This document shows, one piece after another, positions 1-47,378 of a stretch of DNA of 47,378 nucleotides; position 1 is the first letter of the stretch, and the number at the start of each line of letters is the position of its first letter. This stretch comes from Candidatus Thiodiazotropha endolucinida (GTDB lineage: Bacteria; Pseudomonadota; Gammaproteobacteria; Chromatiales; Chromatiaceae). The stretch spans positions 1-47,378 of the forward strand of contig NZ_MARB01000031.1 of the NCBI RefSeq assembly GCF_001715975.1. The letters are read 5' to 3'. The notes beneath the pieces were generated by a model. The model did not search any database. It saw nothing but the letters and a program-made list of their open reading frames with translations, and was not told where the DNA came from. The position numbers and the translations under genes are program-made.

Positions 1-81
1 CTCTATATCCCCAGCAAAATACTGATTTCTCTATTGTATCTAATCCAGTAAATTCGGACCCAAAAATCAACAGCCTGCTAG
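1..81. repeat. Left terminal inverted repeat (probable IS end)
   Basis: These 81 bases are the exact reverse complement of 47298-47378. The inner boundary is the palindrome CTAG on both sides, which suggests an insertion sequence with a CTAG target or duplication. No transposase reading frame lies inside the window, so only the outermost part of the element is present. The likely explanation is an assembly stopping in a multicopy IS. I do not recognise the IS family. Confidence 0.85.
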
Positions 82-98
82 TCTGCATACGCAACGCT

Positions 99-875
99 CT
101 ATTCGCTGGAAAGACGCTTCAATACATGAGAAACCGCAACCAAACCAAAGCTGGCAGTGACGGTCATCACAGAACCATACCCACCACAGTTCAATGAACT
201 CTCCATGTTCATCGGCCTTTCCAGGCATACTGCCCCATTGTCATCAGGATAGCGCTGCTGCTCTGTTGAGTAGACACATGGCACATCGAATCGACGTTTG
301 ACATTGGTTGGAAAACCGTACTGCCTGCGAAGTAATTTGCGGCACTTGGAAAGCAGCGGGTCCTGTTCACTGCGACTCAGGTCAGCCAGTTTGATCTTTG
401 TAGGATCGCTTTGCCCCCCTGCACCACCTACCGTAATGATGGCTATCCCGTATCTGCGGCAGCAGGCTATCAATGCAGCCTTGATACGATAGCTGTCGAT
501 GCAGTCGATCACGTAATCAAATCCACCGGCAGCAATTGTTTGCAGTGACTCCAAGTCGATAAATTGCTCCACAGCACTAACCCGGCAGCTGGGGTTGATT
601 GCCAAGACTCGCTCTGCGAGCGCCGATACTTTGGCTTTACCGAAATCACCCTCAATCGCATGCAGTTGGCGGTTGACATTCGATTCAGCTATATGATCCA
701 TATCATAGAGGGTAATCGCACCTACGCCACTGCGCGCTAGGGCTTCCACAACCCATGAGCCGACCCCACCCACACCGACCACGGCGACATGAGAATGAGA
801 AAACCGCTCCAATGCCCGACCGCCATAGAGACGTGCTATACCGCCAAATCGCCTTTCATTGTACAAATTAGACAA
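99..875 (-). CDS. tcdA: tRNA threonylcarbamoyladenosine dehydratase TcdA
   Basis: This is a 258-residue E1-like ThiF/MoeB-superfamily protein. Family knowledge: TcdA (CsdL) uses ATP to cyclise t6A37 of ANN-decoding tRNAs to ct6A. The nucleotide-binding glycine loop is at residues 34-39 (GVGGVG), followed by the acidic strand end LYDMD (56-60) and the SNVNRQ segment (65-70) typical of the family. Length is slightly below the usual 265-270 residues, but the C-terminal helix (VAVSHVLKRL) is present, so the protein looks whole. The start is uncertain: the listed start is a TTG with AAGGA almost touching it, and a second TTG nine bases downstream is better spaced. The stop lies 18 bases from the end repeat. 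The gene ahead of it on the same strand ends 47 bases upstream. Confidence 0.9.
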   Translation of the reverse strand: MSNLYNERRFGGIARLYGGRALERFSHSHVAVVGVGGVGSWVVEALARSGVGAITLYDMDHIAESNVNRQLHAIEGDFGKAKVSALAERVLAINPSCRVSAVEQFIDLESLQTIAAGGFDYVIDCIDSYRIKAALIACCRRYGIAIITVGGAGGQSDPTKIKLADLSRSEQDPLLSKCRKLLRRQYGFPTNVKRRFDVPCVYSTEQQRYPDDNGAVCLERPMNMESSLNCGGYGSVMTVTASFGLVAVSHVLKRLSSE

Positions 876-922
876 TTCCTTGGATGTTTGAACCAGAAAT
901 GAAATTGATTATATATAATTGA

Positions 923-3859
923 TTATGAAATAGCTGCTTGATCTTTGTTTAGTTCCTTCATGAGTTCTGCGAAACGGATATTCAACGCCTCCAACTCATA
1001 AATTCTTTTTTGTGCATACTCTGTGTTCCCCATATTGTTAATGCTGATTATTTTATATCCGAGTGTGTGTATCTGCTCATGCAGCCTGTTGAGTTCAGTG
1101 TACTGTGGCAAACTGCCATACTGAATGAACCCAATACCATTGAACCAATAACTGAAGTTGCAGTGTTTACTATCCAATTGGCTATGGTTTATTTCCTCAT
1201 CGCTTTTCACATACCTGATCAGGTTATCCACCCATCTTTTATGACTGGTGAGCGCTACGTCAATATCGACATGATGACTCTGAGTCACTCTGTTTTTGAG
1301 GCTCCGCCACAGATGATTGCCTTGCCATTGCTTCAACCATATGGGGATCTCACTTGCCGGCATTGGTCTGGCAATACCATAACCCTGACCTAATCGACAA
1401 CCCAATTGAAGTAGTGCAACGGCATGTTCCATGGATTCCACACCTTCCGCAATGACCGGATGCTGAAAAGCATGCGCAAGGCGAACCACGCTATCAACGA
1501 TGGTTAGATCCTGAGGATCATCCAGCATGTCCCGCACAAAATTCTGATCTATTTTGAGAATATCGACAGGAAGACGATGAAAATAGGCAAGTGAAGAGTA
1601 ACCCGTACCGAAATCATCCAAAGAAATCTTAATGCCCAACTCACGGCAGTCCGACAGGGTATGATAGATAACATTCGTATCATCTATAGAGGCGGTTTCA
1701 AGAATTTCCAGCTCGAGCATGTCGGGAGTTACATCAGCATACTTTGTAAACCGCTCCCGAACATACTCCGTGAAGCCGGGATACTGCAAATGGTGTGGAC
1801 TTATATTTATACTGACCGGCAGTTGAAGCCCCATCTTTCGCCATTGACTCATCTGTTGCAATGCATGATCGAAAACCCATTGACCCAGCTCGATCTCTAA
1901 ATCGGTTTTAGTAATAATGGATAAAAATTCACCTGGCAGGGTAATGCCCGTTTCCGGATGCAGCCACCGGATCAAGGCCTCGACGCCTATAACGTCACAA
2001 CTGTACATATCAACCTTCGGTTGAAAGTAAAGCGTGAATTCATGATTCGACAGTGCGTTCCTGAGCAGCTTGATATTTTTACGATTGGCCTTTATCTGCT
2101 TGTCATGCAGCGGATCAAACAGATGGTAGCAGTTCTTGCCCGCCTCCTTTGCCCAATACATTGCCTGATCAGCATGCCGTAACAGGAGGTCCGCGTCTAC
2201 ATCGTCCTCCGGGTAGACGGTCAAGCCGATACTTGCATTGACTTCCAGAGCCGTTTCATCCAAACGTATGGGTTCTGCTATAACCTGCAATACCCTATCC
2301 AGAACCAAAATACACTCATCCATACTGGTCAGATTAGTCAGTATCAATACGAACTCATCTCCACCGATGCGCGATACCGTGTCCTCCTCACGCAATACTT
2401 TTTCTAACCGACGCGCTATTTCAATCAATATCTTATCGCCTGAATCATGGCCGAATCGGTCATTGATCGGTTTGAAACCATCGAGATCCAGATAACAAAC
2501 CCCCACACTGGTTGCGTTTCGCTTACTGTATGCAATCGCCTGGCGTAGCCTGTCGGTTTTCAGACGCCGGTTGGGTAAGCCGGTCAATGGATCGTAATGT
2601 GCGATTTGTTCAAGTTCCGCTTCAGCCCTTTTTCTGTCCGTTATATCGTGAATGATCGAATAGAGCACCTGCCTGCCATCCGAGATGAAGGGTCCAGAGT
2701 GTACTTCGACATCCCTGATTTCCCCTGATGCCAAGGCGTGACGAAAAATGAAGTGGTTGCGTTCTTCTTTTCTAGCCCTTTGCATCTCCTGAGCAATTTC
2801 CTCTTTGCTGAGTGTATTGATGTCATTGATACTCATTTTCAAGAGCTGCTCAATGGTATAGCCGTAATACTCAGCAGCGGCCCTGTTCGCTGTGAGAATA
2901 GAGCCCGAGTCGGGATCGATCGTTAGCATCACCGCCTTGTTGGCCTCGAACAACATTCTGAAGCGCTCTTCACTCATACGCAGCGCTTCAGACAGACCTT
3001 TCTCCCGTTCAAGCGCCTCTAGCAGGTCATGATTACTTGCCTGCAGTGTCTGATTTGCCGTCTCCAGTTGTCGTGTACGCGCCTCTACTTTCTCTTCCAA
3101 CTCAATACCTGAGCGCCTGAGGGCGTCGATCTGTCCTTTGATTGTACTTCCCATTTCCTGCAGTGCATGGGAGAGAGTACCGATCTCATCTTCACTATGT
3201 ATCTTAACCGGTTGTTCGAATCTGCCATTTGTGATGGATGCCGCATACTCGGATAGCTGTTTAACAGGTTCAACAAACTGCTTGCGCATAAAGAAATTGA
3301 GAAGTATTGCAATAGCGATGAATGTAAGTAAAAAATTGAAAACAACCTGCCTGACTGCCTGCATCACCTTTTCGTCGATGACTTTGGTAGAAAAACCGAG
3401 CCGGATAATGCCCACTGTTTGAGCCTGGTCAATGATAGGTATGGGAACATCATAATAGCTCTTGCCATCGGACCGGTTGTGGATCTGCCACAACGGTTGG
3501 TCGGCAGACAAGGTATTGATTGTCACAGTATCGTTATATTTCCGCCCGATCTGTGTATTATCACTGTGAAACAGCACCAGGCCCGATTGGTCGGTAATGC
3601 TTGCATACTCAATATGAGGATTTTTATCGACTACTTCCTTAAGCTTTCCATCCATCCCGGAGAGTGACTCGAGTGGCAATCCCAAAGCCAACAGTTCATC
3701 AAGCACACTTTCAATGCTATGACCAATGCCAAAACTGCCAGTCAACAGCGCATCGGTATAATTTGTGCGAAAACTGTTTATATTCACTACAGAGCTGAGC
3801 AGTAACGAAAGCACGAGGGTACCGATAGTCACCAGCAGTATCTTCCGGTTAAGTCTCAT
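923..3859 (-). CDS. Membrane GGDEF-EAL protein with HAMP, PAS and C-terminal CZB zinc domain
   Basis: A 978-residue c-di-GMP enzyme. Visible order: membrane helix (about 7-28), extracytoplasmic sensor of about 140 residues (Cache-like), membrane helix (173-191), HAMP (192-245), coiled coil (250-295), PAS (298-410), GGDEF (415-585), EAL (595-840) and a CZB domain (870-945). The cyclase motif is intact (RIGGDEF, 497-503) with an RxxD inhibitory site (REED) upstream. The EAL side keeps E627-A-L and DDFGTGYSSL (748-757), so both activities are plausible. CZB ligands are H873, C900, H927 and H931; in known CZB proteins these bind zinc and control signalling. It starts 35 bases after an orphan substrate-binding protein on the same strand, which may supply the ligand signal. 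Net activity cannot be read from sequence. Confidence 0.9.
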   Translation of the reverse strand: MRLNRKILLVTIGTLVLSLLLSSVVNINSFRTNYTDALLTGSFGIGHSIESVLDELLALGLPLESLSGMDGKLKEVVDKNPHIEYASITDQSGLVLFHSDNTQIGRKYNDTVTINTLSADQPLWQIHNRSDGKSYYDVPIPIIDQAQTVGIIRLGFSTKVIDEKVMQAVRQVVFNFLLTFIAIAILLNFFMRKQFVEPVKQLSEYAASITNGRFEQPVKIHSEDEIGTLSHALQEMGSTIKGQIDALRRSGIELEEKVEARTRQLETANQTLQASNHDLLEALEREKGLSEALRMSEERFRMLFEANKAVMLTIDPDSGSILTANRAAAEYYGYTIEQLLKMSINDINTLSKEEIAQEMQRARKEERNHFIFRHALASGEIRDVEVHSGPFISDGRQVLYSIIHDITDRKRAEAELEQIAHYDPLTGLPNRRLKTDRLRQAIAYSKRNATSVGVCYLDLDGFKPINDRFGHDSGDKILIEIARRLEKVLREEDTVSRIGGDEFVLILTNLTSMDECILVLDRVLQVIAEPIRLDETALEVNASIGLTVYPEDDVDADLLLRHADQAMYWAKEAGKNCYHLFDPLHDKQIKANRKNIKLLRNALSNHEFTLYFQPKVDMYSCDVIGVEALIRWLHPETGITLPGEFLSIITKTDLEIELGQWVFDHALQQMSQWRKMGLQLPVSINISPHHLQYPGFTEYVRERFTKYADVTPDMLELEILETASIDDTNVIYHTLSDCRELGIKISLDDFGTGYSSLAYFHRLPVDILKIDQNFVRDMLDDPQDLTIVDSVVRLAHAFQHPVIAEGVESMEHAVALLQLGCRLGQGYGIARPMPASEIPIWLKQWQGNHLWRSLKNRVTQSHHVDIDVALTSHKRWVDNLIRYVKSDEEINHSQLDSKHCNFSYWFNGIGFIQYGSLPQYTELNRLHEQIHTLGYKIISINNMGNTEYAQKRIYELEALNIRFAELMKELNKDQAAIS

Positions 3860-3894
3860 TAACTACCGCCTCGGCAATGTGTTAAAAAGGGAAT

Positions 3895-4983
3895 TCATTT
3901 AAGGATATTTTCTCCCGCCAATTGCAACAGACCTACAGGTACAGTGATACCAAACTGTCTTGCCTTTTGCAGATCGACCGCATAACCAAATCGTGCCGGC
4001 CATTGGGGAAAAATCCGCTTGATCGGCTTACCTTCGAAAAGATCGCGGATCATAATTGCTGCTTGTTGTCCCATACTGCGATGAGAGGGAAATATAGCCG
4101 CCATTGCCCCCCACTCCTGCATAACATCGTTCTTGACAAGACCGATCAGCGGCTTACTTGAATATGCATGGACCAATTCTGCGAACTGGCGTCTGGCGCC
4201 CAGCTGATCATGAGGTTTCATGAACAGATCCACTTGAGAATCGAGCTCCTTGATGAGAGGCAGCGCCATCTCTGCCATGCGCCTGTCACCCTCCTCACCC
4301 TTTACCAATGGCACTCTGCGGAAAATCACTTCCAGATCCTTAAACTGGGGATCATCTTTCAACATCGCTTTAATCCAGGCATTATAACTGTGGGACTGCG
4401 GCATATCGGCATAGATCAACCCGATCCGCTTTACATCTGGCATCAGTTCCCGGATAAAGCGGAATCTTGATTTTACAGGTACGGGATAGCTGACACCGGT
4501 AAAATTACTCTTCGGCGGAATATCGAAACCATCTATCACACCTATACCCACTGGGTCGGTTGGAGAAGCAAACACAACCGATTGGGTTCCGCCGTACATC
4601 ACCTGCTTGGCGGCTACGGTTGCTGTGGTGCCGCCCATGTAATACACATCATAGTCTTTGCCAGCTTCCGTTTTCAGGATCGCCGCACCCTTGTTGATGT
4701 CATTGCCCGCTGTATGTAAATAGAGCTGAAGGTTTTTTCCCTCTACATAGCCGTATTGCTCAAGAGACTGCAACATAGCGAGGCGGACATCCATATAGGG
4801 GCTGCCTTGCTGGGAATCAAGAATGAACAGTCGATAGAGCCTGCCGGTTTGGGGAGCGGATAACAGTTCGTCAGCCCCGACCAGCAGCAGCAAAACAAGG
4901 CAGTAACGGGTCAGAGTTGCTACTGACGATAACAAGTACACCTCCGGATGAACGCAGTCAAAGAGAACCGGTGCTTCCTGCAT
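3895..4983 (-). CDS. Periplasmic ABC-type substrate-binding protein (PF04392-like), orphan
   Basis: A 362-residue protein of the ABC_sub_bind type, with hallmarks such as the early segment SPYMDVRLAMLQSLEQYGY, then a VVFASPTDPVGIGV motif and FTGVSYPVPV in mid-protein. A hydrophobic stretch near residues 24-40 (RYCLVLLLLVGA) suggests a signal peptide. The N-terminus before it is unusually long, so the true start may lie a few codons downstream; no good alternative ATG is visible. No permease or ATPase gene adjoins. Instead the next gene is the sensor GGDEF-EAL protein 35 bases downstream. I infer that this protein presents a ligand to that sensor rather than to a transporter. Ligand unknown. 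Confidence 0.8.
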   Translation of the reverse strand: MQEAPVLFDCVHPEVYLLSSVATLTRYCLVLLLLVGADELLSAPQTGRLYRLFILDSQQGSPYMDVRLAMLQSLEQYGYVEGKNLQLYLHTAGNDINKGAAILKTEAGKDYDVYYMGGTTATVAAKQVMYGGTQSVVFASPTDPVGIGVIDGFDIPPKSNFTGVSYPVPVKSRFRFIRELMPDVKRIGLIYADMPQSHSYNAWIKAMLKDDPQFKDLEVIFRRVPLVKGEEGDRRMAEMALPLIKELDSQVDLFMKPHDQLGARRQFAELVHAYSSKPLIGLVKNDVMQEWGAMAAIFPSHRSMGQQAAIMIRDLFEGKPIKRIFPQWPARFGYAVDLQKARQFGITVPVGLLQLAGENILK

Positions 4984-5389
4984 CGATCAGGCATATATCA
5001 AACATGCCTTACCAAGATACCTGGGGTAGACACAGATGCCTCTACGGAAAACGCAACCCATTTCTGAGGCATTTGAATTGTGATGCCTAATAAGTATATT
5101 GTCGGCAATATAGCGCCACTCTGAAATAGCCATGAACCAATAAGTGGCAGAAGCACTATAAAATCTAAATGTTGAACATTAATAAATCTATGTATATTAT
5201 TGTTTATTAAGGGATATTATAAAAATAATAGGACCCGCTTTTAAACATGGGCTTTTTCACAGCCCACCCGCGGTTACATCTTGTTACAAGTGGATACACC
5301 CGTGAGAGGATCTTCTTTGCCCGGCGGTGCACACTCGATCTCAAGGACAACACGTCCGACAACACTATCGTTCATACAAGGAGATCATC
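4984..5389. other. Divergent intergenic region before cpxP
   Basis: AT-rich, about 400 bases. It holds a short hairpin (ATATTG/CAATAT near 5095-5110), a GGGCT/AGCCC hairpin near 5249-5265 and the CpxR-like box at 5273-5287. No gene is supported here. Confidence 0.5.
5273..5287 (-). promoter_or_regulatory. Putative CpxR binding box
   Basis: Read on the minus strand this is GTAAC-AAGAT-GTAAC, two GTAAM half-sites as a direct repeat with 5-base spacing. The published CpxR consensus is GTAAA-N5-GTAAA, so each half matches 4 of 5. It lies about 103 bases before the cpxP start, in front of the cpxP-cpxR-cpxA genes, which supports autoregulation. The match is by eye. Confidence 0.55.
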
Positions 5390-5869
5390 ATGGGTAAGAC
5401 TCTAATTATCACACTTGTCGTAGTGGTTGCGCTGCTGATCAGCGGTGTGGCAATTGCACGTTATAAAGGTTATTGCGCCGGACCTGAAGGGCGTATCGGT
5501 TGGATGACGGACCGTATCGGCAGGCAACTCGATCTCGACGACTCTCAGCAGCAATATCTGGCTCAACTCAAGGATCAGATAGTACTCAGCGCGAATGAAT
5601 TGAGGCGGGATAGATCGACCTATGTGGATCAAGCCATCGGCCTGCTTGAAAGCTCAGATTTTGATCGCGAAAAAGCCCGCACCCTGCTGATGCAAAAACA
5701 GGCTCAACTGGCCAGTCTCAGTTCCGACGTCATAGATGCCTTCGCCGATTTCAGTAATAATCTCAATCAAAGCCAACGGGATAAACTACAATCGATGATC
5801 AAACGTCACCGTGAACATCGTCATTGCAAATTCGCCTGCGGCGATAGTAAGCAATTGACACAGGAGTGA
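5390..5869 (+). CDS. cpxP: CpxP/Spy-family periplasmic stress protein
   Basis: A 159-residue protein with an N-terminal hydrophobic segment (residues 4-22, ITLVVVVALLISGVAIA) as a signal peptide or anchor. Two LTxxQ-like motifs characteristic of the Spy/CpxP fold follow: LDLDDSQQQYLAQL and LNQSQRDKLQSM, separated by mostly helical sequence. A His/Cys-rich tail (REHRHCKFACGD) might bind metal, which also fits the CnrR/ZraP-like metal-sensing branch. The start is the ATG at 5390, preceded by AGGAG at a good distance; an upstream in-frame GTG at 5327 lacks a ribosome site. Family role: chaperone-like inhibitor of the CpxA sensor. The cpxR and cpxA genes follow on the same strand, whereas in E. 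coli cpxP is divergent. Confidence 0.75.
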   Translation: MGKTLIITLVVVVALLISGVAIARYKGYCAGPEGRIGWMTDRIGRQLDLDDSQQQYLAQLKDQIVLSANELRRDRSTYVDQAIGLLESSDFDREKARTLLMQKQAQLASLSSDVIDAFADFSNNLNQSQRDKLQSMIKRHREHRHCKFACGDSKQLTQE

Positions 5870-5876
5870 ATGCTCA

Positions 5877-5905
5877 TGCCCCCCTCCCCTCACAGGGGGG
5901 AGGCA
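5877..5905 (+). terminator. GC-rich hairpin between cpxP and cpxR
   Basis: C-rich and G-rich arms (CCTCCCC pairing with GGGGAGG, loop about 7 bases) lie just after the cpxP stop. There is no T-run afterwards, so it may be an attenuator or an mRNA-processing/stability element that lets cpxP be expressed above cpxRA, rather than a full terminator. Confidence 0.4.
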
Positions 5906-5994
5906 GACTGAATCTTGATTGATCATCACACATAGCAGCACCCTGAAATCAATCTCAACCTTTTTAAACAATCAACCGAGTACTGGAATTAGTG

Positions 5995-6669
5995 ATGCCC
6001 CGCATCTTGTTGATCGATGATGACCAGGCACTGGCCACACCGCTGAAAGAGTACTTCTCCCTGTATGACTTGGAGCTGGAAGCGGTCACGCTCCCATCCG
6101 AAGGCTTGAAACGTATCGAACATACAAATCCGGATCTGGTGATACTCGACATCATGTTACCGGAAATGGATGGTTTTGAAGTTTGCCGCACCATCCGTAG
6201 ACAGAGCAGCCTGCCCATTCTTATGCTTACCGCACGGGGAGAGGTGATGGATCGGGTTGTCGGTCTGGAACTGGGGGCGGATGATTACCTGGCTAAACCG
6301 TTCGAACCCAGAGAGCTGGTCGCCAGAATACAGAACATCCTTAAACGCAGCCGGTCACAACCGAATGAGGAGCAAGAGATCGTGCTTGGCACGCTAAAAC
6401 TCGATTTGGTAAGACAGGATGCCTTTATCGAGGGGCGAAGCCTGAATCTCACGACCCTCGAGTATCGATTGCTGGCCTTGTTGGCGCAACATCCGGGCCG
6501 GGCATACAGCCGTGACGAAATACTGACTGCCGTAAAAGGGATAGAGGCCGATCTCTATACCCGTTCAGTTGATATCCTGGTAAGCCGTCTGCGGCAAAAA
6601 CTAAAACCGCTTGACTATATCAAGACAGTATGGGGAACCGGATACCGCCTGGTGGGCCCTGATAGATGA
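5995..6669 (+). CDS. cpxR: OmpR/PhoB-family response regulator, CpxR-like
   Basis: A 224-residue regulator. The receiver has the acidic pair D8-D9, phosphoacceptor D52 (VILDIMLPEMDG) and lysine in LAKPFEP. A winged-helix DNA-binding domain follows from about residue 130 (LNLTTLEYRLLALLAQHPG, then the recognition-helix region SVDILVSRLRQKL). The ATG at 5995 is chosen; a GTG one codon upstream is possible. It overlaps the kinase gene by four bases (ATGA), so the two are translationally coupled. Being next to the CpxP-like gene and a CpxA-type kinase makes CpxR the best name; other OmpR-family paralogues cannot be fully excluded. Confidence 0.85.
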   Translation: MPRILLIDDDQALATPLKEYFSLYDLELEAVTLPSEGLKRIEHTNPDLVILDIMLPEMDGFEVCRTIRRQSSLPILMLTARGEVMDRVVGLELGADDYLAKPFEPRELVARIQNILKRSRSQPNEEQEIVLGTLKLDLVRQDAFIEGRSLNLTTLEYRLLALLAQHPGRAYSRDEILTAVKGIEADLYTRSVDILVSRLRQKLKPLDYIKTVWGTGYRLVGPDR

Positions 6670-7997
6670 ACAGACGACATAGTCTCAGCGGCCGCCTGAT
6701 CTTATTGTTCATCTGCGTCAGTATCCTGGTCGCGCTGACGGTGCGAACAGGATTCCGTTACGGCATCCAGGGAGAGTTTCGTTCCCTGGCAGAACCCCAT
6801 CTGTCGGAATATATCGAACACCTGGTAAAAGAGATCGGTTCCCCACCCGATCCCATAGCCGCGGAAAAACTGGCGGAACGCCTGCAAATCGATATTCAGA
6901 TCCAGACCAAGGGTCAGACCTGGTCCAACAACGGTGATATCGTCAATACAGAGAGATTGGTGTTCCATTCCCACTCTCTCAGCACCGGCCGATTGGTCGA
7001 AATCAACCATGACGAGCATCGATTTATGCTGCGTCTGCAGGATAACGACGGCACCATTCTGCTGATGACACGGAATCGTCTGGATAACGGCTCCTTGGCA
7101 CTGGTGATCGGGGTGACAATTATTACCGTATTGCTGCTCATTGCCCTCACCTACCATCTGGTAAAGCGTCTGTTTCAACCATTACAGGACATAGGCCGGA
7201 GTGTAGCCAGATTCGGCTCCGGTGAACTCGACCACCGTATCGCCATCAAACGCCGGGATGAGCTGGGAGATCTGGCCAACAGCATCAATACCATGGCGGA
7301 CGAGATCGAGGCGATGATGGAGGCAAAGCGTCAACTGCTGTTGGCCATCAGCCATGAACTTCGCTCCCCGCTGACCCGCGCACGCCTGAATGCCGAATTG
7401 ATACAGGCCGGTGAACCCCGCGACAGAATTATTGCGGATCTGCAGCTACTGGAGCAGGAACTCGCTGAATTGTTGGAGACTGAACGCCTCGGTAGCAAGC
7501 ATGCCAAACTCGATCTACAGGCAGTCGATCCCGGACAGATCATCGATTCCGTCATTCAGCAGTACTTCTCCACCGCAACCATTCGCTGTAAACATGAAAA
7601 CGACAGTGTATCGATGCAATTGGACCCGGTACGTATTCGTCTGCTGATAAAAAACCTGCTGGAGAATGCACTGAGACATACGCCTGAATCCGGTGAACCG
7701 GTGAAGATCGACAGCCGGGTTAGCGACCGGGTTTGGCGAGTCAGCGTAAAGGACCAGGGGGAAGGGATTCCGAAGGAACACCTGCCACATCTCACAGAGC
7801 CCTTTTACCGGGTCGATAAGGCACGCCAAAGAGAGACCGGAGGGTATGGCCTGGGTCTCTATCTCTGTCGTGTCATCGCCGAGGCGCATCGAGGAGGCTT
7901 GCATATTGAGAGCGAACCGAACTTGGGAACCCGGGTTCTCATCACCCTGCCTTTTGACGAGGCAATTACCGGATCACCATCAAAGCCCGGGGTATAA
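6666..7997 (+). CDS. cpxA: Sensor histidine kinase, CpxA-like
   Basis: A 443-residue membrane kinase. One helix at about 9-27, a periplasmic loop of about 110 residues, a second helix (143-163), HAMP (164-220), HisKA with phospho-accepting H230 in SHELRSPLTRARL, and an HATPase with N box (LIKNLLENALRHTP), DQGEGIP and GYGLGLYLC. The H-box wording is typical of CpxA. It would autophosphorylate in response to envelope stress and pass phosphate to the regulator encoded immediately before it. The gene ends 21 bases from the convergent dgt stop. Confidence 0.85.
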   Translation: MNRRHSLSGRLILLFICVSILVALTVRTGFRYGIQGEFRSLAEPHLSEYIEHLVKEIGSPPDPIAAEKLAERLQIDIQIQTKGQTWSNNGDIVNTERLVFHSHSLSTGRLVEINHDEHRFMLRLQDNDGTILLMTRNRLDNGSLALVIGVTIITVLLLIALTYHLVKRLFQPLQDIGRSVARFGSGELDHRIAIKRRDELGDLANSINTMADEIEAMMEAKRQLLLAISHELRSPLTRARLNAELIQAGEPRDRIIADLQLLEQELAELLETERLGSKHAKLDLQAVDPGQIIDSVIQQYFSTATIRCKHENDSVSMQLDPVRIRLLIKNLLENALRHTPESGEPVKIDSRVSDRVWRVSVKDQGEGIPKEHLPHLTEPFYRVDKARQRETGGYGLGLYLCRVIAEAHRGGLHIESEPNLGTRVLITLPFDEAITGSPSKPGV

Positions 7998-8018
7998 GAT
8001 GCAAGACAGCTATAAGTA

Positions 8019-9380
8019 TCAACCCGGCAGTGAGATGCCGGTTACCTTCTTATACAGCGAGACCGCATAGGAATCAGTCATTCCGGAGACAAAATCGGTC
8101 AAACGCAACAAACGCGTATAGTGATCCTTGGCCGGCTGACCATGGGGCCCGATGAACTGTTCCGGAATCAGTCGAATCATCATCTGGCTGCGCGGGCTGG
8201 CGCGCTCACCTTGGGCCGCCACATCATCAATGATAGGGATAAAACGCTCCAGCAGTTCACTGATTACCTGAAAGCCTGCAGTCTCTATCTCGATCACCTC
8301 CGGGGCGATATAGATCTTTTCATGCGCGACCTCTATCAGACGGTCCATCTCGGCACGGTGAGGAATCTGGCTCATTAACGGCTGATCGATCTGGCCCGCA
8401 AGAATCGCCTCTTCATGATCGAGAAAACAGTGCAGTATCTCACTGATCGCCTGGCTGATCACCTTGGCCCGTAAAAACTCGATCTTCTCTTTATCCCCCG
8501 TTATGCGGTTCAGGCGTTTGTGTCGTGAGGACGAATCAGGCAATACAGCACTGAACAACTCCATCGCCTCGTGATAACTGAGATGCCCCAGGCGATAGCC
8601 ATCTTCGATATCGATGACCCGATAACAGATATCGTCGGCCGCCTCCACCAGAAACGCCAGCGGATGTCGATGCCAGATAGCCAACACCGGATCCCGGCGT
8701 AACAACCCCACTGTCTCGGAGACCTCGCTGAAGAGGTCCTGGTCCTCCGCTGTGAAACCCGGTTTTTTCGCACTGACCCCCTGGAAACGCCCGTTTCCGA
8801 TACATGATTCGCGGGGATACTTGGTAAATGCCGCAAGCGTGGCGCAAGTCAGTTGCAGTCCACCGGGATTATCCCTGTTCTGCAGCCGGGTCAAGACACG
8901 AAAGCCTTGCGAGTTACCTTCAAAATTGAGGAAGTCCTCGCGCTGGCTGCCCTGTAATACGGCAACACGCTGTTTACCGTATTCACCATTCTCCGCCCAG
9001 TGCCGGATTGCATCTTCACCGGAATGGCCGAACGGAGGATTACCGATATCATGAGCCAGACATGCAGCTGCACAGATATCACCAAAATCCGAGGCCTCAT
9101 TCTCTTTGAGCTTGTGGCGGGCGATGATCTGTTCCCCGACCAGGGTACCCAGGGACCGGCCAACACTGGAAGACTCAAGACTGTGGGTCAAACGGGTACG
9201 GACATAGTCGACTTTCGAGAGGGGAAAGATCTGCGTCTTATCCTGCATCCGCCTGAATGCCGAGGAAAAGACGATCCTGTCCAGATCACGCTGAAAATCA
9301 GTGCGCGTGGAGCTGGCAGTCGAGTGATCGCTCGAACCCAGGCGTTTGTGAGAAAGTAATTGAGTCCAGTTCATCGACAT
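8019..9380 (-). CDS. dgt: dGTP triphosphohydrolase-like HD protein
   Basis: A 453-residue HD-superfamily protein. Metal ligands are visible as H66 (RLTHSLESS), H110-D111 (LAHDIGNPPFGHSGEDAI) and the later aspartate in the EAADDICYRVIDIEDG helix. The N-terminal RTDFQRDLDRIVFSSAFRRMQDKTQ segment is the family signature. Dgt-type enzymes cleave dGTP or other dNTPs to the nucleoside plus tripolyphosphate and so tune dNTP pools and phage resistance. Length matches the dGTPase-like family (around 440-500). Start is ATG at 9380; a second ATG two codons later is equally plausible. It is convergent with cpxA. Confidence 0.9.
   Translation of the reverse strand: MSMNWTQLLSHKRLGSSDHSTASSTRTDFQRDLDRIVFSSAFRRMQDKTQIFPLSKVDYVRTRLTHSLESSSVGRSLGTLVGEQIIARHKLKENEASDFGDICAAACLAHDIGNPPFGHSGEDAIRHWAENGEYGKQRVAVLQGSQREDFLNFEGNSQGFRVLTRLQNRDNPGGLQLTCATLAAFTKYPRESCIGNGRFQGVSAKKPGFTAEDQDLFSEVSETVGLLRRDPVLAIWHRHPLAFLVEAADDICYRVIDIEDGYRLGHLSYHEAMELFSAVLPDSSSRHKRLNRITGDKEKIEFLRAKVISQAISEILHCFLDHEEAILAGQIDQPLMSQIPHRAEMDRLIEVAHEKIYIAPEVIEIETAGFQVISELLERFIPIIDDVAAQGERASPRSQMMIRLIPEQFIGPHGQPAKDHYTRLLRLTDFVSGMTDSYAVSLYKKVTGISLPG
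8022..8043. terminator. Hairpin at the cpxA/dgt convergent junction
   Basis: CCGGCA (8024-8029) pairs with TGCCGG (8036-8041) around a 6-base loop, with AA/TT extension beyond one bulge. It overlaps the last codons of dgt. On the plus strand it is followed by pyrimidine-rich sequence (TTACCTTCTT), so it could end cpxA transcription. Confidence 0.35.
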
Positions 9381-9430
9381 GCGGCCATTCTAACCCAGTG
9401 TCCGTTGGGATACAGCCTTAAAGCAGCAAG

Positions 9431-9586
9431 CCGCGAATGAACGCCAATCACCGCACAATTTGCGCGAAATAGTATGAGTGATTGAGTGGTAATCGTATGT
9501 CTTCCCACACAGTAATGAGACATTTATGACTCAACCGGAATGATATCCATTTGCGTTTGTTTGCGGTGATTGGCGTTCATTCGCGG
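9431..9586. repeat. Interspersed inverted-repeat element
   Basis: A perfect 25-base inverted repeat: arm 9431-9455 begins CCGCGAATGAACGCC and arm 9562-9586 is its exact reverse complement, ending GTTCATTCGCGG. The arms enclose 106 bases with no gene. The GAATGAACGC/GCGTTCATTC core is a wording I associate with dispersed repeats in proteobacteria. It sits between the divergent starts/ends of dgt and the EamA gene; no transposase is present. Confidence 0.7.
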
Positions 9587-9625
9587 TTAACTCATAACAA
9601 ATGCCCGGAATGCTAGAGCAGTGTT

Positions 9626-10513
9626 CTAGGGCCGGGTCGGGTCACTGACCAGGGTGTCATCGATACGCTCACGAAAACCTATTGCCAGGAGGCCTGCCAC
9701 GGCAATCAGCAACGCCCCTGCAATGAACTGCCCGGTCAAAGTCTCCTGCCAGAAGAGATACCCATATCCGGCACCGAATAATACGGAGGTGTAGGTCATG
9801 GGACTTACCGTGGCCGCGGATGCGATGGCATAGCCACGAGTCAGCATCAACTGCCCCAGGGTGCCCAGTAGACCGATCAATGCCAACCAGCCCCATTCAG
9901 CCGCAGTCGGCTGCCGCCACCCCCAGAACATGGGGATCGATGAAATCAGGCTGCTTAGCAGCGCAAAATAGAATACCACTCGTACTGAGGGTTCACTGCG
10001 TCCAAGACGCCTGAGCGTCACTTTGGCCAGGGATGCAAAACCGCCTCCCAGCAAACCGATCAGCGCTATATGGTTGAACTCCCCTTCCGGATTAAGCACC
10101 AGAATCACGCCGATAAAACCGATGCCGATGGCCAGCAGTATCCTTTGACGCAGAGGTTCGCTGAGCCAGAACCAGGCGATAAGCGGCATAAAGAGCGGCG
10201 ATGTCATCTTCAATAACATACCATCCGCCAGCGGCAGGTTGGCCAAGGCATAGAAAAAACAGTACATCGCTGAAACACCAGCGACCGATCGCAACAGATG
10301 CAGGTGGATGATCTCGGTACGTAAACTGACCCAGCCGTTACTCCAGACCAATGGCATCAACAAGGCCAGTCCGAACAGATTGCGCATAAAGACTGCCATG
10401 TCACTGGGCAATGTTTGCGTCACATATTTTACAGACGCCCCCATCGAGGCGAACATTAACTCAGACAACAGTATGAACAGTGCCCCCAACAGGAGATTTT
10501 GCCTATACAGCAC
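9626..10513 (-). CDS. EamA/DMT-superfamily permease
   Basis: A 295-residue protein with about ten hydrophobic helices arranged as two EamA repeats (roughly residues 10-140 and 150-285). It opens with LLLGALFILLSELMFASMGASVKYV, the usual first helix with a lipid-facing Gly/Ala pattern, and the second repeat contains GLLGTLGQLMLTRGYAIASAATVSPMTYTSVLF, a hallmark of the family. EamA permeases export amino acids, nucleosides or other metabolites; the substrate cannot be read here. The closest named group is the RhtA/RarD-like drug/metabolite carriers. It stands alone on its strand. Confidence 0.85.
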   Translation of the reverse strand: MLYRQNLLLGALFILLSELMFASMGASVKYVTQTLPSDMAVFMRNLFGLALLMPLVWSNGWVSLRTEIIHLHLLRSVAGVSAMYCFFYALANLPLADGMLLKMTSPLFMPLIAWFWLSEPLRQRILLAIGIGFIGVILVLNPEGEFNHIALIGLLGGGFASLAKVTLRRLGRSEPSVRVVFYFALLSSLISSIPMFWGWRQPTAAEWGWLALIGLLGTLGQLMLTRGYAIASAATVSPMTYTSVLFGAGYGYLFWQETLTGQFIAGALLIAVAGLLAIGFRERIDDTLVSDPTRP

Positions 10514-10760
10514 TGCCTTGACCCCCGCTGTTAACGACTCTGCTCTGCATGCAGGCCAATCCAGCCCATATCAACCATTGAGACACCATAATCTTCGTAT
10601 TGCCGATGCATCCCCCTATTGTTATCTGCCCGGGATTCAGTAGTACGGGAGGACCTTGCCGATTACCGGCAATAAATTTTGACATATCCAAATATCGCAA
10701 TCGCCGATCACTCTATGGCAGAATTGAACAATCTAACAGATTATGCGGGGAATTGTTCAC

Positions 10761-11408
10761 ATGCTCTCAATACGCCTTTACACTTTATTAGGCCTGGCAA
10801 TGCTCATTTCCGGTTGCTCGAGCGTCTACTACGACACCATGGAAAAGGTCGGCATTCACAAGCGAGATATCATGGTCGACCGGGTGGAATCCGCACGTGA
10901 CGCCCAGGCTGAGGCACAGGAGCAGTTTCAATCGGCACTGGATCAATTCGCTTCTGTCATCAATCTTGAGGAGAGTGATCTGAAGCGTGCCTACGACAGC
11001 CTCAATCATGAATTTGAAGCCAGTGAAGCGGCGGCGGCAGAGGTTACGGAACGCATCAGCAAGGTGGAATCGGTGGCCGAGGACCTGTTTGAAGAGTGGC
11101 AGGAAGAGTTGGACCTGTATGAGAACAAGAGCCTGAAAGCCACCAGCGCCAGGAAACTCAAACAGACCAAACAGCGCTATCAGACCATGCTCAGCTCAAT
11201 GAAGAAGGCAGAACGCAGTATGCAGCCCGTCATCAATACTTTCCGTGATAATGTGCTGTTTCTGAAGCATAACCTGAATGCCCAGGCAATCGGATCCCTG
11301 CGCGGTGAATTCGGCAATCTCAAGGCCGATATCAATAACCTGATCAACCGTATGAACCAGTCGATCAAACAATCAGATGAATTTATTCGTGGTATGCAGA
11401 GCTCCTAG
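10761..11408 (+). CDS. DUF2959-family lipoprotein
   Basis: A 215-residue protein with a lipoprotein signal: hydrophobic YTLLGLAMLI followed by the lipobox LISGC, so the mature N-terminus is a lipidated cysteine. The rest is strongly charged and helical with coiled-coil character (AQAEAQEQFQSALDQF, then repeated K/E heptads). I recognise the family as DUF2959, of unknown function, common in marine gammaproteobacteria. The ATG at 10761 is preferred because GGGGAA lies at a proper distance; an ATG at 10743 in frame lacks a ribosome site. The PiT transporter starts 38 bases downstream on the same strand, so they may be co-transcribed. Confidence 0.8.
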   Translation: MLSIRLYTLLGLAMLISGCSSVYYDTMEKVGIHKRDIMVDRVESARDAQAEAQEQFQSALDQFASVINLEESDLKRAYDSLNHEFEASEAAAAEVTERISKVESVAEDLFEEWQEELDLYENKSLKATSARKLKQTKQRYQTMLSSMKKAERSMQPVINTFRDNVLFLKHNLNAQAIGSLRGEFGNLKADINNLINRMNQSIKQSDEFIRGMQSS

Positions 11409-11446
11409 CGTTTGGAGAAGCGCATAGACTTCAGACAAACCAACGC

Positions 11447-12970
11447 ATGTCATCAAAGGTACACAACGCTGCTGTCCACAGAGCGAATCACGCGCTCGCA
11501 CTACTCTTTCTGATCGCCATCGGCGTCAGTTATCATTTCATCTACAGCACCATCGACAACAGTTTGATAATGATACTTGCCGCCATTCTCGGCGGTTATC
11601 TGGCCCTGAATATCGGCGCCAACGATGCCGGCAACAATATCGGGCCCCTGGTGGGTTCCGCAGTCATCGGTATGACCGGAGCGATGTTGTTCGCCGCACT
11701 GTTTGAAGCTGCCGGCGCATTTCTTTCAGGCGACGAGGTGATCAGCACCATAAAGCAAGGCATAATAGATCCCGATCAACTGAGTGATGCGGAAACGGTA
11801 ACGCGTGTTATGTTTTCCGCCATGATAGCCACAATCGTTTGGCTTAATTTAGCCACATTCACAGGCACGCCTGTCTCCACAACACATACCATCGTGGGCG
11901 GTGTCCTGGGAGCGGGTATAACCGTCGGCGGGGTTGCTGCCGTCAATTGGCACACCTTGGCCTCTATTACCGTCAGCTGGTTTTTATCACCGATACTGGG
12001 TGGAATCATCGCCGCACTCCTGCTGTACCTGATCAAGCGTACGATCACCTATCAGGACAAGATGTCGCGTGCCGCCGGAAAGGTGTTGCCGCTGCTGGTC
12101 GGTTTCATGGCCTGGAGTTTCACCACTTACCTGATGGTCAAAGGCGTCAAAGCGAGTTGGCGGGTCGATTTTTTTACAGCGCTGATATGTGGTTTTGCCA
12201 TAGGCCTGGGTGTCTACATGGTGATAAAACCCAATATCGTGCAGCGTACCGACATACTTCCCAATACCAAATCTGCCGTCAACCGACTGTTCAATATCCC
12301 GCTCTTATTCGGTGCCGGTCTTTTGAGTTTCGCCCACGGTTCAAATGATGTTGCAAACGCCATTGGTCCCGTTATTGCAATCAAAGAGGCGCTGATAGAC
12401 AGCCAGACCGCACTCCCTGACTCCTCACTGTGGGGTTTGTCGATCGGGGCGGTTGGCATACCCCTGGGATTGATTTTGTATGGAAAGCGCCTTATCAAGA
12501 CGATTGGCAGCGAAATTACTGAACTCGATCAAGTGAGGGCGTTCTGCATTGTCACTTCCGTCACTATTACAGTGTTGTTTGCAAGCCAGTTCGGCCTTCC
12601 CGTGAGCAGTACACATACCGCTGTCGGTGCGGTCTTCGGTATCGGCTTTTTACGCGAAATATTAAAGACAAATTATGCTATTCTCCTGGAAACCCTCAGG
12701 CACCAGCACCGAAGCCGGGATAAAGCTCAGATTGAGGCCTTTATACAACGATTTGATCGGGCGAGTTTCAGTGAAAAAGGTCGTCTTTTGGCGGAATTGG
12801 ATTCAGATAACCAGTTAAAACTCAGTAAAAAGAAACGCACCTCACTACAAAACCTCTACCGGTATGAAATCGTCAAACGCTCCACCTTCATACGCATTAT
12901 TTTGGCGTGGATTATTACCCTCCCGATAGCTGCCCTCTTCGCCTCTTTGATCTATTTGCTGATCGATTGA
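11447..12970 (+). CDS. PiT-family inorganic phosphate transporter
   Basis: A 507-residue membrane protein with about 10-12 helices and the two duplicated PiT signatures: GANDAGNNIGPLVGSAV near residue 57 and HGSNDVANAIGPVIAIKE near residue 299. Each is followed further on by a conserved ...VSTTHT / VSSTHT...VGxVxG segment (about 143 and 386). PiT carriers import phosphate (or metal phosphate) with Na+ or H+. A cytoplasmic insert after about residue 400 (RHQHRSRDKAQIEAFIQRFDR) is hydrophilic and helical. The usual partner, a PhoU-like DUF47 protein, is not adjacent; the upstream gene is instead a DUF2959 lipoprotein. Confidence 0.9.
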   Translation: MSSKVHNAAVHRANHALALLFLIAIGVSYHFIYSTIDNSLIMILAAILGGYLALNIGANDAGNNIGPLVGSAVIGMTGAMLFAALFEAAGAFLSGDEVISTIKQGIIDPDQLSDAETVTRVMFSAMIATIVWLNLATFTGTPVSTTHTIVGGVLGAGITVGGVAAVNWHTLASITVSWFLSPILGGIIAALLLYLIKRTITYQDKMSRAAGKVLPLLVGFMAWSFTTYLMVKGVKASWRVDFFTALICGFAIGLGVYMVIKPNIVQRTDILPNTKSAVNRLFNIPLLFGAGLLSFAHGSNDVANAIGPVIAIKEALIDSQTALPDSSLWGLSIGAVGIPLGLILYGKRLIKTIGSEITELDQVRAFCIVTSVTITVLFASQFGLPVSSTHTAVGAVFGIGFLREILKTNYAILLETLRHQHRSRDKAQIEAFIQRFDRASFSEKGRLLAELDSDNQLKLSKKKRTSLQNLYRYEIVKRSTFIRIILAWIITLPIAALFASLIYLLID

Positions 12971-13428
12971 ACAGTCATCGCCACTAAACTCCCTATTTAT
13001 CTCCAGTAATTTACTTGGTTATTATCGGGCAACTACAGTTCCGTTTCGATAGAATGATGTGATCAAAAATCCCATAAAATTCATTGATTTGTAAAAAAGC
13101 GGCAGGCATAGTAAAAAGCGCGATATCCAGGTGGAACCAACCAAAGCCAAAAGGAATTATGTCTCCAACCAGCCGTTATTGCGCAAATTCAGTTTTATTG
13201 CGATCATGGCGCTATGGTGGGCAAAGCAATACACGCACTGCCTATCCTCAGAATCCGATAATCAAGGCTTGGCTCGCAGGAAACTCATTCAGAGTCGCTC
13301 CGCAACTCTTCCATTTGGAACAGGGCAAAACTCATGTTTTGCAGGATGCAGTAAAACGTGAACTACGTCACATTCCCCTTCCCCACCTCATGGATGGATA
13401 AGTTGTATCAGCCTGGTTGTTTTCTAAT
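12971..13428 (+). other. Intergenic, no supported gene
   Basis: About 458 bases. Short frames are present (for example 13131-13361), but they lack a ribosome site, have unusual composition and resemble nothing I know. The region probably holds the leader and promoter of the following GGDEF-EAL gene. Confidence 0.4.
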
Positions 13429-15669
13429 ATGAACAGAAGTCAGCGCCTGAGGGTTCATCTTGATATGCTGGCCCGCAGCCACCTGCTTGCAGTCATATTC
13501 ATAACCTTGGCAATCCTCTTAAACCTGTTGATCACAGCCTATTGGCAATTCAGTCTCGAGCCCAGATTGACTGCACAAACCAATACACTTGCGCAAGCCC
13601 AGGCCGGAATCCTGGCTAGACTATTAAGCAACAACACCCCATCCGACTCGCAGGAATTGGAGCAGGCAATGGATACAATACTCCAACTGCAAGACCCTGC
13701 AACGCAAAAACCAATAGTGCAACGCATAGAGGTCAGCATCAGACTTGTAACTGCCGCCAAGGAATTCGATACGCTGGAACTGGCTCGAGGTTTGTCGAAC
13801 TGCGAGAACTGTCTTGTTTCAGAAGTCGCACTGTCGAATGAACAGACAGGTAAACCGGTCGGTAGCGCACGAATCCATGTCAATCGGAACTTTCTTACCG
13901 CATTGAAAGATGATTTCCGGGAAAAGCTCTGGTGGTCCGGTGTTATTGTAACTTTGATTGTGCTATCTGCCTGGTTATTGATCGAAAATTTCCTGCGAAA
14001 ATTACGTAAGAATGAGTCAAATCTGCAATCAATCATCGATGGTGTCGCAGACCCCCTGTATGTCTATACCACAGACAGAAAAATGGTTTTACACAATCAG
14101 GCTGCATATAAACTTGCTTTATCCAATCATGGCATGGAGGAGGCGGAGTTTCAGAAATATATTCTTCCACCGAAATCATTGATACGTGATGTGATTACCA
14201 ACAACAGACCGGTAAAAAGCATCCACAAAATACCTCAGGGTAGAAATAAACTGTTGCGCATGGAACTTCAGGCAAGCCCGTTATCAGATGGCAGCAATAA
14301 CAACACGGGGATTATCATCACCTACAGAGACCTCACTGAACATCTGGTGTTGTTGGATGAATTGCAGAGTAATAAACATCAACTGCAACAACTTGCCGAA
14401 AAGGACACACTGACACAATTACCCAACAGGTTCATGTTCAATCGGCTGTTGGATCAGGCGGTCTCCCGAGCCGCCAGAACCCACTCCATGCTCGCCCTGC
14501 TGTTTCTTGACTTGGATCGTTTTAAGGAAGTGAATGACAGTCTGGGTCATGATGCAGGCGATACACTCCTCGAGGTCGTTGCACAACGTTTGCTGAGGGC
14601 CGTACGCAAGGGGGATGTGGTCTCTCGCATCAGTGGAGACGAGTTTGTGATCCTGCTGGCGGATATCAAGCGCCCGGACGATGCCACGTTAGTGGCTGAT
14701 CATATCGTTGAATCCGTACGTCAGATGGTAATCATTCAGGGTAAGCGCCTCCACCCTTCCGTCAGCATCGGTATCAGCCTTTTTCCCAATGATGGCCGGA
14801 CCGGCAAACTCCTGTTGCAGAGCGCCGATACTGCCATGTACCGTGCGAAGCGGGAATCCCAGAACAGTTATCAACTATACGATCCCAGCATGACACTGAT
14901 GATACAAGAACGGTTGAGTACGATTACAGCATTACAAAGCGCGGTCAGTGATGATGATTTCGTCTTGCTGTATCAACCGCAGTATGAGCTGCACACAAAA
15001 AAACTGGTCGGCGTGGAAGCCTTGCTACGCTGGAATAAAGAGGGCCGGGAACTGGTATCGCCCACCCATTTTTTGGGTTTGGCTGAGGATGTGGGGCTGG
15101 TATTTCCAATCGGACAGTGGGTATTGCGGAATGTCTGCAGACAAATACAGTCCTGGCGCAGCATGGATCTGATCCCGCCGCCGATGGCGGTAAACATTTC
15201 CGCCAGTGAATTACTGCACAAGGATTTCGTCGACTCGATTCAGAGGATGCTCAATGAGACAAATTGCAAGGGAGAGTGGTTGACAATCGAAATTACAGAA
15301 AGCTCCTACTCCGGCCAAATCGAACTTGCCGCAGAAATCCTGCAACAACTGAAGGGACTTGGAATTGCCATCGCGATCGATGATTTCGGTATTGAACACT
15401 CTTCCCTGGCACGTTTAAAGCAGTTGCCGATAGACAGATTGAAGTTGGACAAGATTTTTTTGCAGAACCTTACCACTGACTCGGCAAATCAGGCGATCAT
15501 TCAAACCGTCCAGGATCTCGGGCATCGCTTGGGAATCGAAGTGCTTGCGGAAGGTGTTGAAACTCCCGAACAGGAAACCTATTTGATTCTATCTGATTAT
15601 CGTATGGCTCAGGGTTATCGCTATGGAAGACCGATGTCTGCGGATAACTGCGCAAAGCGGTTTCACTGA
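13429..15669 (+). CDS. Membrane PAS-GGDEF-EAL protein with periplasmic CxxC
   Basis: A 746-residue c-di-GMP enzyme. Membrane helix at about 18-37, periplasmic domain about 38-167 holding a CENC pair (C125, C128), second helix about 168-186, PAS about 197-305, GGDEF 320-485, EAL 490-740. The cyclase motif is SGDEF (402-406), an accepted variant, with RKGD as the inhibitory site. In the EAL domain E530-A-L, NISASEL, EITES and the catalytic pair D651-D652 remain, but the loop 6 consensus DFGTGYSS reads DFGIEHSS. That loop is known to matter for phosphodiesterase activity and dimerisation, so the EAL may be weak. The ATG at 13429 is chosen over the in-frame TTG at 13417. It is a single gene, not in an operon. 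Confidence 0.88.
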   Translation: MNRSQRLRVHLDMLARSHLLAVIFITLAILLNLLITAYWQFSLEPRLTAQTNTLAQAQAGILARLLSNNTPSDSQELEQAMDTILQLQDPATQKPIVQRIEVSIRLVTAAKEFDTLELARGLSNCENCLVSEVALSNEQTGKPVGSARIHVNRNFLTALKDDFREKLWWSGVIVTLIVLSAWLLIENFLRKLRKNESNLQSIIDGVADPLYVYTTDRKMVLHNQAAYKLALSNHGMEEAEFQKYILPPKSLIRDVITNNRPVKSIHKIPQGRNKLLRMELQASPLSDGSNNNTGIIITYRDLTEHLVLLDELQSNKHQLQQLAEKDTLTQLPNRFMFNRLLDQAVSRAARTHSMLALLFLDLDRFKEVNDSLGHDAGDTLLEVVAQRLLRAVRKGDVVSRISGDEFVILLADIKRPDDATLVADHIVESVRQMVIIQGKRLHPSVSIGISLFPNDGRTGKLLLQSADTAMYRAKRESQNSYQLYDPSMTLMIQERLSTITALQSAVSDDDFVLLYQPQYELHTKKLVGVEALLRWNKEGRELVSPTHFLGLAEDVGLVFPIGQWVLRNVCRQIQSWRSMDLIPPPMAVNISASELLHKDFVDSIQRMLNETNCKGEWLTIEITESSYSGQIELAAEILQQLKGLGIAIAIDDFGIEHSSLARLKQLPIDRLKLDKIFLQNLTTDSANQAIIQTVQDLGHRLGIEVLAEGVETPEQETYLILSDYRMAQGYRYGRPMSADNCAKRFH

Positions 15670-15729
15670 GAGAGAATCGATATCGGATAATTCATATGGC
15701 GCAATGGTTGTAGCCGTTTTTCAACCGCT

Positions 15730-16254
15730 TTAACTCTGACCCACGGCACGCTCCGATACGGGAAGTGTATCGGGCGGTGGCATGCGCTTGACGATGCCGT
15801 CAGGCACCTCTCCTCTCCCAGCCTGATAGATGGAGCCCGACTCCAGCACAAAGCAGATCATGACTGTGATCAGCGTCGGCACAACGGCGACACGCGTAAT
15901 GGCGACCATCATGATATCGCCTTTGGAACTGCCGCTGGTGGCAAGCATTGCCATTCCTAGTATGACGGCGCTGATGGTATATCCGATTATCAGGATACGG
16001 GTACGATTGGCGGAGAGACGCCAATGGGCGGCGACAAACCAGTCTCCAGGTGCGGTTTCTATGCTTGCACGATACCAGATAAAGCCGATGACGGAGAATG
16101 AAAGCAGCAACGGAATCAGAAATCCCAAGAAACCGATATCGAGCACGATTGCCGCGGGTGCCGCAATCAGATGACAACCCACCAGGTTCACCATGGACAG
16201 CTCATGAGGTGTCTTGGCCCGTTTGCGAACCGTCTCTTCGATATCGAAAATCAT
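15730..16254 (-). CDS. Hypothetical four-helix membrane protein
   Basis: A 174-residue protein that I do not recognise. About four hydrophobic helices are visible (around residues 20-41, 43-62, 88-107 and 117-138), with a short hydrophilic C-terminus rich in proline (MPPPDTLPVSE). The start is the ATG at 16254, with GGGAGAGGG just upstream; an in-frame ATG seven codons earlier has no such site. Glycine and small residues in the helices suggest tight packing, but there is no charged transport motif. It is convergent with the GGDEF-EAL gene (60 bases) and divergent from the inositol-monophosphatase gene (about 108 bases). Confidence 0.7.
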   Translation of the reverse strand: MIFDIEETVRKRAKTPHELSMVNLVGCHLIAAPAAIVLDIGFLGFLIPLLLSFSVIGFIWYRASIETAPGDWFVAAHWRLSANRTRILIIGYTISAVILGMAMLATSGSSKGDIMMVAITRVAVVPTLITVMICFVLESGSIYQAGRGEVPDGIVKRMPPPDTLPVSERAVGQS

Positions 16255-16362
16255 TGTATGCCCTCTCCCGCACATCCGATCATCTTGTGATTGACTATGA
16301 CACGATTAACCAACCTTGGCGTTGATATTACGCAAACCGGACATTGAAGGTAAACTAAAGCC

Positions 16363-17169
16363 ATGACCATTGATATCGAGATATTAGGTGAATTGCTTGT
16401 TGAAAGCGCTCAATCGGAACTGATACCTCGATTCAACCGCTGCGAAGGCCGGATCAAGAGAGACGGGAGCCTTGTAACCCAGGCGGATCTGGCGATGCAG
16501 CAGCGTATCATGACCCAGTTGAAACATCTCTACCCTGATATTCCGCTGTTGGGCGAAGAGATGCCGGCTGACCTGCAGGCAGCCGTATTAAGTAACGAAA
16601 ACAGGGGTTTTTGGTGTCTTGACCCACTGGATGGCACTGCAAATTATCTAGCCGGTATGCCCTGCTTTGCCGTATCTCTGGCCTATCTGGTCAATGGAGA
16701 GGTACAAATCGGGATCATCTACGACCCGCTGAGGGATGAGCTTTTTCATGCCGTAAAGGGTTCTGGAGCCTGGTTGAATCAGGACAGGCTGACAATCAAC
16801 TGTACGCTGGATCAATTGCACGAGTGTGTGGCAATGGTCGATTTCAAACGACTCGGGCCTGCGCTTGCCAGTCAATTGGCAACCGCTCCTCCCTACCGCT
16901 CCCAACGCAGTATAGGCAGTGTGGCACTCGACTGGTGCTGGCTGGCGGCGGGACGAGTGCAACTCTATCTGCATGGCGGCGCCAGAATTTGGGACTATGC
17001 TGCAGGCACGCTTATCTTTCGCGAAGCCGGCGGGTACTTCTGGCTGGGTGAAACAACAGCCATGGCGCAGAGTCAGGCAAACCCCGAACTACGGCAGCAG
17101 ATGGCGGTTGGCGCGGCCAACCAACAACTGTTTGAAGCCTGGCGCGCCTGGTTGCAAGGTTTTAGTTGA
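16363..17169 (+). CDS. Inositol-monophosphatase-family phosphatase
   Basis: A 268-residue Mg2+-dependent phosphatase of the IMPase/FIG superfamily. Metal-binding residues are visible: G64-E65-E66 after SLVTQADLAMQ, the D87-P-L-D90-G-T motif, and the late WDYAAG motif that supplies the last aspartate. The likely reaction is hydrolysis of a sugar or inositol phosphate; SuhB, CysQ and HisN belong to the same superfamily, and the sequence does not choose between them. AAGG lies ahead of the ATG. The stop codon overlaps the -35 box of the following tRNA promoter, so the two units are packed tightly. Confidence 0.85.
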   Translation: MTIDIEILGELLVESAQSELIPRFNRCEGRIKRDGSLVTQADLAMQQRIMTQLKHLYPDIPLLGEEMPADLQAAVLSNENRGFWCLDPLDGTANYLAGMPCFAVSLAYLVNGEVQIGIIYDPLRDELFHAVKGSGAWLNQDRLTINCTLDQLHECVAMVDFKRLGPALASQLATAPPYRSQRSIGSVALDWCWLAAGRVQLYLHGGARIWDYAAGTLIFREAGGYFWLGETTAMAQSQANPELRQQMAVGAANQQLFEAWRAWLQGFS

Positions 17170-17193
17170 CCTGAGCACGAAATACCTTAAACT
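17166..17193 (+). promoter_or_regulatory. Promoter of tRNA-Asp
   Basis: TTGACC (17166-17171) and TAAACT (17188-17193) are separated by 16 bases. A GC-rich stretch (CGCGC) follows the -10, as in stringently controlled stable-RNA promoters. Transcription would begin near 17200, about ten bases before the tRNA. The -35 overlaps the upstream gene's stop codon. Confidence 0.6.
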
Positions 17194-17210
17194 ATCGCGC
17201 TCTCGACTCT

Positions 17211-17287
17211 GGAGCGGTAGTTCAGTTGGTTAGAATACCGGCCTGTCACGCCGGGGGTCGCGGGTTCGAGTCCCGTCCGCTCCGCCA
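17211..17287 (+). tRNA. tRNA-Asp (anticodon GTC)
   Basis: 77 bases including an encoded CCA. The acceptor arm GGAGCGG pairs with CCGCTCC. The D loop contains AGTTGGTTAGA. The anticodon stem CCGGC/GCCGG carries the loop CTGTCAC with anticodon GTC. The T arm is CGGGTTCGAGTCCCG. No disrupted copy of its 3' end is seen downstream, so there is no sign of an integrated element here. Confidence 0.97.
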
Positions 17288-17726
17288 TTTTTCAACACAA
17301 AACTCGATCGGTCCGATCGGTCACAGACCCCTCATACCTTACCCAGAGGGATCGTCTGAATAAACACTGAACTATCCCCGCTCTAGGGCCTGTTTAAAAA
17401 TAGATTGCATTTCAGGAAGTTTATTCGCCTCACTGGACAGGCTTTCTCCCTTATCAATACCGGACAGGCGGAGTGTGCCTTCAACAACCGGACGAAGCCA
17501 ACAGATTAATCTGTCTATCAGCCGCTGGAAACAAACAGTGTCATATTTTTGTGGCCTTCGCAGAACCACTCTCTACTCGCCACGAAGTCAGATACAAACA
17601 GATAAAATTTGAAGCACTACTCAATTTCCCCGGCCACAACCTCCTATTCTTGGCGCTAACGAACAATCAAGTACACGATTCCCGGTTGCCATTGCAACCG
17701 CTGCATATTCTACCAAGCAGAGAGAA
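17288..17726. other. Intergenic region holding a MITE-type end
   Basis: About 439 bases after the tRNA. It contains a CGATCGG/CCGATCG palindrome (about 17305-17319) and a MITE-family end at 17383. A 65-codon minus-strand frame (17372-17569) runs through that end and is probably not a gene. Confidence 0.45.
17383..17394 (+). repeat. Relic end of the GGGCCTGTT MITE family
   Basis: CTAGGGCCTGTT is identical to the outer 12 bases (target included) of the complete element at 46032-46235. Similarity stops soon after, so only one end, or a chance match, remains. Confidence 0.45.
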
Positions 17727-20555
17727 ATGGAAGTGTCGAAATCCGTCAAACCGTTACTGACTATTCTATTAACCCTCATCCTGACAGGATGTCTAGATGA
17801 AAATAGCGCACCGGTGGCAGCCGACGATAGCACCATCCTCAATCAAGGCAGAAGCACAACTATCGATGTATTACAGAACGACCGGGACAAGGATCATGAT
17901 CCGCTTGTCGTAGTTGCCGGCAAACCGCCTTCTCATGGTACCTTAATCATCCAGGATGACGGACTGATCGTTTACCAACATGACGGTTCAACAGCCGGAT
18001 CGGACAGTTTCACCTACCTTACCTATGATGGCGCTGCCTATTCCGCACCAGCCCAGGTACAGGTAACGATTTTAGTTCCTCCCTATTCCACTGATGACAA
18101 TACAACAGCCCCATCCACCAACCAACCACCGGTCGCGGTCGATGATCAGGCCACGGTGACAACAGGTGGTGCTGTTTCCCTCGACCTGCTGATCAACGAT
18201 TCTGACGCAGAGAATGACCCACTCAGCATCGAAACCCTGGGTACTCCCAGGAACGGGGAAGTGACATTGGAATCCGATGGCACTGTTACTTATCGGCACG
18301 ACGGTTCGAATACAACCGCTGACAGTTTCAGCTATATCATCAGTGACGGGGATGCCCCTTCCGCCAGCGCAGATGTCTTTATCACCATAACACTTGTAAA
18401 CCAACCGCCCGGTTTCACCCGCCAAGGTAATGATATCCATCTCCCCATCGACACACGCTACGAGTTATCCGTTGAAGCGGTGGATCCTGACGGCGATGAG
18501 TTGAGCTATTCGGTCTCCCATCTTCCTCATTGGTTACATTTCTCAGCCGATACACATACCTTGTCCGGGCAACCCTCTTGGGCCGACCTGGGAAATTCAT
18601 ACCCTGTAACGATCACAGTCAATGACGATGAAGTGAGTATTGAAAACCGATTCGTCATCACTGTCGTGGAAAGGTGGCCTGTGACAGACAGCATGGCCCA
18701 TCGCCTATTGGTACAAGCCACTTACGGCCCGACACTGAATGAAATCGAAAGAGTCAAGCAGCTGGGAGTAGCGGGTTGGATCGATCATCAGCTCTCCATG
18801 CGATCGGCATATACCGATTCTGGCGATGGTTGGCCGAGCCATCTGCAACGTACCCGCGAAATAGCCCTACAGGCGGAACCCGCCAACAATTGGCTCGCCA
18901 CCGGAATTTTCAATGAATCGACCGGTGACGGATCAGTCTTGGATTATCAAATGGCCGCATGGTGGGAAAATGCCCTGGGTTCGCCCTCGATACCCGGTAA
19001 CGAGACCGGCTCGGATCAACTGCGTCAACGCGTCGCTTATGCACTGAGCCAGTTGCTGGTTACCTCCGACAGTGTCCCGGTCCTGAAATCCCGCGGTGAA
19101 GCCTTGGCCGCCTACTATGATCTGTTGGCGGAGCATGCATTCGGTAACTACAGGACATTGCTGGGAGAAATTGCCCGAAGTCCGGCCATGGGTATCTACC
19201 TATCGCACCAGGGTAACAGCAAGAGCAATCCCGCTACAGGTTCACGACCCGATGAAAACTTCGCCCGTGAAGTCATCCAGTTATTCTCTATCGGTCTTTA
19301 TGAATTGAATCTGGACGGCAGCCCCAATCGGGACGGTAACAGTAGCAGTTATCCGGACCCCGGTCACAACCTGGCAGCCACATACACCCAAAACGATATA
19401 GAGGAATTAGCCAAGGTAATGACAGGCTGGGATCTGGCAAGTAACAGCAGGTTCGGAAGAGTAAGCAGTAGAGATGGTGACTACGCAAACCCCATGGTGT
19501 TTCATCCCGAGCAACATGAAAACGAGTCAGCCACTGGCGGAGACGGCTATGTCACAGTACTGGGACAGACATTCTCCCTCAATTCGGGGAATGATCAGAG
19601 TGGACTCGATAGTGGATTGGATGTTCTGTTCAGCCACCCGAATGTTGCCCCCTATGTCAGCAGACACCTCATCCAGCGGCTTGTCACATCCAATCCATCC
19701 CCAGCCTACCTGGCCCGAGTGGCACAGGTTTTCAATAATAACGGCAATGGCGTGAAAGGTGACCTCAAGGCGGTAGTGCGCGCCATCCTTCTAGACCCTG
19801 AAGCACGGGATGATCGTTATTTGATCGACCCATCCTATGGCAAGGCAAAGGAGCCCCTGCTGGCGATAACCCAACTGCTTCGAGCGGTCCATAGCTCGCC
19901 GTTAAACGGTTGGAACAGCCAAAGCGGCGTGGCCATGAACGGCGTCTATTGGTTCAGGGCACCCCAGGCTATATTGGGGCAAGGGCCACTGCGTTCCCCA
20001 TCCGTGTTCAACTTTTACAGCCCCGGCCACATCCCGAGAGACAACCGTTTTATTGTGCATAATCTGGTGGCGCCGGAGCTGCAGATACAGACAGATCAAA
20101 TGCTGATCGAATACAGCAACCTGGTTTTCAGTCTGCTCAACAGTTTCGAAAAAAACCATATCATCCACTTTACGGGTGAAACCCTGGCGGCATTCGGCGC
20201 TTCATTCAACAGCCATTCGGAAAAGATATTATTGACCAATTTCGATACCGAAATATCTCTCTTTGAACAAGCTCTCGAGGGGGACAACGACAGGGATTTC
20301 GCATCTATCAATGACACATCGACGGATATAGAGGGTGACACACCCAAGGCGAATGCCATTGATGCCCTGCTCGACCACCTCGATCTATTGTTGCTGGGTG
20401 GACATATGTCCCCTGAGATCAGATCCGCACTCAAGCACTATCTCGTGACAAGCGCTGGCACCAACCACAATAGACCATTCATGGAGGCGCGCTCTGTAAT
20501 ACGTGATGCAATCGCAATGATAGTCACCTCCAGCAGCTACATGATTCAAAAATAA
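17727..20555 (+). CDS. DUF1800 lipoprotein with Ig/cadherin-like repeats
   Basis: A 942-residue exported protein. It has a lipoprotein signal (LLTILLTLILTGC, lipobox LTGC at about residues 19-22). Two bacterial cadherin/Big_9-type repeats follow (about 27-115 and 133-223; each with APVAADD/PPVAVDD, LxNDxDxxxDPL and DSFxYxxxDG motifs). A third Ig-like putative (He_PIG-like) module spans about 228-310 (PHWLHFSADTHTLSGQP). DUF1800 fills the rest (about 318-930), with landmarks RLLVQATYGPTLNEI and NFAREVIQLFSIGLYELN. DUF1800 proteins nearly always precede a Tat-exported DUF1501 protein, as here with a 28-base gap. Biochemical function is unknown; a surface or extracellular role is inferred from the repeats. 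Confidence 0.88.
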   Translation: MEVSKSVKPLLTILLTLILTGCLDENSAPVAADDSTILNQGRSTTIDVLQNDRDKDHDPLVVVAGKPPSHGTLIIQDDGLIVYQHDGSTAGSDSFTYLTYDGAAYSAPAQVQVTILVPPYSTDDNTTAPSTNQPPVAVDDQATVTTGGAVSLDLLINDSDAENDPLSIETLGTPRNGEVTLESDGTVTYRHDGSNTTADSFSYIISDGDAPSASADVFITITLVNQPPGFTRQGNDIHLPIDTRYELSVEAVDPDGDELSYSVSHLPHWLHFSADTHTLSGQPSWADLGNSYPVTITVNDDEVSIENRFVITVVERWPVTDSMAHRLLVQATYGPTLNEIERVKQLGVAGWIDHQLSMRSAYTDSGDGWPSHLQRTREIALQAEPANNWLATGIFNESTGDGSVLDYQMAAWWENALGSPSIPGNETGSDQLRQRVAYALSQLLVTSDSVPVLKSRGEALAAYYDLLAEHAFGNYRTLLGEIARSPAMGIYLSHQGNSKSNPATGSRPDENFAREVIQLFSIGLYELNLDGSPNRDGNSSSYPDPGHNLAATYTQNDIEELAKVMTGWDLASNSRFGRVSSRDGDYANPMVFHPEQHENESATGGDGYVTVLGQTFSLNSGNDQSGLDSGLDVLFSHPNVAPYVSRHLIQRLVTSNPSPAYLARVAQVFNNNGNGVKGDLKAVVRAILLDPEARDDRYLIDPSYGKAKEPLLAITQLLRAVHSSPLNGWNSQSGVAMNGVYWFRAPQAILGQGPLRSPSVFNFYSPGHIPRDNRFIVHNLVAPELQIQTDQMLIEYSNLVFSLLNSFEKNHIIHFTGETLAAFGASFNSHSEKILLTNFDTEISLFEQALEGDNDRDFASINDTSTDIEGDTPKANAIDALLDHLDLLLLGGHMSPEIRSALKHYLVTSAGTNHNRPFMEARSVIRDAIAMIVTSSSYMIQK

Positions 20556-20583
20556 CACGGTAATCCAAGGAAGATATCAGCCT

Positions 20584-22227
20584 ATGGTGATGCATCGCAG
20601 GGATTTTCTAAAACACGCCACGGTTATGGGAGGTCTCGGTCTGTTAGCCCCCCTCGGCCAACTCACATATACCAGCCCATGCCTGGCCGCTGCACCGGAC
20701 TTTTCAGACTACAAGGCACTGGTCTGCATCTTTCTCTATGGCGGCAACGACTCATTCAATATGCTGATTCCCTATGGCGACACGCCGGGAAAAGGCTATA
20801 TGGAATATGCCTCCGTTCGAAGAGATCTGGCAGTCGCGGACAGAGACCTTGACCTCAGCTCGGTAACCACCGGCAACACAAATCTGAACCGGGACAACCT
20901 CGGATCGGGCAGTGCCAATCCCTACAACGCGAACCAAAGTCAAAGCACTGCTTATACACGAGGCCTTTATCCGCTGACCGCTAAAGGAATCGACCTCGCT
21001 GTGAGTGGTGTAATGCCGGAACTGGCCCAATTGATTGTCGATAATCGGGTCAGTATCGTGGCAAATACCGGCACCCTGGTCGAACCCGTGAGCCGTGCGG
21101 ATATTATCGCTGGTGGCGCTGAACTGCCAAAATTCCTTTTTGCACACGACCACCAGCAAAGAGAGCTGCAAACCGGGCGGGCTGATAATCTTGGACATAT
21201 TGGCTGGGCAGGACGAATCGCGGATGCCTGGAATGACATCAACGCTGAAAATCCGTTGGGTCTCAACCTGTCCTATTTCAACAACGATCTCATGATGGTC
21301 GGTCGAAACAGTTCACCCCTGGTATTGAAGGCCGACAACCCACCCAGCATTGGCCACCTGAGAGCAGGAGTCAATCGCTACCGGGATGATCGTCGTGCAC
21401 TGTTCAAGGCGCTTGCCGGTGTGCAAGGCAATACCAACCGACTCGACTTCAACACTGCGAATACGGCGAGTACGGGGGACCATTTCAAAGGCCTCTACAA
21501 TCGCCTGTTATTGAAATCACTCTCTACATTTGACTTTTTAAACAGCAGCTGGCAAGCGATCCAAATGGACTTTGCAACCCCTGATTCTTATGGCCGGGAG
21601 CTGTTTTCCATTCCCACCAATCAGCAATTGGGCTTCACCACAAATATCAGCGGAGTGCTGATCAGGCAGCTTGCCTCAGTGACGAAGATGATCCATATGG
21701 GTGCCTCGGGTATCCTGGGAGCAGATTACAGCAGGCAGATTTTCCTTGTCCGATTGGGTGGATTTGACACACATGCAGGCCAGGCAGAACATCACCCCCT
21801 GCTTTTGCGGGAACTGAGCCTTGCCCTGTGGAAATTTCAGATGGCGATGGAGGAGCTTGGTTATTCACAGCAGGTCACTACATTCACGATGTCCGATTTC
21901 GGCCGGACCCTGACAAATAATGGCGATGGCACCGATCATGCCTGGGCATCGAACCAGCTGGTGATGGGCGGTCTTGGTGATCATTCGCCAGGTAGTCTGG
22001 ATGGTGGAAAGCTGTTCGGCACCCCTCCTGACCTGCAACTCGGCGGTAGCGATGATTACGGCGACAAGGGGCGCTACATTCCCACTACCGCCCAGGATCA
22101 GGTGAATGCCGCTATTGCCCAATGGTTCGGCGTGGATGATTCCCTGATGCGGTCACTGTTCCCCAATCTGGTAAATTTCCAGACTGGGGCCGATTATGAA
22201 TCAGCCTATACCCGACTTTTTGTTTAG
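20584..22227 (+). CDS. Tat-exported DUF1501 protein
   Basis: A 547-residue protein opening with the twin-arginine signal HRRDFLKHATVMGGLGLLAPL and an AxA-like cleavage region (CLAAAPDF). The DUF1501 body follows with the landmarks CIFLYGGNDSFNMLIP near residue 51, RLGGFDTHAGQ near 388 and FTMSDFGRTLTNNGDGTDHAW near 438; the H/D-rich motifs recall the alkaline-phosphatase/sulfatase fold. Tat export suggests folding or cofactor loading in the cytoplasm. It forms a two-gene unit with the DUF1800 lipoprotein. AAGGA lies before the ATG; a second ATG two codons later is also possible. Convergent with metA, 6 bases apart. Confidence 0.88.
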   Translation: MVMHRRDFLKHATVMGGLGLLAPLGQLTYTSPCLAAAPDFSDYKALVCIFLYGGNDSFNMLIPYGDTPGKGYMEYASVRRDLAVADRDLDLSSVTTGNTNLNRDNLGSGSANPYNANQSQSTAYTRGLYPLTAKGIDLAVSGVMPELAQLIVDNRVSIVANTGTLVEPVSRADIIAGGAELPKFLFAHDHQQRELQTGRADNLGHIGWAGRIADAWNDINAENPLGLNLSYFNNDLMMVGRNSSPLVLKADNPPSIGHLRAGVNRYRDDRRALFKALAGVQGNTNRLDFNTANTASTGDHFKGLYNRLLLKSLSTFDFLNSSWQAIQMDFATPDSYGRELFSIPTNQQLGFTTNISGVLIRQLASVTKMIHMGASGILGADYSRQIFLVRLGGFDTHAGQAEHHPLLLRELSLALWKFQMAMEELGYSQQVTTFTMSDFGRTLTNNGDGTDHAWASNQLVMGGLGDHSPGSLDGGKLFGTPPDLQLGGSDDYGDKGRYIPTTAQDQVNAAIAQWFGVDDSLMRSLFPNLVNFQTGADYESAYTRLFV

Positions 22228-22233
22228 GGCCGG

Positions 22234-23307
22234 TTAAGCCTGTATCAAACCGAGTGGATCATTGGGATCCACACCCTCCATAAAGGGAATATTGCGGTCA
22301 CGGTGGGTGATTTGATAGACCAAACCAATCCAGTTTCCGATAACCGCTTCAGCCGTATCATGCCAGGTATTATCCAGCGTATCGGTGACCAAGGCCTCCG
22401 GAAAAGCCGGCATGGGTTGCTGCTTCGACATAGCCTGTTCGAGATGTTCACGATACTCGTTGAAAATCGCCTGATTACGCAGGGTGAAATAGTTGTCCGG
22501 AAAGGGTGGGTAATCCTCGCGCATGCGGTTGAAATAGAGGGTAACCTCTCTTTTGTACTCCTTGAGAAGACTGATGGTGTCATATTCAGGATGCCCCTGG
22601 AAGTAGACAACCCTCAGACCATCCTGACTGACAGCCAGATGGACCCCCCCCTCTTCACTCTCCACCAGGACCTTGAGTCCAGCCCGTTGGAATTGCTCCC
22701 GGGTAATCTGGTTGAAACGGGAGTGAGGTACATCGAAGCGGGTATTGACATCATTCACCAGGGGATGTTTCGGATCCATGACCCGGTGGCTGTAGACACC
22801 CCATAGCTTATCCCCCATATGGGTACGTTTCTGACCATGATGTGATTGAACAACAGCATGGGTCGCCAGACAGGAGCAGAGTACGGAGGTCACATTGTCA
22901 TAGGCCCAGTCGACCACTTCGGTCAAGGGCCGCCAGAATGCCTCCTGGGCCAGATCCGGGTGTGTGACATTGGCACCGGTGATGATCAGTGCATCCAGGC
23001 CATCCTGTTTGATCTGGCCGAAGGTCTCATAGTAGGCGTCGATATGCGTCCTGGCCTTTTCACTGCGCGGTAATTCATCAAGGGTGAATGGATGAACGAA
23101 GAACTGCGCGATGGGATTGGCCTCTCCCACCAGGCGGAAAAATTGTCGCTCAGTCGCCTCAATCGCGCTGTCGGGCATCATATTCAACAGCCCGATATGC
23201 AACTCGCGTATATGTTGATGTGTCGCCCTGTCCGGTGAGAGGACGTTCTGTCCCTCCTGTCGCAGGCGATTGAAGGTAGGCAGTTCAGTGTGTGCTACCA
23301 AAGGCAT
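22234..23307 (-). CDS. metA: Homoserine O-succinyltransferase (MetA family)
   Basis: A 357-residue MetA-family acyltransferase in the first committed step of methionine synthesis, transferring an acyl group from acyl-CoA to homoserine. Catalytic residues are visible: nucleophile C146 (in VLCSCLATHAV), H239 and E241 in QGHPEYD. The N-terminal HIGLLNMMPDSAIEATERQF segment is the family signature. The C(L)ATH context differs from the CW(G/A)xQ form of E. coli MetA, as in the branch usually annotated metAS; succinyl versus acetyl specificity is not certain from sequence. It follows the P-loop gene by 13 bases on the same strand. No SAM riboswitch is visible in front of the operon. Confidence 0.9.
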   Translation of the reverse strand: MPLVAHTELPTFNRLRQEGQNVLSPDRATHQHIRELHIGLLNMMPDSAIEATERQFFRLVGEANPIAQFFVHPFTLDELPRSEKARTHIDAYYETFGQIKQDGLDALIITGANVTHPDLAQEAFWRPLTEVVDWAYDNVTSVLCSCLATHAVVQSHHGQKRTHMGDKLWGVYSHRVMDPKHPLVNDVNTRFDVPHSRFNQITREQFQRAGLKVLVESEEGGVHLAVSQDGLRVVYFQGHPEYDTISLLKEYKREVTLYFNRMREDYPPFPDNYFTLRNQAIFNEYREHLEQAMSKQQPMPAFPEALVTDTLDNTWHDTAEAVIGNWIGLVYQITHRDRNIPFMEGVDPNDPLGLIQA

Positions 23308-23320
23308 GACGATCCCCCAT

Positions 23321-24208
23321 TCAAAGCGCTACGGACTGAGTACTGGATTCCCTGGCGATGACCTCTTCCAGCAGCTGCAGAAAATCGGATTCACTGTTGA
23401 CCATGGACAGTTCCTGGGTCGTCACTGTATAGCCGTAATCACGGGCGATTGCCTCATAACGCGGTATCCGGGCGCGAAACAGGCGCGGAAAAACCCAGCG
23501 TGTGAAATCAAACGGATCGATTAGCGAAACATACTCCAACTCATTGATTTGCATATACTCGGCCAGGTGGTCGTCAAGAAACGCCTCGCGATAATAGAGT
23601 GGTTTCGGATGTGACACGGAGCGTGCGATCAGCGCCGTTTCATCCTCCTCGGAAGCCTTGATGTAGAGAATCAGCGAGTACTCGGCGAGAAACTCCAGCA
23701 GACCAGGTTCATCCAGTTCGCACAGGCTGCCACCCACATCATTGATGAAATGTGAATAGCCGTAGATCATGCGCGATTTACGTATGAAGCTTGGCACATC
23801 GTACATGGCGGCGATCTCGGCCTGGCGATGCAGACTCTGACGCCGCTTGAATTCGGTCAGCGGCATCCCTCCCAACTCCGGATTGCCCAGCATTCCGAGA
23901 AAGGTGGAGACCGGTTTGAGGTTATGGAAGGTGATATTGTTGCGGATGAATATAGAATCCGAGCGCAACAGATCACGCAGCAAAGGCACACTCATGGCCT
24001 GATCTTTGATGCTGTCGAGAATGGGTTCGTCTAGATAGCGGGTGCCGATACGGTAGTCTCCCGAATAGTGAAACCACTCCTTCCGTCTCAGTAGATTCGA
24101 CAGGCGGGTCTTACCGACACCGGACATACCCAGCAGGGTCACACATTTCCGATCCCAGGCACGAAATTGTTCAACACTCAATCTCACGGTATCTACGCTC
24201 CAATTCAC
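23321..24208 (-). CDS. P-loop NTPase of unknown role, in operon with metA
   Basis: A 295-residue protein with a clear Walker A motif, GMSGVGKT, at residues 27-34. Later segments are hydrophilic with an acidic cluster and aromatic runs (DPFDFTRWVFPRLFRARIPRYEA). It looks like a small-molecule kinase or ATPase rather than an ABC or AAA+ protein: no Q-loop signature or arginine-finger region is evident. The start is uncertain, since the listed start is a GTG and another GTG seven codons later fits equally. It lies 13 bases ahead of metA on the same strand, so a link to sulfur amino acid metabolism or a conserved neighbour role is suggested, not shown. Confidence 0.75.
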   Translation of the reverse strand: MNWSVDTVRLSVEQFRAWDRKCVTLLGMSGVGKTRLSNLLRRKEWFHYSGDYRIGTRYLDEPILDSIKDQAMSVPLLRDLLRSDSIFIRNNITFHNLKPVSTFLGMLGNPELGGMPLTEFKRRQSLHRQAEIAAMYDVPSFIRKSRMIYGYSHFINDVGGSLCELDEPGLLEFLAEYSLILYIKASEEDETALIARSVSHPKPLYYREAFLDDHLAEYMQINELEYVSLIDPFDFTRWVFPRLFRARIPRYEAIARDYGYTVTTQELSMVNSESDFLQLLEEVIARESSTQSVAL

Positions 24209-24393
24209 TGAGAAGCCAATTCTACGGGCTAGCAGAGTGTTAGGAAAGTTACTATTCGCCCGAGAACCCTCAATGCGGTTGACAAATATGGTGTTGAGCT
24301 GAACATAGCGCCAGCTACAACCTGACCGGCTTGCTTGCTATGATGGCTTTGATACAACGATTAAGGCATTAGCCAGTCATTGATTACAAGCAG

Positions 24394-25191
24394 ATGAATA
24401 TCAAAGACCTCTCAGTCATCCTGGTGGAACCCTCGCAGACCCAGCGAAAACTCATCGCCAAGCAACTCGCAGCACTGGGAATCAGCCATATCGAATTATT
24501 CAGCAATGGTAGCGACACGCTGCAGGCCCTGCCTACAAGTAAACCGGACGTCGTTATCAGTAGCCTCTATTTGCCGGACATGACCGGGACCGACCTTGTA
24601 TTTGAGATGCGCGACGATGAGGAGCTGATGCAAACCGCATTTATGTTGATCTCCAGTGAAACCAGCCTTTCCTACCTGGATCCGATCCGCCAGGCCGGCG
24701 CCGTAGCAATACTGCCAAAGCCCTTCACCCACGACGACCTCTATCTGGCCATGCAGGCCACCCTGGACTATGTAGAGACCCCCGATCTGGAACTGCACGA
24801 CATCGACACCGAAAACATACGAATTCTGATAGTCGATGACAGCAGTATGTCCCGCAAACATATACGCCGCATTCTGGAGGCCATGGAGATTGAAAACATT
24901 ACCGAGGCAGGCAATGGCGCCGAAGCCGCCAGCCTGATCGACCAACACTATTACGATCTGGTCATTTCGGATTACAACATGCCCGAAATGAATGGTCAGG
25001 AACTGGTCGATCACATCCGTGAGCAAAGCGGGCAACCCGGCCTCCCTATCCTCATGGTAACCAGTGAGTCCAATGAAAACCGGCTGGCGGCAGTACAGAA
25101 ATCCGGTGTTTCAGCAATTTGTGACAAACCCTTCACAACAGAGTCCATACAGAGTTTGTTACAGCAGATTCTGTTGGATCTATCAACTTAA
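24394..25191 (+). CDS. Tandem receiver protein, pseudo-receiver plus receiver
   Basis: A 265-residue protein made of two receiver domains and nothing else. The second (about 142-262) is canonical: D148-D149, phosphoacceptor D193 (LVISDYNMPEMNG) and lysine in CDKPF. The first (about 6-127) keeps the lysine (LPKPF) but lacks the acceptor: S57 replaces aspartate in VISSLYLPDMTG and V11-E12 stands at the acidic pocket. It is therefore a non-phosphorylatable partner domain. There is no output domain, so it may act as a phosphate sink, a relay or a protein-interaction switch for nearby kinases. The RpfG-like gene begins about 400 bases later on the same strand. Confidence 0.88.
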   Translation: MNIKDLSVILVEPSQTQRKLIAKQLAALGISHIELFSNGSDTLQALPTSKPDVVISSLYLPDMTGTDLVFEMRDDEELMQTAFMLISSETSLSYLDPIRQAGAVAILPKPFTHDDLYLAMQATLDYVETPDLELHDIDTENIRILIVDDSSMSRKHIRRILEAMEIENITEAGNGAEAASLIDQHYYDLVISDYNMPEMNGQELVDHIREQSGQPGLPILMVTSESNENRLAAVQKSGVSAICDKPFTTESIQSLLQQILLDLST

Positions 25192-25588
25192 ACACTCGCA
25201 TTAAATGACAAATTCATTTAACATTTCAGGAAGTTAATTCATCCCATACATAGATATACCATAACGAATATCGTATGCAGCCACCTCACAACCTTACGTC
25301 AGCTGCCATAGAGCACATACATCGGCATGAAAAGAGTGCCGAAACCGAAGTAGTTACCTGATAATGTTCAATTGGCAATAGGGGTTGGCATGTCGACAAA
25401 TCAAGGAAGAGTCAAGCATTGAATATCGATGCCGTTAATGAGCTAGGAAAGTGACCATCAGAAATACCCAACATTAAGTATGGCGGCCGGGAATCGCGCC
25501 GAATCCGCCAGCAATCTCTACCGATGGTCACAGATGTGGTGTAGATGATCCTGGGATCAAAGCGAAAATCGGGCGAAACCTTGTCATT
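25192..25588 (+). other. Intergenic, leader of the RpfG-like gene
   Basis: About 397 bases without a gene. GTGACCATC (25451-25459) and GATGGTCAC (near 25523) form a spaced inverted repeat, perhaps an operator or a long-range stem. The rest is AT-rich and featureless to me. Confidence 0.35.
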
Positions 25589-26647
25589 ATGTCTAACGTA
25601 CTTATCATTGATGATCAATCAATAACCAGAATGATTTTACAGGAGTTGGTTAGTTCCATAGATAAGGATATCACTTCAACCTGCTTTGCCGACCCTACCC
25701 AGGCGCTCGAATGGGCAAAATCCCATGAAATCGATCTGGTTATCACGGATTACAAAATGCCGCAGATGGATGGCATTGAATTTATCAAGTGGATCAGGCG
25801 AATACCTCGCTGCAATGATGTTCCGGTGATGATCGTCACCTGTGTGGAGGATCAATCGATTCGCTATCTTGCACTGGAATCCGGTGCCAACGACTTTATC
25901 ACCAAACCCATTGATCATACGGAGTGCCGCGCCCGTTGCCATAATATGCTTACCATGAGTCTGCAGCGAAAACTGATAAAGGACCGGGCGTTGTTGTTGG
26001 AGCGGGAGATACGTAAAACCACTCAGGAGCTGCATGACCGGGAGCAGGAGACCCTGATGAGGCTGGCGAAGGCCGGGGAGTACCGGGATGAAGACACCGG
26101 GAACCATATCCTGCGCATATCCCGCTACTCAAAGCTGATTGCCCATCGCCTTGGCTTATCTCACGAACGATGTGATTTGATCGCCCAGTCCGCACCAATG
26201 CATGATATAGGCAAAATCGGCATACCTGACGCCATTCTTCTGAAGCCTGGGCGATTAACCCCGGAAGAGTATAAAATCATGCAACGCCACACGCTTGTAG
26301 GCTATGAGATTCTTAAAGACAGCCTCTCGAAATATATTCAGATTGGTGCTGTTATTGCGCTCAATCACCACGAAAAATTCAATGGTGAGGGCTACCCACA
26401 CGGCCTGAAGGGCGATAGCATTCCTCTGGAAGCTCGTATCGTGGCCATCGCCGATGTGTTCGACGCCCTGGTAACCGACAGGCCATACAAAAAGAGCTGG
26501 CCTATGGAGAAGGCGATTGAGTATATTAGTGAGGAGCGAGGCAAACACTTCGATCCGGATTGTGCCGAGGCCTTTCTCAGTGAACTACAGGAGGTAGAAT
26601 TGATTCACCATGCATTAAAAGCCGCCCCCAGAAGGACCGATGCGTGA
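25589..26647 (+). CDS. RpfG-like response regulator, REC-HD-GYP phosphodiesterase
   Basis: A 352-residue protein. The receiver (3-120) has D8-D9 and acceptor D54 (LVITDYKMPQMDG) and lysine in ITKPID. A helical linker (125-160) precedes an HD-GYP domain (about 160-340) with H205-D206 (MHDIGKIGIPDAILLKPGRLT), H260-H261-E262 and G268-Y269-P270 (NGEGYPHGLKG), all ligand and signature residues intact. HD-GYP enzymes hydrolyse c-di-GMP, and RpfG is the classic REC-HD-GYP partner of the DSF sensor RpfC. The next gene starts inside this one (GTGA overlap), and an RpfC-like kinase lies convergently two genes on, which supports that pairing. Confidence 0.9.
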   Translation: MSNVLIIDDQSITRMILQELVSSIDKDITSTCFADPTQALEWAKSHEIDLVITDYKMPQMDGIEFIKWIRRIPRCNDVPVMIVTCVEDQSIRYLALESGANDFITKPIDHTECRARCHNMLTMSLQRKLIKDRALLLEREIRKTTQELHDREQETLMRLAKAGEYRDEDTGNHILRISRYSKLIAHRLGLSHERCDLIAQSAPMHDIGKIGIPDAILLKPGRLTPEEYKIMQRHTLVGYEILKDSLSKYIQIGAVIALNHHEKFNGEGYPHGLKGDSIPLEARIVAIADVFDALVTDRPYKKSWPMEKAIEYISEERGKHFDPDCAEAFLSELQEVELIHHALKAAPRRTDA

Positions 26648-28548
26648 GCATACCTGCGGAGAACCGCCTGCCATCCCCGGCTGATCTATCCATGACAGGA
26701 CGCCGATACCACGGTACGGCTTTTATCGTTAGTAGCATTGTGGTCTGCTATATGGCAAGTCAGTTTCTCTGGCTGGTACCGTCTGCAGACCAGCTGGCAA
26801 CCGTCACCCTGGCTGCATATTACGCCATGATACGGATGATCCAGCTCATCACAATTCGTAAACCGTATCATCTCCCGCTGCATTTACATGGTCCGCTGGT
26901 CGTTTTCGATCAAATATACCTGGGTGTTATGACGCTGTCCGGACTACCTGTCTACTTGACATTGCCACTGAGTGGATTATTGCTCTTTATGACGAGATCA
27001 CTTGGTGTGAGTTATGTATTAATCGCCATACCCGTAACTTTTGCCACTGTGCTCTATTCCCTGATCGGCTTTTCCGGTTTTCAATTAAATGCACCGACCG
27101 CCATCATCATATCACTGGCGACGGTTTTCACTGCCAGCCTCAATATTCTGCTGCCACTATTCATCGCGGCAATACGCAAATCCAACCCATCAGAGAAACG
27201 CAATTCACAGAAGAACGCACCTCAGGAATCCGAGCAAGCACCACAACAGAATACACGTTTTTCCTCTCCTATCATGGAGAAATCAGGGTTGCGTATCCTG
27301 ATAATATCAAATAACGATAATCGGCTGACATCAATAACCGACCACTTCAACGATTGGGGCTATGACTACACAATCAGCAGGAATTGTGTTCAGGCGTTCA
27401 GGCACATGCTGTCACGTTTTCAGCTCAATAAATTCGTTTCCTACACAACTGTGATAGTTGATCAGCAGGGGCTGGATCTCGATCCGATATCACTGGCGCA
27501 ACTCATAAAAAATGAATCCCGGCTGGCAGGTACTAGACTGATCTGCTACAAGGCTCCCTCGGTTCTTCATCAGCAATCACAGCAGCTACACCAAGCGGGC
27601 TATGCCGCATTCCTCGAAAGTCCCCTGAATAAAGCCCAACTGTTCAGTGCGCTTCACGGGGAGCAACAGCAATACCTGGATTCCGCCAACATAATATGCC
27701 TCTCAGAACACAGAGCACATAAAAAGAGCAAACCAAAACAGGGAATTATCCTGCTTGCAGATTCCGCGTCTTCTGAAAGAACCACTCTCAGTAAAGCACT
27801 TATTCAAGCAGGCTATAAAGTGCTTATGGTGGATGATGGCGATCAGGCGCTTGATGCGCTTGAAGAAGAATCCGTTGACCTTGCGATTGTCAATATCAAC
27901 CTCTCAATCATGAGCGGCACACAAGTACTCAAACTCCATCGCTTTACCACACCCTATAAACTGTGGGTGCCATTTGTATTTTTGAGTAATGAAAACAGTG
28001 CGGATACTTTACGGCTTTGCCGTTCAATCGGAGTACAGGCCTGCTTCTTCAAACCTGTGATTGCGACCGATTTGCTGGAGATGATACCTACATTGCTCAC
28101 CCAGCATCAATCAACAGATGCCAACCTCAACCACATAACACCTGAAGAGAACAATCTAACACATTTTCAAAACGCCAGCCTGCTGGATCATATGACACTT
28201 TTGCGTCTGGAGCGGCTGGATAGCGGCATCACATTCATTAATGACCTGATCAAAATCTTTGAGGCGGAAGGATCCGTAATACTACGCACCATGCGGCAAG
28301 CCGTGGACAGGAAAAAATTCGGACTATTTCTCGATCAAGCACAAATACTATTGGACAGTGCCGGCCAACTTGGCGCATTTTCCCTGTATGAGCTGAACCG
28401 TAAAGCGACCAGGTTACGGGCCTATGAATTCGAATATAGAGGTTATGAAGTATTGGAAGAAATTGAAAAAACTTTCAACCTCACCCTGCAAGCCTATTCC
28501 CATTATCTCTCTCAGCGTGCCGCAACGCTGAAAAAGGACCGGATTTAG
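26644..28548 (+). CDS. Membrane scaffold with degenerate receivers and Hpt; RpfC-like without kinase
   Basis: A 634-residue protein. About five to six membrane helices (27-46, 52-70, 86-108, 110-124, 124-142, 150-175), then two receiver-like domains (216-340 and 368-490) and an Hpt-like C-terminus (515-625). No HisKA or HATPase is present. The first receiver lacks the acidic pair (N223-N224). In the second, N417 replaces the phosphoacceptor (VDLAIVNINL). In the Hpt region Q567 stands where the RpfC-like neighbour has its phosphorylatable H773, while the surrounding GAFSL and Q(A)xxHYL(Q/S)QR segments match. It therefore looks descended from an RpfC-type protein but catalytically silent. It overlaps the RpfG-like gene by four bases (GTGA). 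In Xanthomonas, RpfH, an RpfC-like membrane protein without kinase, sits in this place. GTG start. Confidence 0.85.
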   Translation: MSIPAENRLPSPADLSMTGRRYHGTAFIVSSIVVCYMASQFLWLVPSADQLATVTLAAYYAMIRMIQLITIRKPYHLPLHLHGPLVVFDQIYLGVMTLSGLPVYLTLPLSGLLLFMTRSLGVSYVLIAIPVTFATVLYSLIGFSGFQLNAPTAIIISLATVFTASLNILLPLFIAAIRKSNPSEKRNSQKNAPQESEQAPQQNTRFSSPIMEKSGLRILIISNNDNRLTSITDHFNDWGYDYTISRNCVQAFRHMLSRFQLNKFVSYTTVIVDQQGLDLDPISLAQLIKNESRLAGTRLICYKAPSVLHQQSQQLHQAGYAAFLESPLNKAQLFSALHGEQQQYLDSANIICLSEHRAHKKSKPKQGIILLADSASSERTTLSKALIQAGYKVLMVDDGDQALDALEEESVDLAIVNINLSIMSGTQVLKLHRFTTPYKLWVPFVFLSNENSADTLRLCRSIGVQACFFKPVIATDLLEMIPTLLTQHQSTDANLNHITPEENNLTHFQNASLLDHMTLLRLERLDSGITFINDLIKIFEAEGSVILRTMRQAVDRKKFGLFLDQAQILLDSAGQLGAFSLYELNRKATRLRAYEFEYRGYEVLEEIEKTFNLTLQAYSHYLSQRAATLKKDRI

Positions 28549-28574
28549 ATCTTGCAATGCCGCTGCGGTAATAG

Positions 28575-31076
28575 CTAAGGTTGCCTCTGTTGAAGATAGT
28601 GGTTCAGTGCCTGACAGGTCACGGAATAGGTCGAGGATATTTTTGCCAACATCTTTACTCCGCGGCTATGTAATTCCGACTGTTCGATACCCGACACGGC
28701 AGAGCACACCGTCTTGAGAGAGAAGGCTCCCAAACCCGAGGCATTGTCTGCGATGGCATGGGCACAATCCCGATATTGATTAAGATCCCCCTCCTCCAAT
28801 GACTTTTGCATATTTATCAGCTGTGCATCACTGTCGCGTAAAAAGCTATCAGCCATACTCTGCAGAAAATTTGGGTCTTTACTCAGTTTTTCCAAATCTA
28901 TCAGTGTCTTGTGATCGAGCACCTGAAGATGCCTCACCGAATTAGCCTCTCGTAGAGGCTGATCCATCAATGTACCCGGTGGAATATCCATCATTTCTAT
29001 ACCCAATACACGATTCACCATTTCAAGCAGGTGAGATGAACGGACCGGTTTAGTCAAATAGGCGCTGACACCAATCTCATCACACTGTTTAACAGCTTCC
29101 GTCGTTGCATTCGCTGTAAGAATCATGAATGGCATCTGTGCTTCATCCACATGCATGATGCGGTAGTGTTTTATGACATCAATGCCACCAACATCAGGCA
29201 TTTGCAGGTCTACTATCGCCAGATCATAGGGTTTTGTATCCAATAGCGCTATAGCCTCCTCTCCATTGGAAGCCACATCAACGGTGTGACCCTGCATTTC
29301 CAATATTTTCTTTACCACTTTCTGGTTGATCAGATTATCTTCCGCCAACAATATACAAGAGTTTGTGACTTCTCTCGGTGGTAACCCCTTAAACACCATA
29401 GACTCGGCATCTACTCCTTTTCGTGCCTTGTGAATTACATACATGAATGCATGGTGGAGCTTTTTATGAGTGACGGGAGGTGACACGACAGCGGAACATC
29501 CATCGCTATCACCTGCCTTGATATCATCCCTTACACAGACTATAGAAAGCCTGTCCAGACTTTTTTCCGCCCTGATTGCGCTTATCAACTCACCAACAGC
29601 AAGACCCGTGTAGTTTTCGTCAATGACTGCCATATCAAACGGAGAGTCCATTTTCTCCGCATTCAATAACTCAAGAAAACCATCGGCAACACTGGTGCAT
29701 ACTTTTGTTATTATCTGCCGTTCCTGCAGATAATCGAGAACATGGTTCTCATTTGACAGCAAATCGGTAAACAGGAGCACTTTGACTTCATCGAGACATA
29801 TCTCATCATCTAACAGTTTCCCTGGCAGCGCGGGTAATACGAACCAGAAACGACTGCCTTCGCCAGGCCGGCTTTCAACCCCGATCTCCCCTCCCAACAG
29901 CTCAACCAACTGTTTTGTAATCGTTGTCCCAAGCCCACTGCCGGATTGTTGATGAATTGTTGTCTCGTCACATTGAGAGAAACGGTCAAATATCCGCTGT
30001 TGCTGGGATTCCGAAATACCAATACCGGTATCGATCACCTCAAACAGCAGCCAGGAATCTCCCCCTTTAAGGTGTTCTCCCGCAGTTGGAGAGAGCTGCA
30101 GTGTCACGCTCCCTTGTTCGGTAAACTTGATAGCATTATTTAGAAGGTTGATCAGTATCTGTCGCACCAGCTGTGGATCTGTCCGAACCACGGGTGTTAC
30201 GGCCATATCGATCCAACTGTTCAACTTAATCGATTTTGCATCCGCGCTAGGCTGCATCATGGCCAGGACATCCTGAATGAGCCGTAAGATGTCGTAATCT
30301 TTAAGTAACACTTCCACCTTACCTGCTTCGATTTTTGAAAAATCAAGAATATCCTCTATCAGATTCAACAGTGTCTCTGCTGATGCCTGAATGGTGCGCA
30401 TAATCTCCCGTTGCTCGATTCCCATTGGTGTGCTCGCCAACAAATCGGTCATCCCGACAACACCGTTCAGAGGAGTACGGATTTCATGACTCATATTCGC
30501 CAGAAAACGACTCTTTGCCGTACTGGCGGCTTCAGCCCGTAACTTTTCTTTTTCCAGGCGCCTCAACAGCAGTGTTACATACAGGGTCGTTATCAAGAGC
30601 CCGATTAACAGGCCGGTACTCATAAGCTTGTGCTGAAACCAGAATTCATTATTCATTATCACAATGCTGAATCCGATCAGACTAAGCCCACTAGTTAGAA
30701 CGAGTGCAGTCGTACCAAAACGAAAACCATTGCCCAAACTGATCCAGAGATAGAAGACATAGAGCATTGCCGCATATTCTCCGCCTATCCACATTGACCA
30801 GGTGATCATCCCCACATCGAACAGCATGGTCATTTGACGGCGTAAAAGATAGCGCTTTGGATCGATGGTAATCGCAATGAGAATACAAATTGCGACGAAG
30901 AAATATAGCGAAGCAATATAACGAAGCTGATGAAAGAGGTCATCCGGTGGCGTGAAGAGTTGCAATGCGAAGCAATAGATTAGCATCAGTATTGCCATCA
31001 CGACGCGCACAATCGACTGCTCCCACTCCCGGTCTGGGGCGGACTTCAGTCGATCAATTATTGATTTAAGTTGCAT
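28575..31076 (-). CDS. RpfC-like hybrid sensor kinase (DSF-type sensor)
   Basis: An 833-residue hybrid kinase. N-terminal soluble leader REWEQSIVRVV, about five to six membrane helices (22-40, 53-71, 82-97, 101-120, 123-142, 152-172), HisKA with H197 (ANMSHEIRTPLNG), HATPase with FTEQG and SGSGLGTTI, a weak receiver (430-545, acceptor-like D486), a good receiver (573-690; E578-D579, D623, lysine in LTKP) and an Hpt domain with H773. This layout and the EQ-IVR opening match RpfC, the sensor of diffusible cis-2-unsaturated fatty-acid signals. No RpfF synthase lies in the window. The gene is convergent with the RpfG-like operon, 26 bases apart, unlike the co-directional rpfGHC of Xanthomonas. 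Confidence 0.87.
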   Translation of the reverse strand: MQLKSIIDRLKSAPDREWEQSIVRVVMAILMLIYCFALQLFTPPDDLFHQLRYIASLYFFVAICILIAITIDPKRYLLRRQMTMLFDVGMITWSMWIGGEYAAMLYVFYLWISLGNGFRFGTTALVLTSGLSLIGFSIVIMNNEFWFQHKLMSTGLLIGLLITTLYVTLLLRRLEKEKLRAEAASTAKSRFLANMSHEIRTPLNGVVGMTDLLASTPMGIEQREIMRTIQASAETLLNLIEDILDFSKIEAGKVEVLLKDYDILRLIQDVLAMMQPSADAKSIKLNSWIDMAVTPVVRTDPQLVRQILINLLNNAIKFTEQGSVTLQLSPTAGEHLKGGDSWLLFEVIDTGIGISESQQQRIFDRFSQCDETTIHQQSGSGLGTTITKQLVELLGGEIGVESRPGEGSRFWFVLPALPGKLLDDEICLDEVKVLLFTDLLSNENHVLDYLQERQIITKVCTSVADGFLELLNAEKMDSPFDMAVIDENYTGLAVGELISAIRAEKSLDRLSIVCVRDDIKAGDSDGCSAVVSPPVTHKKLHHAFMYVIHKARKGVDAESMVFKGLPPREVTNSCILLAEDNLINQKVVKKILEMQGHTVDVASNGEEAIALLDTKPYDLAIVDLQMPDVGGIDVIKHYRIMHVDEAQMPFMILTANATTEAVKQCDEIGVSAYLTKPVRSSHLLEMVNRVLGIEMMDIPPGTLMDQPLREANSVRHLQVLDHKTLIDLEKLSKDPNFLQSMADSFLRDSDAQLINMQKSLEEGDLNQYRDCAHAIADNASGLGAFSLKTVCSAVSGIEQSELHSRGVKMLAKISSTYSVTCQALNHYLQQRQP

Positions 31077-31510
31077 GACTTTTACTGCGTCCTGCTTAAG
31101 TTTTCTTCAAGCCCTGTAACAATTATTCATCGCACCCCGAAAGAGAATCACAGGCATTTACCATAACCTTGTCATGGTTTATTGTATTTTCGAGCTGAGT
31201 TCTGTAGTCACCATGCGAAAATCAGTTAACATTACCATATCAATCTATCGTATAGGCGATAGGTTCCCTAACACTGCAAATAGTATAGTTACTTAAGCGA
31301 TGAATAGTGTATGGGATTATAAATTATCGTTTGCAGAACTAGCGTTTATGGCTTACTCGAATATCACGCAATGCTGCAGGCCTTCCATACCCGTTCTTGA
31401 TCCCCCTGCACCCGTACCCCGTTCGATGGCTCTACCTTGCAACGATCGTCAAAGCATCCGGGAAAAGTTCCATCTTCACCTCTTCGAATTCGAAAAGTTA
31501 CTGATATTGT

Positions 31511-31530
31511 CTAGGGCCTGTTATCACTTC
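31511..31530 (+). repeat. Relic MITE end, left of ybaK-like gene
   Basis: CTAGGGCCTGTTATCACTT matches the complete element's end except for a few bases. It points right, toward the opposite-facing arm at 32464-32523, so the two ends bracket the ybaK-like gene. Confidence 0.6.
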
Positions 31531-31564
31531 GCTTTCTGTGAACCTACTGGAACGATACTCAAAT

Positions 31565-31593
31565 GTAAACCATCACCTGCATTGATGGTTTAC
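31565..31593. other. Perfect hairpin, 11-bp stem
   Basis: GTAAACCATCA (31565-31575) is the exact reverse complement of 31583-31593, with a 7-base loop. There is no T-run on either side. It lies 35 bases inside the left MITE end and could belong to the element. Confidence 0.6.
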
Positions 31594-31714
31594 ACAGATG
31601 AAAGCTGATCTACTTAGTTAAATAAACACCTAAGATATTTCGATATACCAGATTATCGATCGATGACCAGGTAAATTCAATTCAGCGGCTCCCATCGGAG
31701 CCGTTGGTTGCGTT

Positions 31715-32185
31715 TCAGTGATGGCGACTTATATCCACCGGTTCAGCATCACCCAACAGATGGGCGAACTGTTCTCCTGAAACCTTGATCAAGTGTTCGT
31801 GATCACCCGACTCGAAATAGACCTCGGGTTGATCCAGCAATGTTCTGTCAACCAGGGTGATCAGCTTGTACGCAGTACCGAGAGGAGGGATGGCGCCCCG
31901 TTCGCAGTCGGGAAAGAGCTGTATCAACTCATTCTCGGTGGCAAGGCCTACCTCTCTATCGAGCAAGCGATGCAGTTTTCCCAGGTGGACATGGTAATCG
32001 CAGGGCACGACCACCATCATGTACTCTTCCCCCTCCTTGACGATGACTGCCTTGGCCAGATGGTCACTCTTCACATGGGCTGCGCCGGCGCTCTCCATGC
32101 TGGATTGGGTATGTTTATGGGCGATCAGCTCATAGGGTATGGCTTGTCCCTCCAAATAGGACCGGACGGTATTGGAAACACTCAT
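31715..32185 (-). CDS. YbaK/ProX-type aminoacyl-tRNA deacylase
   Basis: A 156-residue YbaK/EbsC-fold protein, whose family members remove mischarged amino acids from tRNA in trans. The conserved lysine is at K45 (LAKAVIVK) and the GxxxP-like loop at G97-A-I-P-P101 (CERGAIPPLG). The length is typical for stand-alone members (about 155-160). It contains YbaK-type landmarks, but the substrate (Cys-tRNAPro, Ala-tRNAPro or other) cannot be told. Divergent from nothing close: 330 bases of non-coding DNA separate it from the TIR-WD40 gene. It is flanked by inward-facing ends of a MITE family, 31511 and 32523, so it may have moved or been bracketed by two insertions. Confidence 0.85.
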   Translation of the reverse strand: MSVSNTVRSYLEGQAIPYELIAHKHTQSSMESAGAAHVKSDHLAKAVIVKEGEEYMMVVVPCDYHVHLGKLHRLLDREVGLATENELIQLFPDCERGAIPPLGTAYKLITLVDRTLLDQPEVYFESGDHEHLIKVSGEQFAHLLGDAEPVDISRHH

Positions 32186-32519
32186 GGCTTACCTCCAAAT
32201 GGCTAGTCAGATGAAAGGCCACTTCGCATAGGGTTATTTACGGTATACCACAAACAATGACAGCGTTTTGAATCGATGTAGGACTCTGTATCAATTTTAG
32301 CTGATCCTCAGCGTTGTGTAATAACGGTCATTGAGATGAGAGTAGAGCGTGAGTTTTCTATATCGAGACTGACCGGGGTTAAATCAATGAGGTCCTGCTA
32401 CTTATGTTAAAAAACAATCGTATTTCCCGGGTAGATTCACAAGGTGGTTGTCTTCCCTGGGACCTTGATTGGCGCTTTTTCAGACGTAACAGGGCTAATC
32501 GGATTAGTGAAAACAGGCC
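32186..32519. other. Intergenic with a diverged MITE arm
   Basis: About 334 bases. The ribosome-site region of the ybaK-like gene is at the left edge. The right 60 bases are an arm of the MITE family. The rest shows no gene. Confidence 0.4.
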
Positions 32520-32523
32520 CTAG
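32464..32523 (-). mobile_element. Diverged MITE arm at the end of the TIR-WD40 gene
   Basis: Read on the minus strand this stretch begins CTAGGGCCTGTTTTCACTAA and continues to CTGAAAAAGCGCCAATCAAGG, close to the first 60 bases of the complete element at 46031-46235 with roughly seven differences. The remaining right part of that element is absent here. The gene's stop codon uses its outer edge. Confidence 0.75.
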
Positions 32524-34823
32524 GGCATTCCAAATTCCGAAAACGTTTTTTGATGAACCTCTTCAACACCCATACTTGAGATATATTCACTCCATTCGGC
32601 CCGGGTAAGATTTCTCCCGGCAACCTGCCTTGCCAAACTCAGGAGCTCAATATCACTGAGTTGTGCGTAAAGATTGTTTATTCCCGAGCCTGCGGCAGGT
32701 TTCTCGAACATCCACAACCAAGGCGGACCATCTTTATCCAGTGTAACCAGCCAGTCTTTGTCTGGTGCGAAAGCGATCTCCTCAGCCTCTATCCGTCTGC
32801 CAAAGAATGTGAAGGGCTGTTGTTCCGGATTACTCAAGTCGAAATCCCATACCACCGGTTCTGCCGCCAACACCAAGAGCGCATTTCTGCTTTTGAAAAA
32901 ACCCAGTGAAGATACTCCACGTCCCTTGACATCAAATTCACGCATCATGCGCAGCTCTCTGTTGTCGCGCTTCGATTCGGCATAGTCGTTCAAATCCCAG
33001 ATGCGCACCTTGGAATCATATCGGCTTGCCGCAGCGATCCAGCGGTCGTCACTGCTGAATGTTATATGATTCACCTCTTCCGGCAGTGTCAAATAGGCCC
33101 GATATGACTCATCTCCCAAGTGCCACAGTGTCACACCCCTGTCGTTGTCACCGCTATCGCCAACCTTCCATCCGACAACCGCGAGCCAATTCCCATGGGT
33201 ACTGACATCCAGCATGGCGATGGCCCTGGACTGCAGAAAATCTTTCTTATCGATGGCAATCCGCCATGCATTATTGTCACGGCGCCATAAGTCAATCTTG
33301 CTACCGCTTACCGCCAGTCTGTTATCTGTATCGGCAGCGGCAAGCCATCGACTGTTCGCACTGAAACGCAAAAGGTGTATACCGGTACTTCCTGCCAGCT
33401 TTTGAGCCATAACCGCGCCACCTTCATCAAGGTTGCGCAGATCGATCAGATTCGGGGTGAGATCGCGATCGAGTATGGCCAGCCAGTTTCCATCATCGGT
33501 AAACACCATATCTTCCAAATCACCCCAGTGTTCACCAATCTTTGATCGCGGCAATTCAGTGCCGATGATTTGTGTATCCATGAGGCTGACCGTATATTTG
33601 CCTTCAACTACGATCAACCAACGCCCATCCAGTGTGAGCGCTACTGGTTGGGCATCGACCTCCACTATCTCATTGCTCTCCAGGTTCACGAGATATTGAG
33701 TTGGCTTGTTTTCATCGTCGGATTCGGCCTGCACCATAAACCAGTTGCCTACGGGTCCATAGGTACGCTGTATCCTGCCTTTTGACCAGGAAATCGAGTG
33801 ATACGATTTGGATAGTCCATATGCATCAAGTTCGATAAAATGCAATCCGTTGCTGCTTGCAAATACGATTGAATCACTGTCGACAGAAAATGATGAGTAA
33901 TAGGAACCAGCCAGTACTTTGGCCATCGGCCTTGCCATATAAGCCGTCAGCAGTTTTGCCAAAGTCCTGCGCACTTCCTGTACCGTTTGTTCACCTGCCC
34001 GCTGGGTAATACGCATACCCTCCGCCGCAAGAAGGATTGCCAACTGAGGATTGGCATTCACCAGATTTTCAGCTTCCGATGCCAGGTTAAGGGCAACAGT
34101 TCGGCGATGATTGGCTTGGGCTTGTTCGAAGTTATCTGCCGTTTTCGTACGTTGTATGAAGAAGAGCACCGCCAGAGACAGTACAATGAAGAGCCCGATC
34201 GAGCCTACTACAATGGTTCTTCGGCGTATCCGCGTCGCGAAAGTCCGACTCTCTTCGATATATTCTTTTTGCAGTTCGGTTGAGGCCGGCTGTTTGCCTA
34301 AGGTGGATTGTTTCAACCACTCCTCCGCCGAGATGAGATCATCGCCGCGAAGCACATAACTCGAATTCCGCTCCTTTGTATCCCACTCACGCGCGCGTAT
34401 GTGTAAGCGTGTGTGGAGGCGCACCCATTCATGGTCAGTCTCAATGGTTTCAATCAGTTTTTCCAGACCATCGGTAAAGGCTTCACCTTGGTCGAAGGGC
34501 AGCCAATTCAGTTTTCTCAACTGTTGTGGTACCTGTGAGGGGTCGACAGGACGATAAACTATCGGAATCAAGCGCTTATTGTTCAACAACGCGTAGCTTA
34601 TCTCTTTCTCACATTCAGCGGATGCTGCCGATTCAGGCGTGATGACAAAGATCACGGCCTGGGCTGAATCAATTGCCTGTTGGATTTCCGGACGCCATTC
34701 AACCGCATAAGGAATGCTGTCTTGATCCACCCAGACTTGAAAATCTCTCTGTGTAAGGCTTTCTCGTAGTTTAACTACGAAATCCGTATCCACCCTGGAA
34801 TATGAGATAAAGATATCATCCAT
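32520..34823 (-). CDS. TIR domain-TM-WD40 protein
   Basis: A 767-residue protein. TIR domain at about 1-125 (DDIFISYSRVDTDFV; FQVWVDQD; the C71-x-x-E74 motif carries the expected catalytic glutamate of TIR NADases). A helical linker is followed by one membrane helix at 203-224, then a helical stretch (LASEAENLVNANPQLAILLAAEG) and a WD40-type propeller (about 290-720; several ...S.D..W.A.A...VR.WDL repeats). The tail (LARQVAGRNLTRAEWSEYI) is a motif I know from the ends of similar bacterial proteins, so little is missing. TIR-WD40 proteins may sense or signal through NAD cleavage, possibly in defence. The stop TAG is formed by the adjacent MITE end. The gene has no partner gene on its strand. 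Confidence 0.85.
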   Translation of the reverse strand: MDDIFISYSRVDTDFVVKLRESLTQRDFQVWVDQDSIPYAVEWRPEIQQAIDSAQAVIFVITPESAASAECEKEISYALLNNKRLIPIVYRPVDPSQVPQQLRKLNWLPFDQGEAFTDGLEKLIETIETDHEWVRLHTRLHIRAREWDTKERNSSYVLRGDDLISAEEWLKQSTLGKQPASTELQKEYIEESRTFATRIRRRTIVVGSIGLFIVLSLAVLFFIQRTKTADNFEQAQANHRRTVALNLASEAENLVNANPQLAILLAAEGMRITQRAGEQTVQEVRRTLAKLLTAYMARPMAKVLAGSYYSSFSVDSDSIVFASSNGLHFIELDAYGLSKSYHSISWSKGRIQRTYGPVGNWFMVQAESDDENKPTQYLVNLESNEIVEVDAQPVALTLDGRWLIVVEGKYTVSLMDTQIIGTELPRSKIGEHWGDLEDMVFTDDGNWLAILDRDLTPNLIDLRNLDEGGAVMAQKLAGSTGIHLLRFSANSRWLAAADTDNRLAVSGSKIDLWRRDNNAWRIAIDKKDFLQSRAIAMLDVSTHGNWLAVVGWKVGDSGDNDRGVTLWHLGDESYRAYLTLPEEVNHITFSSDDRWIAAASRYDSKVRIWDLNDYAESKRDNRELRMMREFDVKGRGVSSLGFFKSRNALLVLAAEPVVWDFDLSNPEQQPFTFFGRRIEAEEIAFAPDKDWLVTLDKDGPPWLWMFEKPAAGSGINNLYAQLSDIELLSLARQVAGRNLTRAEWSEYISSMGVEEVHQKTFSEFGMP

Positions 34824-35177
34824 CGCAAATAATCACTGTTCGTCATAATTCAGTGGAGTATGGCCGCATGCTAAACAGTTTGATCATTCAATTATATCTG
34901 ACATACCGGGATATACTGGACCGGCAATACACAACAACATTGTTCCCGGTACTACGCAGCTCTTCGCTTAATATTGAATCAGATTCATACGCATGGGCTT
35001 TCACATGGCGTGCAGATCCTTGCAAAAGTTCCATAACTGCTTTTACAGAAGTCACTTTTGCGACTTACATTCAGCTTTCGATCTTGTGTCTCACATTTTA
35101 ACACCGCCGCTATGTTGCACCGCACAATTTTCACCTATACTATGGACTATATGTAATTGCTCCGCGGAGGTATGGCG
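34824..35177. other. Intergenic between divergent TIR-WD40 and GNAT genes
   Basis: About 354 bases that must hold both promoters. Short frames here lack ribosome sites. GGAGG at 35166-35170 belongs to the GNAT gene. Confidence 0.4.
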
Positions 35178-35921
35178 ATGAGCAAACAACTGAAAATCGA
35201 TGCAGAGTACTGCGAACGAATCATCCTGGATTCCGGTGATTCCGTCTGTCTGCGGATGGTCCGGCCTACCGATAAGGCGACAATGCAGCGCGCCTTTACT
35301 GAGCTTTCCGGACCTTCCCGCCATAAACGGTTCTTCGGTGCAAAACAGTCCCTCACCAAGGAGGATCTGCGTTATTTCACTGAGACTGACGGCTGGGACC
35401 ATTTTGCCCTGGGGGCGGTAGTCATCGGTGAAGATGGCCATGAAGGGGACGGGCTGGGAGTGGCCCGTTACATCCGGTTGCAGGAGGACTACGAATGCGC
35501 GGAAGTCGCCATTACCGTCATCGACCGAATGCAGGGCAAGGGAATCGGCCGCATGTTACTGGAACGCCTGGCCACTGCGGCTATCGAGCGGGGCATTCTG
35601 AAATTTCGTTTCGAGTGTCTGGCCCATAACCAGGAGATGCAAAACCTGGTAAAGAAGGTCTGCCGTGTTGTTGAGACCCATTCTGACGGTGAGATCATCA
35701 TTGCCGAAACCGACCTTCCCCGCCAGGATCCGGAGACTACCCCGATCACCCAGGAGCAACTGTTCCTTTTTTATGATCTATTTCGTGCCATGGCGATCCA
35801 CTCTGTGGATCTACAGATGAGCCTGAACCGGGCGGCTGTGAATCGGACCATGAAGTCAACTTTCATAGGCGCCGACCTACTGAAGCGGATCAAGCGCCCT
35901 GACCTTTTCATGTCGCGCTGA
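35178..35921 (+). CDS. GNAT-family N-acetyltransferase
   Basis: A 247-residue protein with a GNAT fold: the acetyl-CoA-binding motif A is the region QGKGIGRMLLERLATAAIERG (Q/RxxGxG/A present) near residue 125, after the VARYIRLQEDYECAEVAITV beta strands. Family members acetylate amines on small molecules or proteins; the target is unknown. A C-terminal extension of about 70 residues after the fold (LFYDLFRAMAIHSVDLQMSLNRAAVNRTMK) is helical and not part of the core. Start: the ATG at 35178 has GGAGG with seven-base spacing; the ATG at 35172 is too close and earlier frames lack a site. Confidence 0.85.
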   Translation: MSKQLKIDAEYCERIILDSGDSVCLRMVRPTDKATMQRAFTELSGPSRHKRFFGAKQSLTKEDLRYFTETDGWDHFALGAVVIGEDGHEGDGLGVARYIRLQEDYECAEVAITVIDRMQGKGIGRMLLERLATAAIERGILKFRFECLAHNQEMQNLVKKVCRVVETHSDGEIIIAETDLPRQDPETTPITQEQLFLFYDLFRAMAIHSVDLQMSLNRAAVNRTMKSTFIGADLLKRIKRPDLFMSR

Positions 35922-35950
35922 GACCCAGGGCGGGAAGAAAGCTGGATAAC

Positions 35951-35977
35951 GATAAAAAAGTAGGGCCGTGTAAGCCC
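35951..35977 (-). terminator. Rho-independent terminator downstream of the membrane fusion protein gene
   Basis: On the minus strand GGGC (35977-35974) pairs with GCCC (35966-35963), followed by TAC and a T6 run. It lies 59 bases after the stop of the fusion-protein gene. The stem is short, so strength is modest. Confidence 0.5.
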
Positions 35978-36015
35978 GGCATTGACCTGTTCCGATATCG
36001 TCCTGAGGATAGTCC

Positions 36016-36026
36016 TTAGGGCCTGT
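36016..36026 (+). repeat. Relic MITE end beside the membrane fusion protein gene
   Basis: TTAGGGCCTGT matches the outer edge of the complete MITE's right end. It lies 10 bases beyond the stop of the fusion-protein gene. Only a single end remains. Confidence 0.45.
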
Positions 36027-36035
36027 ACGGAAATT

Positions 36036-37046
36036 TTACTCGTCGAAAACCTGGAACCGGTCACCCGGTTTGATCTCGGGTGACACCACTCTTACCCATC
36101 CCTTCTGCGGACCATTGGAGCGCCCCAGGTAGACCACTGCAATCTCGTTTCCATCCGGACGTTTCAACCAGTATTGCTCGTAACGCTGCTGAAGCGCACG
36201 CTCGGGTATCAGCACGGCGCCGGAACGCATCGGAATATCCAGTGCCAGGTCGACCCTCAATCCCCCCCTGTATGCAGGCAGGCCGGTGGAGAGTTCGAGT
36301 TCAAGATGTATCTTGCGTGACTGCTCGTCGAATGCAGGTGATATCCTGATTATCCTGGCCGGCAGTTCCTCTTTCAGTTCCGGCAGATAGACTTTGAGTC
36401 CCACATCCGCTTGTGTCTGCAAGGCCTGATACTCCGCCACACTGAGCGCAAATGGTGCCACCAGGCGACTGTAATCGCCTATCTCGACCACCGGTTCTCC
36501 GGCGCTGACCCACTTGCCCGGTTCGACATGGCGCGCGATTACCCGCCAACCGGCCGGTGCCTCGATGCAAAGCCGCTCCTTGCGCTCTTTCAATATCTCA
36601 GCCGCAATAATTAACGCTTCGATTTGGGTTTGGGTCTTGTCCAGATTGCGCTGTGCCGTATCCATTTGGCTTTGGGTCGAGCTGTTCTTTTTCAACAATT
36701 TGCTATAACGGGCCACCTCCTTTCGAAAATAGGCTTTGTCAACCTTCAATGCCTTGCGTTCTGCTTCATTTGCACGCAATTCAAGATCCAGATAGGTATC
36801 ATCAAGACAAGCAAACGGCACTCCCTCCTCGATACGGTCGCCAATATCAGCATTTACGGATGTGATACGCCCCGCTTGTTCTGCTGAGAGGGTTAGCTTT
36901 GAGTGGGCCCGGGTAAAACCGGACTGTATCTCTCTTTGCACTGCGGCTTTCACCTGCACTAAATTTTCCGCTGCAAAGAGCCCGGAGACAGAAATCACTG
37001 CGAAGAGTAAAGACAATAAAACGCGCAATCTCATAGTGCGGTACAT
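36036..37046 (-). CDS. Periplasmic adaptor (membrane fusion protein) of an efflux system, orphan
   Basis: A 336-residue HlyD/RND-adaptor-type protein. Signal peptide: RLRVLLSLLFAVISVSGLFAA. The lipoyl/biotin-like half GRITSVNADIGDRIEEGVPFACLDD is followed by a coiled-coil hairpin (about 85-155, with many K/E/Q), then the second lipoyl half (APAGWRVIARHVEPGKWVSAGEPVVEIGD) and the beta-barrel region. Adaptors of this kind link an inner-membrane pump to an outer-membrane channel. No pump gene follows on this strand: the next downstream feature is a MITE relic about ten bases past the stop, then the opposite-facing GNAT gene. ATG at 37046 or 37034. Confidence 0.85.
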   Translation of the reverse strand: MYRTMRLRVLLSLLFAVISVSGLFAAENLVQVKAAVQREIQSGFTRAHSKLTLSAEQAGRITSVNADIGDRIEEGVPFACLDDTYLDLELRANEAERKALKVDKAYFRKEVARYSKLLKKNSSTQSQMDTAQRNLDKTQTQIEALIIAAEILKERKERLCIEAPAGWRVIARHVEPGKWVSAGEPVVEIGDYSRLVAPFALSVAEYQALQTQADVGLKVYLPELKEELPARIIRISPAFDEQSRKIHLELELSTGLPAYRGGLRVDLALDIPMRSGAVLIPERALQQRYEQYWLKRPDGNEIAVVYLGRSNGPQKGWVRVVSPEIKPGDRFQVFDE

Positions 37047-37300
37047 CCTATAACTCGGGCATAGACTGAGACTGTATATGCAAAGTTAAAACATATGATG
37101 CTCGGATCGAGTTAACTGTAGTTACCCTGTTGATTAGTGTAACGGGTATCAGGTCACTGATTTTTAATGAATATCCGGTCATTATCACATTTTTCCTGAT
37201 GGCATGCGAATCATATAGAAACCTGCCACTCAACATAACTTGTGTATAAGTGTGTGTATGTGTGTAATCAAATCATTGCATCAGCGGAGTCTTCAATATC

Positions 37301-37576
37301 ATGGCCACTGCCGAAAATCTGGTCCGCAAACAGATCATGCTGTCTACCGACAACATTGAAAAACTCGACAAACTGTCCAAGCAGCGCGGCACTTCTGCTG
37401 CGGAGATCGTAAGACTTTCGATAGAATCCTATGATCCCGATTCAGCGGACATAGAGGAAAATGAATTGCTGGAACTTGTTTCCGAACGCTTGAAAGAAGC
37501 GATCAAGGAGACAGCCAGCACCAGGAGGCGTCTCAATAAAGCGCTCAAAACACTGGCGTCACAGGAAACGAAATAG
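37301..37576 (+). CDS. Ribbon-helix-helix (CopG-like) DNA-binding protein
   Basis: A 91-residue protein. Its N-terminal 45 residues fit the ribbon-helix-helix fold: a beta strand (VRKQIMLST) followed by two helices (IEKLDKLSKQRGTSAAEIVRLSIES), as in CopG/Arc regulators. The second half is an acidic then basic helix (ENELLELVSERLKEAIKE, STRRRLNKALKTL), likely for dimerisation or partner binding. The stop overlaps the start of the next gene (TAGTG), so the pair is translationally coupled. TG-rich repeats (GTGTG tracts, 37240-37270) just upstream could be its operator. An antitoxin-type or autoregulatory role is inferred. Confidence 0.75.
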   Translation: MATAENLVRKQIMLSTDNIEKLDKLSKQRGTSAAEIVRLSIESYDPDSADIEENELLELVSERLKEAIKETASTRRRLNKALKTLASQETK

Positions 37577-37761
37577 TGTCAGGTTTTAAAGAGATGCTGT
37601 TGGATGTACTGCGTCTGACAGACGAAGTAAAGCGCATGAATAAGGACATCGAACGGGTTGAGTCAATCATGCTCGATGTAGACAAGCGGGTGGTTCGCCT
37701 GGAAACCATCGTCGAGATTGCGAAGTCACAAGGCGGCCAACCAAAACTGCCAAAGAAGTAG
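37576..37761 (+). CDS. Small coiled-coil protein coupled to the RHH gene
   Basis: A 61-residue protein starting with GTG at 37576, overlapping the previous stop by one base. It is almost entirely helical with heptad spacing (LRLTDEVKRMNKDIERVESIMLDVDKRVVRLETIVEIA), and a basic tail (KLPKK) that might contact nucleic acid. No enzymatic motif is present and I do not recognise a family. Because it is coupled to an RHH protein, a toxin-antitoxin-like or regulator-partner role is possible but unproven. Confidence 0.6.
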   Translation: MSGFKEMLLDVLRLTDEVKRMNKDIERVESIMLDVDKRVVRLETIVEIAKSQGGQPKLPKK

Positions 37762-37792
37762 TGAAAAGTGAAATCGTGGCGGCTTTAAAAGG

Positions 37793-38188
37793 CTATGCTG
37801 CAGTCTCCGGGGGCCGTTCGGTCATGGGATGCAATCTTGCTTCCGCCTCGATCCGCTTACCATTGCCCCACGCCCTTACCGCTTTCACAAACCAACCCTG
37901 ACGCGTCGGATGCGGGCGGATGATATCCTGTTCTACAACGAAACTGCCATCGCTGTAAAAACGGAGCTGCCCGAATTTCACACCCTTTTTGTCATGCCAG
38001 TCACCGACCAGTTCATACTCACTGCTTGATGGATCGCGCTCAAGCCGGTAGTTGGCTTCGATCGGTTTTTTCAAGTCAATATCCTTCTGATCAAACCCCA
38101 GCCTGGCAGTCTCTTCATACATTCGATCGATGATTTTATTGGCGAGTACTCTGATCTTGTAGTAACGGATAGCGATTATCTCATCCAT
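37793..38188 (-). CDS. Hypothetical protein
   Basis: A 131-residue soluble protein that I do not recognise. The N-terminal half is helical (IAIRYYKIRVLANKIIDRMYEETARLGF), the second half has short strands with many aromatics (ELVGDWHDKKGVKFGQLRFYSDGSFVVEQD, GWFVKAVRAWGNGKRIEAEARL), which looks like a small beta-rich fold. There is no signal peptide or membrane segment. The start is the ATG at 38188, preceded by GGAGG with five-base spacing; an upstream in-frame GTG overlaps that site. It is convergent with the RHH/coiled-coil pair. Confidence 0.65.
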   Translation of the reverse strand: MDEIIAIRYYKIRVLANKIIDRMYEETARLGFDQKDIDLKKPIEANYRLERDPSSSEYELVGDWHDKKGVKFGQLRFYSDGSFVVEQDIIRPHPTRQGWFVKAVRAWGNGKRIEAEARLHPMTERPPETAA

Positions 38189-38648
38189 CACAGCCTCCAC
38201 TTTGATTGCATTTACCTACCGGATCGATACAGTCGCGATATTGACTCAATTCTGTTTCATTAGGGTGACTATTTCCTGAGGGATTTTTTACAGTCAACCA
38301 GATTCTCTTAGGCCTACGCAAGCAGTAAATAAAGACAAAAAACCGGGACATGCCGGCTAGAATGGATACACCGGATCACCTTATGACACTATGAATCTGA
38401 GAGTGACAGGCTGGTCATTGAAGGTGAGGGCGTTTTTGTACGGCACAGTAGAGATCTGTGTATCATATCAACAATAAGCAGATCGACCACATAACCGGAC
38501 CGGTATCTTATGATTAATCAGTCAAAGAATTGAAGTACATTAAATGATAAGTATGTAATCGACTCTCATCTTGATTTCACGCAGCTGTCATGCCTGATAA
38601 TGATCATCACGCAATCCATTCAGTAAAAATCGGGTCAAACACAAAACG
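38189..38648. other. Intergenic between hypothetical gene and alpha/beta hydrolase
   Basis: About 460 bases, no supported gene. It contains a minus-strand terminator-like stem plus T-run (38337-38358). Divergent promoters for both neighbours must lie here. Confidence 0.4.
38337..38358 (-). terminator. Terminator-like stem with T6 in an intergenic region
   Basis: Minus strand: CCGG-CATGTC-CCGG with a possible G-U and A-U extension, followed by six T. No gene on that strand ends here, so it could end a short untranslated RNA or act as an attenuator upstream of the hypothetical gene. Confidence 0.3.
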
Positions 38649-39536
38649 ATGGCTCATGAGACAAAACTGGTGAAGCTCCCGGACAGCAGGCATCTGGCGT
38701 ATGCTGAATATGGAGACCCCGAGGGGGTGCCGGCCATCTACTTACACGGCTTTCCCGGCTCCCGCCTTGAGGCTCGTCTGTTCGATCTGCCGGCGCGTCA
38801 ACACGGACTGCGGGTCATAGCACCGGACCGTAATGGTCTGGGGCTGTCAGATCCAAAACCCGGAAGACGACTCATTGAATGGGCGGTGGACGTGGAGGCT
38901 TTGGCCGATAACCTGAAGCTAGAGCGGTTCTTTCTGATAGGCATCTCAGGTGGCGGACCCTATGCCCTGGCCTGTGCGCACAAGTGTGCTGAACGCTTGG
39001 AAGGGCTGACCTTGGTCTGTCCACTGGCCCCCCTGGATCAACCCGCTTTGCTCGAAGCCATGCGCTGGCCAGCCAAAATCAATTTCAGGTTAATTCGAGA
39101 CACCCCCTGGCTTTCGAATATCAGTTTCCGGTTTTCGGTCGTACCGCTGACACAACTCTGGCCTCAGTGGATATATCAGATAATGCTTGGCATGGCACCA
39201 CCACCTGATGTTGCCGTCCTCAACCGCCCTACAGTACGCAAGGCGATAACCGCCTCTATCCGAGAAGCGGTACGTCAAGGGGCAGATGGAGTGCTGCAAG
39301 AGATGTCCCTGTATACCCAACCATGGGGATTCGACCCGGCAGAGATCACCATTCCGATACAACTCTGGCACGGTACAGCCGATAAAACAGTGCCTATTCT
39401 ACATGGCCTCACACTTGCCGAAAGATTGCCTGAGTGTGAGATGCACATCGTGGATGGCGAAGGACACTTCTCCCTGCCGATTGACAGTATGGAAAAGATT
39501 CAACGACAACTCATCGGCAGCCGGTCCAAGGTATAA
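38649..39536 (+). CDS. Alpha/beta hydrolase
   Basis: A 295-residue alpha/beta-hydrolase-fold protein. Oxyanion region HGFPGSRLEARL near residue 33, nucleophile S100 in the GISGGGPYA elbow, an aspartate in the HGTADKTVP strand and the histidine in DGEGHFSLP, making a full Ser-Asp-His triad. It opens with the APDRNGLGLSDP motif common to the haloperoxidase/epoxide hydrolase/esterase branch. Substrate cannot be read. It lies upstream of, and convergent with, the BASS-family gene. Confidence 0.85.
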   Translation: MAHETKLVKLPDSRHLAYAEYGDPEGVPAIYLHGFPGSRLEARLFDLPARQHGLRVIAPDRNGLGLSDPKPGRRLIEWAVDVEALADNLKLERFFLIGISGGGPYALACAHKCAERLEGLTLVCPLAPLDQPALLEAMRWPAKINFRLIRDTPWLSNISFRFSVVPLTQLWPQWIYQIMLGMAPPPDVAVLNRPTVRKAITASIREAVRQGADGVLQEMSLYTQPWGFDPAEITIPIQLWHGTADKTVPILHGLTLAERLPECEMHIVDGEGHFSLPIDSMEKIQRQLIGSRSKV

Positions 39537-39575
39537 AACAAGCGGAGGTCAATATACGGTAACGGTTAGGCTTGA

Positions 39576-39598
39576 AGTGCCGCAGGGCGGCGCACTAT
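39576..39598. terminator. Hairpin between hydrolase and BASS genes
   Basis: AGTGC (39576 on) pairs with GCACT at about 39594-39598, with further G-C pairs inside. No T-run follows. It could be a bidirectional structure at the convergent junction. Confidence 0.3.
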
Positions 39599-39643
39599 AA
39601 CTCAAGTACCAAGGGAATACTATTGCTGACCATGCCTCATCCA

Positions 39644-40552
39644 TCATGGATTGCGACGCGACCAATAGCCCGCCAGCATCGAACCGGTCAGATTGTGCCA
39701 GATGGAAAACAACGCACCGGGTAAGGCTGCAGCAACAGAGAAATATTTCACTGCAAGCGCCACGCCAAGACCTGAATTCTGCATGCCTACCTCAATCGCC
39801 AGAGTACGACATACTCGCTCGTCCCAGCCCAATATTTTCGGTAACCAATACCCACCCAAAAGGCCGAGCAGGTTGTGCATAACAACCGCCAACGCAATAG
39901 CCATACCCATATTGGCCAGATTGTCCCGGTTGAGCGATACAATAATCGCGATAATCACTACGATCGCCAATACCGAGAGCAAGGGAAAGATGTGTTTGAA
40001 TGCACCAAGCTTACGACCGAATAGCGTGTTTACCAGTACACCCAAAGTTACCGGTAACAGCACAATCTTGAAGATGGACCAGAGCATGCTGGCTACCGGT
40101 ACAGGTACTTTCTGTCCCACATAGAGCCAGGTGAGAATCGGCGTGGCAATTATCGCGAGTAGTGTAGAGGCCGTTGTCAGGGTGATGGATAACGCAACAT
40201 CTCCACGGGCCAGAAAACAGACAACATTGGATGCCGTGCCACCGGGACAGGCCCCCACCAAAACCAGCCCTGCCATCAGGTAGGGCGGCAATCCCGACAC
40301 CACAGCTATTAGCCAGGCTGCAAAGGGCATCACCAAATACTGCATGAAAACACCAAATCCGATGACAACAGGCTTTTTCAATATATCAGTGAAGTTCTTC
40401 CAGGTAAGGGTCATACCCATGCCGAACATCACCACGCCAAGCAGTGGCACGATCGCAGGTTTCATATCGACAAAGAGATCGGGCTCAGCGTAGGCAATCA
40501 GGGAAAACAGCAATGCCCAGATAGGAAACAATCGTGTGATATAAGTAATCAT
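39644..40552 (-). CDS. Bile acid:sodium symporter-family transporter
   Basis: A 302-residue protein with about ten hydrophobic helices. Family landmarks are visible: GMGMTLTWKNF near residue 43, and LVLVGACPGGTASNVVCFLARGDVALSITLTT near 92, which is the crossing-helix substrate region of BASS proteins. A second G-rich segment comes near the end. Bacterial members import pyruvate, pantothenate or other organic anions with sodium; the substrate is not clear. The ATG at 40552 is preferred to a start 14 codons earlier, as it gives a family-typical N-terminus directly before helix 1. Confidence 0.85.
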   Translation of the reverse strand: MITYITRLFPIWALLFSLIAYAEPDLFVDMKPAIVPLLGVVMFGMGMTLTWKNFTDILKKPVVIGFGVFMQYLVMPFAAWLIAVVSGLPPYLMAGLVLVGACPGGTASNVVCFLARGDVALSITLTTASTLLAIIATPILTWLYVGQKVPVPVASMLWSIFKIVLLPVTLGVLVNTLFGRKLGAFKHIFPLLSVLAIVVIIAIIVSLNRDNLANMGMAIALAVVMHNLLGLLGGYWLPKILGWDERVCRTLAIEVGMQNSGLGVALAVKYFSVAAALPGALFSIWHNLTGSMLAGYWSRRNP

Positions 40553-40730
40553 TATCAACCAAAGCCGCCAAGAAACGGGTATCAGGCACAGCAATCCCCC
40601 TTCCCCACTCTTTTTTCATTACTCTGAATAATTTGTACAATCCTGCTCGATCTGTCTGGTAAATTTCAGCCGATTGCAAATATACCGGAGTGCTTGAGAT
40701 TAATATGTTCGGATGCTTGCTGATGCACGT

Positions 40731-43700
40731 TTAGCGGACGACTGGAAGCCAGCGGCGTGTACCACCGCTCAAACGGTCGGGTTCCATATCAAGGAGTTGC
40801 GCGAATTTCACGGTATCAATCGGTGGACTGATAAGATACCCCTGAAAAAAGTCACAGCCCTGCCGCCTTAGAAACTGATACTGCGCATCGGTTTCAACGC
40901 CTTCGGCAAGTACAATCAGACCCAGGTTTTTTGCCATTGCGATGATGGTGGAGGTGATCTCCATATCCTCTCGTTTATGTGGAATTTCATCGATAAAGGT
41001 TTTGTCGATTTTCAGTTCGTCCAATGGCATGCGCTGCAGATGAGCAAGAGAGGAATAGCCGGTGCCGAAGTCATCTATTGAGAGGTGAAATCCCATCCTG
41101 CGCAACTGATTCAACACCTCAAGTGATTCCGTCTCCCGTTCCATAATGGCGCTTTCCGTCACTTCGAACGAAAGCTGTCCAGTCAGATACCCGGTATCCT
41201 CTACAATTTGACCGACCTTCTCCACAAAATCTCCCTGCCGCAGTTGGTGCACGGAGAGATTGACAGCCAGGGATAAAGGGGGGTGTCCTTGCTCCAGCCA
41301 CTTTTTACCCTGTGTGCAGACTTCACGCAGCACCCATTCACCGATTCGATTGATCAACCCCGTCTCTTCTGCCACCGGTATAAACAGCCCGGGTGAGATA
41401 TCACCCAGCTCCGGATCGCGCCAACGCAATAGTGCTTCGGCGCCTACGATATTGCCGCTCTCGAATTCGATCTGCGGCTGATAGGATATCGTCAGACTAT
41501 TTTCTGCAAGCGCGTGCCTCAGGTTATTGTGGATTTCTATGCGCTGGCGAGCAGCCCGGGTCAACTCTTCCGAGAAATAACAGAAACGACCACGACCCTC
41601 CTTTTTCGCCTGATAGAGTGCGGAATCCGCGTGCTGCAGAAGCGTTTCCGCAGTGACACCATGCTCGGGAAACAGACTGATACCGATACTGGTGCCAACC
41701 TGCAGCTCGAGTCCCTCCTGAAGTTGGCAGGGTTCATTCAAAGTCTGGATGATATCGGTGGCGAGTATGGCAGCATCCTCAAGATGGTCAATCCCCTGCA
41801 TCAATACCGCAAACTCGTCACCGCCGAGACGCGTCACCAGGTCACTTTCACGCAGGCGGTGGTTGAGTCGAGCCGCGACCAGTTGCAGTAATTCATCGCC
41901 AATCAGATGTCCATAACTGTCGTTAATATCCTTGAAACGGTCAAGGTCCATGACCAGGAGCGCCACCCGCTCCTGTTTGCGGTGGGCTGCCTTCAGGCCA
42001 TATTCCAATTGGGACATGAGAAGGCGTCGGTTGGCCAGGCGAGTCAACGGATCATGATGAGCCAGATACTCCAGTTCGGCCTCCGTCTGTTTTAATTGAC
42101 TGATATCGGAAAATACACCTACGTAATATTTCAACTTGTCCTGATCATCGTAGACACTGCTGATACTCAGTAACTCGGGATAGATTTCCCCATTCTTTCG
42201 CCGGTTCCAGATCTCACCCTGCCAATGGTCGTTGGATTGCAGTTCGCCCCACAATTTTTTATAGGATGTCAGATCGTGTTTACCCGATTTCAGAATATTT
42301 GGGCGCATTCCGAGGGCTTCCGTTTCTGTGTAACCGGTTAATTCTGTAAACGCCTGATTCACCATACGGATGAATCCATCCCCATCGGTTACCATCACCC
42401 CTTCATGAGTATTCTCAAACAGTGTTGCGTAGAGGCGCAGGCGGGTTAGCTGTTTGTGGCGTTCGGTAATATCTTCGATTACCGCAATATAGTGAGTAAC
42501 CTCCTGCTGGTTATCGATGACCGGCGTCAAAGTATAAGCGGCCTGATAATCGGTACCATCGTTTCGGGTGTTGGAAATCTCACCGCGCCAGGTCCTGTTT
42601 GAGTTCAACGCTTGCCAAAACTCACTTAGAACCATTCTGTCCTGTAAATCAGGATCCACAATATCATCTATCGTGAGACCACTGATTTCATCATGCTGAT
42701 AACCCGTCAGCTTATAAAATGCCGGATTTGCCCATAATATCGAAGCATTGGTGTCTATGATCGCTATAGCGTTGGGCGTCGCTTCCAACGCCTCCCTCAA
42801 CAGTAACAATTTTTCTTCTTGCCGATTTACATTTGTCAGATCCCTCGCAACATCGAGGGAATAATCCGACTCCTCATGCCTTAGGTATTTCGAGTTCACT
42901 TCCACCGGCACGAGTCCACCATCTTTTTTGCGATAGAAGGTGGTTGTGGTCAGGCTGCCTTGTATCTTCAGATCTGCCTGTATTCGCCTCCAGCTACTCT
43001 CATTCTCAATAGTATTACTGACCTCCCATGCCATCTTGTTACAGAGTTCATCCCGACTGTACCTCAGCATGTTGCAGGCTTTATCATTGACCTCGATGAT
43101 ACGCCCCGATTCGGAATCGATGATATAAATGGCATCGTCGATCTGTTCCATAAGATTCAACAGAAAGACCTTTTGCTGGGCTTCACGTAAGTTACTCTGT
43201 GTTGTCTGCAGATCCCGACTGGTGCGGGCCAGGGTTTCGTGCAGATACTCCACATATCGTCCCTGCAGGGCCTTGACGATATCGTGACGTGTTATAAGGC
43301 CGCATAACTGACCGTCAGTACGTACAACCGTGAGACGACGGATATGCTTGCCTTCCATCACCCGTGCGGCCTCCTGCATGGGTATGCCGGCATGGCAGGA
43401 AACCACAGGAGTTTTCATCACCTGGTCTACGGTTACCTCATCATTTTGATCCAGTGTCTGAGCCAAATGGACGATGTCACGCTCAGTCAATATGCCTTCC
43501 GGTTTTCCCTCTTCGCAGACTACCACGCAGCTGATATGGCGTTCAGCCATGAGGCGTACAGCCTTTACCACTGTATCGGCCGGATTCAGTGTGACAACAT
43601 GACGTGTCATGGCGGATTCGACAGTTTTCAGTTCGACCAGATACTCCATCCCCATGTGATGGAGAAAATCGGCTTCGCTGACCAGCCCGACCAGATAGCC

Positions 43701-44063
43701 TTGAGAATCGACAACCAGCAGGTGCCGAAAATGCTTTTCGGTCATGATGCGGTAAGCATCATGGAAGTCTGTATTCTCATCCGCCGTAAGAGGGTTGAGA
43801 CTCATTACATCGCACATCGAGATATTATCGATGGACAGATTCTCTGCCATGAGTCTGATCGCATCCTGTTCCGTAAAGATCCCGATGGGACGCCGATCCT
43901 TGTCAATCGCCACAATACAACTGATCTGTTTTTCTTCCATTCGCAACAGGACTTTGCCAATGGGGGAGTCGGCAGAGACAGTCTCGACATCGGTGGTTTG
44001 AATTTGTTTCAGATTAAGGGCTGACGTCATTTGTGGCAATTTACCCCAAGGCAGCGAGATCAT
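40731..44063 (-). CDS. Quadruple CBS-triple PAS-GGDEF-EAL protein
   Basis: An 1110-residue soluble c-di-GMP enzyme with no membrane helix. Four CBS motifs span about 17-75, 82-140, 146-205 and 212-270 (VVEEGKPEGILTERDIVHL-type pattern), then a coiled coil (272-300), three PAS domains (about 300-410, 420-535, 543-655), GGDEF 665-835 and EAL 840-1095. GGDEF (748-752 region, RLGGDEF) has the RESD inhibitory site. EAL keeps E876-A-L, DDFGTGYSSL (997-1006) and EVTES. All catalytic marks are present. CBS pairs usually bind AMP, ATP, SAM or similar, so the cell's energy or SAM level could set its activity. The ATG at 44030 (Met12) may be the true start. Confidence 0.9.
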   Translation of the reverse strand: MISLPWGKLPQMTSALNLKQIQTTDVETVSADSPIGKVLLRMEEKQISCIVAIDKDRRPIGIFTEQDAIRLMAENLSIDNISMCDVMSLNPLTADENTDFHDAYRIMTEKHFRHLLVVDSQGYLVGLVSEADFLHHMGMEYLVELKTVESAMTRHVVTLNPADTVVKAVRLMAERHISCVVVCEEGKPEGILTERDIVHLAQTLDQNDEVTVDQVMKTPVVSCHAGIPMQEAARVMEGKHIRRLTVVRTDGQLCGLITRHDIVKALQGRYVEYLHETLARTSRDLQTTQSNLREAQQKVFLLNLMEQIDDAIYIIDSESGRIIEVNDKACNMLRYSRDELCNKMAWEVSNTIENESSWRRIQADLKIQGSLTTTTFYRKKDGGLVPVEVNSKYLRHEESDYSLDVARDLTNVNRQEEKLLLLREALEATPNAIAIIDTNASILWANPAFYKLTGYQHDEISGLTIDDIVDPDLQDRMVLSEFWQALNSNRTWRGEISNTRNDGTDYQAAYTLTPVIDNQQEVTHYIAVIEDITERHKQLTRLRLYATLFENTHEGVMVTDGDGFIRMVNQAFTELTGYTETEALGMRPNILKSGKHDLTSYKKLWGELQSNDHWQGEIWNRRKNGEIYPELLSISSVYDDQDKLKYYVGVFSDISQLKQTEAELEYLAHHDPLTRLANRRLLMSQLEYGLKAAHRKQERVALLVMDLDRFKDINDSYGHLIGDELLQLVAARLNHRLRESDLVTRLGGDEFAVLMQGIDHLEDAAILATDIIQTLNEPCQLQEGLELQVGTSIGISLFPEHGVTAETLLQHADSALYQAKKEGRGRFCYFSEELTRAARQRIEIHNNLRHALAENSLTISYQPQIEFESGNIVGAEALLRWRDPELGDISPGLFIPVAEETGLINRIGEWVLREVCTQGKKWLEQGHPPLSLAVNLSVHQLRQGDFVEKVGQIVEDTGYLTGQLSFEVTESAIMERETESLEVLNQLRRMGFHLSIDDFGTGYSSLAHLQRMPLDELKIDKTFIDEIPHKREDMEITSTIIAMAKNLGLIVLAEGVETDAQYQFLRRQGCDFFQGYLISPPIDTVKFAQLLDMEPDRLSGGTRRWLPVVR

Positions 44064-44692
44064 AATGAATATTCCATTTCAAAAGGTGCACCAAAATCCC
44101 TCAGCTTATTAAAGCGTAAGTAGCGGCTACACAAAAAAATCCTTGAACCATATACGGACAATATTCAATTGAATAATCTGGCGTATCGGCTCTATCCAGA
44201 AGACAGGTATGTCTTCCCATATCGGATATCAGGTGTAAAGTGACACCGCAGCAGGGATTATTGTATGACAGGAGAGCAGAAATCAGCCACGCCACCTTGG
44301 CACAGGATTTTAATTCTGGCCACTATAGACAAAGTTGTTGATTATTTATAGCCAAAATCGAACAGTATGGCTGACTGGCTGCATGACAAGTGTCCCTTAT
44401 CCCCTCACCTGGAATATCTATACTACAACACAGAGCAGGAACCAAGTACAGACAGATGTTCAATGTACCATTTCGCACAGCCTTCAATAAGCCAAATGCT
44501 TATCGATCTACTGCTACAGGCTTGTGCCTCAATTTACTTTTCGGCTGCGGCGGTGGTGGCAATGCCAGTACATGATGGCGGCAACAGCAGCAATGAAACG
44601 ATGGCCTATTTCTGCATTGCAAACACCATAGTAGTCGATGTCTATTCACCTGCTGATGGCACCGTAAGCAGTCTGCAGTATATGGGAAACTA
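44064..44692. other. Intergenic, probably containing decayed coding DNA
   Basis: About 630 bases. Frames here are short and broken. Toward the right edge the sequence joins the AraC-type pseudogene. No gene is supported on its own. Confidence 0.4.
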
Positions 44693-44949
44693 CAAAAAAC
44701 GATGACTATCGATTGGCCGTCGATCACAGTGACACAGTGCAATCTATCTACATTCGTGCGGAACGGTTCGACCATCTCGCCGGTCAACAGCTCATCGAAC
44801 TCCTGCCGAAGATTTTGATGATCGACAGCTGGGCCAACGAAGAGGGGAGCTGGTTTCACAACACACTGCGCTTCATCGCCCAGGAAGCCAGAGCATTGCG
44901 GCCGGGAGGAGAGACCGTCATCACTCACCTGGGTGATCATTCCTGGTAA
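44693..44949 (+). pseudogene. AraC-family regulator fragment (cupin_6 domain)
   Basis: An open stretch translating to YIRAERFDHLAGQQLIELLP, then NTLRFIAQEARALRPGGETVI and THLGD. It matches the second half of the N-terminal cupin_6 domain of AraC-type activators, where the LLP and W(x)TLR-A-EA-RPG-E-V pattern is conserved. It ends at HSW-stop, losing the whole DNA-binding domain, and its N-terminal part upstream is in other frames. So it is a decayed relic truncated on both sides. It overlaps the end of the amidotransferase gene (4 codons' worth) on the opposite strand. Confidence 0.6.
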
Positions 44950-45628
44950 TATACTCAAGCACATCCTCCATTAAGCTATTTATCGATCTGTATTGCTCTT
45001 GAGGCACGGACAGTATCTCCGCTGCCGATTGGATATACTCACCTTCAATCAATTCATCACGGCAATTCTCAACAATCGCCTGTGCTGAAACTGGAGTTGT
45101 TTCCAGGTGAAACTGGAGTCCGATAACATGCTTTCCTATCTGGTACGCCTGGTTTTCACACGCCGCGCTTTCTGCAATTCGGGTCGCCCCCATGGGCAAA
45201 TTGAATGTTTCTCCATGCCAGTGAAAAACATCAGTTTCTTCCGGAAAAAGAAATACTGACTGGTTGTTTGAATCTGTCGCGCGAATTGGAATCCAGCCTA
45301 TTTCCTTCACTGAATTTGAAAAGACTTCTGCACCCAATGAACACGCTATCAGTTGCGCCCCCAGGCAAATACCCAATACAGGTTTACCGGACTCAATGAC
45401 CTTTTTTATGAACTCCTTTTCTTCGACCAACCAGGGAAAGTCCTGATCATCATTGACACTCATCGGCCCACCCATAATCACGAGCAAGTCAACACTCTCA
45501 ATCCCGGGTAATTCTTCTGATTCATATAAGCTGGTACTGGTAATCTCATAGCCGGTGCGTTTTAACCAGTTCTCGATACTGCCTAGATCTTCAAATGGCA
45601 CATGTTGTAAATAGTGGGCACGCATCAT
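44921..45628 (-). CDS. Class I glutamine amidotransferase-like protein
   Basis: A 235-residue protein with the triad of class I amidotransferases: C88 in VLGICLGAQ, H174 and E176 in GLQFHLET. The IMGGPMSVNDD loop (51-61) is typical of the GMP-synthase-like stand-alone branch (YfeJ/GuaA_1-like). Such proteins hydrolyse glutamine or act on other gamma-glutamyl compounds; no synthetase partner is nearby. AAGGA lies ahead of the ATG. It is 18 bases after the SugE-like gene on the same strand, so the two form an operon. Confidence 0.85.
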   Translation of the reverse strand: MMRAHYLQHVPFEDLGSIENWLKRTGYEITSTSLYESEELPGIESVDLLVIMGGPMSVNDDQDFPWLVEEKEFIKKVIESGKPVLGICLGAQLIACSLGAEVFSNSVKEIGWIPIRATDSNNQSVFLFPEETDVFHWHGETFNLPMGATRIAESAACENQAYQIGKHVIGLQFHLETTPVSAQAIVENCRDELIEGEYIQSAAEILSVPQEQYRSINSLMEDVLEYITRNDHPGE

Positions 45629-45646
45629 TGTTCCTTACTTATAGGG

Positions 45647-45973
45647 TTATACCTTGTATGACGAGATCAATTTGAGCCCCACTATGCCCGATACTATGAG
45701 AAGCAATGAGACTATTCTCAGAAAGTCTCTCGACTCACCAAGCATAACCATACCCAATAGCGCCACGCCAACCGCACCAATTCCCGTCCAGACCGCATAG
45801 GCCGTACCCACTGGAATTGTTTTCATGGCAACCGACAGCAGCCAAAAACTGATGGCCATTGCTGAGATTGTAAGCAGTGAGGGGACAGGTTTTGTAAATC
45901 CTTCTGTATATTTTAGACCTATTGCCCATCCGCATTCGAACAATCCAGCCACGAACAGATATATCCACGCCAT
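45647..45973 (-). CDS. sugE: SMR-family transporter, SugE/Gdx type
   Basis: A 108-residue four-helix small multidrug resistance protein. The essential membrane glutamate E13 is in [14 protein letters not shown], a wording characteristic of the SugE/Gdx branch rather than EmrE. Helix 4 region [26 protein letters not shown] is standard. Gdx proteins export guanidinium and some quaternary cations as antiparallel dimers. No guanidine riboswitch is seen: only 60 bases separate its start from a MITE inserted upstream, and that piece shows no such fold. It heads a two-gene operon with the amidotransferase. Confidence 0.9.
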
Positions 45974-46031
45974 ATTTCCACCCCCATTACTGTTTAGTTA
46001 TACTCATATTGCCTTGCGACACCGGCCGTCC

Positions 46032-46235
46032 TAGGGCCTGTTAACACTAATCCAATACGCCCTGTTGTGCCTGAAAAAGCGCCAATCAAGGCGCAACCCG
46101 AAGGGCTGGGGCTGTTTTTGCGCCCAGCGGCGTTATCATTCGCTCATGTAGCATAACTACACCTCGCTCATTCTGCCTTGCTGGACACAAAAACAGCCCC
46201 AGCAGGGCGTATTGGATTAGTGTTAACAGGCCCTA
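46032..46235. mobile_element. Complete 200-bp MITE with TA target duplication
   Basis: TA at 46032-46033 and at 46234-46235 flank a 200-base element. Its terminal inverted repeats are 31 bases long and perfect (46034-46064 and 46203-46233, starting GGGCCTGTTAACACTAATCC). Inside lies another 15-base inverted pair (46106-46120 and 46188-46202) and a GCGCC/GGCGC hairpin. It has no coding capacity. TA duplication suggests mobilisation by an IS630-type transposase, which is absent here. It sits about 58 bases upstream of sugE. Confidence 0.9.
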
Positions 46236-46358
46236 AGAGCAATACATGCACATCCGATAAATACATTGATCATGTGCCATGTTCGAAAAAAGAAAGAAAT
46301 GAAGCAGAACCTGTTTTGACCATTACATTGTCATGTAGATTTTCTTATTTCTAAAAAA

Positions 46359-46721
46359 TCAAAACTCATACTCCTCAACAATGAATGCTGTAGAGTTTGA
46401 ATGATCGATGAAATTTCTCTCATCATCCAGCAAAGCAGCACCTAATTTTTGCCCCTCGGGTGAACTCATTCCTTCGATGAGCGCCTTTTCTGATTCAAAC
46501 CACACTTCAGCAACACCGTCATATTCAGGCAACATCCCTCTTGATGTTCTGAGAACTTCATTCAATGGTGTAGCCAATGTGTGCGATTGCACATATTTTT
46601 TTGCGCCCATTGCATCAGTATTACTCATAAAGAATGGTCCATGCTTGTTCATCCAATAATCCTTGAACTCTTCTCGCGACATATCGGGATGCCGTGTTTT
46701 ACACATAACAAATTTAATCAT
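46359..46721 (-). CDS. EthD-domain protein
   Basis: A 120-residue protein of the EthD/dimeric alpha-beta barrel type: MIKFVMCKTRHPDMSREEFKDYWMNKHGPF, with the conserved helix and HGP, then the VAEVWFESEKAL strand-helix region. EthD proteins act as small stress- or degradation-related enzymes or accessory factors; the substrate is unknown. There is no signal peptide. It is a single gene between the MITE and the TsaA-like gene. The start is the only Met at the usual family N-terminus. Confidence 0.8.
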   Translation of the reverse strand: MIKFVMCKTRHPDMSREEFKDYWMNKHGPFFMSNTDAMGAKKYVQSHTLATPLNEVLRTSRGMLPEYDGVAEVWFESEKALIEGMSSPEGQKLGAALLDDERNFIDHSNSTAFIVEEYEF

Positions 46722-46848
46722 CTTTCTTCACTCCTCGGATAGAATTCAGTGTGTTGCCCGGGCCTCGTTTAACTGTTAAAAATACGCGATACGTTTTTAT
46801 GATTCTGTACCACATTTACTAAGTGCCATCCATTTACTGTTCTGATCA

Positions 46849-47301
46849 ATGACACGCTTACGAATTCTGATCTTTATTCTGTCCATTTTCTCGATCTGTC
46901 CGGCAGGAAAAAACGCCGTCGCTGACACCTTGGACCATGCAATCCCCCCTACCTATGAAGTATGGCCCATCGGTTGGGTCCGCAAGGTTGGAGGCACAAC
47001 AGTGATCGAAGTGGATGAGGCGTACATACCGGCACTGCTGGGTCTTGACCAGTTCGACGCCATCTGGGTGCTCTACTGGTTCGATCGCAACGACACACCC
47101 AGGCAGCGCAAGATTCTGCAAGTACATCCCAGGGGCGACCCGGACAACCCATTGCGTGGCGTGTTCGCCACCCGGGCACCGGTCAGGCCCAACCTGATTG
47201 CTTTGAGCCGATGCCGCATCCTATCAATCCAGGGCAACCGCATCGAGATCGATGCTATCGACGCCTTTCCAGATACCCCGGTGCTCGACATCAAGCCCTA
47301 G
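46849..47301 (+). CDS. Secreted TsaA/TrmO-fold protein, 3' end cut by the end repeat
   Basis: A 150-residue protein with a TsaA (YaeB/VirR) core: YEVWPIGWVRK near residue 36, LGLDQFDAIWVLYWFDRND, LRGVFATRAPVRPNLIALS and DTPVLDIKP at the end. TrmO enzymes use SAM to N6-methylate t6A37 of tRNA. Here the N-terminus has a basic pair and hydrophobic stretch (RLRILIFILSIFSICPA) with an A-V-A-D site, so export is predicted, which a tRNA enzyme would not need. The stop TAG is the junction of the last codon with the CTAG of the end repeat. Members normally continue as DIKPY and a few more residues, so a short tail is lost. Confidence 0.8.
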   Translation: MTRLRILIFILSIFSICPAGKNAVADTLDHAIPPTYEVWPIGWVRKVGGTTVIEVDEAYIPALLGLDQFDAIWVLYWFDRNDTPRQRKILQVHPRGDPDNPLRGVFATRAPVRPNLIALSRCRILSIQGNRIEIDAIDAFPDTPVLDIKP

Positions 47302-47378
47302 CAGGCTGTTGATTTTTGGGTCCGAATTTACTGGATTAGATACAATAGAGAAATCAGTATTTTGCTGGGGATATAGAG
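47298..47378. repeat. Right terminal inverted repeat (probable IS end)
   Basis: Exact reverse complement of bases 1-81. It begins CTAGCAGGCTGTTG at its inner end. The TsaA-like gene's stop codon uses its first bases. Confidence 0.85.

Follow-up and report, generated by a model that had tools for sequence, protein, structure and literature searches.

What is the role of an RpfC-like membrane protein that has no kinase core and whose gene overlaps that of the regulator RpfG? The question arises from a contig of Candidatus Thiodiazotropha endolucinida (GCF_001715975.1, NZ_MARB01000031.1), all 47,378 nt of which are referred to here as the window, with positions 25,589-31,076 as the focus. Candidatus Thiodiazotropha are sulfur-oxidizing symbionts of lucinid clams. 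An earlier note on this DNA had read the gene as an RpfH-like, kinase-less relative of RpfC, coupled to RpfG and possibly able to bind a fatty-acid signal. The locus has the following features:

24394..25191, + strand: double-receiver response regulator, 5′ of rpfG (two Response_reg stretches)
25589..26647, + strand: RpfG-like regulator, receiver plus HD-GYP, the c-di-GMP phosphodiesterase type (Response_reg, HD_5)
26630..26647, + strand: Shine-Dalgarno-like AGAAGGA, and the GTGA in which the rpfG stop and the start of the kinase-less gene overlap (sequence)
26644..28548, + strand: kinase-less RpfC paralogue, 634 amino acids (ORF, domain searches, alignments, tree)
26686..27180, + strand: its membrane part, residues 15-179, with six predicted helices (AlphaFold)
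27286..27678, + strand: REC1, a degenerate receiver, residues 215-345
27739..28098, + strand: REC2, a receiver, residues 366-485 (Pfam, E = 3.8e-14)
27892..27894, + strand: codon of N417, which replaces the REC2 acceptor Asp (all 20 genus copies covering the site carry N)
28165..28545, + strand: HPt-fold domain, residues 508-634
28342..28344, + strand: codon of Q567, which replaces the HPt phospho-histidine (16 Q and 3 G among the 19 genus copies covering the site)
28575..31076, − strand: RpfC-like hybrid histidine kinase, TM-HisKA-HATPase-REC-REC-HPt, convergent with the kinase-less gene (Pfam)

Both neighbors of the kinase-less gene are intact. The RpfG-like protein retains its acceptor D54 and its HD and GYP motifs, and D54, H205-D206, and G268-Y269-P270 are invariant across five aligned RpfG proteins. 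Each of nine genomes searched has a single RpfG above 50% identity; within its own genome, the next best match of the window RpfG reaches 48% over about half the length. The RpfC-like kinase keeps H197, E579-D580, D623, T654, K676, and H773. In all 20 genus loci, the kinase-less gene shares the strand of rpfG and comes directly 3′ of it. The 4-bp overlap between them, as the earlier note had it, is there in the sequence and recurs in 12 of the 18 genus copies listed, the other values being −23, 14, 14, 30, 30, and 30. A homologue of the double-receiver regulator adjoins rpfG in nine of 20 genus loci and in 14 of 30 stretches from other genera. Promoter-like and terminator-like sites did not stand out, lying within one standard deviation of shuffled sequence.

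Pfam searches, alignments, and helix prediction bear out the domain composition proposed for the protein: a membrane part, two receivers, and an HPt fold, with neither HisKA nor HATPase. These two kinase domains have no Pfam match in any of 18 diverse members of the kinase-less set, the window protein among them, while Pfam Hpt matches occur in 11 of the 18. Hydropathy flags four TM segments in the membrane part, and the tail meets the four-helix HPt fold. The AlphaFold model of the entire protein is of middling quality (pLDDT 66, pTM 0.32), so its domain arrangement is tentative; fold searches with it returned mainly receivers. All NCBIfam scores listed for the protein are far below their cut-offs. 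The REC-HPt tail is similar by profile to those of the hybrid kinases ArcB and TorS, which, in contrast to this protein, have a kinase. Profile matches, together with a grouping with RpfC of the window type (support 96/80), indicate that REC1, REC2, and HPt share ancestry with RpfC; the protein is a paralogue of the RpfC encoded beside it, with the same order of membrane part, receiver, and HPt.

The residues that would carry phosphate are altered, and alignment upholds the substitutions that had been noticed at N417, N223-N224, and Q567. REC1 retains D273, has N223-N224 in place of the acidic pair, and lacks the lysine. The REC2 Asp and the HPt His are lost in every genus copy that covers them, and we found no conserved substitute histidine near Q567 in the genus copies. 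The full receiver set E-D-D-T-K was found in none of 47 kinase-less rows. In RpfC, by contrast, the HisKA His, REC2 Asp, and HPt His are intact in 24 of 24 rows, and in 36 of 36 in a wider set. Outside the genus, the HPt histidine is retained in 23 of 28 rows and the REC2 Asp in 10 of 28. Orthologues with an intact HPt histidine, which the earlier note had named as evidence against its reading, therefore exist in other genera but not within this one (0 of 19). Since the histidine is present in most of the other-genus copies, phosphotransfer was lost secondarily. Parsimony on the tree requires at least three changes in the state of the HPt histidine and at least five in that of the REC2 Asp, neither of which varies in the 36 RpfC rows: The phospho-residues have been lost in several lineages. 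Judged by the residues retained, phosphotransfer is not lost throughout the kinase-less family, and in relatives with the histidine, the protein may still exchange phosphate with RpfG or with the receiver of RpfC. That the window protein itself still works in the phosphorelay, whether as an additional HPt donor or as a phosphate sink for RpfG, would fit these relatives and the Pfam Hpt matches; we consider it quite unlikely, given Q or G at the HPt site and N in REC2 in all covering genus copies, the missing replacement histidine, and the incomplete receiver set.

Loss of catalytic residues could also mean decay. Over six species pairs, omega is 0.053 (0.033-0.081) in REC2 and 0.086 (0.059-0.123) in HPt; RpfC in the identical pairs has 0.074 and 0.079. 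The dead REC2 and HPt of the kinase-less protein are under purifying selection and are as constrained as the live ones of RpfC. Omega is 0.05-0.09 across REC1, REC2, and HPt, while the membrane part is the least constrained and fastest evolving section (0.256), and this is mainly why whole-gene omega is higher than for RpfC in most close pairs. Of 20 genus copies, leaving out those ended by a contig edge within REC1-REC2, 18 have an open reading frame. Broken copies do occur (G011 is frameshifted near its end, G014 truncated near a contig end, and G120 split by a TGA), and one genome of the genus (G012, 92% complete) yielded no copy of the gene. The broken copies and the lost catalytic residues are what a functionless, decaying duplicate would predict. 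We rate that explanation as very improbable and reject it on the low omega and the mostly open frames, alongside the persistence of the gene as a single clade across 12 genera. Since its phosphate carriers are lost, yet the gene is under selection, the protein most likely acts by binding partners.

Which partners these might be is informed by gene order. The kinase-less relatives come from 12 genera, all in one family, and group as a single clade (99/94) recovered in 200 of 200 bootstrap trees, in a tree that contains long branches such as L158, L154, and L152. In other genera, 28 of 30 loci place the gene directly 3′ of rpfG and on its strand, and the remaining two end at a contig edge. Of 28 other-genus loci, 20 continue with a same-strand rpfC plus a convergent rpfF; seven of the others run off the contig, and one (L146) has neither rpfC nor rpfF within 5.5 kb. 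This is the position of rpfH, the gene of a kinase-less membrane protein in the Xanthomonas rpfG-rpfH-rpfC operon, and the sister genera share the convergent rpfF as well. In the window, the gene also lies between rpfG and rpfC, but rpfC is inverted and rpfF is on another contig, so the single operon with convergent rpfF is not seen there.

The likeness to RpfH is thus one of place and of a missing kinase. RpfH is called enigmatic (PMC3744752) and is said to resemble only the input domain of RpfC (PMC3744752, PMC4504480); compared with that description, the window protein differs in keeping REC-REC-HPt and in its membrane part, which is poorly conserved or reduced in length. Xanthomonas RpfC needs five juxtamembrane residues for DSF (R15, D17, S18, E19, and Q22; PMC5391125). 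The pattern R-x-D-S-E-x-x-Q, derived from these residue numbers and so reflecting spacing only, matches neither the window protein nor any genus copy. By the same spacing, three of these five residues are present in the window RpfC, and a kinase-less copy from another genus (L051) retains E and Q. The membrane part gives only a faint global profile match to that of RpfC, so its homology is putative. It is largely absent in one Thiodiazotropha clade, and hydropathy flags no more than two TM segments in clade B, as in most rows from other genera. The protein could be an enlarged RpfH, a kinase-less receptor for DSF or another lipid signal that relays its state to RpfG or RpfC by contact. Its six predicted helices, the rpfH position in the sister genera, and the reported resemblance of RpfH to the RpfC input domain are consistent with this; the absent sensor residues, the low constraint on the membrane part, and the few TM segments elsewhere make it improbable. 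Of the earlier proposal, the kinase-less relationship to RpfC, the coupling to rpfG, and the loss of phosphotransfer residues hold up, and the rpfH position in sister genera agrees with it. Its suggestion of fatty-acid signal binding is not supported, and DSF binding by the protein is doubtful.

REC2 raises the possibility of another partner. Among solved structures, its family profile matches best the RpfC receiver determined together with RpfF (3m6m_D, E = 1.3e-24; runner-up 7e-16), with a Foldseek target TM of 0.87. The protein might therefore hold RpfF, the DSF synthase, captive at the membrane, acting through REC2 as the Xanthomonas RpfC receiver does, with phosphorylation unnecessary. 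Sequestration of RpfF by RpfC independently of the phosphorelay, as described in PMC3749722, is a precedent, and the sister genera carry rpfF in the same cluster. However, RpfF was not detected at E = 1e-15 in six genus genomes that retain the kinase-less gene (G005, G006, G010, G013, G014, and G018; 93%-99% complete), one of them with a truncated copy, and in seven genus rpfF loci inspected, rpfF is located elsewhere, next to another RpfC. We think an RpfF trap unlikely; retention of the gene in genomes without an RpfF match points to RpfG rather than RpfF as the partner.

We therefore favor, at a little better than an even chance, a pseudo-receiver/pseudo-HPt protein that binds RpfG, and perhaps RpfC, at the membrane independently of phosphorylation and acts as a brake on RpfG activation. 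An RpfC paralogue would already have been without its kinase core when the genus arose; toward Candidatus Thiodiazotropha, the REC2 Asp would then have become Asn and the HPt His Gln or Gly, leaving a protein that presumably acts without phosphotransfer. Its HPt-fold domain would dock on the receiver of RpfG, encoded just 5′ with overlapping stop and start, and its receivers may also touch the kinase or HPt of RpfC. By holding RpfG at the membrane and competing with RpfC for it, the protein could set the level at which RpfG is activated, or restrain that activation, and through it c-di-GMP breakdown. Gene coupling and domain conservation bear on such contacts indirectly, and partner binding is a candidate activity. 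Plant AHP6, an HPt protein without the histidine that inhibits its own phosphorelay, may serve as a working analogy; it belongs to cytokinin signaling and has neither receivers nor a membrane part like those of the window protein.

RpfH has long been unexplained in the best-studied fatty-acid signaling operon, and a related arrangement is now seen in another bacterial family. There, kinase-less RpfC paralogues have retained interaction domains and lost phosphate carriers more than once, which opens the notion of a pseudo-HPt regulator in bacteria to testing. The window protein is a concrete candidate for retuning of c-di-GMP in a symbiont whose DSF synthase is lost or moved. More tentatively, and with the balance somewhat against it, kinase-less RpfC paralogues, as a family-wide class, may have turned repeatedly and independently from phosphotransfer into pure docking regulators; in clam symbionts they would gate RpfG, the sole close RpfG seen in the genome, by contact alone, and c-di-GMP breakdown would then depend on how many dead relative to live RpfC tails are present, no longer on DSF. 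In the open-access literature searched, we found no description of an RpfC relative without a kinase of this type, and nothing on Thiodiazotropha together with cyclic di-GMP or diffusible signal factor.

We also sampled 370 genomes across the class, scoring no more than three candidates per genome, and 83 of these genomes had a match at E = 1e-40. Beyond the family, the frames listed mostly exceed 740 amino acids, as for full RpfC-type kinases. The family limit of the kinase-less clade is thus as sampled. The sample also holds a few short frames outside the family (in G255, G263, G310, G383, G472, and G517), which may extend its range.

The genes of the window that concern us here are these:

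25589-26647, plus strand: rpfG, receiver and HD-GYP domains
26644-28548, plus strand: the target, 634 aa, membrane part and REC1-REC2-HPt tail, no HisKA/HATPase
28575-31076, minus strand: rpfC, hybrid histidine kinase
32520-34823, minus strand: 767 aa, TIR_2 domain and WD40-like repeats

The target is a kinase-less RpfC paralogue that has lost its phosphate carriers in the genus (Candidatus Thiodiazotropha, symbionts of lucinid clams), retains conserved docking domains, and is encoded with RpfG. The substitutions that the earlier note had read from the window are borne out: the REC2 acceptor position (N417) is N in all 20 genus copies covering it, and the HPt histidine position (Q567) is Q in 16 and G in three of 19 (counts include the window; L049 ends before the HPt, and L050 covers neither domain). 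The G residues include 3/3 copies reaching the HPt in the L046-L049 clade, which lacks most of the membrane part. In RpfC, the HisKA His, REC2 Asp, and HPt His are intact in 24 out of 24 rows. The REC1 changes are likewise real but uninformative, because REC1 of RpfC is degenerate as well.

As the REC2 acceptor, 24 of 47 kinase-less rows have N, 10 D, seven S, and six E, and the HPt position is H in 23, Q in 17, L in four, and G in three; the full receiver set E-D-D-T-K occurs in none. Residual phosphotransfer by the target seems to us very unlikely. REC1 D273 is kept in 44 of the 47 rows, though the receivers look dead, and H432, in the REC2 stretch KLHRFTTP, is invariant in 19 genus rows: the two may form a docking surface.

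In a tree of the REC1-REC2-HPt region (37 of the 47 rows; 10 near-copies or incomplete rows left out), the kinase-less proteins form one clade (support 99/94; 200 out of 200 bootstrap trees) that groups with window-type RpfC, and a separate 56-row tree agrees. Parsimony gives at least three changes in HPt histidine state and at least five in REC2 Asp state; neither residue varies across 36 RpfC rows. The kinase was lost first and the phosphate carriers afterwards, more than once.

With one set of six close species pairs used for both proteins, omega in the target versus RpfC is 0.053 versus 0.074 in REC2, 0.086 versus 0.079 in the HPt, 0.087 versus 0.122 in REC1, and 0.256 versus 0.122 in the membrane part; a separate run with eight and six pairs gives the same picture. 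Whole-gene values run from 0.07 to 0.24 in the target, from 0.06 to 0.14 in RpfC, and from 0.00 to 0.20 in RpfG (computable pairs, some with dS >1). The REC2 and HPt values, close to those of RpfC, speak against the decaying pseudogene that the earlier note had considered. Counter-evidence comes from a copy frameshifted near its end (G011) and one truncated near a contig end (G014), both in fragmented assemblies. The gene is not decaying. It is present, in full or part, in 20 of 21 same-genus relatives searched (not found in G012), at 32%-94% identity, with rpfG directly upstream in 20 out of 20 loci.

We propose that the HPt-fold tail would bind RpfG at its receiver, with REC2 possibly contacting RpfC; the target would keep RpfG at the membrane and compete with the RpfC HPt, a competition expected to lower RpfG activation. 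A working analogy is Arabidopsis AHP6, a histidine-free HPt that inhibits cytokinin signaling (PMC3572949). RpfH is described as resembling the RpfC input domain, without a phosphorylatable histidine, and as having no known role, its deletion changing only four genes (PMC3744752, PMC4504480, PMC3749722). By that description, the kinase-less proteins occupy the same place and likewise lack a kinase, but differ in having receivers and an HPt; we found no description of such proteins in the open-access literature searched.

Binding of DSF by the target, also suggested earlier, is not supported: it shows none of the five DSF-sensor residues given for Xanthomonas RpfC when their spacing is used as the search pattern. 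Three of these five occur in the window RpfC, two in a kinase-less relative (L051), and the full set in the second of the two kinases at the rpfF locus. A kinase-less lipid receptor is thus a reading to which we give little credence.

The RpfF-type synthase of the window's genome lies on a different contig, in a locus holding two hybrid kinases; there (L090, 6983-9554, contig C7) the rpfF-adjacent rpfC is split into two ORFs but unbroken in G004, and rpfF is followed at this locus by a CMAS-type synthase gene. RpfF was found in the window's genome and 14 of the 21 same-genus relatives searched, and not in G005, G006, G010, G012, G013, G014, or G018. Six of these seven retain the kinase-less gene, and the target as an RpfF trap, which the frequent proximity to rpfF outside the genus would favor, is improbable. 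The truncated-membrane clade (G005, G013, G014, G018) lacks rpfF in 4/4, which counts as one event and not as a test. The rpfF locus of the genus seems to turn over fast. In G020, whose target is 95% identical, the sole RpfF is only 44% identical and lies on contig C8 near its own RpfC-like match.

When 210 genomes of the order were searched with the profile (up to five candidates scored per genome), at least 98 gave a match at E 1e-30, and among the matches listed, kinase-less frames are mixed with full RpfC. Out of 30 non-genus stretches, a non-random sample picked by rank or short open frame, 28 encode a kinase-less protein (all but L159 and L161), one split by TGA (L137). With L051 and L052, the non-genus loci number 30 and, together with the window's genus, span 12 genera of a single family; in 28 of the 30, the kinase-less gene comes immediately after rpfG on one strand, and L051 and L160 stop at a contig edge. 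A frequent order is [double receiver], rpfG, kinase-less gene, CMAS-type methyltransferase, ketosynthase (opposite strand), and rpfC, with rpfF convergent; the double receiver occurs in 14, the methyltransferase in 20, and the ketosynthase in 21 of the 30 fetched stretches. Both rpfC and rpfF are seen in 20 of the 28 kinase-less loci among these stretches, seven leave the contig, and L146 has neither within 5.5 kb.

The sister genus g61 shares with the window the order metA, kinase-like gene, double receiver, rpfG, and kinase-less gene, and carries the remaining rpf cluster behind it in five of six genomes (the sixth ends at a contig edge); the window locus is therefore a derived form of the rpf cluster. 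Between their kinase-less gene and rpfC, sister-genus rpf clusters encode a CMAS-type methyltransferase along with a FabF-like ketosynthase (L052, 7964-10336; L132, 10390-12667; and others), which suggests a modified fatty-acid signal. In G076 (L153, 7169-9577), a kinase-less protein inside the rpf cluster is joined in frame to a CMAS-type methyltransferase: this 802-aa frame is either a fusion or a missed stop.
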